From: an uncultured archaeon
GTDB taxonomy: Archaea > Nanobdellota > Nanobdellia > Pacearchaeales > GW2011-AR1
Assembly (NCBI GenBank): GCA_903831045.1
Contig: CAIKWG010000001.1
Span: forward strand, 1-32,669
Length of the DNA stretch: 32,669 bases
Reading direction: 5' to 3'
Part shown: in pieces, positions 1-32,669 of the stretch
Layout: each line of letters opens with the position of its first letter
Numbering within the stretch: the stretch's first letter is position 1
The notes under the pieces: generated by a model
What the model was told of the DNA's origin: nothing
What the model saw: only the letters and a program-made list of their open reading frames with translations
The model's database searches: none
Translations under genes and position numbers: made by a program

Positions 1-315
1 AATTATAAAAAAATAACATTCCCTCCTCTGACCCCCAAGGAAATTGAAGAAAAATTAAAAGAGACTAAGGATGAGATGAAAGTAGTTCTAAAATGGAAAA
101 AAGAAAATGAAGCTAAAAAACCAAAAGATAAACGTGCACTTTCATGGAAAACTAGAGAAGCAAATAAAATTCAAAAGAGAATAGACTCTGTAAACGGAAT
201 GTTACTATATTGGAAACTAAGAGTTGAAGGCAAAAGTCATTTTTATGCAAGTATTGAATTAAATGAATACTGGGCTAAACTTAACGGAGTAGAAGAAACT
301 CCATCTGATGACTAA
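1..315 (+). CDS. hypothetical protein, 5'-truncated by window edge (frame is open upstream of the listed ATG at 76)
   Basis: Frame 1 is open from base 1 (NYKKITFPPLTPKEIEEKLKETKDE-MKVVLKW...) to the stop at 313-315; charged/helical protein with no recognised family. Confidence 0.6.
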   Translation, partial: NYKKITFPPLTPKEIEEKLKETKDEMKVVLKWKKENEAKKPKDKRALSWKTREANKIQKRIDSVNGMLLYWKLRVEGKSHFYASIELNEYWAKLNGVEETPSDD

Positions 316-356
316 AATCTTCTTTCCTGAAACTTTATTAACTTATTTTTGTTCTG

Positions 357-1085
357 ATGTTCATGAAAAGAGGAATTAAAAAAAGTAATGTAATTCTTAT
401 TTTGATTCTTGTTTCTCTCTTTACATTAATGATGTTTTCCTATCTTACCGAGGGATTAATATATCAAATAATTAATCTAGATGCGAGTTCTATTGTAACT
501 TTTCTAGACCCTTTTGAAGGCTGGGCCTTTGCAATCTATTTTATTATTATGATTCTTGAAGTGATTTTTGCTCCAATACATCCATTTCCTTTTTATGTTG
601 CAGGAGCAATTATTTTCGGACCCTTGCTTGCAGGGATTATCGCCTGCATTGGTGGGGCTATTGGAGGAGCAATTGCATTTTTTATTGCAAAAAGGTGGGG
701 AAGAAAATATGTTGAAAAATTAGTTTCAAAAGATAAAATAAAAAGATTTGATGAATTCACAGAGAAACACGGGGGCCTTTCAGTATTTTTACTAAGAGTA
801 AATCCCCTAACTTCAACGGATGCTTGGAGCTATGTTGCAGGCGTTTCTAAAATATCATTTTGGACTTTCATGGTAGGAACATTTATAGGTTTAGTTCCTT
901 CTACTTTTCTTCAGACATATATTGGACTTCCAATAAAAGATAATACTCTTCTTTTCAAGCTATTCATGGTGATAATTTTACTTTACTTTTTAATTGCAAT
1001 TTTCCTAATATTCTTTAGAAAGTCTTCTCAAAAAAATCCAGAACACGAGAATCAGGACTTAAAACATAAACGTGGTCATCCTTAA
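357..1085 (+). CDS. VTT/DedA (SNARE-associated Golgi/TVP38-like) membrane protein
   Basis: Multi-TM protein with 'FPFYVAGAIIFGPLLAGIIACIGGAIGGAIAFFIAKRWGRKYVEK', typical of the VTT domain. Confidence 0.8.
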   Translation: MFMKRGIKKSNVILILILVSLFTLMMFSYLTEGLIYQIINLDASSIVTFLDPFEGWAFAIYFIIMILEVIFAPIHPFPFYVAGAIIFGPLLAGIIACIGGAIGGAIAFFIAKRWGRKYVEKLVSKDKIKRFDEFTEKHGGLSVFLLRVNPLTSTDAWSYVAGVSKISFWTFMVGTFIGLVPSTFLQTYIGLPIKDNTLLFKLFMVIILLYFLIAIFLIFFRKSSQKNPEHENQDLKHKRGHP

Positions 1086-2946
1086 ATCTCAGTCCACGAT
1101 AAATCTTCTGAAGTAATTCTCTTTGAGCTTTATCTCTATAAAAACTCCAATAGTGTTGAGGACGAGTTTGCATTAGAATTTTCCAGAAAGCATCATCAAC
1201 ATTTGGATTGGGATATTTAGTAAATACAATTGAGTTACATTCTTCTCCAGGAAAATCAACTCCTCTCGAATCTCTTGTTGAGAAGAGAATATCTATTTCC
1301 CCTTCCTTAAAGTTTCTAATTAATTCTCCTTCTCTGTCCTCATTTTGCATTTCTTTTACTTTTTCGTTTGAAATTAAATTTTGTAAGTTGTATTTGTCTA
1401 TTTCTTCTTCACTTGGTAAATCTTTGAAGGCATTCACATGAACTAATACTGGTTTTTTAGCTATTTTCAAACTTTTATCAAGAGCTCTAAGATACTTTTC
1501 CCTAGAAATCTTGTTATTAGTAAAATTAGCATACTTGCAATCTTCTTCAAGTCCAGTTTTTAAAATATCAACTTTGCCTTGACTCTTAATTTCCGCATCT
1601 ATAATTTTAAAATTTTTTAATCCAAAAATTTCACTTAAAACGCTTTCTGAATGTATTGTTCCAGACATCAAAACGAAAAGTTTATTCTTTTTTACCAATT
1701 CTTCAAATTTTTTAGCAAGATTAGTTGTAACAACATTCAAGTATAAACCATTCTCTTTTTTGAATACAGTGATATAACTTTCATTCATAAATCCTGCAAA
1801 CTCTAGGGCAGTTTCATAAACATCGTATAGATAACTTTCATCATCGGCATTGACCATCCATTTTTCTTTTAGAAAAAGTTTTAGTAAATCATAAACCGCT
1901 GTTCCTCTCAAGGGCAGAATGCCTTTTGTTTTGGCCATATTCTCAATTCTCACATCTCGTTTGATTGAATTAACATAGGCTAGAGCTTCTTCAACTTTCT
2001 TTTGATCATCTCCTTCGGGAACATAATAAACTAGGGCGTTTTGGAGCTTATCCAAATTAATTGTACTCTGATTTGAAAAAGAATCAAGAAATTCATCGCA
2101 TTCATCTATTATTTCTAATTCGGTCTTGGGCTTTCTTCCCAGGGCTGTTTCAAGTTTATATTTCATAGAATTAAAAACAACCACATCCGAATCAATATAA
2201 GAATTAAACTGTTCATAAAAACTACATCCAGGTTTTCTTTTGTGAAAAACACATTTTGAATCTCCAACTCCATCATAGATTTTTCTCTCTTCGGTTCCAG
2301 ATATTTTCATTTCATATTTATCTGGTAGGACCGGACTCCAATAGGGGCAAACGGGAGCAATAGATAATCTTTTTACATCGCTTATTTTTTCAAAATCCTT
2401 AGCATTAACTTTATTGTTTTCTCGTATGTATTCTTTAATTCTATTCCAATTTTTTTCTTTAATCTCTATTTTACATGGAATAAAATTATTCTCTGCAGAT
2501 AAGTCTCCATTAACTAGCTCATTCACCTGATCTCTTTTATGTTCAAAAATATCATGAAGTTTCAAATTAACTTCTTTTTTTATTCTAGGAATTGCTCTCT
2601 CATTGTCTTCTAAAAATTTACATTTATGATTCTTTCTTCCAGTTATTACACTTATCTTTAATTTGGTTCCATCTTTTTTCTTTAGAAATTTTTTGCCTTC
2701 ATAGTCTCTCTTATACTGGTTCTGTAGATTTTTTCCTGGAACAATTACAGAAGTTTTACCAATTTCTTTTGCGAGATGCAACGCAATTGCACTCTTTCCT
2801 GTTCCACAAACTCCTTTGATAAAAATTATTTTATTTCCTTCAGAAATTGCTTGAAGTGTTTCTTTAACAACCTGTTCCTGGTCTTTCCCATTTGAAAAGC
2901 AAAGCGGTTTCAGAAATTTATCCTCTTCATATAACGACCAGACCAT
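1015..2946 (-). CDS. XPD/DinG-like superfamily 2 helicase with putative Fe-S cysteines
   Basis: Walker A 'GVCGTGKSA'; DEAH-box equivalent 'DECDEF'; 'TGRKNHKC', 'CPYW', 'KCVFHKRKPGCSFYEQF' cysteines as in XPD/DinG Fe-S domains; 'LMSGTI' and 'FSTRDSRGVDFPGEECNSIVFTKYPNPNV' C-terminal motifs. Confidence 0.85.
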   Translation of the reverse strand: MVWSLYEEDKFLKPLCFSNGKDQEQVVKETLQAISEGNKIIFIKGVCGTGKSAIALHLAKEIGKTSVIVPGKNLQNQYKRDYEGKKFLKKKDGTKLKISVITGRKNHKCKFLEDNERAIPRIKKEVNLKLHDIFEHKRDQVNELVNGDLSAENNFIPCKIEIKEKNWNRIKEYIRENNKVNAKDFEKISDVKRLSIAPVCPYWSPVLPDKYEMKISGTEERKIYDGVGDSKCVFHKRKPGCSFYEQFNSYIDSDVVVFNSMKYKLETALGRKPKTELEIIDECDEFLDSFSNQSTINLDKLQNALVYYVPEGDDQKKVEEALAYVNSIKRDVRIENMAKTKGILPLRGTAVYDLLKLFLKEKWMVNADDESYLYDVYETALEFAGFMNESYITVFKKENGLYLNVVTTNLAKKFEELVKKNKLFVLMSGTIHSESVLSEIFGLKNFKIIDAEIKSQGKVDILKTGLEEDCKYANFTNNKISREKYLRALDKSLKIAKKPVLVHVNAFKDLPSEEEIDKYNLQNLISNEKVKEMQNEDREGELIRNFKEGEIDILFSTRDSRGVDFPGEECNSIVFTKYPNPNVDDAFWKILMQTRPQHYWSFYRDKAQRELLQKIYRGLRFKDDHVYVLSPDSRVLDFFEKTF

Positions 2947-2987
2947 TTAACGAAAAGAAAATTAGAGATTATAAGGTTTATTGCTAT

Positions 2988-3353
2988 TTATTTTTTCTCT
3001 TGCTTAAAGCTTATAAGAAAGTTATATCCTGGTGTAGATAAAAGAGTTATTTGCTGTTCAGGATCAACAGCTTTAATAACTCCGTTTTTTATTGGAGCAA
3101 TCTTTGATATTAAAGAATTTTTATTTTGAATTAAATATCCTGAAGGAATAATATTAAATGATTGGCTTTCTTCCTTTCCACTAGTAAAAAAAGGGTTGTA
3201 TTCTATTTTTAATTTTGTAGTTGATTCAAGACCAATATTCGAATTTTCTAAAAGACTATCTATCGCCTTGTCATATTTTTCAAAATCTTCTTTAGCATTT
3301 GCAGCATTTAAAGAATATTCAAATCTATTTTTGGGATTATACTCTTCACTCAT
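2988..3353 (-). CDS. hypothetical protein
   Basis: 121-aa ORF, intergenic, with no overlapping competing ORF; no family recognised. Confidence 0.55.
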   Translation of the reverse strand: MSEEYNPKNRFEYSLNAANAKEDFEKYDKAIDSLLENSNIGLESTTKLKIEYNPFFTSGKEESQSFNIIPSGYLIQNKNSLISKIAPIKNGVIKAVDPEQQITLLSTPGYNFLISFKQEKK

Positions 3354-3405
3354 AAAAAAATAGAGTAATCTTGATTTTTAAACATTTATTCTCTAGAGGA
3401 TACAT

Positions 3406-3546
3406 TTATTTCTTCCTATACCAAAAAATTCCAAACATCAAGCCAAGAACAAAAAAGAATTTCCAAGTATCTTGACCCTGTTCTGTAAATAAAATTGCTA
3501 GAAAGGAAAACATTGCAAGCAAACCTATAACTGTTTTATTATCCAT
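3406..3546 (-). CDS. small predicted membrane protein (46 aa), absent from ORF track
   Basis: Manual translation: MDNKTVIGLLAMFSFLAILFTEQGQDTWKFFFVLGLMFGIFWYRKK*; two hydrophobic helices and a basic C-terminus. Confidence 0.55.
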   Translation of the reverse strand: MDNKTVIGLLAMFSFLAILFTEQGQDTWKFFFVLGLMFGIFWYRKK

Positions 3547-3669
3547 TTTTATCGAAGAAATTCTGTTTTTTTAAGAATTGTGGTGAAGGTTAGATATAAC
3601 CGTAGGAAATTTATTTATCCGAATAAGGCATGTAGAAAGATTTAAATATCTTTTTTGGTTTAATTTATC

Positions 3670-4815
3670 GTGGAAGAATTCATTTTAAAGACAACTTCTG
3701 GGGGTGAAAAACTTTTCTTATATTTTCCTTTAGCAATACAAAAACAAATTAATTTTCCTTTTGGAACTTTGATTAGCATTAATATTAAAAAAGAAGGGAA
3801 ATCATCTTTTTTAATAACAAAATATAACTCAATTATTACACTGAAAAAAGATTTAATTAAAGAATTAGACTTAAAAAAAGGGGAGTTAATAAAAATTCAA
3901 TGTGCTAAGATTCTCCCTAGAAAAATATCTCAATCCCCCTTTGTTGAAAATAGCATTGATATGCTCTTTTTTATTCCAAAAATTAGTACTCTTGGAAGTG
4001 AATTTCATTTTGAAATTTTTAAGAAGAATGAAGAGGAATACTTACGTATTGTAGTGATTCATGGGAGAGGTTCATCTTCTCAAATTATTTTAAGAAGATA
4101 TGTTGATCCAAAACTTTTTGGGAGTTTACTTGGGCAAATGCAATCTGAGGGATCAAAAACGAATAATGAATCTTTAGAATTTTGTAATAAAAGTTTATAT
4201 GAACTTGAAGATTTTGTATCATCTCTTACTTATTTCGGGATTAATAAGAAGTTTATTTTTGTTAAATTAGACTATCATCCTTCATTAAAAGATAAAGTAA
4301 AAGATATAGTCAATGATTTTCAAAATAAAATCGGCTTAAAAGTTAATTATATCTGTGAATCTTCTAAAAGCAGAGGAGGTTATGGGTTTAAGATTATTGC
4401 AAGAAATATTGCTATTTCTGAAATTTTTCTTAATGCTCTTAAGCAAATGAGAACTTTTCTGGTTTCTGAAAAATTCGAAGGACCATTTAAGATATTTTGC
4501 GAAAGTTATTTGGCTAAGATTTTATCTGGAGATGGTTCATTTGAAATTACTTCCAAAAATAGAAAAAAATTTCAATCTAGATTATTAATTGCAGATGGAA
4601 AATTAGAATATCTTAAGCATTATGAAATTCTTCTAAAAAAATTTGGATTTAGTCCAAAAATAAATGAAAAGTATGGATACATCCGATCTTTATGCAATCT
4701 AACACTTGCTAAAAGACTATTAGAAATTGGAGCATTCGTAAATAATCCAAATACTCAAAGAATCTTGTCTTTTATAGAAAATAATGAAATTTCATTTAGA
4801 AGAAATGAGTCTTAG
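3670..4815 (+). CDS. standalone LAGLIDADG-like (homing-endonuclease-fold) protein with N-terminal extension; GTG start
   Basis: Two LAGLIDADG-like motifs: 'LFGSLLGQMQSEGSK' and 'YLAKILSGDGSFEI', each followed by an alpha/beta segment ('KHYEILLKKFGFSPKINEKYGYIR'). Confidence 0.65.
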   Translation: MEEFILKTTSGGEKLFLYFPLAIQKQINFPFGTLISINIKKEGKSSFLITKYNSIITLKKDLIKELDLKKGELIKIQCAKILPRKISQSPFVENSIDMLFFIPKISTLGSEFHFEIFKKNEEEYLRIVVIHGRGSSSQIILRRYVDPKLFGSLLGQMQSEGSKTNNESLEFCNKSLYELEDFVSSLTYFGINKKFIFVKLDYHPSLKDKVKDIVNDFQNKIGLKVNYICESSKSRGGYGFKIIARNIAISEIFLNALKQMRTFLVSEKFEGPFKIFCESYLAKILSGDGSFEITSKNRKKFQSRLLIADGKLEYLKHYEILLKKFGFSPKINEKYGYIRSLCNLTLAKRLLEIGAFVNNPNTQRILSFIENNEISFRRNES

Positions 4816-4842
4816 GCATTATCAGTAAACGTAAAAAACAAT

Positions 4843-5136
4843 TTATCCAAATAATGCACTAAGACCTTCTGCTGCAGCTTCTTTCTTCTCTTCTTTTGGT
4901 TTTTCTTCGGCCTTAGCTTCCGCGTGAGCACCAGATCCACCCGCAGGCGCAGCTGCAACTAAACTAGCATTTTCTAATTCAGATGCGATATCTACTCCCT
5001 TCAAACTAGCAACAAGAGCTTTGACTTTTGAGTCATCAACACTTGCCCCAGTAGCTGCAACAACTTTCTTCACATTCCCTTCGCTAACTTCTTGCTCGAG
5101 TTTGTGCAATAAAAGTGCCGCATATACATATTCCAT
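4843..5136 (-). CDS. rpl12: archaeal ribosomal stalk protein P1 (L12ae)
   Basis: 'MEYVYAALLLHKLEQEVSEGNVKKVVAATGASVDDSKVKALVASL', Ala/Gly/Glu-rich hinge and C-terminal 'GLSALFG'. Confidence 0.95.
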   Translation of the reverse strand: MEYVYAALLLHKLEQEVSEGNVKKVVAATGASVDDSKVKALVASLKGVDIASELENASLVAAAPAGGSGAHAEAKAEEKPKEEKKEAAAEGLSALFG

Positions 5137-5138
5137 TT

Positions 5139-5939
5139 TTAATTTTCCTCCCCAGTTTTAGTTTCTGGAGTATGAGTAAATTTTTCTAAAGCTTTTCCTT
5201 GCATGTATGCTTTAGAAAGCATGAACTTAATTGTGTCCTTGCTTGAATAACCAATAGCCACTGCAAATGCAAGTGCTTTACCATAAAGATTTTTCATCTC
5301 AGCAACAGTTGCATCGGAATCAATGTTTAGTTCAGTGTAAATTGTGTTTGAAGTTGCATCAAAAGCACAAACTGGATTGAATCCAATTGTGAAAGGTTTA
5401 ATTCCTAATTTGCTCATAACATCACAAGCTTTTTCAGAAATTTTATCTCCTTTTTTTGTAATAATCTTATTTGCTTTAATCTCAATCTTCCCACCTTGAA
5501 TCATAATCTGAATTCCCAATGCACCAAGTTCACTAATAGCAGGTCCTGGAACTAAATCTGTTGGTCCAGCTTGAATTTCAATATCTTCTGGAGCAATTTG
5601 ACCAGCTTTAGCTTTTGCAGGACTTCTGTTTTTTAATAAATCTGCTGCCAAATCATAAGCGTCTAAATTTGAAAAAAGTAAAGCAAAACTATCTCCCAGT
5701 TTATCTTTCAAAGCTTTTAATTCTGTTTTCTTTGAAGAATCAATTGCAAGATAGGCCAACTTTTTCTTTGGAACCTTAACAACAGCCTTTCCTCTTAACT
5801 TCTTACCTATTTCTTGATATTGTGAAGAGGGAATATTCTTAATTGAAGCAACAAGGATTGTTTTACTAGTATCGAAAAGATTTGTCATTTCTTTAACTGC
5901 CTTAACTTTCACTTCTGAAACATGTTTTTTAGCTACCAT
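5139..5939 (-). CDS. rpl10: ribosomal protein L10 (P0)
   Basis: Archaeal L10/P0-like sequence ('VKVPKKKLAYLAID', 'PAISELGALGIQIMIQGGKIEI'); lies directly upstream of P1. Confidence 0.93.
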   Translation of the reverse strand: MVAKKHVSEVKVKAVKEMTNLFDTSKTILVASIKNIPSSQYQEIGKKLRGKAVVKVPKKKLAYLAIDSSKKTELKALKDKLGDSFALLFSNLDAYDLAADLLKNRSPAKAKAGQIAPEDIEIQAGPTDLVPGPAISELGALGIQIMIQGGKIEIKANKIITKKGDKISEKACDVMSKLGIKPFTIGFNPVCAFDATSNTIYTELNIDSDATVAEMKNLYGKALAFAVAIGYSSKDTIKFMLSKAYMQGKALEKFTHTPETKTGEEN

Positions 5940-5940
5940 T

Positions 5941-6573
5941 TTATCTTATTTTTATTTTTACAGGTTTAGTCATTGTAAATTTAATTTCTAAATTCTTAAC
6001 GTTGTCTCTTTCTTTTGGAAGATGCTTCAATAATTCATTATAGATAGACATCGCATTTTCAACAATCTCTTCATCTTTCATATTTTGTTTTCCAATTGAG
6101 AGTTTTATACTTGGTTCTTTTACCTTAATCTTAACACTTGTATTAATTTTATCTTTTACTTCTAGAATTGATTTTTCATCTGCGTTAAGTAAAATTCCCA
6201 ATTGAGGAGAAGGCATTTTTCCTGATGGTCCCAGAACCTTTCCAAAAACTGTTGCAACCTTTGGCATCAGCTTTGCCTGTGCAATAAAGAAATCATATTT
6301 TCTTACTAATTGTTTTAGTTTATTTTTGTCTGCATAATTTTTAAATTCAGTTTCAGTAATTGTATCGATAAATTGGCTTTTTGTTTCAAAAAATCCTGCA
6401 ACTTTCTTATCTTTTGATTTATGTGGAACCTTAATTAAAAGATTTAATGGACTTTTCTTTACATCAAATTTCTGTAAATTTACTATAAAATCTACTGTTT
6501 GTACAAACTTTCTTTCTTCTGTTTTTCTTAATTCTACCAGTGCTTCTCTCAGTTGTTGTTCTATTTCAGCCAT
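5941..6573 (-). CDS. rpl1: ribosomal protein L1; start corrected to MAEIEQQ (track ORF 5941-6696 is over-extended)
   Basis: L1 motif 'KVATVFGKVLGPSGKMPSPQLG'; Shine-Dalgarno AGGAGG just upstream of ATG at 6573; heads the L1-L10-P1 order. Confidence 0.93.
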   Translation of the reverse strand: MAEIEQQLREALVELRKTEERKFVQTVDFIVNLQKFDVKKSPLNLLIKVPHKSKDKKVAGFFETKSQFIDTITETEFKNYADKNKLKQLVRKYDFFIAQAKLMPKVATVFGKVLGPSGKMPSPQLGILLNADEKSILEVKDKINTSVKIKVKEPSIKLSIGKQNMKDEEIVENAMSIYNELLKHLPKERDNVKNLEIKFTMTKPVKIKIR

Positions 6574-6705
6574 TTTGTTTTTTCCTCCTACATTATGCTT
6601 CTGAAAGCAAAGAAATTTTGCTCCAAAAGATGTAGTTAATTGGATACATTGGAAATACGAAAGGGGTTTATAAAGTTTTTTATAGCTCAATTTCATACTT
6701 TATAG

Positions 6706-7434
6706 ATGAGGTTGAAATTTTTTGACTTGAACTGTTGGTTACTTCCGTTTGGGTTTTCTCGTAAAAATAAATTTAGAAAGGAAGAAATTGTTTCAGCCAT
6801 TCAAAGGAAAAATCCTGATATTGTGGCATTACAAGAAGTTTGGTTGATTAAAGATGTCAATTATTTTAAAGAGCATTTAAAAAAATATCATTCTCTATAT
6901 TCAGACTCTCGACTTTTTAATAAGAGTGGATTATTAACTCTAACAAAAATAAAACCATCAGAATCAAAAAGATTTATTTTTCCTATTGAAAAAAAGAGCA
7001 GTTTTATTGAAAGCTTTGCTTCCAAGGGGGTTCATTCTCTTAATCTAGACTTTAAAGGGAAAAAAATTCATATAATCAACGTTCATTTGTATTTTCCAAT
7101 TAAAAAAGAAGATAAATTAATTGACTTTGCTGAATTGGGATTTCTAAAGAAATTAATAAAAAAGGATACAATTGTGCTTGGCGATTTAAATCTCACGTAC
7201 AAGACAATGAGAAGATGGGGGAAGGGCAATTTTTTTAAATTAGGAAATAGAAAACCAACCTATTCGAGTAATGATCTTTATGCTAAAAAATACGCAGATA
7301 AAAGGAAATTCTTCAGAGATAAGATAGATTACAGTCTTCTTCCAAAAAATTCTAAACTTAAACTTTCGTCTAAACCTATGACTGAGCCAGTCCTTTCCGA
7401 TCACTATGCTGTTGAAGGAACAGTGAGTCTATAG
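6706..7434 (+). CDS. endonuclease/exonuclease/phosphatase (EEP) family protein
   Basis: 'LKFFDLNCWLLP', 'PDIVALQEVW', 'TIVLGDLNLT', 'DKIDYSLLP', 'VLSDHYAVEGTV' are the EEP motifs (N, QE, GDxN, D, SDH). Confidence 0.85.
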   Translation: MRLKFFDLNCWLLPFGFSRKNKFRKEEIVSAIQRKNPDIVALQEVWLIKDVNYFKEHLKKYHSLYSDSRLFNKSGLLTLTKIKPSESKRFIFPIEKKSSFIESFASKGVHSLNLDFKGKKIHIINVHLYFPIKKEDKLIDFAELGFLKKLIKKDTIVLGDLNLTYKTMRRWGKGNFFKLGNRKPTYSSNDLYAKKYADKRKFFRDKIDYSLLPKNSKLKLSSKPMTEPVLSDHYAVEGTVSL

Positions 7435-7439
7435 TTAGT

Positions 7440-7447
7440 TTTATAAA
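7440..7447 (+). promoter_or_regulatory. candidate TATA box of rnpB
   Basis: TTTATAAA about 25-30 nt upstream of the predicted 5' end of the P1 helix of RNase P RNA. Confidence 0.55.
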
Positions 7448-7469
7448 CGGTTTTTGTCTTCTTTTTTTA

Positions 7470-7761
7470 AGCAAGTCGGATAGTTGACTTCGGGGTCCTG
7501 GCATTAAATTGTCAAGAAATAGTTTAATATGATTTCTGGATTCTGAGGAAGGTCCGCACATCACTGGGAAACCAGTCCAATTGGAGTCACCGGGGAAATC
7601 TCGGGTGTCGTGAGGCATAGCTCTGATATAGAGACGAGCGTATTAAGTTACGATGGAACGAACATCTTGACTGATGCAAGGCTTTGAGCCGCGTAGTTGA
7701 ATGTCAACATCTTCAGTTCGAATACGATGAAGAACAGAATGTGGCCTATTTCTGACTTGCT
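7470..7761 (+). ncRNA. rnpB: archaeal RNase P RNA
   Basis: P1 ends pair (AGCAAGUC 7470-7477 with GACUUGCU 7754-7761); conserved 'GAGGAAGGTCCGCAC' at 7545-7559; 3' 'ACAGAATGTGGCCTAT' from 7734; followed by a T-run. Confidence 0.92.
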
Positions 7762-7770
7762 CTTTTTTTT
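7762..7770 (+). terminator. T-tract terminator after rnpB
   Basis: CTTTTTTTT directly after the P1 3' strand; archaeal termination commonly uses oligo-T. Confidence 0.5.
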
Positions 7771-7827
7771 CTAAACATTTAAAAAACTAATTCTCATCTA
7801 ATTTTTGTCTCCTTATTAATACACTCT

Positions 7828-7899
7828 GGGGGTGTAGCTCAGGGGGAGAGCACATGACTGAAGATCATGGTGTCGGGGGTTCGAGTCCCCCCACCCCCA
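7828..7899 (+). tRNA. tRNA-Phe (anticodon GAA)
   Basis: 72-nt cloverleaf: acceptor GGGGGTG/CACCCCC, D-stem GCTC/GAGC, anticodon stem CATGA/TCATG with loop CTGAAGA (GAA), T-arm GGGGG-TTCGAGT-CCCCC, discriminator A; CCA not encoded; no intron. Confidence 0.95.
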
Positions 7900-7980
7900 T
7901 TTATATTTCTTTGTTAAATTGAATACTTTTGAATTTACTCGTAATATTTATAAATAACAATTATCTGATACATATATAAA

Positions 7981-8256
7981 ATGGCAAGAAAAGAGAGGAG
8001 AACAAACGGAGAGAAATTAGGAGTTTCAGGACTTACTTTAGCAATTTCTGCATTTTTCGTTGCTGTATTCACTCCCGTTGCAAGTCTTTTTATGCTAATT
8101 GTTTCATTAATTTTTTCAATAATTCAACAAAGAAATAATCCAAATAAATTAGGAAAGGCTGCATTGATACTTTCAATAATTGGTTTAGTTTTGGTTATTG
8201 CATTTATTGTTGTAATGCTTATATTAATAAGTAAAGGAGCAAGTATAGTACAATGA
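7981..8256 (+). CDS. small membrane protein (DUF4190-like)
   Basis: Two TM helices, 'NPNKLGKAALILSIIGLVLVIAFIVVMLILI'. Confidence 0.6.
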   Translation: MARKERRTNGEKLGVSGLTLAISAFFVAVFTPVASLFMLIVSLIFSIIQQRNNPNKLGKAALILSIIGLVLVIAFIVVMLILISKGASIVQ

Positions 8257-8816
8257 AAACATCAAATAAAAAAGCTGCAATGGAAATGAGTGTAGGAACC
8301 ATTGTTACAATTGTATTATTAATGAGCGTGTTAGTTTTAGGTCTAGTTCTAACGCAAACAATTTTTAAGAGTGCTAAAAATGCAGTTGATATGACTGATA
8401 AAGCATTACTAAAAGAAATTAATAAGATTTATGGAGAAGAAACAGCACTAGGAATTTATCCCACAACTAGAATATTAGAATTAAAGCAAGGTGCAACTGC
8501 TGAAGTTGGAGTTGTAATTAAGAATTTACTTGATAGTAATCAACCAGGAGCACGTACTTTTGTATATTCTCTTTCTGTTGATGAAACAAATGGGGGAGAT
8601 TGCCCTGGAAATCCAATGGATTTTATAAAAATAGGAGCAACAGGAACTAAGATTCTTGGACCTGGTGATTCAGCTGTTGGAAGAGTTAGATTTAATATTC
8701 CTTCATCAGCTCCATTTTGTACTGCTAGATATGATGTAAGAGTAGATGTTATGAATGGTGAGACTCCAGAATTTTATACTTCAGATTCATTTGATATAGA
8801 TATTATTGCAAAATAA
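8253..8816 (+). CDS. secreted/anchored protein with type IV pilin-like N-terminus
   Basis: 'MKTSNKKAAMEMSVGTIVTIVLLMSVLVLGLVLTQ': basic leader, E, then hydrophobic stretch; beta-rich ectodomain; ATGA overlap with the upstream gene. Confidence 0.65.
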   Translation: MKTSNKKAAMEMSVGTIVTIVLLMSVLVLGLVLTQTIFKSAKNAVDMTDKALLKEINKIYGEETALGIYPTTRILELKQGATAEVGVVIKNLLDSNQPGARTFVYSLSVDETNGGDCPGNPMDFIKIGATGTKILGPGDSAVGRVRFNIPSSAPFCTARYDVRVDVMNGETPEFYTSDSFDIDIIAK

Positions 8817-8858
8817 AGAAACCCTTAATCTTTTAAATTCCGTTCTACTGAAACTATT

Positions 8859-10226
8859 ATGGTATTGAAATTATATAATACACTATCTAGAAAAAAAGAA
8901 ATATTCAAACCAATTAAAGCGGGTGAAGTTGGAATTTATTCCTGTGGGCCAACGGTATACTGGAAACAGCACATTGGAAACCTCAAGGCTTATCTTTTCT
9001 CAGATTTGTTGAGGAGAACACTTGAATTTAATGGATATAAAACAAAGCAGGTAATTAACATAACTGATGTTGGGCATTTAACTTCCGATGCAGATGAGGG
9101 AGAAGATAAAATGGAAAAAGCCGCTGCCAAGGAAGGTAAGACTGCCAAAGAAGTTGCAGATTTTTATCTTAAACTATTTTTAGAGGATTTAGAAAAGCTA
9201 AATATCTCCGAACCAGATATCTGGTGTAGAGCAACAGAGCACATAAAAGAGCAAATAGCTCTAATCAAAAAATTAGAAGAAAAAGGTTTCACCTATAAAA
9301 CCAGCGATGGGATATACTTTGATACTTCCAAATTCAAGAATTATTCTAAACTTGCAAAACTTAATATTGAAGGTTTAGAAGCAGGAAAAAGAATTGATTT
9401 AAAAGAAAAGAAAAACAAAACAGATTTTGCACTTTGGAAATTTTCAGATAAACCCGGAGTTAGACAACAGGAATGGAATTCTCCTTGGGGTCTTGGATTT
9501 CCAGGATGGCATCTGGAATGTTCTGCAATGTCTATGAAGTATCTTGGAGAAACAATTGATATTCATACAGGTGGAATTGATCATATTCCCATTCACCATA
9601 CAAATGAAATAGCCCAAAGTGAATGTGCAACTGGAAAAAAATTTGTGAATTACTGGCTGCATGAGAATTTTTTAACCTTTAAGGGAGAGAAAGTTTCTAA
9701 GTCCAAGGGAGGATTGTTCACTCTGAAAGAACTTGAAGAACAAGGTTTTGATCCTCTAATCTACAGATATTTTATTCTTACGGGAAGTTACAGAAAGGCT
9801 CTGGACTTTTCTCTTGATATTTTAAAAACTGCGCAGATTTCCTATCAAAGATTAAAGAATATAGTCTCTGATATTGAGGATGACAAAACAATTAATAAAA
9901 AATATCTTGAAGAATTCAGAAAAGAAATCAATGATGATCTCAATACTCCCAATGCCCTTCAAGTATTATGGGGATTGGTAAGAGACACCAAGGCAAAAGG
10001 AAAATATCAAACCATTAAAGAAATGGATAGAGTTCTTGGACTTAAACTTCTAGAAAAGGAAAAATTAGACATTCCCAAAGAAATTAAGGGGCTTCTTAAA
10101 AAGAGAGATGAAGCAAGAAAGAACAAAGATTGGGCTTCTTCTGATAAAATTAGAGACGAAATAAGAAGATTAGGTTTTGAAATTCTAGACAGCGCGGAAG
10201 GTTCAAAATTAAAAAAGTTAAATTAA
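8859..10226 (+). CDS. cysS: cysteinyl-tRNA synthetase
   Basis: 'GIYSCGPTVYWKQHIGNLKAYLFSDLLRR', 'GFPGWHLECSAMSMKYLGETIDIHTGGIDHIPIHHTNEIAQSE', 'KVSKSKGG'. Confidence 0.97.
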   Translation: MVLKLYNTLSRKKEIFKPIKAGEVGIYSCGPTVYWKQHIGNLKAYLFSDLLRRTLEFNGYKTKQVINITDVGHLTSDADEGEDKMEKAAAKEGKTAKEVADFYLKLFLEDLEKLNISEPDIWCRATEHIKEQIALIKKLEEKGFTYKTSDGIYFDTSKFKNYSKLAKLNIEGLEAGKRIDLKEKKNKTDFALWKFSDKPGVRQQEWNSPWGLGFPGWHLECSAMSMKYLGETIDIHTGGIDHIPIHHTNEIAQSECATGKKFVNYWLHENFLTFKGEKVSKSKGGLFTLKELEEQGFDPLIYRYFILTGSYRKALDFSLDILKTAQISYQRLKNIVSDIEDDKTINKKYLEEFRKEINDDLNTPNALQVLWGLVRDTKAKGKYQTIKEMDRVLGLKLLEKEKLDIPKEIKGLLKKRDEARKNKDWASSDKIRDEIRRLGFEILDSAEGSKLKKLN

Positions 10227-10358
10227 AAATTTTTGGGATTATTTTTCCCGACGACAATTTTTAGAAATATTTTTTTATTTTCAAATTTTCTTGAAAAAAT
10301 AAAAAGTATTATAAACTTCAACAACCTAAAAAGAATAATTAAAGGGAGGTGGTCTCTG

Positions 10359-10403
10359 ATGGCTGCAAAGAAAAAGAAAGTTGTTAAAAAGAAAAAAAAA
10401 TAA
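10359..10403 (+). CDS. 14-aa Lys-rich micro-ORF MAAKKKKVVKKKKK (absent from ORF track)
   Basis: ATG...TAA with GGGAGGT Shine-Dalgarno at 10344-10350; flanked by complementary TGGTCTC (10350-10356) and GAGACCA (10410-10416); TATA-like ATTATAAA upstream; T-rich run downstream. Confidence 0.5.
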   Translation: MAAKKKKVVKKKKK

Positions 10404-10506
10404 GTGAGTGAGACCAACTCTACTTAATTTTATCTTTTATTTTTATTTTTTTTAAGTTAAATTTATAAAAACATTCTACTTCTCTTATGTCTAAGAGAGG
10501 CGCAAT

Positions 10507-11781
10507 ATGACAAAAATTCATTACGATAGTTTTATCAATCTAAAGTATAAACCATCTTCTACAGACCTAATTTGTCAGTTTAAGATAACTCCTTCGAAGG
10601 GCTATGATCTTCGTGAAGTCTGTTCAATCACTGCTGGAGAAAGCTCCGTTGGAACCTGGACAGATATTTCTACCGTAAATAAAAAAACTCAACAAAGAAT
10701 AACCCCCAAAGTTTATTATATAGACGAAAAAAACAAGAGATGCAGAATTGCCTATCCTCTAGAATTATTTGAATTGGGAAATCTTTCTGAAATTCTTTCT
10801 TCCATTGGAGGGAATATCTACGGTATGAAGTGCGTATCTGGTTTACTATGGGAAGATATTAAGATTCCTAAAAAAATGTTAGATTCATTTAGGGGCCCGC
10901 AGTTGGGAATTCCTGGAATTAGAAAATATCTAAAAGTTTACAATAGACCTCTTGTTGGAACAATTGTTAAGCCCAAGGTAGGTCTGAGCCCAAAGGAACA
11001 TGCCCTTGTTGCATATAATTCTTGGATTGGAGGATGTGATGTGGTGAAAGATGATGAAAACCTAACCTCCCAGCCGTTTAATAATTTCTATGACCGTATT
11101 GAAGAAACAGTCAGGCTAATGAAAAAAGCAGAGAAAGAAACAGGAGAGAAAAAAATATATCTCGCAAATTGTACTGCTCCAGTTGATGAGATGGTTAAAA
11201 GAATAAAGTGGGTTGAAAAATGCGGGGGCAATTGTGTGATGCTCGATATTCTAACTCTAGGTTGGTCTGCACTTCAGAAGGCAAGGGAAACAACTAAGCT
11301 TCCAATTCATGCTCACAGAGCCGGACATGCAATGTATGATAGATTACCCAATCATGGAATGAGCATGGAAGTTATTGCTCAATTGGCTAGAATGGTAGGA
11401 GTTGATACTCTTCACATTGGAACAGCCTATGGTAAAATGACTGGAAGCAAAGATGAAGTTCTACATATTGAAGATGAGATTGAACATCAAGCAACAAAAC
11501 AAACAAAGGAGAATCTTAGTCAAAAGTGGTATAATGTTAAACCCGTTTTTGCAGTAGCTTCTGGAGGAGTACATCCAGGGATGGTAGCTAAGATAATTGA
11601 ATTCATGGGGAATGATGTTATAATCCAAGCTGGAGGAGGAATTCACGGGCATCCAGATGGAACCATTGCAGGAGCAAAAGCTATGCGTCAGGCTGTTGAG
11701 GCTTCAGTGAAAAATCTTTCTCCAAAAGATTACGCAAAAACTCACACTGAACTAAGAAAGGCCTTGGAAAAGTGGAGTTAA
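10507..11781 (+). CDS. rbcL: ribulose-1,5-bisphosphate carboxylase large chain, form III-like (archaeal)
   Basis: 'GTIVKPKVGL', 'GGCDVVKDDENLTSQPFNNF', 'HAHRAGHAMY', loop-6 'HIGTAYGKMTG', 'ASGGVHPGM', 'QAGGGIHGHPDG': catalytic residues are present. Confidence 0.93.
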   Translation: MTKIHYDSFINLKYKPSSTDLICQFKITPSKGYDLREVCSITAGESSVGTWTDISTVNKKTQQRITPKVYYIDEKNKRCRIAYPLELFELGNLSEILSSIGGNIYGMKCVSGLLWEDIKIPKKMLDSFRGPQLGIPGIRKYLKVYNRPLVGTIVKPKVGLSPKEHALVAYNSWIGGCDVVKDDENLTSQPFNNFYDRIEETVRLMKKAEKETGEKKIYLANCTAPVDEMVKRIKWVEKCGGNCVMLDILTLGWSALQKARETTKLPIHAHRAGHAMYDRLPNHGMSMEVIAQLARMVGVDTLHIGTAYGKMTGSKDEVLHIEDEIEHQATKQTKENLSQKWYNVKPVFAVASGGVHPGMVAKIIEFMGNDVIIQAGGGIHGHPDGTIAGAKAMRQAVEASVKNLSPKDYAKTHTELRKALEKWS

Positions 11782-11783
11782 GA

Positions 11784-12227
11784 ATGAGCACAAAATATAG
11801 AAAAGGAATTTTTATAGCAGTATATACATTAGATAAAAATAATTCTCCATTATATCTTATTTTAAAAAGAAAACTTCATTGGTCGGGGTATGAATTTCCA
11901 AAGGGTGGAAGAAAATTTCTAGAATCAAAAATTCATGCTGTTAAAAGAGAACTATTGGAAGAAACAGGATTGGTTCCGATTAGTATTCATAACCATAGAA
12001 TTCATGGAAAATATAAGTACAAAAAGGAACTTGCAGACAGAGAAGGAATTATTGGTCAAACCTACACACTCTATTCTGTTCAAGTTAAGCAGGGCAAGGT
12101 TAGGCTAGACGAAAAAGAACATTTGTCTTCTGAATGGCTTACATTTGAAAGAGCTCATTACAAATTAACCAATCAAAATCAAAAAGATTGTCTAAAAATG
12201 GTAAATGTTTGGATAAAAAATAAATAA
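11784..12227 (+). CDS. Nudix hydrolase (start corrected to MSTKYRKG; track start 11772 lies inside RuBisCO)
   Basis: Complete Nudix box GX5EX7REUXEEXGU: 'GGRKFLESKIHAVKRELLEETGL'. Confidence 0.9.
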   Translation: MSTKYRKGIFIAVYTLDKNNSPLYLILKRKLHWSGYEFPKGGRKFLESKIHAVKRELLEETGLVPISIHNHRIHGKYKYKKELADREGIIGQTYTLYSVQVKQGKVRLDEKEHLSSEWLTFERAHYKLTNQNQKDCLKMVNVWIKNK

Positions 12228-12229
12228 AA

Positions 12230-13192
12230 ATGATACTTTCAATTATTCTTATACTTCTAGGATTGATTGTATTTGAAATTATTTGCAGCGTTGATAATGC
12301 AATAATCAATGCTCATGTTCTAAAAACCATGTCTCCAAAATATAGAAGAATTTTTTTATTCTGGGGGATATTATTTGCAGTATTTGTTGTTAGAGGGTTA
12401 CTTCCTTTTGTTATTGTTTGGATTGCAAATCCTGGAATTGGTTTTCACCAACTTTTGCAAGTGGCCTTTTCACAAAGTCCCGAGGTTGCCCAATATGCTC
12501 AGGCTTCAAAATCAATACTTCTAATTGGGGGAGGAGTTTATCTCGTTTTAATTTTTCTATCCTGGCTGTTTATGGAAGAAAAGAAATATGCTTTCTTGGT
12601 TGAGAGATTCATACATAAACAATCAATGTGGTTCTATGCAGTGTCCTCAATTTTCATAACTCTAACAATATTTGCATGCGTAAAGCTAAATCCAACACTT
12701 GCACTTTCAGCCACCATTGGAGCCACGGCTTTCTTTATCACGGATGGATTTAAAAAAAATTCAGAGGAAAAAGAAAAACAATTATTAGGGTCAAAAATTG
12801 GAGCCTGGAGTAAAATACTTTATCTAGAAGTTTTAGACATGTCATTTTCTATAGACGGAGTAATAGGAGCATTTGCATTTACTACATCTGTTCTGTTAAT
12901 TATTATTGGAAATGGAATTGGAGCATTTGTAGTAAGAGATTTAACTGTAAAGGGAATTGACAAGATTGCTAAATATGCTTATCTTAAAAATGGAGCTATG
13001 TACTCCATAGGTTGTCTAGGATTGATAATGATGTTTGAAAGTTTTGGCCATGAAATTCCTTTTTGGTTTGCTCCTCTCAACATGTTTGTACTTATAGGAA
13101 TTTTCTTATTTTTATCAATTAGAGAAATTAAACAAGGTGAAGCAGAAGGTAAAATTAGTAAGAAATCTTTGGGGTTAAAAAAAGCTAAATAA
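12230..13192 (+). CDS. DUF475/TerC-superfamily membrane protein
   Basis: Multi-TM with 'FEIICSVDNAIINAHVL' and 'LEVLDMSFSIDGVIGAFAFT' repeats characteristic of the TerC-like fold. Confidence 0.82.
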   Translation: MILSIILILLGLIVFEIICSVDNAIINAHVLKTMSPKYRRIFLFWGILFAVFVVRGLLPFVIVWIANPGIGFHQLLQVAFSQSPEVAQYAQASKSILLIGGGVYLVLIFLSWLFMEEKKYAFLVERFIHKQSMWFYAVSSIFITLTIFACVKLNPTLALSATIGATAFFITDGFKKNSEEKEKQLLGSKIGAWSKILYLEVLDMSFSIDGVIGAFAFTTSVLLIIIGNGIGAFVVRDLTVKGIDKIAKYAYLKNGAMYSIGCLGLIMMFESFGHEIPFWFAPLNMFVLIGIFLFLSIREIKQGEAEGKISKKSLGLKKAK

Positions 13193-14065
13193 TTATTTTC
13201 TAATTCTTATCTGACTAAATGTTAATCCTAATATTCCAAGAACAATGAAAACTGTTCCGATGATATTTGACGATGAAACACTTCCAATTATATTTCCAGT
13301 CATACCATTATAACCAAATATAAATCCTCCAAGAAGTGCCATAATTGAGGCAACTTGAACTGCTTTTTCTAATTTTCCTGTTTTAACTTTTTCAAGTTCT
13401 GGATATTCTCTAGTTAGATAATCCGATACCTCTTTTGAAAGAGATATTCTTCTGCCTATAAATTGCCTGTAAACCTTTTTAGATTTTACTCGCATGGATT
13501 TTTGAAGATTGTCTTTTTTATTTTTACGTTTTGACCATTGAAAATAGGAATATTTGTCTTCTATTCCAGTTTCAGAAGAATCCCTTCTTCCCATTCCAAG
13601 AGTATCTGCATAAATTAAATGATTTAAATGAGCATCTTTTTCTACATTCAATGAAGCAAAATGAACGGTCGGTTTATGTTCCACTTCTGAAAGATAGTTC
13701 TTCATAATTTTTGCCATCCCTCTCATAGTGTCTCCTCCACAAACATACTCGTCCAAAACAAGAATATTTTTGTAATTGCCAACTTTTGACGGGTTAAATT
13801 TTTTCTTCATATTTCTAGCAATTTTTTCAAAATCTTCTTCTGTTGCTTTATAATAATCGCAACCACTGTAATTGAAAAATCGGATATCTGGAAGTTCATT
13901 ATTTTTTAATTTAGATAATCTTTTCAGGATGTAAGTCAAAGGTCTTACGGATTTATCCAATCCAATCACAAGAGTATCCTTGTCCCATAAACCTGCTTTA
14001 TTAAGTTTTTTTAATAATCTATCCGAATCTTTTACAAATTGTTCATCTGAATTTAAATAAACCAT
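13193..14065 (-). CDS. phosphoribosyltransferase-like protein with C-terminal TM helices
   Basis: PRPP-loop-like 'KNILVLDEYVCGGDTMRGMAKIM'; 'LVIGLDKSVRPLTYILKRL'; C-terminal hydrophobic helices 'VASIMALLGGFIFGYNGM' and 'IIGTVFIVLGILGLTFSQI'. Confidence 0.6.
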   Translation of the reverse strand: MVYLNSDEQFVKDSDRLLKKLNKAGLWDKDTLVIGLDKSVRPLTYILKRLSKLKNNELPDIRFFNYSGCDYYKATEEDFEKIARNMKKKFNPSKVGNYKNILVLDEYVCGGDTMRGMAKIMKNYLSEVEHKPTVHFASLNVEKDAHLNHLIYADTLGMGRRDSSETGIEDKYSYFQWSKRKNKKDNLQKSMRVKSKKVYRQFIGRRISLSKEVSDYLTREYPELEKVKTGKLEKAVQVASIMALLGGFIFGYNGMTGNIIGSVSSSNIIGTVFIVLGILGLTFSQIRIRK

Positions 14066-14115
14066 TTATCTTCTAACTCAAATAACTTTAAAATCTTTAT
14101 CTTCCTTAATTTATT

Positions 14116-14505
14116 ATGTCAACAAAATATAGAACTCTTAAAACCTCATCAGGAATAATCTTCTTTCTTGGAAGAGATGAAACTAGCAATGATATTCTTA
14201 TGAAAGAATTTGAAGGAAAGCCAAACACAATTCTCCATACAGTGGCACCTGGAAGTCCATTCTGTGTAATGGAATCTCTTGATTTTTTAAAAAAAGATCT
14301 TAAGGAAGCAGCAATTGTTTGTGCTTCAAAAAGTCAAGATTGGAGGAACAATCACAAAGCAGTTGTTCTTCATGTTTTTACAGGTCAACAGGTTGCAAAG
14401 CCAAAAGGAGCTAAACCAGGTCTTTGGATGATTAAATCAAGACCAAAAGAAATCAAAACAACTAAAAAGGACATTGAAGAGTATATTATGAATAAAAATG
14501 ATTAG
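14116..14505 (+). CDS. standalone NFACT-R domain protein
   Basis: 'YRTLKTSSGIIFFLGRDETSNDILMKEF...NTILHTVAPGSPFCVM...AAIVCASKSQDWRNN' matches NFACT-R (DUF814-type) domain pattern. Confidence 0.8.
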   Translation: MSTKYRTLKTSSGIIFFLGRDETSNDILMKEFEGKPNTILHTVAPGSPFCVMESLDFLKKDLKEAAIVCASKSQDWRNNHKAVVLHVFTGQQVAKPKGAKPGLWMIKSRPKEIKTTKKDIEEYIMNKND

Positions 14506-14770
14506 AGAAATACAACTTGGAAAAAACGGAATAACAGAACACTTTATAGAGTCCCTAAAAACTCAATTTAGCAAAGTTCAAACAGTAAAAATTGCTGTTC
14601 TTCGTTCTGCTAGAGAGAACAAGGATGACGTAAAGAAATATGCTGATCAGCTTTTAGAGAAGATGGGAGAGCATTATACCACAAAGGTAATTGGATTTAC
14701 AATTATTCTAAAGAAGTGGAGAAGATCCCAGGCAGCAAAGGCAAACATCTCTCTTGACGAAGAAGACTAA
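14498..14770 (+). CDS. CRM-domain (YhbY-like) RNA-binding protein
   Basis: 'IQLGKNGITEHFIESLKTQFSKVQTVKIAVLRSA' contains the CRM GxxG-like 'GKNG' signature. Confidence 0.75.
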   Translation: MIREIQLGKNGITEHFIESLKTQFSKVQTVKIAVLRSARENKDDVKKYADQLLEKMGEHYTTKVIGFTIILKKWRRSQAAKANISLDEED

Positions 14771-14830
14771 GAGAAGAAATGACTTCTGAAGAAGAATAAT
14801 CTATAAAAAGTATTAATTAATCTTTGTTTT

Positions 14831-15145
14831 ATGGAAAATATTAAAGTTTATTATGAACAGGCACCATTTAAGATAACTTTTGAACCAGCTAAGCAAGGAT
14901 ATTGGATTAGTATTCAAGACTTCAATAAAGATTATTCTAATTATTTTATAGATTCGCGAGCATTTGAGGATATTCTTAATACTGAAGGCAATATAAGCAG
15001 ATTATCTAAATTAAGAAATCTTGATGATCTTATTCTTTTCTCTTTAAGTAAGAATAGCATTCTTCCTTCATCTCTATCTAAGGCGCTAGATGAAGTTAAA
15101 AAAACATTGAGAAGTGAGTTTGAAGAGTTCAAGAAAACTTTATAA
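14831..15145 (+). CDS. hypothetical protein
   Basis: 104-aa intergenic ORF; no recognised family. Confidence 0.5.
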   Translation: MENIKVYYEQAPFKITFEPAKQGYWISIQDFNKDYSNYFIDSRAFEDILNTEGNISRLSKLRNLDDLILFSLSKNSILPSSLSKALDEVKKTLRSEFEEFKKTL

Positions 15146-15218
15146 ACCCTCTTCAATCCTATATAATTAAGTAAATGGCCTAGGCCAATCTATTTCCGCA
15201 AGGAAAGCTAAAAAACAA

Positions 15219-15644
15219 ATGAGTTCAGTATTTGAGTTAAATGCACAAGAATATAATTTAAAACTAGCTGAAGCGCTAAAAGCACTTCCAGAATTTCAGG
15301 CTCCAGAATGGTCAACCTACGTTAAATCCGGAGTTGCAAAAGAAAGACCCATTGAAGATTTAGAATTCTGGCAGAAAAGAGCAGCTTCAATTCTTAGACA
15401 AATTTACAAAAAGAAAATCATCGGAGTTTCTAGACTTAGAACTAAATATGGTTCAAAGAAAAGTAGAGGTTCAAGACCAGAAGAGTTTAGAAGAGCTTCA
15501 GGTAAGATTATTAGAACAATTCTTCAGCAAGCTGACAAAGCAGGATTCACTGAGTTGGCAAAGGGAGTTAAAGGGGTTAAAGATAAGAAACCAGGAAGAC
15601 AATTAACTGCTAAAGGTAAAGCATTCATGGAGGCTATACATTAA
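15219..15644 (+). CDS. rps19e: ribosomal protein S19e
   Basis: 'FQAPEWSTYVKSGVAKERPIEDLEFWQKRAASILRQIYKK', 'GVSRLRTKYGSKKSRGSRPEEFRRASGKIIR'. Confidence 0.95.
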   Translation: MSSVFELNAQEYNLKLAEALKALPEFQAPEWSTYVKSGVAKERPIEDLEFWQKRAASILRQIYKKKIIGVSRLRTKYGSKKSRGSRPEEFRRASGKIIRTILQQADKAGFTELAKGVKGVKDKKPGRQLTAKGKAFMEAIH

Positions 15645-15645
15645 A

Positions 15646-15849
15646 ATGCCTATTAAAAATTTTGAAAAGAAAAAAAAGTTAGGAGCAAAAGCAAAACAAA
15701 CAAAGTGGGCTCCATTCTGGGTTGTTGTTAAAAAATATGGTCAAGGAAAAAAAATACATCCTTCTGCAACAACTGCAGTTAAAAGATCTTGGAGAAGAAC
15801 TAAATTAAAGATTACACCGAGAAAAATGAGAAAATCTCATATGGGTTAA
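15646..15849 (+). CDS. rpl39e: ribosomal protein L39e
   Basis: 'KLGAKAKQTKWAPFWVVVKKYGQGKKIHPSATTAVKRSWRRTKLKI', located between S19e and L31e. Confidence 0.88.
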   Translation: MPIKNFEKKKKLGAKAKQTKWAPFWVVVKKYGQGKKIHPSATTAVKRSWRRTKLKITPRKMRKSHMG

Positions 15850-15850
15850 A

Positions 15851-16450
15851 ATGGTTAAAAAAGAACTTAAAAATAATGTTGAAAGAGAATATATTATCCC
15901 GCTTAGAAAACAATATCAAAAAACTCCTAGATATAAAAAGACACCAAAAGCAGTAAGAACTGTAAAAGAATTTTTAGTGCAGCATATGCAGGTTAGAGAT
16001 AGAGATACAAGAAAAATAAAATTAGATAAAAAATTAAATGAAATGCTTTGGATTAGAGGAATCAAAAATCCACCCCATATAATTAAGGTTAGAGCAGTTA
16101 AGGAAGGAGAATTAGTTAGAGTTTATGCAGTTGATCTACCTGCTAATCTTCACTTTAAACAATTAAGAGAAGAAAAACTTTCTTCAACAGCAAAAGAAAT
16201 GTCTGAGAAGAAAAAGACTCTAATGCAAAAAGCTAAAGAACAGTTACAAGGAACTGCTAGTGATACCAAGGAAGATAAGGATAAAGACGGAATAGAAGAT
16301 AAAAAAGAAGAAAAAGAAAAAAAAGAAGCAATTAAAGAAGTTGCACAAAAAGCAGATAAAGCAAAAGCAAAAGAAAACAAAAAAGGAAATGCAGACACAA
16401 AACCTATTCAAAAGAAAAAAGAACATTCTAAAGGCGAAGGAACTCATTAG
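15851..16450 (+). CDS. rpl31e: ribosomal protein L31e with about 100-aa Lys/Glu-rich C-terminal extension
   Basis: 'REYIIPLRKQYQKTPRYKKTPKAVRTVKEFLVQHMQV...IKLDKKLNEMLWIRGIKNPPHIIKVRAVKEGELVRVYAVDLP', then a low-complexity tail. Confidence 0.92.
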   Translation: MVKKELKNNVEREYIIPLRKQYQKTPRYKKTPKAVRTVKEFLVQHMQVRDRDTRKIKLDKKLNEMLWIRGIKNPPHIIKVRAVKEGELVRVYAVDLPANLHFKQLREEKLSSTAKEMSEKKKTLMQKAKEQLQGTASDTKEDKDKDGIEDKKEEKEKKEAIKEVAQKADKAKAKENKKGNADTKPIQKKKEHSKGEGTH

Positions 16451-16502
16451 AAATTAACCTCCTTACCGATTAAATTAAATACGCTTTTTTATTAAAATTA
16501 AG

Positions 16503-17213
16503 ATGTTAGAACAACTAATTTTAGAATTGCGAGAGCATGCTTCACCCGAGAGAGCGGTGCATTCTCAAAAATTTTTTAAAACAGGAAAGGGAGAATATGC
16601 TGAAGGAGATAAATTTCTTGGTATAATTGTACCAGTTCAAAGACAAATTGCAAAAAAATATTCCAAACTTTTAACACTAGAAGATGTGGATAAGCTTTTG
16701 GATAATCAGTTTCATGAACTAAGACTGACTGGATTAATAATTCTCTGTGAAATGTATAAAAAAGCAAAAAAAGATAGGCTAATCCAACGGAGAATCTTTG
16801 AATTTTATCTTAAAAAAATAAACAGAATAAACAACTGGGATTTGGTGGATATTTCCGCTCCATTAATTGTCGGAGATTTTATTATGAAATCAGGCGAAGA
16901 CATTCTAATGCAACTTGCAAAATCTAAAAATATCTGGGAGAGAAGAATTGCAATAATCTCAACTCTTGCGATGATAAGAAAGAGGAAATTCGGAGAAACC
17001 CTAGCAATTTCCAATTATCTATTACATGACGAACATGATTTGATTCACAAAGCAGTTGGATGGATGCTGAGAGAATTGGGAAAGAAAAAGCCTGAAACTC
17101 TTAGAATATTTTTAAGTACTAGATACAAAGAAATGCCAAGAACAATGTTGCGTTATTCAATAGAAAAATTTTCAGAAGAAGAAAGAAAAAAATGGTTAAC
17201 TGGTTTAATGTGA
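16503..17213 (+). CDS. DNA alkylation repair protein (AlkD-like HEAT repeats)
   Basis: 'FFKTGKGEYAEGDKFLGIIVPVQRQIAKKY', 'NRINNWDLVDISAPLIVGDF', 'WERRIAIISTLAMIRK', 'HKAVGWMLRELGKK'. Confidence 0.92.
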   Translation: MLEQLILELREHASPERAVHSQKFFKTGKGEYAEGDKFLGIIVPVQRQIAKKYSKLLTLEDVDKLLDNQFHELRLTGLIILCEMYKKAKKDRLIQRRIFEFYLKKINRINNWDLVDISAPLIVGDFIMKSGEDILMQLAKSKNIWERRIAIISTLAMIRKRKFGETLAISNYLLHDEHDLIHKAVGWMLRELGKKKPETLRIFLSTRYKEMPRTMLRYSIEKFSEEERKKWLTGLM

Positions 17214-18068
17214 TCTTCTTCTTTTAATCATTCCACCACTTACCTCATTCAAACTCTTTTGAATTATAAATGCAGCAGGGTCTATTTTTTTTATTTCTCT
17301 AACTACTTTTGCGATTTCTAGCCTAGTGATAACTGTGAATAGTATGTCCATATCTTTTTCTGTTTCATATCCTCCTCTTCCTTTGTAAACAGTTACTCCT
17401 TTTCCTAAATTTTTTATGATGCTCTTTCTTATTTGTTCACTTTTTTCAGAAATGATTGTCAATCCAATATATTCCTCAATGCCTTCAACAATGAAATCCA
17501 CTGTTTTGGATGCAACGAGATAAATTACTATTGAATACAATGCAGATTCAATTCCTAGAAAAGCAGCTGCAACGGAGAAGATAACTACGTTTATTGCAAA
17601 AAGAATTGTGCCCATACTAGAACCCATTTTTTTACTTAGGTATAAAGATAAAATTTCTGTTCCATCAATAACTCCTCCTCCTCTAACCGCCAAACCTATT
17701 CCTGCACCCAAGAAAAATCCTCCGAATATTGCAATCAATAAATGATCTTGAGTAATGACCGGATAATTAACCAGTGCAACACAAATTGCTAATCCTGTAA
17801 TTCCTAAAAAAGTTTTAATGAAGAAATTTTTTCCTAATTGTTTTAGTCCAAGAATCATAAAAGGAATATTAATCGCAAAGATTAATAGCGATATAGAAAC
17901 GGGACTAAGGGCAGCAATTAAAAGAGAAATACCTGTTACCCCTCCGTCAATAAGGCCGCTTGGGATTAGAAATCCCTTTAATCCAAATCCTGCAGAAAAA
18001 ATTCCCAGAATAATTAGGAAGAGGTCTTTTGAAAAATTAAGAATATTAGAACGATTTAATTTTTTCAT
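17205..18068 (-). CDS. YitT family membrane protein with C-terminal DUF2179-type domain
   Basis: 'SAGFGLKGFLIPSGLIDGGVTGISLL', 'GGGVIDGTEILSLYLSKKMGSSMGTILFAINV', C-terminal 'KGVTVYKGRGGYETEKDMDILFTVITRLEIAKV'. Confidence 0.9.
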   Translation of the reverse strand: MKKLNRSNILNFSKDLFLIILGIFSAGFGLKGFLIPSGLIDGGVTGISLLIAALSPVSISLLIFAINIPFMILGLKQLGKNFFIKTFLGITGLAICVALVNYPVITQDHLLIAIFGGFFLGAGIGLAVRGGGVIDGTEILSLYLSKKMGSSMGTILFAINVVIFSVAAAFLGIESALYSIVIYLVASKTVDFIVEGIEEYIGLTIISEKSEQIRKSIIKNLGKGVTVYKGRGGYETEKDMDILFTVITRLEIAKVVREIKKIDPAAFIIQKSLNEVSGGMIKRRRSH

Positions 18069-18146
18069 GACTTAACTGAGACTCGTATACTTTTAAATTT
18101 ATTTCAAATTCAACAAACTTAAATACCCTCCTTTTTTAGATTTTTA

Positions 18147-19166
18147 ATGAAAAAAACAAGATATGCATCCTATCTGTCGGGCTCTCTTCCAAGGGGATGC
18201 CAACTTTGTGTAAAGGGAGAAAAATCAGTTCTATTTGTAACAGGAATGTGTTCAAGAAATTGTTTCTATTGCCCTCTGAGTGATCTAAGAAAAAATAAAG
18301 ATGTTTCCTATGCAAATGAAAGAAAATTCGAAGATGTATCCCAATTAATTAAAGAAATAAAACTGAGCAATTCTAAGGGGTGTAGCTTGACTGGAGGAGA
18401 CCCCTTGATAAAACTAGATAAAACTATCCTCTTTGCAAAAACTCTTAAAAAAGAATTTGGTAAAAAGTTTCATATTCACATATATCTATCAACTAAACTT
18501 GTTGATGAAAAAAATTTAAGAGAATTATCCAAATGCGTAGATGAAGTAAGATTTCATCCCAATCTGCAAAATTCTATAGACGCAGAAATTAAAAAAATAT
18601 CTCTTGCTAAAGGTCTTTGGGCGAGAAAGAATATAGGTATAGAATTGCCAATGTTTCCAAATCAATCCAAGCAGATTTTCAGATTTATAAAAAAAGTTTC
18701 TCCGTATATATCTTTTGTAAGCTTTAACGAGCTTGAAGTAGGAGAATATTCTGAAAAAACAATGAACAGAAAATATAAAACTAATAAGGATGGATATACC
18801 GTAAAATCTTCAATAAATGAGGGAGAAAAATTAATCAAAAAATTAGAAAAGGAAAAGCTTCATCTAAATATTCATCTCTGTACGGCTGAATTAAAAAATT
18901 GGCATCAATATAAAAACAGACTAAAAAAGCATGCCATCTTCCCATTTTCTAAAAAAACTTCCGATGGAACAATTATCTATTTTGCAACCAAGGATGTTAA
19001 AGTAAAAGAGCTTCTAAAAAAAAGTAATTATCTAGAGGATAACCTAAAAAATCAAATAATAATTAATCCAAAAAAAGTAAGGAGCTTACGAGGTAAAATT
19101 TTAATAAAAAGAATAGAAGAATATCCGACCTACGATAGGGAAGAAGCCGAAGTTGAAGAGATATAA
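18147..19166 (+). CDS. radical SAM protein
   Basis: CxxxCxxC in 'GMCSRNCFYCPLSD'; 'GCSLTGGDPLI'; 'VRFHPNL'. Confidence 0.88.
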   Translation: MKKTRYASYLSGSLPRGCQLCVKGEKSVLFVTGMCSRNCFYCPLSDLRKNKDVSYANERKFEDVSQLIKEIKLSNSKGCSLTGGDPLIKLDKTILFAKTLKKEFGKKFHIHIYLSTKLVDEKNLRELSKCVDEVRFHPNLQNSIDAEIKKISLAKGLWARKNIGIELPMFPNQSKQIFRFIKKVSPYISFVSFNELEVGEYSEKTMNRKYKTNKDGYTVKSSINEGEKLIKKLEKEKLHLNIHLCTAELKNWHQYKNRLKKHAIFPFSKKTSDGTIIYFATKDVKVKELLKKSNYLEDNLKNQIIINPKKVRSLRGKILIKRIEEYPTYDREEAEVEEI

Positions 19167-19209
19167 ATTCCATGATAATATTTAAATAATCTCGTTTATC
19201 AAGAAAAAT

Positions 19210-19785
19210 ATGAAAAGCTTACCTACTTTAATTGGAGAGAATCTATGGCTAGGAGATTTTCCATTTAACCAATGGTTTTATGAGAAATATCACTCCTGGT
19301 TACACAACCCTCAGGTAGAACCATTTATTGGTCCAGTTTCAGAAAATAGTCCAGAAGAAGTTAAAGATATGCTTATTGAAAATAAAATTGATGAAAAAAT
19401 TAAACACTGGTGCATTTATTATGGGCCATACTATGATAACAAATCCCCCATTGGAGATGGATCATTGGGTAGATTAAATCATCAAAGTGAATTCGCAGAG
19501 TTAGATAAAGATTATTTTAATTTTAAAAAATTAGAAGAATTTACAATTCTTATCGGTGAAGGAAGAGGAAAAGGAATTGGAACCGAGGCAACTTCTTTGA
19601 TTCTAAATCATGCCTTTTCAACTGGGACCGATGCAGTTTACCTTGGTGTTTACATCAATAACCTTGGAGGGATAAAGGTGTATGAAAGAAATGGATTTCA
19701 AACATTGCGTACTGCTAAAGATAAATATTCCGGAAAAGAAGAATTAATAATGAGAATAACTTCTAAAGATTGGAAAAGAAGATAA
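19210..19785 (+). CDS. GNAT family acetyltransferase
   Basis: 'EEFTILIGEGRGKGIGTEATSLILNHAF', 'YLGVYINNLGGIKVYERNGF'. Confidence 0.88.
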   Translation: MKSLPTLIGENLWLGDFPFNQWFYEKYHSWLHNPQVEPFIGPVSENSPEEVKDMLIENKIDEKIKHWCIYYGPYYDNKSPIGDGSLGRLNHQSEFAELDKDYFNFKKLEEFTILIGEGRGKGIGTEATSLILNHAFSTGTDAVYLGVYINNLGGIKVYERNGFQTLRTAKDKYSGKEELIMRITSKDWKRR

Positions 19786-19825
19786 TTAAAAATATAAACT
19801 AACTTCTTGATATATATTCGTAAAA

Positions 19826-20710
19826 ATGAACATAGAAAAAATAAAAAAACAGAAATCAATTCAAGAACTTTTAGAATTTGGAATAATAAATATTGATAAA
19901 TCTTCTGGACCTACTTCTTTTAATGTTTCGGAATTTGTAAAAAAAAGATTAAAGCTTAGGAAAACATCTCATCTAGGAACATTGGACCCTAAAGTTACTG
20001 GAGTTCTTCCAGTTGCATTAAATCGTGGATGTAAACTGACAGGATATTTCCTTGGGGAAGATAAAGAATATGTTGGAATCATGAGAATTCATGAAGAAGT
20101 TTCTCTAGAAAAGATAAATAAAGTGATTAAAGAAAAATTTCTTGGAACAATAAGTCAGCTTCCTCCAGTTAAGTCAAGAGTAAAAAGAGAAGAACGTGAA
20201 CGAGAAATTATTTCTTTTGTTTTACTAGAAAAAAATGGGAAGGATATTCTTTTTCAGGTTGCATGTCAAGGTGGAACCTATATTAGAAAGCTCGTTGATG
20301 ATTTAGGAAAAGAATTAGGAATTGGAGCTCACATGCTTGAGCTTAGAAGAGTTAGGGCTGGAATTTTCAAAGAGGATGATTCAATTTATCCAACGATTAA
20401 TCTATATGACTTTGAAAAAGCTGTAGAAGAATATGAAAAAGGTAATGAAGAATTATTAAGAAAAATAATTATTCCTGGAGAAATAGTTTCAGAAGTTTAT
20501 CCTCCAGTATTTATTAAAGCAGATAATATAAAAAATATTCTCACAGGGAAACCAATTGCTGTTCAAGATTTAGTTGATGAACAAAAATATGAGAAGGGAA
20601 AAATAATTTCTATTTTCTTAGATGCAAGATTTATTGGAATGTACAAAGTTACAAATGAGCTTGGAACTTTTGCAAGATCAGAATTTGTTATGCAACCTCT
20701 TAAGGGATAA
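19826..20710 (+). CDS. cbf5: archaeal Cbf5/TruB pseudouridine synthase with PUA domain
   Basis: 'GIINIDKSSGPTSFNVSEFVK', 'KTSHLGTLDPKVTGVLPVALNR', 'QLPPVKSRVKR', 'CQGGTYIRKLVDDLG'. Confidence 0.95.
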   Translation: MNIEKIKKQKSIQELLEFGIINIDKSSGPTSFNVSEFVKKRLKLRKTSHLGTLDPKVTGVLPVALNRGCKLTGYFLGEDKEYVGIMRIHEEVSLEKINKVIKEKFLGTISQLPPVKSRVKREEREREIISFVLLEKNGKDILFQVACQGGTYIRKLVDDLGKELGIGAHMLELRRVRAGIFKEDDSIYPTINLYDFEKAVEEYEKGNEELLRKIIIPGEIVSEVYPPVFIKADNIKNILTGKPIAVQDLVDEQKYEKGKIISIFLDARFIGMYKVTNELGTFARSEFVMQPLKG

Positions 20711-20767
20711 TTTTTTCTAATAAAATAAAATCATAACATATAAATATAAGCATAACCTTAATATTTC

Positions 20768-21844
20768 GTGGTCAATAAACTGGTGAACTCATTAAAACGA
20801 GGCTTATTGTACTTATCTGTTCCTCTAGCACTTGGTTTGGGAAGTTGTAGTGTTAATAAAAATTATATTGATGATGTTTATTACACTCCCGGAAAAGAAA
20901 TAATAATTTCTAATCCAGAACAGAACAAAGAAAAGTTAACAAATAAAAATTATTCTCTTAATCCAACTGCCGAGGAAGAGAATTGGAATTATTCTTCAAG
21001 ATTCAGAATGAGAAATGATTTTAATAGATTTGATTTGGGATGGTGGGATTCTGACGGAGATGGAATTGAAGATTGGGCAGATCCCTGGCCTCATGATTTT
21101 GGTCCTTACATTGACATGAATGGAAATGGAATTATTGATTTGAGAGATGTGCGGGTGTCTGGATTTGGAAATGATTTCTTGTATTATAATTTAGGAAATC
21201 ATTCATATTGGTATGATGATTGGGATTATGATTTTGGCTTTGGTTGGAATTCACCTTTCTATCACAATTATTATTGGGGCTCTCCTTTTTATCACAATTA
21301 TGGATATTCTCCTTGGGGAGGTTCTAATAACTGGGGCCATTGGGATAATTGGAATCACTGGAACAATGATTGGGGTGGCAGGCAAAAAGATAACGACGTT
21401 CTTTACGGACATAGAAATACTCCTATAACCGACGGCCCAGCAGAAAGAATTTATAATCGTAGTTCTAACGGAGATTTAATCAAAAATGATAATTCACGAA
21501 CAACTTCCACTGGTAGCTATGTTAGACCGCAAACTTCTAGTGCCACAAGAATATTTTCTCCTTCGAACAATACAATAAATTCTAGTGAAAGAACAACAAC
21601 TCAATATCGTTCAGCAACTCCAACAAGAACAAATAATTCTTCAAACTCTGGAGCTGTAAGAACTTACACGCCTCCCCAAAGAAGTTCGTCATCTTCTAAT
21701 ACCACTCAAAGGTCGACTTCTAGTTATTCCTCCGGTTCTGGTGCTACAAGATCTGGATCCTATTCTGGTTCTTCTTCTGGAGCAACAAGGTCGGGTTCTT
21801 CAACTTCTAGCTCTTCCGGTGCATCTAGAACAACCAAAAGATAG
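20768..21844 (+). CDS. predicted lipoprotein, Trp/Tyr/Asn-rich with Ser/Thr-rich tail; GTG start
   Basis: Signal peptide and lipobox 'LALGLGSC'; 'DDVYYTPG'; 'DSDGDGIEDW'; aromatic YHNYYWGSPFYHNYGYSPWG segment; low-complexity S/T/R tail. Confidence 0.8.
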   Translation: MVNKLVNSLKRGLLYLSVPLALGLGSCSVNKNYIDDVYYTPGKEIIISNPEQNKEKLTNKNYSLNPTAEEENWNYSSRFRMRNDFNRFDLGWWDSDGDGIEDWADPWPHDFGPYIDMNGNGIIDLRDVRVSGFGNDFLYYNLGNHSYWYDDWDYDFGFGWNSPFYHNYYWGSPFYHNYGYSPWGGSNNWGHWDNWNHWNNDWGGRQKDNDVLYGHRNTPITDGPAERIYNRSSNGDLIKNDNSRTTSTGSYVRPQTSSATRIFSPSNNTINSSERTTTQYRSATPTRTNNSSNSGAVRTYTPPQRSSSSSNTTQRSTSSYSSGSGATRSGSYSGSSSGATRSGSSTSSSSGASRTTKR

Positions 21845-21874
21845 TTTTATAACAATTAATTTATTTATATTTTT

Positions 21875-22459
21875 ATGAAACATTTAATCTATTTTTCATC
21901 CAGTGCAGCAACAAGTGGGAAAGCTTTATCTGGAGGAGACCTAATGGGAGCAGGAAGAATGGACATAGCAATTCATTCATTTATTCAGGGAGTTTTTTTA
22001 TCCCATGGATTCAGAAAAGATGTGACATTTCATTTTATTTTCTATGGAATGCCTGATCCTCCAAAGCACATTCAAATAACCGTAGGAGAAGGATTGGACA
22101 TTTCAAAAAAAGATATAGGGAATTTAATTAAAAAAATTTTATACAAATTTAAACAAGGAGAAAATACAGAGGTTTTTCCAGGATGTTTTGTTGAAAAAAA
22201 GAGTCTACTTAATGTTATACAAGAACTTTTAGATAAAGACATTGAAGTTTTCATCCTAGATCAGGATGGTAAATCAATTAGAGAAGTGGAAATTCCCAAA
22301 GAGTGTGCTTTTCTTTTAGGCGACCATGAAGGATTTCCAAAAAAAGAACTTAAGAGATTAAAGGATAATCTAACAACAGTTTCAGTTGGTCCTCACATGT
22401 ATTTTGCTTCTCAAACAGTTGCAGTTGTTAATAATGAATTAGATTATAGAGGCATTTGA
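21875..22459 (+). CDS. trmY: tRNA (pseudouridine(54)-N1)-methyltransferase TrmY
   Basis: 'LSGGDLMGAGRMDIAIHSFIQGVFLSHGFRKDVTFHFIFYG' and 'FLLGDHEGFPKKE' SPOUT signature. Confidence 0.93.
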   Translation: MKHLIYFSSSAATSGKALSGGDLMGAGRMDIAIHSFIQGVFLSHGFRKDVTFHFIFYGMPDPPKHIQITVGEGLDISKKDIGNLIKKILYKFKQGENTEVFPGCFVEKKSLLNVIQELLDKDIEVFILDQDGKSIREVEIPKECAFLLGDHEGFPKKELKRLKDNLTTVSVGPHMYFASQTVAVVNNELDYRGI

Positions 22460-22493
22460 AAAATTTTATAAACCTCTTTTTATATTTTATATT

Positions 22494-22682
22494 ATGTTAA
22501 CAATGGAATATATCCTAAAAGCTCAAAGATTGGTAGAACAATATCAAAGAGAAGAACTCCCATTGTATCATGATTATTCTAAACCTCAAGAAGATTATAA
22601 AGAAACTGAAGCTATCAACTTCAGAAGAGGTCTTAAAATTGATCCAGAAACCGGTGAGAGATATTTTGATTTTTTAGATTAA
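22494..22682 (+). CDS. small hypothetical protein (62 aa)
   Basis: ATG preceded by TATA-rich region; the ORF is intact; no recognised family. Confidence 0.5.
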   Translation: MLTMEYILKAQRLVEQYQREELPLYHDYSKPQEDYKETEAINFRRGLKIDPETGERYFDFLD

Positions 22683-23273
22683 TCAATGTTCATCAAAATT
22701 AATATTTTCTCGATGTTCCCAACAATAATGTCCACATTTTTCACAAGAATTTAAACAATGATAGGAACTCTCCTTATTTACAATTTCTAAACTAGACAAT
22801 GCAGAAAACTTAAGCTTGGTTTCTGGCTCTCTAAGAGAATTATCTAGACTTTCTCTTACAATAACGTTTGGTAGTGAATTTAAATCCTCAATTTTGTCAA
22901 TTAAATCTCTTCTATGAGTTGAACTTCTAAATTTTGTTTCAGGACAATTTTTTGCAATCTCTATCCATTTTTCAACATAATCTTCCGAGTAAAAGTCTCC
23001 ACTAGAATGAATTCTGAAATATTTTACTTTTTTATTTTTAATAAAATTAGACATCTCTTCAACAAAGCCTTCTGATTTGGATTGAGTATACCTTCTTTCA
23101 GCCGAAGCCATTGCATTGGGCAATAGGAAATTATTTCTTAGAGCATAGCAGGCTGGTTTTCCATTTTTTCCTTCTAAGCACCAGGAAGTAGGTGTGCAAG
23201 TTTTTTTAGCAGGAATATTAAAGATATATACATTTTTTCCCATTTTTGAGTTTCCCTTAATAGCAATTTCCAT
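22683..23273 (-). CDS. GP88-like (phage gene product 88 family) protein; start corrected to MEIAIKGNSK
   Basis: 'GNSKMGKNVYIFNIPAKKTCTPTSWCLEGKNGKPACYALR', 'FRIHSSGDFYSEDYVEKWIEIAKNCPETKFRSSTHR', C-terminal 'CLNSCEKCGHYCW'. Confidence 0.72.
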   Translation of the reverse strand: MEIAIKGNSKMGKNVYIFNIPAKKTCTPTSWCLEGKNGKPACYALRNNFLLPNAMASAERRYTQSKSEGFVEEMSNFIKNKKVKYFRIHSSGDFYSEDYVEKWIEIAKNCPETKFRSSTHRRDLIDKIEDLNSLPNVIVRESLDNSLREPETKLKFSALSSLEIVNKESSYHCLNSCEKCGHYCWEHRENINFDEH

Positions 23274-23371
23274 AATTTTTTCATAAAATCTAAGTTTAAA
23301 AATAAATATGTAGTCAAAAACTATCAAAAACCTTTAAAACCCTGTGCTCCTAGTTCATTCATAGAGGTAAA

Positions 23372-23647
23372 ATGAAAAAATCTGTTAGACTTTATGTTTC
23401 TGGATTCATCCAAGGGATTTTCTATAGGGCCCATGTTAAAGAAAATGCTGAAAGATTAAATGTTAAAGGCTTTGTTAGAAATTTAGAAGATAGTAGAGTT
23501 GAAGTTTTTTTAGAAGGGGATAGTGATGATGTTCGAAAGATGATTGATATTTGTGGAAAAGGTGTAAAAAGTGCCGAGATAAGAAATGTTGAGATTAAGG
23601 AAGAAAGATTCCAAGATTTTAAAAATTTTCAAATTTTAAAAGTTTAA
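23372..23647 (+). CDS. acyP: acylphosphatase
   Basis: 'VRLYVSGFIQGIFYRAHVKENAERLNVKGFVRNLEDSRVEVFLEGD'. Confidence 0.95.
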   Translation: MKKSVRLYVSGFIQGIFYRAHVKENAERLNVKGFVRNLEDSRVEVFLEGDSDDVRKMIDICGKGVKSAEIRNVEIKEERFQDFKNFQILKV

Positions 23648-23666
23648 ATAAATCTTGTTTTAACTG

Positions 23667-24002
23667 ATGTTAAACATTGAAAAAGTTTGCAGGTTATACT
23701 CTGCCGGGGTGGATGTGAAAATGAGGAGAAAATGTTCTTCAGATGATCCTCTAAATAAAGGACTTTGGGACCTTAGCCTGTGGGAAGTTAACGTTTATAT
23801 TCCTAACATGGAATCAAAAGAAGACCTTTACATAACTTTAATTCATGAATTTATTCATGCTCAGAAAGATTATTCTAACCATAGACAGGGTGAAGACAGA
23901 TTAGTTGAAGAATTGGCCCAAAAAATTTATCACGAAAATCCAAATCTTCCACTTGAAATCATAGAACTTTATAATCTAAAAGTTCCAAAATATCTTAGAT
24001 AA
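23667..24002 (+). CDS. small putative zinc metalloprotease-like protein
   Basis: HExxH motif in 'DLYITLIHEFIHAQKDYSNH' with acidic 'VEELAQ' downstream. Confidence 0.5.
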   Translation: MLNIEKVCRLYSAGVDVKMRRKCSSDDPLNKGLWDLSLWEVNVYIPNMESKEDLYITLIHEFIHAQKDYSNHRQGEDRLVEELAQKIYHENPNLPLEIIELYNLKVPKYLR

Positions 24003-24033
24003 TTTTTATAAATTTGATTTTCTTTAGAATTCA

Positions 24034-24438
24034 ATGATTTATACAAATTCTGATGGTGGTGCAAGAGGTAATCCTGGTCCTGGAGCGATTGGAGTAGTTA
24101 TTCGTGATGAAGAAAACATTTTATTAGAATATTCTGAAAAAATTCCAGGAAAAGTTACAAATAACTATGCAGAATATATGGGGTTGATTAAAGCACTGCA
24201 ACTTGCACAGAAATATACTACAAAAGAATTGGTCTGCATTTCTGATTCCGAGCTAGTTGTAAGACAGTTGCTGGGGGAATATAAAGTTCGAGACCCAAAA
24301 CTTCTAAAACTTTTCTTAGAAGTTCAAAAACTTCAAAATAATTTTGAGAAGGTAACCTATCAACATGTAAGAAGAGAAAATAAATTTCAAAAGCATGCTG
24401 ATTATTTATTAAATAAAGAATTAGATTCCAAGCAATAA
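24034..24438 (+). CDS. ribonuclease HI family protein
   Basis: 'IYTNSDGGARGNPGPGAIGVVI', 'NNYAEYMGLIKAL', 'CISDSELVVRQL', 'HVRRENKFQKHADYLLN'. Confidence 0.93.
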   Translation: MIYTNSDGGARGNPGPGAIGVVIRDEENILLEYSEKIPGKVTNNYAEYMGLIKALQLAQKYTTKELVCISDSELVVRQLLGEYKVRDPKLLKLFLEVQKLQNNFEKVTYQHVRRENKFQKHADYLLNKELDSKQ

Positions 24439-24469
24439 AAATATAAACTCTCCTGACTAAAATATTAAA

Positions 24470-25993
24470 ATGGGACGTGAAGAACAAATAATTGATGAAA
24501 GAATAAAGAAAATAAATGACCTTAGAAAGCAGGGCATTAATACATTTCCAGATAGATTCGACCTTCATGAAAAAAGAAGTTGGTCTCAGGATGTCAAGGA
24601 AAAATATAAATCTCTAAAACTTGAAGAAAAAAAAGCTTCCAAAGAAATTGTTGCAGGAAGAGTTATGCTAAAAAGAAGTTTTGGAAAACTCTCTTTTGTT
24701 CAACTGCAAGATTTAAAGGGAATGATTCAACTTGTTTTCCAAAAAGATGAAACTCCAGACAAAGCTTTAGAATTATTTGATAGTGTAGATGCCGGAGATA
24801 TAATCGGTATTGTTGGTAATCCAATGAAAACTAAAACCGGAGAAATATCTCTTCTGGTAAAAGAACTCTATATTCTAACAAAATCTATTCTACCCCTTCC
24901 AGATAAGCACAAGGGCCTTACAAACGAAGAAGAAAAATTAAGAAAAAGATATTTAGATATTATTACCAATGAAGAAGTAAAAGAAATCTTCATTAAAAAA
25001 CAAAAATTCTGGTCAACCATTAGAAATTTTTTAATTCAAAAAGGATTTCTAGAAGTTGAAACTCCAATCCTTGAAGTTTCTGCAGGAGGAGCAGCAGCAA
25101 CTCCGTTCAAGACGCATCATAATGCTCTTGACCTAGACGTTTTTCTAAGAATATCCATGGGAGAACTTTGGCAAAAAAAACTTCTTGTTGCAGGCTATGA
25201 AAAAACATTTGAAATAGGAAGACAGTTTAGAAATGAAGGAATGGATGCAGAGCATTTGCAAGATTATACACAAATGGAATTCTACTGGGGCTATGCAAAT
25301 TATGAAGATGGAATGAAGCTAGTAGAATCAATGTACAAAGAAGTTGCTAAAGCAGTTATGGGAACTCTTAAATTTGAAAGACAAGGGCATAAAATTGATT
25401 TATCTAAAAAATGGGAAAGATATGACTTTGAAACTTTGATTAAAGAAAAAACAGGCATCAGTATCTACAAGGCAACAAAAGAAGAGATTATGAAAAAATT
25501 AAAACAGTTAGAATTAGAATACGACTCTTCTGTTGATAAATGGAGAATGGTGGATTTGCTATGGAAATATTGTAGAAAACAATTGTCTGGTCCAGGATTT
25601 TTAATTGGCCAACCGGTTGAGTTAACTCCTCTAGCAAAAAGAAATCCAGAAGATCCAAGAAAAGTAGAACAATTTCAAGTAATTCTTGGAGGTTCTGAGG
25701 TAGGTAATGGTTATTCTGAACTAAATGACGCTCTTGATCAAGAAGAGAGATTCAAAAGACAAAGAGAGCTAGGAGAATCTGGAGATGCAGAAGCAATGGA
25801 GCATGATGTTGGATTTGTTGAAGCACTAAAATATGGAATGCCTCCCGCCTGTGGATTTGGAGTTTCAGAGAGATTGTTCTCTTTTATGATGAACAAACCG
25901 ATTAGAGAATGTGTAATGTTTCCTCTAATGAAACCAGAGAACTATTCTGAACTTAAAAAAGAAGAAAAGAAAGAAGAGAAAAAGAAAAAATAA
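24470..25993 (+). CDS. lysS: lysyl-tRNA synthetase, class II
   Basis: OB-fold 'VAGRVMLKRSFGKLSFVQLQDLKGMIQLVF'; class II motifs 'FLEVETPILEVSAGGAAATPFKTHHNALDLDVFLRIS', 'FEIGRQFRNEGMDAEH', 'GFGVSERLFSFM'. Confidence 0.95.
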   Translation: MGREEQIIDERIKKINDLRKQGINTFPDRFDLHEKRSWSQDVKEKYKSLKLEEKKASKEIVAGRVMLKRSFGKLSFVQLQDLKGMIQLVFQKDETPDKALELFDSVDAGDIIGIVGNPMKTKTGEISLLVKELYILTKSILPLPDKHKGLTNEEEKLRKRYLDIITNEEVKEIFIKKQKFWSTIRNFLIQKGFLEVETPILEVSAGGAAATPFKTHHNALDLDVFLRISMGELWQKKLLVAGYEKTFEIGRQFRNEGMDAEHLQDYTQMEFYWGYANYEDGMKLVESMYKEVAKAVMGTLKFERQGHKIDLSKKWERYDFETLIKEKTGISIYKATKEEIMKKLKQLELEYDSSVDKWRMVDLLWKYCRKQLSGPGFLIGQPVELTPLAKRNPEDPRKVEQFQVILGGSEVGNGYSELNDALDQEERFKRQRELGESGDAEAMEHDVGFVEALKYGMPPACGFGVSERLFSFMMNKPIRECVMFPLMKPENYSELKKEEKKEEKKKK

Positions 25994-26007
25994 GACCAAA
26001 AAACTTA

Positions 26008-26023
26008 TATATCAATTGATATA
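26008..26023. promoter_or_regulatory. perfect 16-bp palindrome TATATCAATTGATATA upstream of the wHTH gene (candidate operator/promoter)
   Basis: Perfect inverted repeat ending 9 bp before the ATG at 26033; A/T-rich TATA-like. Confidence 0.55.
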
Positions 26024-26032
26024 CATATTCCT

Positions 26033-26305
26033 ATGGAAAATAAATCAAAATCAAGCTTATTCGCAAGAAGTCCGAATCTTCAAACAGTATTAATGGTGGA
26101 GAAATATATAGAAGAAAATTCCGGAGAATATACTTATACTGAACTATGGAAATTATTACCAAAAAAAGTAATGTGGCAAACATATTTAGTTATCCTAGAT
26201 TATCTTCAATCGATTAATAAGGTTGCTTTAGATAAAAATGGGGCTGTGGGATATATTTGGAATCCAGAATTAGCCAAAAAAATAAAAAATAGAAAATTTT
26301 ACTAA
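26033..26305 (+). CDS. small winged-helix-like protein
   Basis: 'YTYTELWKLLPKKVMWQTYLVILDYLQSINKVALDKNGAVGYIWNP' has wHTH pattern with beta-wing. Confidence 0.65.
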   Translation: MENKSKSSLFARSPNLQTVLMVEKYIEENSGEYTYTELWKLLPKKVMWQTYLVILDYLQSINKVALDKNGAVGYIWNPELAKKIKNRKFY

Positions 26306-26306
26306 A

Positions 26307-26636
26307 ATGATAAAAATCGGGAGAGTTAAGTTCATATCAAAAGAGCTTGAAGATAATTTTGATTCTTTATCAGAAAAAGATTTTATAAAAAAATCTATAA
26401 GAAGAGCAATTAATGATTTAAAGCAAAATGCTTTTTGCGGCGTGCAAATTCCTAAAAACTTAATTCCTGAAATCTACATAAAAAAATATGGGGTTATTAA
26501 TCTCTGGAAATATGATTTACCTAATGCCTGGCGATTAGTATATTCGATAACTCAAGAGAATGAAGTAGAATTAATATCTGTAATCCTTGAATGGTTTGAC
26601 CATAAGACTTATGAAAGGAGGTTTCATTATAACTAA
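26307..26636 (+). CDS. RelE/ParE-superfamily toxin-like protein
   Basis: 'NLWKYDLPNAWRLVYSITQENEVELISVILEWFDHKTYERRF' matches RelE C-terminal core (LxxY...WRLxY...V..ILxxxxHxxYERRF). Confidence 0.7.
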   Translation: MIKIGRVKFISKELEDNFDSLSEKDFIKKSIRRAINDLKQNAFCGVQIPKNLIPEIYIKKYGVINLWKYDLPNAWRLVYSITQENEVELISVILEWFDHKTYERRFHYN

Positions 26637-26825
26637 ATGGCATTAATTGTTAAATCAAATATTAAAAAAACTGTAAAGGAACTTCAAAAAGGAAATGAAG
26701 AAGTGACATCTGTTGCAGAAGAAGTTGGTTTTGCTCTTGAAAGAAAAGTAGAACAAATGATTATTGAAGCAATTGAAAGAGCTAAATCTAATAAAAGAAA
26801 AACTTTGCAGGGTAGAGACCTATAA
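26637..26825 (+). CDS. short histone-fold-like protein (62 aa)
   Basis: 'VAEEVGFALERKVEQMIIEAIERAKSNKRKTLQGRDL' aligns by eye with archaeal histone alpha2-L2 ('...EAIKLARHAGRKTIKAEDI'); ends before a full alpha3. Confidence 0.6.
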   Translation: MALIVKSNIKKTVKELQKGNEEVTSVAEEVGFALERKVEQMIIEAIERAKSNKRKTLQGRDL

Positions 26826-26829
26826 CTGC

Positions 26830-26909
26830 AATATATATTTCTTAAAATATACTTTACAAAATATATAATTAGTAGTATATAATGTAATATACATGTTGTA
26901 GAATATACT
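26830..26909. repeat. iterated ATATA/ATATAC motif tract in intergenic region
   Basis: ATATATAT 26831, ATATAC 26847, ATATATA 26861, GTATATA 26875, ATATAC 26887, ATATAC 26903; mostly 11-16 bp apart. Confidence 0.5.
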
Positions 26910-26942
26910 AAACCTTATAACTTCTAACTTCTTCTAAAGTTT

Positions 26943-27425
26943 ATGGAAGAGGAAATAAAAAAAGAGGAAGAGCTGGTCAAGGAAAAACCAAAAACCGATT
27001 TTAAAGCTCAGGGAAAAAAGAACAGACAAAAAGGTGCTATTTTTGAAACAAAGGTTAGAGAAGATTTGCAAAAGATGGAGTGGATAGTTGTCAAATGGAT
27101 GAACACCGTTGATTTTGCTAAGGATTCAAAAGGGCAATTGGTTCCTGCTAAAAAAAAGTTTAATCCTTTTCTTAAGGCTCTCGCAATGGGCACTGGATTT
27201 CCAGATTTTATTTGCTTTAGGTCTGCATTGCATGCAGATAAAGAAGTTATTGGAGTTGAAGTTAAATCCAATGGCTCTCTCGACCAAATAGAAAAGGGGA
27301 TGTGTCGATGGTTGTTGGATAATCATATCTTTTCTAGGATTCTAATTGCAAGAAAAAAGCTAGAAGGAAAAAAAACAGTTATTTTCTATGAAGATTTTGC
27401 AACCAAATACATCAATAAAACTTAA
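26943..27425 (+). CDS. PD-(D/E)XK superfamily nuclease (resolvase/VRR-NUC-like)
   Basis: 'GAIFETKVREDLQKMEW...GFPDFICFRSALHADKEVIGVEVKSNGSLDQIEKGMCRWL': E, PD and ExK core motifs. Confidence 0.72.
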   Translation: MEEEIKKEEELVKEKPKTDFKAQGKKNRQKGAIFETKVREDLQKMEWIVVKWMNTVDFAKDSKGQLVPAKKKFNPFLKALAMGTGFPDFICFRSALHADKEVIGVEVKSNGSLDQIEKGMCRWLLDNHIFSRILIARKKLEGKKTVIFYEDFATKYINKT

Positions 27426-27449
27426 ATATATTTTTTACCTCTCTCTTTT

Positions 27450-28028
27450 ATGAAAAGTTTACTGCTTTTTGTTTTTTTGATATTCTTTATTGATTCGGTT
27501 TTTGCCCTTTGTGAAAGCAATCAAATAGATATTAACACTGCTTCTGCTGAAGAATTAGACAACCTAACTGGTATTGGTCCAGTCTATGCGGATAGAATTA
27601 TTCAATCAAGACCATTTAGTTCTCTAGAGGATTTACTTAATGTAAGCGGCATAGGAAATGTAACTCTAAATAAAATAAAAACTCAAGGTCTAGCCTGTGT
27701 TAGTGGGAAGTTAACTCCTTCAAATAGCACTAATAATGCTTCCCTAGGAGAAGAATCAAGGAAAGAACAAAACCCTTCTCCAAAGCCTTCTAATATTCAA
27801 ATTGAAGAGGAAGTTAAGGAAGATAGCTCGTCGTTAGAAACAATCTTCCTGTCCAATAATAATGAATCAACATCCATAAATCTCAATCCAAAAACTATAA
27901 AAACCGCCGAAAATTCCTCTCTTCAAGGTAAAGAAAAATATGTCTATCTTTTGCTAGGCTTTTGCGGTTTACTCGCATTTCTCTATCTTATTCAAAACAA
28001 AGGAAAAACAAAAAATGAGTTCAGATGA
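27450..28028 (+). CDS. secreted/membrane-anchored helix-hairpin-helix protein (ComEA-like HhH)
   Basis: N-terminal signal peptide; 'IDINTASAEELDNLTGIGPVYADRIIQSRPFSSLEDLLNVSGIGNVTLNKI'; C-terminal TM 'YVYLLLGFCGLLAFLYLIQNK'. Confidence 0.85.
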   Translation: MKSLLLFVFLIFFIDSVFALCESNQIDINTASAEELDNLTGIGPVYADRIIQSRPFSSLEDLLNVSGIGNVTLNKIKTQGLACVSGKLTPSNSTNNASLGEESRKEQNPSPKPSNIQIEEEVKEDSSSLETIFLSNNNESTSINLNPKTIKTAENSSLQGKEKYVYLLLGFCGLLAFLYLIQNKGKTKNEFR

Positions 28029-28542
28029 TTTTAGAATACGTGCATTGCTGATTATAGAAGTAATGGGAAGACCGGCAGAGCATCTAACAGAAGCTCTAAA
28101 TGATATTATCACCAGAATAGATGCGGAAAAAGATGTTAGTGTGGTTGTAAAAAAAGTAAATGAGCCAATTGAACTAGAAAATCAAAAAGGATTATACTCT
28201 AACTTTGCTGAGATAGAAGTTGAAGTTAAAACCCCAATGATTATTGCTGACCTAATGTTTAGATACATGCCAGCTCATGTAGAAATAATTTCTCCAGAAA
28301 ATTTTTACACAACAAATGTTAATTACACTCAAATTATGAGTGAAATAGCAAGAAGACTTCATGTTTATGATAATATTGCAAGAGTTCTTCAGATGGAAAA
28401 ATCAATGCTAGAACATAAACTTGCAGAACTTTCTCAAAAGCCAGCAGTTGAATCAACAGCTAAAGAAAAGCCTGTTAAAAAAGATTCAAAGGAAAAATCT
28501 TCTAAAAATGATTTAAAGAAAAAGCCAGCTAAGAAAAAATAA
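28015..28542 (+). CDS. conserved hypothetical protein with predicted C-terminal coiled coil and Lys-rich tail
   Basis: Overlaps the upstream gene by 14 nt; alpha/beta N-terminus 'IRALLIIEVMGRPAEHLTEALNDIITRI'. Confidence 0.6.
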   Translation: MSSDDFRIRALLIIEVMGRPAEHLTEALNDIITRIDAEKDVSVVVKKVNEPIELENQKGLYSNFAEIEVEVKTPMIIADLMFRYMPAHVEIISPENFYTTNVNYTQIMSEIARRLHVYDNIARVLQMEKSMLEHKLAELSQKPAVESTAKEKPVKKDSKEKSSKNDLKKKPAKKK

Positions 28543-30153
28543 TTAGGGCATCTTTGGGTTTACAGGAGGCATTGGAGGCAAACCTTTCCCCTTGGATTCT
28601 TTTTCTAAATCAACTTTTTTCTTTTTTGTTCCTTTATATTTTTTAAGGAAGAACCAAGTAAATATCAATACAATAATAATAATCAAAACCCATCCAACTA
28701 TTTTTTTAGACTTATTTGAAGCCTTATCAATGCATTTTCCCAAACAACATTCAGCTCCATCTGATATTTGTTTTTCTCCACTGCAAGTTTGGCTTGCTTG
28801 AACACATATTGTCCCACTAAGCTCTGCACATGTTTTTACTTCTCCAGTTTCATTGTCAATAATAATTATGTCGTCTTCATTTATGCATTTTTCATTTATA
28901 CACAATCTTCCGTCTCCACATTCGCTATCTTTTTCACAGATAATATTGCTCCAATTAGTTTTACAGCTGTTATTTACACAAATTCTTCCATCAGAACATT
29001 CTTCATCAATAATACAACTAAAATTGCTTGAATTTTCTATGCACAATCCATCTCTACAAACTGTTCCATTAGCACAATCTGCATCCCAACTACAATTAAC
29101 AATTAATACACATTTATTTGCTAGACAAAGTCTGCCTTCTTCACAATTATCATTTGTTGTACAATTTTTATCCGTTGAATTAAGAATACATTCATTGCCT
29201 ACACAAATATTTCCCACTTCACAATCTTCGTCAATAATACAACTAAAATTGGTTGAATTTTCTATGCACAATCCATCGCTGCAAATTGTTCCATTGGTAC
29301 AATTAGAGTCTACTGTACAATTAGGCAAAGTTGAATTAAGAACACATTTCTGATTGGTGCAAATTTTTCCATCAATACAATCTGAACTAATGGAACACCA
29401 ACTATTGTTAATGACACAAACTCCTGAAGAGCACATCTTTCCTACCATGCAATCCAAATCACTCGCACATGCAGGAGCAGTTATATTATAAACAACGCAA
29501 ATTCCATTGTTGCATACGTTTCCTGTTGCACAATCTTCATCCATAGCACACTCAGGAGCAATAACTGGGCTTTCCACAGTTAAATCATAGCTCTGATTAG
29601 CGCTATTAAAATTAATTATTCTAATCCCGCTTCCAACATCGAGTGATAAATCCATAATTTTTCCAGATATCATGCTATAGGTTGTAGTTGTTCCGTTATC
29701 AACGCTCAAACTTATTGTCTTACTTTGTAAATTTTGAACTCTTACCGAGAAAGCAACTTCGGTCTTAACAACCCCTGGAGTTAAAGAGAAGTCAGCTTTA
29801 TTATTGAGAATGGTAAAATTTGCAATTATCGGAGTATTTTTGACAATCTCTCCATCCATGTAATAAACATTTTTTATTTGTAGAGAATAATTGTCTGCAC
29901 TTTTTCCAGTTGTAACAGCATAAATATAATAGTCTTCTCCAATTTTTTGAATATCATAATCTGAAAATGAAGTTGGTAAATATCTTCTGTAAAAACTTAT
30001 ATCTGACTTTTGCACATTGTCTAAAAAATTACCAGAAACTTTTACTAAAAGGGTTTCTCCAATATTAATTTTATCTTTAATCTGGACATTCACTGCAGAA
30101 ACAACTGATAGAAAGAATATCGCTGTTAAAAAGAATAGAAAATATTTTCTCAT
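28543..30153 (-). CDS. Cys-rich repeat surface protein (nine CxxDxxCxxGxxCxxxxC modules), C-terminal TM
   Basis: Signal peptide 'MRKYFLFFLTAIFFLSVVSA'; nine modules such as 'NCTVDSNCTNGTICSDGLCIEN'; TM 'IVGWVLIIIIVLIFTWFFLKKYKG'. Confidence 0.85.
   Translation of the reverse strand: MRKYFLFFLTAIFFLSVVSAVNVQIKDKINIGETLLVKVSGNFLDNVQKSDISFYRRYLPTSFSDYDIQKIGEDYYIYAVTTGKSADNYSLQIKNVYYMDGEIVKNTPIIANFTILNNKADFSLTPGVVKTEVAFSVRVQNLQSKTISLSVDNGTTTTYSMISGKIMDLSLDVGSGIRIINFNSANQSYDLTVESPVIAPECAMDEDCATGNVCNNGICVVYNITAPACASDLDCMVGKMCSSGVCVINNSWCSISSDCIDGKICTNQKCVLNSTLPNCTVDSNCTNGTICSDGLCIENSTNFSCIIDEDCEVGNICVGNECILNSTDKNCTTNDNCEEGRLCLANKCVLIVNCSWDADCANGTVCRDGLCIENSSNFSCIIDEECSDGRICVNNSCKTNWSNIICEKDSECGDGRLCINEKCINEDDIIIIDNETGEVKTCAELSGTICVQASQTCSGEKQISDGAECCLGKCIDKASNKSKKIVGWVLIIIIVLIFTWFFLKKYKGTKKKKVDLEKESKGKGLPPMPPVNPKMP
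29001..29304 (-). repeat. near-identical intragenic DNA repeat in Cys-rich gene (about 29001-29084 and 29226-29304)
   Basis: 'cttc[a/g]tcaataatacaactaaaattg[c/g]ttgaattttctatgcacaatccatc[t/g]ct' occurs twice, offset 225 bp (75 codons, two protein modules). Confidence 0.7.
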
Positions 30154-30154
30154 C

Positions 30155-32668
30155 TTACTTGCCCATTTCTTTTAATTTTTTGAGCACTTCATCCAATTCT
30201 GCTTTTGATTTTGGAACAGGTTTCTTAATTGATTGAGGTACCGGTCTTCTAATTTGTTCAGCTGACCTTATTGGTGCTCTCTGTGGAGGAGGTAAAACCT
30301 TTCTTTCAGAATAACTTCTCATAGGTGTTCTTGGATAGGCTTGAGGATGACTAATCGGAGAACCAGCCATTACTGGATGCATAGCTCCAGGTGGGCCCAT
30401 TGGTCCTTTTTTCTTCTTTCCAAATTTAGTACTTAATCTTAAAATGAATGCACTTATTTTTTCTCTAAATACGATTCCCAGAACAACTAATACAATTGCT
30501 CCTAATAATACCCAAAGCCAAACTTTAGAAGCAGGTGTTTTATCCTTTATGCAACAAATATCCAAACTGCTTGTACATTCATATCCATTAACATCTTCAG
30601 AATAACCTGTTTCACAACTTGATGCACATAATCCATCTACACTCTCACAGGAAGCTGTAGATCCAGAACTTACACAAATCTTATTCTTACAAATCTTTCC
30701 TCCAGTACAATCACCATCTTTAGTACATGAATTATTTATTACAGTTTTAGCAGTACAATTTCCAGTTACACAACAGGTCTGACCTGTGAGTAAACCATCT
30801 GTAGCCTTAGGAGTTCCAGAACAATATTGGCTAGATGTACAAACCTTTCCATTCAAGCTAGCACAGGTTTGATTTAATTTTGTTTGATTACAACATTTTA
30901 ATGTTCCTGTACAATCATATTGAGATAAAATTTGACCAGTACAACTTGTTCCAATCATACAAAAGAATCCTTCAGTCGCACAATCTTCATCATCAACTAT
31001 GCATTTTTTATTCAAACAGGTTTGTCCTGTAGGACAGTCAAAAGAAGTTGTACAATTAGTTAAAATGCTTCCGTTAACACATGCACCATTCTTACAAATT
31101 TTTCCTCCAGTACAATTTAGGTTAGAAGTACATTTTACTGTATCATTAACGCACACTTTGTTTAAACAAATTTTTCCAACAGGGCAATGCGAATCTAAAA
31201 GACAAGTTACATTAGTAGTACATATACCATTTCTACAAACCTTTCCAGTTGGGCACTGTGAATCAAGAGTACAATTTCCACTTCCTATAGTACAATTTCC
31301 ATTCAGACAAATTTGTTGATATGGACAATCCAAGTCTTTAAAGCAAGTTGTATTCTTTACACAATATCCTCCTCTACAAAGTTTTCCATCGCTGCAATTT
31401 TCATCAGAGGTACAATTAACTTTATTTTCACACCAATTATTAATACATTCTTTTCCAACAGGACATTCTGCATCTGTTGCACAGGTTAGATTAGTTATAC
31501 ATACTCTATCTCTACAAATCTTTCCTCTTGCACAATCTGTGTCTTTGCTACATAGAGGTTTAACATTCTGTGGCCAAACAGTATAAAGAACCCAGGAAGT
31601 ATCTCTAATCAAATCGTCTGCATTTCCTCCCCAACATCCTTCGGTAGTTTGAGTCTTAAATAGCCATTCCTTTCCTTTAGTTTTTTCTGCTAGAGTTGTA
31701 GAATAAAAAGGCCAAAGAGCTAAACCAGTGTCAAAATATCTGTCTCCAGAATTTGAATCCCAATAACCGTTGAAAACATTTTGATCAAAAAGAAGCTGAG
31801 TTTTATATTCCAATTCTCCAGTTATTAAGTACAAGAATACAGAAGGCATAAATTTTTTATTTTCTAATCTATCCCATCCATCAATTAGATAGGGTAAATA
31901 TTTTGATATACTTTGATTTCTATAATCCAGAACTGTTGCTGCCCATAGGCTTCCTTCATAATCACAAACACCATCTTTTCCAAAACAATAGGATTCTATT
32001 CTTTCAATAGTTCTTCCACCAGCTTTTGCAGATTGAGTTCCCTTGAGAACATTATATGGATTAAATTCATTTGTAGTAGTCTTTCTCTGGAAAATTAAAG
32101 TAGTAATAAATGCTTTATCACAGGATATTGCGAACGCCTTGTCGTAGCAACTTTCACTAATGCCTAACCAATAACCACTAAAACTAGGAGTTAAACACGA
32201 ACCAGCATTGCCAACAATTTTTTTATCCTCTCCAATATTTATTGAATATGTTTCACCAGTTTCATATTCTATTGAACAAGTTGTTGCATTATCACTATCA
32301 ATTTCCATATACCAAATTAAATTTGTGGGGGTAATTGTTTGACTCAATAACCAAGTTTCAGAATCACTAGTATCTTCTTTTGTTCTAGCATTTGCGAGAA
32401 CAGCCTGAGCAGTAGTTTTTAGATTACAACTTCCCGCTGGCCAACAGGCAACATCGTCTTTAAATTCATCAATTTTTGCTGAACAATTTCCAGTTGCAAG
32501 TTTAACAGCTATTGCTTGTTCCAAAGATAATTGGGAGCAATCTGTATTAGCCAACTGATTTTCTAAACAAGTATAAGCCTGAGCAACATTTGTTTTTTCT
32601 TCAGCAGGAGTGAATGCAGAAGTAAGTAAAACACTATTTATTAATATAATAAAAATAAAAATTCCCAA
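30155..32668 (-). CDS. large Cys-rich repeat surface protein with N-terminal alpha-toroid (terpene-cyclase-like repeat) region and C-terminal TM plus Pro-rich tail; 5' end at window edge
   Basis: 'CWPAGSCNLKTTAQAVLANARTKEDTSDSETWLLSQ' and 'FDTGLALWPFYSTTLAEKTKGKEWLFKTQTTEGCWGG'; nine Cys modules; TM 'VWLWVLLGAIVLVVLGIVF'. The TTG start at 32668 may not be the true start. Confidence 0.8.
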   Translation of the reverse strand: MGIFIFIILINSVLLTSAFTPAEEKTNVAQAYTCLENQLANTDCSQLSLEQAIAVKLATGNCSAKIDEFKDDVACWPAGSCNLKTTAQAVLANARTKEDTSDSETWLLSQTITPTNLIWYMEIDSDNATTCSIEYETGETYSINIGEDKKIVGNAGSCLTPSFSGYWLGISESCYDKAFAISCDKAFITTLIFQRKTTTNEFNPYNVLKGTQSAKAGGRTIERIESYCFGKDGVCDYEGSLWAATVLDYRNQSISKYLPYLIDGWDRLENKKFMPSVFLYLITGELEYKTQLLFDQNVFNGYWDSNSGDRYFDTGLALWPFYSTTLAEKTKGKEWLFKTQTTEGCWGGNADDLIRDTSWVLYTVWPQNVKPLCSKDTDCARGKICRDRVCITNLTCATDAECPVGKECINNWCENKVNCTSDENCSDGKLCRGGYCVKNTTCFKDLDCPYQQICLNGNCTIGSGNCTLDSQCPTGKVCRNGICTTNVTCLLDSHCPVGKICLNKVCVNDTVKCTSNLNCTGGKICKNGACVNGSILTNCTTSFDCPTGQTCLNKKCIVDDEDCATEGFFCMIGTSCTGQILSQYDCTGTLKCCNQTKLNQTCASLNGKVCTSSQYCSGTPKATDGLLTGQTCCVTGNCTAKTVINNSCTKDGDCTGGKICKNKICVSSGSTASCESVDGLCASSCETGYSEDVNGYECTSSLDICCIKDKTPASKVWLWVLLGAIVLVVLGIVFREKISAFILRLSTKFGKKKKGPMGPPGAMHPVMAGSPISHPQAYPRTPMRSYSERKVLPPPQRAPIRSAEQIRRPVPQSIKKPVPKSKAELDEVLKKLKEMGK

Positions 32669-32669
32669 T

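Follow-up and report, generated by a model that had tools for sequence, protein, structure and literature searches.

A lipoprotein gene of probable Bacteroidota origin inherited between cbf5 and trmY in one archaeal genus

Introduction

How did a gene whose product resembles Bacteroidota lipoproteins come to lie between the archaeal genes cbf5 and trmY? The question is raised by a window of DNA from an uncultured archaeon (the whole stretch analysed, 32,669 nucleotides), for which an earlier note, made from the sequence alone, had proposed the inter-domain transfer of a surface protein. DPANN archaea, to which this organism probably belongs judging by its genome size and gene content, are already known to have received genes from bacteria. 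In a 2021 survey, just a few DPANN families without a known function were detected in bacteria (PMC8204110).

Here, we present evidence that a surface lipoprotein gene passed from Bacteroidota, taken in the broad, GTDB sense, to the ancestor of the genus and was then inherited between cbf5 and trmY while diverging very fast, a reading to which we assign a probability of about 0.7. The locus offers a traceable surface-protein case: the insertion site is fixed, the hosts all belong to one genus, and the bacterial relatives can be recognised and share a conserved gene neighbourhood. It opens to testing the question of archaeal lipidation of such a bacterial-type protein when Lgt and LspA are absent, and it draws attention to uncharacterised lipoproteins of Bacteroidota that are associated with OmpP1/FadL-like barrels.

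Results

Organization of the lipoprotein gene

All of the features that the earlier note had read from the open reading frame, namely the lipobox LGLGSC, DDVYYTPG, a TSP3-like segment, an aromatic core, and an S/T/R-rich tail, are present in it (Table 1), and the flanking genes were confirmed by profile matches as Cbf5 and TrmY. The TSP3-like part of the protein, which reads DSDGDGIEDWADPWPHDFGPYIDMNGNGIIDL, carries a net charge of -9. No Pfam or NCBIfam model matched the window protein. The gene is present in a single copy in the 821-kb genome, and its reading frame is among the very few with a lipobox in approximately 600 kb of that genome. Codon composition, which the earlier note had suggested as a check against misassembly, is native when compared with the genome (z = -0.4; GC3 z = +0.85). 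Across the window genome, Cys at the lipobox position showed no enrichment over other residues.

Table 1. Features of the lipoprotein gene and its flanks in the window
Feature	Position	Strand	Basis
Cbf5, upstream syntenic anchor	19826..20710	+	NF003280, E 1e-80
Lipoprotein gene, GTG start, 358 aa	20768..21844	+	ORF reading; homologues at the equivalent locus in same-genus genomes
Sec-type signal peptide with lipobox LGLGSC	20768..20848	+	sequence; Cys kept in 8/8 genus members
Lipid-anchor Cys27 codon (predicted)	20846-20848	+	lipobox sequence
DDVYYTP motif (DDVYYTPG = residues 35-42)	20870..20890	+	signal-peptide proteins with motif and aromatic core all Bacteroidota
SSRFRM..FDLGWWDS stretch	20993..21052	+	co-linear with Bacteroidota ASRIRRF..FGYYD (alignment)
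Acidic TSP3-like Ca-loop segment DSDGDGI..DP.P...GPY.D.NGNGIID	21035..21175	+	common to G002 and G008, ~40% identity
Aromatic W/Y/N/G-rich core, 34% W+Y+F	21176..21403	+	composition; co-linear with Bacteroidota core
YGHRNTPITDGP junction motif	21404..21439	+	cf. YGHRNSGITDG in Bacteroidales L126, YGPRNSRG in others
S/T/R-rich basic tail, 46% S/T, net +13, ending TTKR	21440..21841	+	composition; shuffle comparison
TrmY, downstream syntenic anchor	21875..22459	+	PF04013, E 5e-37

The window genome encodes a second bacterial-looking lipoprotein (L292:12864-13583, on G000:C42), which is DUF5018-like (PF16410, E 4e-9, just below cut-off) and is encoded in an island close to a tyrosine-recombinase-like gene (1632-2471); the contig also carries archaeal ribosomal proteins. 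A 287-amino-acid lipobox protein of the same genome (L238:4930-5793) has no Pfam match over cut-off. Elsewhere in the window (28543-32668, minus strand), two adjoining genes encode proteins with Cys-rich repeats (C..D.DC..G..C....C) and a membrane segment at the C-terminus.

A syntenic lipoprotein family in one genus

In eight of the ten same-genus genomes that have the Cbf5-TrmY locus, the spacer encodes a lipoprotein, always from the same rapidly evolving family; this lipoprotein is absent from other genera. The remaining two genomes (G004 and G009) have kept Cbf5 and TrmY and lack the spacer lipoprotein, and one further genome of the genus (G001) gave no Cbf5 match. Direct matches to residues 91-179 of the window protein were found in two genomes of the genus, both of them between Cbf5 and TrmY, and five more relatives encode lipobox proteins of 122-156 amino acids in the spacer. 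These spacer proteins begin C-[YF]-[ST]; most contain a D.D.DG[IV]P[DN]IYD loop and most have an RNNxGxR-type motif at the end. The window protein has the position, the lipobox, and the common core of these genus-specific lipoproteins. A profile of the eight spacer lipoproteins, searched against 200 genomes of the order, recovered precisely those eight, with no other match below E 0.001. On sequence evidence, the spacer lipoproteins of the genus share a common ancestry.

In a tree of Cbf5 and TrmY the window genome and the rest of the genus form sister lineages (76/81), and support for the branch that ties it to the genus is modest. The presence and absence of the lipoprotein require two changes on this tree, a pattern that fits one gain and a later loss.

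The fragmented, 83% complete state of the genome assembly counts in favour of an artefact in which a Bacteroidota gene was joined to archaeal sequence during assembly or binning, but the syntenic homologues in seven other genomes, the intact flanks, and the native codon usage all speak against such an artefact. Spacer synteny together with ordinary codon usage makes misassembly very unlikely, and we regard the probability of an artefact as negligible.

A second small family, with an EF-hand-like loop (YLDRDGNGYLDPKDFEE) and mostly with a lipobox, was observed at L002:948-1307, L003:1963-2319, L005, and L010. It adjoins the spacer lipoprotein in four same-genus genomes, and in one genome (G002) these two proteins are the sole lipobox reading frames found in 418 kb. 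A third, tiny lipobox protein of 66-72 amino acids (C-LTPRII..YNP) lies directly after Cbf5 in two genomes of the genus (L007 and L010).

Resemblance to the DDVYYTP lipoproteins of Bacteroidota

A literature search found the DDVYYTP string in no paper. A DNA pattern for this motif, run over a collection of genome contigs, returned 97 stretches, 36 of which are signal-peptide proteins with an aromatic core; all 36 belong to Bacteroidota. Among 4237 archaeal ORFs the DDVYYTP profile matched the window protein alone (E 3.4e-6; next 1.9), and with DDVYYTP masked it no longer found the window protein in that set. Residues 1-70 score 27.8 bits against the Bacteroidota DDVYYTP profile, compared with at most 10.5 in approximately 1000 local shuffles. 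Three segments that lie outside the motif exceed shuffles of matching local composition, at approximately 1%, 1%, and 0.3%, the profile members having been picked by the motif; the score of the SSRFRM..FDLGWWDS stretch was reached by 6 to 8 of 1000 such shuffles and that of the S/T/R-rich tail by 2 to 3 of 1000. These segment scores provide supportive but modest backing for a link to Bacteroidota. A caveat to a Bacteroidota origin is that the window protein matches Bacteroidota mainly by its signal peptide and DDVYYTP, and composition-biased segments can converge.

The Bacteroidales DDVYYTP lipoproteins, which are unnamed and match no Pfam or NCBIfam model, are encoded between ProRS and an OmpP1/FadL-like barrel gene. 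In common with the window protein they have a lipobox signal peptide closely before DDVYYTP, an SRIRRF-type stretch, a W/Y/N/G core, a YGxRN junction, and an S/R-rich tail with a basic end. In contrast to them, the archaeal protein is shorter than most, contains the TSP3-like loop as an insert, and is encoded without an adjoining barrel gene. Neither a single-protein scan of the genome contig collection with the window protein nor a tblastn search of plasmids and phages yielded a confirmed relative, and a consensus sequence for the Bacteroidota family, used only as a lead, gave no match in plasmids.

DDVYYTP, SRFRM, and YGHRN are found in the window protein and not in its relatives, which share with it only the lipobox and the TSP3-like core. 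This distribution would be expected of a chimera formed in the window lineage by recombination between a resident genus lipoprotein bearing the TSP3-like loop and a later-acquired Bacteroidales DDVYYTP lipoprotein, which replaced the ends of the resident protein. However, the window genome is the earliest branch of the genus, so that an ancestral long form eroded elsewhere is an equally simple explanation, and the codon usage of the gene is uniform with that of the genome. We consider such a recombination unlikely, although credible.

A specific Bacteroidota source for the TSP3-like loop was considered and rejected: a genus profile (A1) searched against 396 Bacteroidota genomes matched for the most part proteins of outer-membrane type that carry TSP3, together with one SusD-like lipoprotein, and thus identifies no specific source for the loop in those genomes. 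A candidate relative of the loop, L077 (DADFDGITNIYDIP), was dropped because it looked like an L077-internal repeat.

GCYTV and GCYTQ profiles and the archaeal locus

A weak match of the window protein's tail in Bacteroidota (L155) is a short lipoprotein beginning GCYTV. The corresponding family, 14 members drawn from relatives in 245 genomes of one class of the phylum, is characterized by GCYTV, a YYxxPWW turn, RNNDGxR, and a basic end. Its profile ranks six spacer lipoproteins first to sixth among the 4237 archaeal ORFs (E 1.1e-8, 2.1e-8, 3e-7, 1.1e-5, 4.7e-5, and 3.2e-4; next 0.47), and the alignment of the two groups is visible by eye. With the signal peptide and CYT removed, spacer lipoproteins still top the search (1.2e-4 and 1.7e-3); in comparison with local shuffles, the signal-stripped protein of G003 beats 1000 of 1000 and that of G006 beats 999, and the result for G005 is not significant. 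Spacer lipoproteins also come first in a search with a profile built from the adjacent long GCYTQ lipoproteins (best 1.8e-5). In a blind search of the archaeal phylum (371 genomes) with the bacterial GCYTV alignment, the three best matches all fell at the Cbf5-TrmY locus, and the remaining matches were weak and mostly limited to the signal peptide.

The GCYTV/GCYTQ tandem lipoproteins and the other genus members are alike in the lipobox GCY[ST], a PWW-type aromatic turn, R-N-N-x-G-x-R, and a basic end; the archaeal forms differ in being shorter at the C-terminus and, in most cases, in having a TSP3-like loop. Neither the GCYTV nor the GCYTQ profile matched the window protein itself, whose tie to these families runs through its genus relatives. 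Profile-profile comparison of the DDVYYTP and GCYTV families aligned the signal peptide alone, and we therefore make no claim from sequence that the two bacterial families are one. Both the lipobox signal with its conserved Cys and the profile match of the genus lipoproteins to Bacteroidota are evident from the sequences.

Much of the window sequence is composition-biased, and bias-corrected scores are low for the core and tail, as they would be in an archaeal secreted low-complexity protein that had come to resemble Bacteroidota lipoproteins by convergence. This explanation is largely refuted by the profile searches, in which non-overlapping Bacteroidota profiles point to one locus out of 4237 ORFs and 371 genomes, even when the signal peptide is left out; the exact DDVYYTP stands directly behind the lipobox, as in Bacteroidota. 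Convergence is thus highly improbable.

The affinity to Bacteroidota suspected in the earlier note is upheld by the 36 DDVYYTP proteins and by the Bacteroidota lipoprotein profiles, whose best archaeal matches are the syntenic lipoproteins; best matches were not found throughout the archaea, and Bacteroidota homologues were not lacking. Of the proposed transfer, the Bacteroidota origin stands, whereas an isolated or recent gain by this organism does not, given a family that is present in eight of the ten genomes with the locus, syntenic, and native in its codons. The best reading is an older, genus-wide transfer that was kept vertically rather than a stray acquisition.

The bacterial genes adjoin an outer membrane barrel gene

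In 9 of 10 loci the Bacteroidales DDVYYTP gene and ProRS are divergently oriented, and a barrel gene follows the lipoprotein gene in all eight loci with a readable neighbour. For one such barrel, the match to PF03349 (OmpP1/FadL) falls slightly short of the curated cut-off (E 1.8e-6); searches of two others against Pfam gave no match. In the class bearing GCYTV, the gene order is long lipoprotein, short lipoprotein, barrel, and the barrel is present in 13 of 14 cases. Because the bacterial genes adjoin an OmpP1/FadL-like barrel, their product is probably an outer-membrane accessory lipoprotein, and the retention of one kind of partner by two lipoprotein types suggests an accessory role at the barrel. 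Inspection of the archaeal Cbf5-TrmY locus itself revealed no barrel gene, and a change of role is therefore probable. At L344-L362, in one class of the Bacteroidota phylum, uncharacterised lipoproteins in tandem (GCYTQ long, GCYTV short, some with CxxCH) lie upstream of an OmpP1/FadL-like barrel; the tandem lipoproteins tested have no Pfam or NCBIfam model.

Discussion

Under the preferred reading of a Bacteroidota origin, the lipoprotein gene would have entered the ancestor of the archaeal genus in one transfer, lodged between cbf5 and trmY, and been inherited there while diverging rapidly. The product would be exported by the Sec pathway, receive lipid on Cys27, and be displayed on the outside of the single membrane. 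Its mature chain would present an acidic loop of Ca-binding type close to the membrane, together with a sticky aromatic core and a basic tail rich in S/T/R. The signal peptide, the conservation of the Cys, and the composition argue for an exported, Cys-anchored protein. An AlphaFold2 model (mean pLDDT 46) contains one helix, at residues 2-25 of the signal, and a short stretch above 70 in the TSP3-like loop, with values below 50 otherwise, including the aromatic core; the underlying alignment of eight rows is shallow, which makes the low pLDDT a weak sign of disorder. The product is probably tethered to the membrane and exposed at the surface, with most of its chain disordered. As its most likely role we tentatively predict a membrane-tethered surface coat or an adhesive brush at cell contacts.

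Lgt (PF01790) and LspA (PF01252) were above cut-off in none of the 32 genomes of the family, including that of the window (assembly 83% complete), and lipidation is therefore not assured; both are strong in most genomes from other families of the order. The lipobox Cys is nonetheless kept in all eight spacer lipoproteins. Haloarchaeal lipobox proteins, whose biogenesis involves AliA/AliB and proceeds without Lgt or LspA (review PMC12186497), are by description similar, being archaeal lipobox proteins made without these two enzymes. It is conceivable, if rather doubtful, that archaea of a lineage lacking Lgt and LspA retain a lipoprotein family of Bacteroidota origin, display its members with a lipid anchor attached by another route, and use them as a brush at the surface in contacts with a partner cell.

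According to a 2025 review, no bacterial-type Lgt or LspA has been identified in archaea. We observed strong-scoring bacterial-type Lgt/LspA genes in most sampled genomes of the order's other families (L216-L223), examples being G041:C39:8718-9856, G043:C38:25241-26320, and G044:C1:183231-183959. The lipobox Cys is without enrichment in G044. Lgt and LspA lie close together in G041 and G043, and at L217 Lgt is found near an archaeal aIF2-gamma-like gene.
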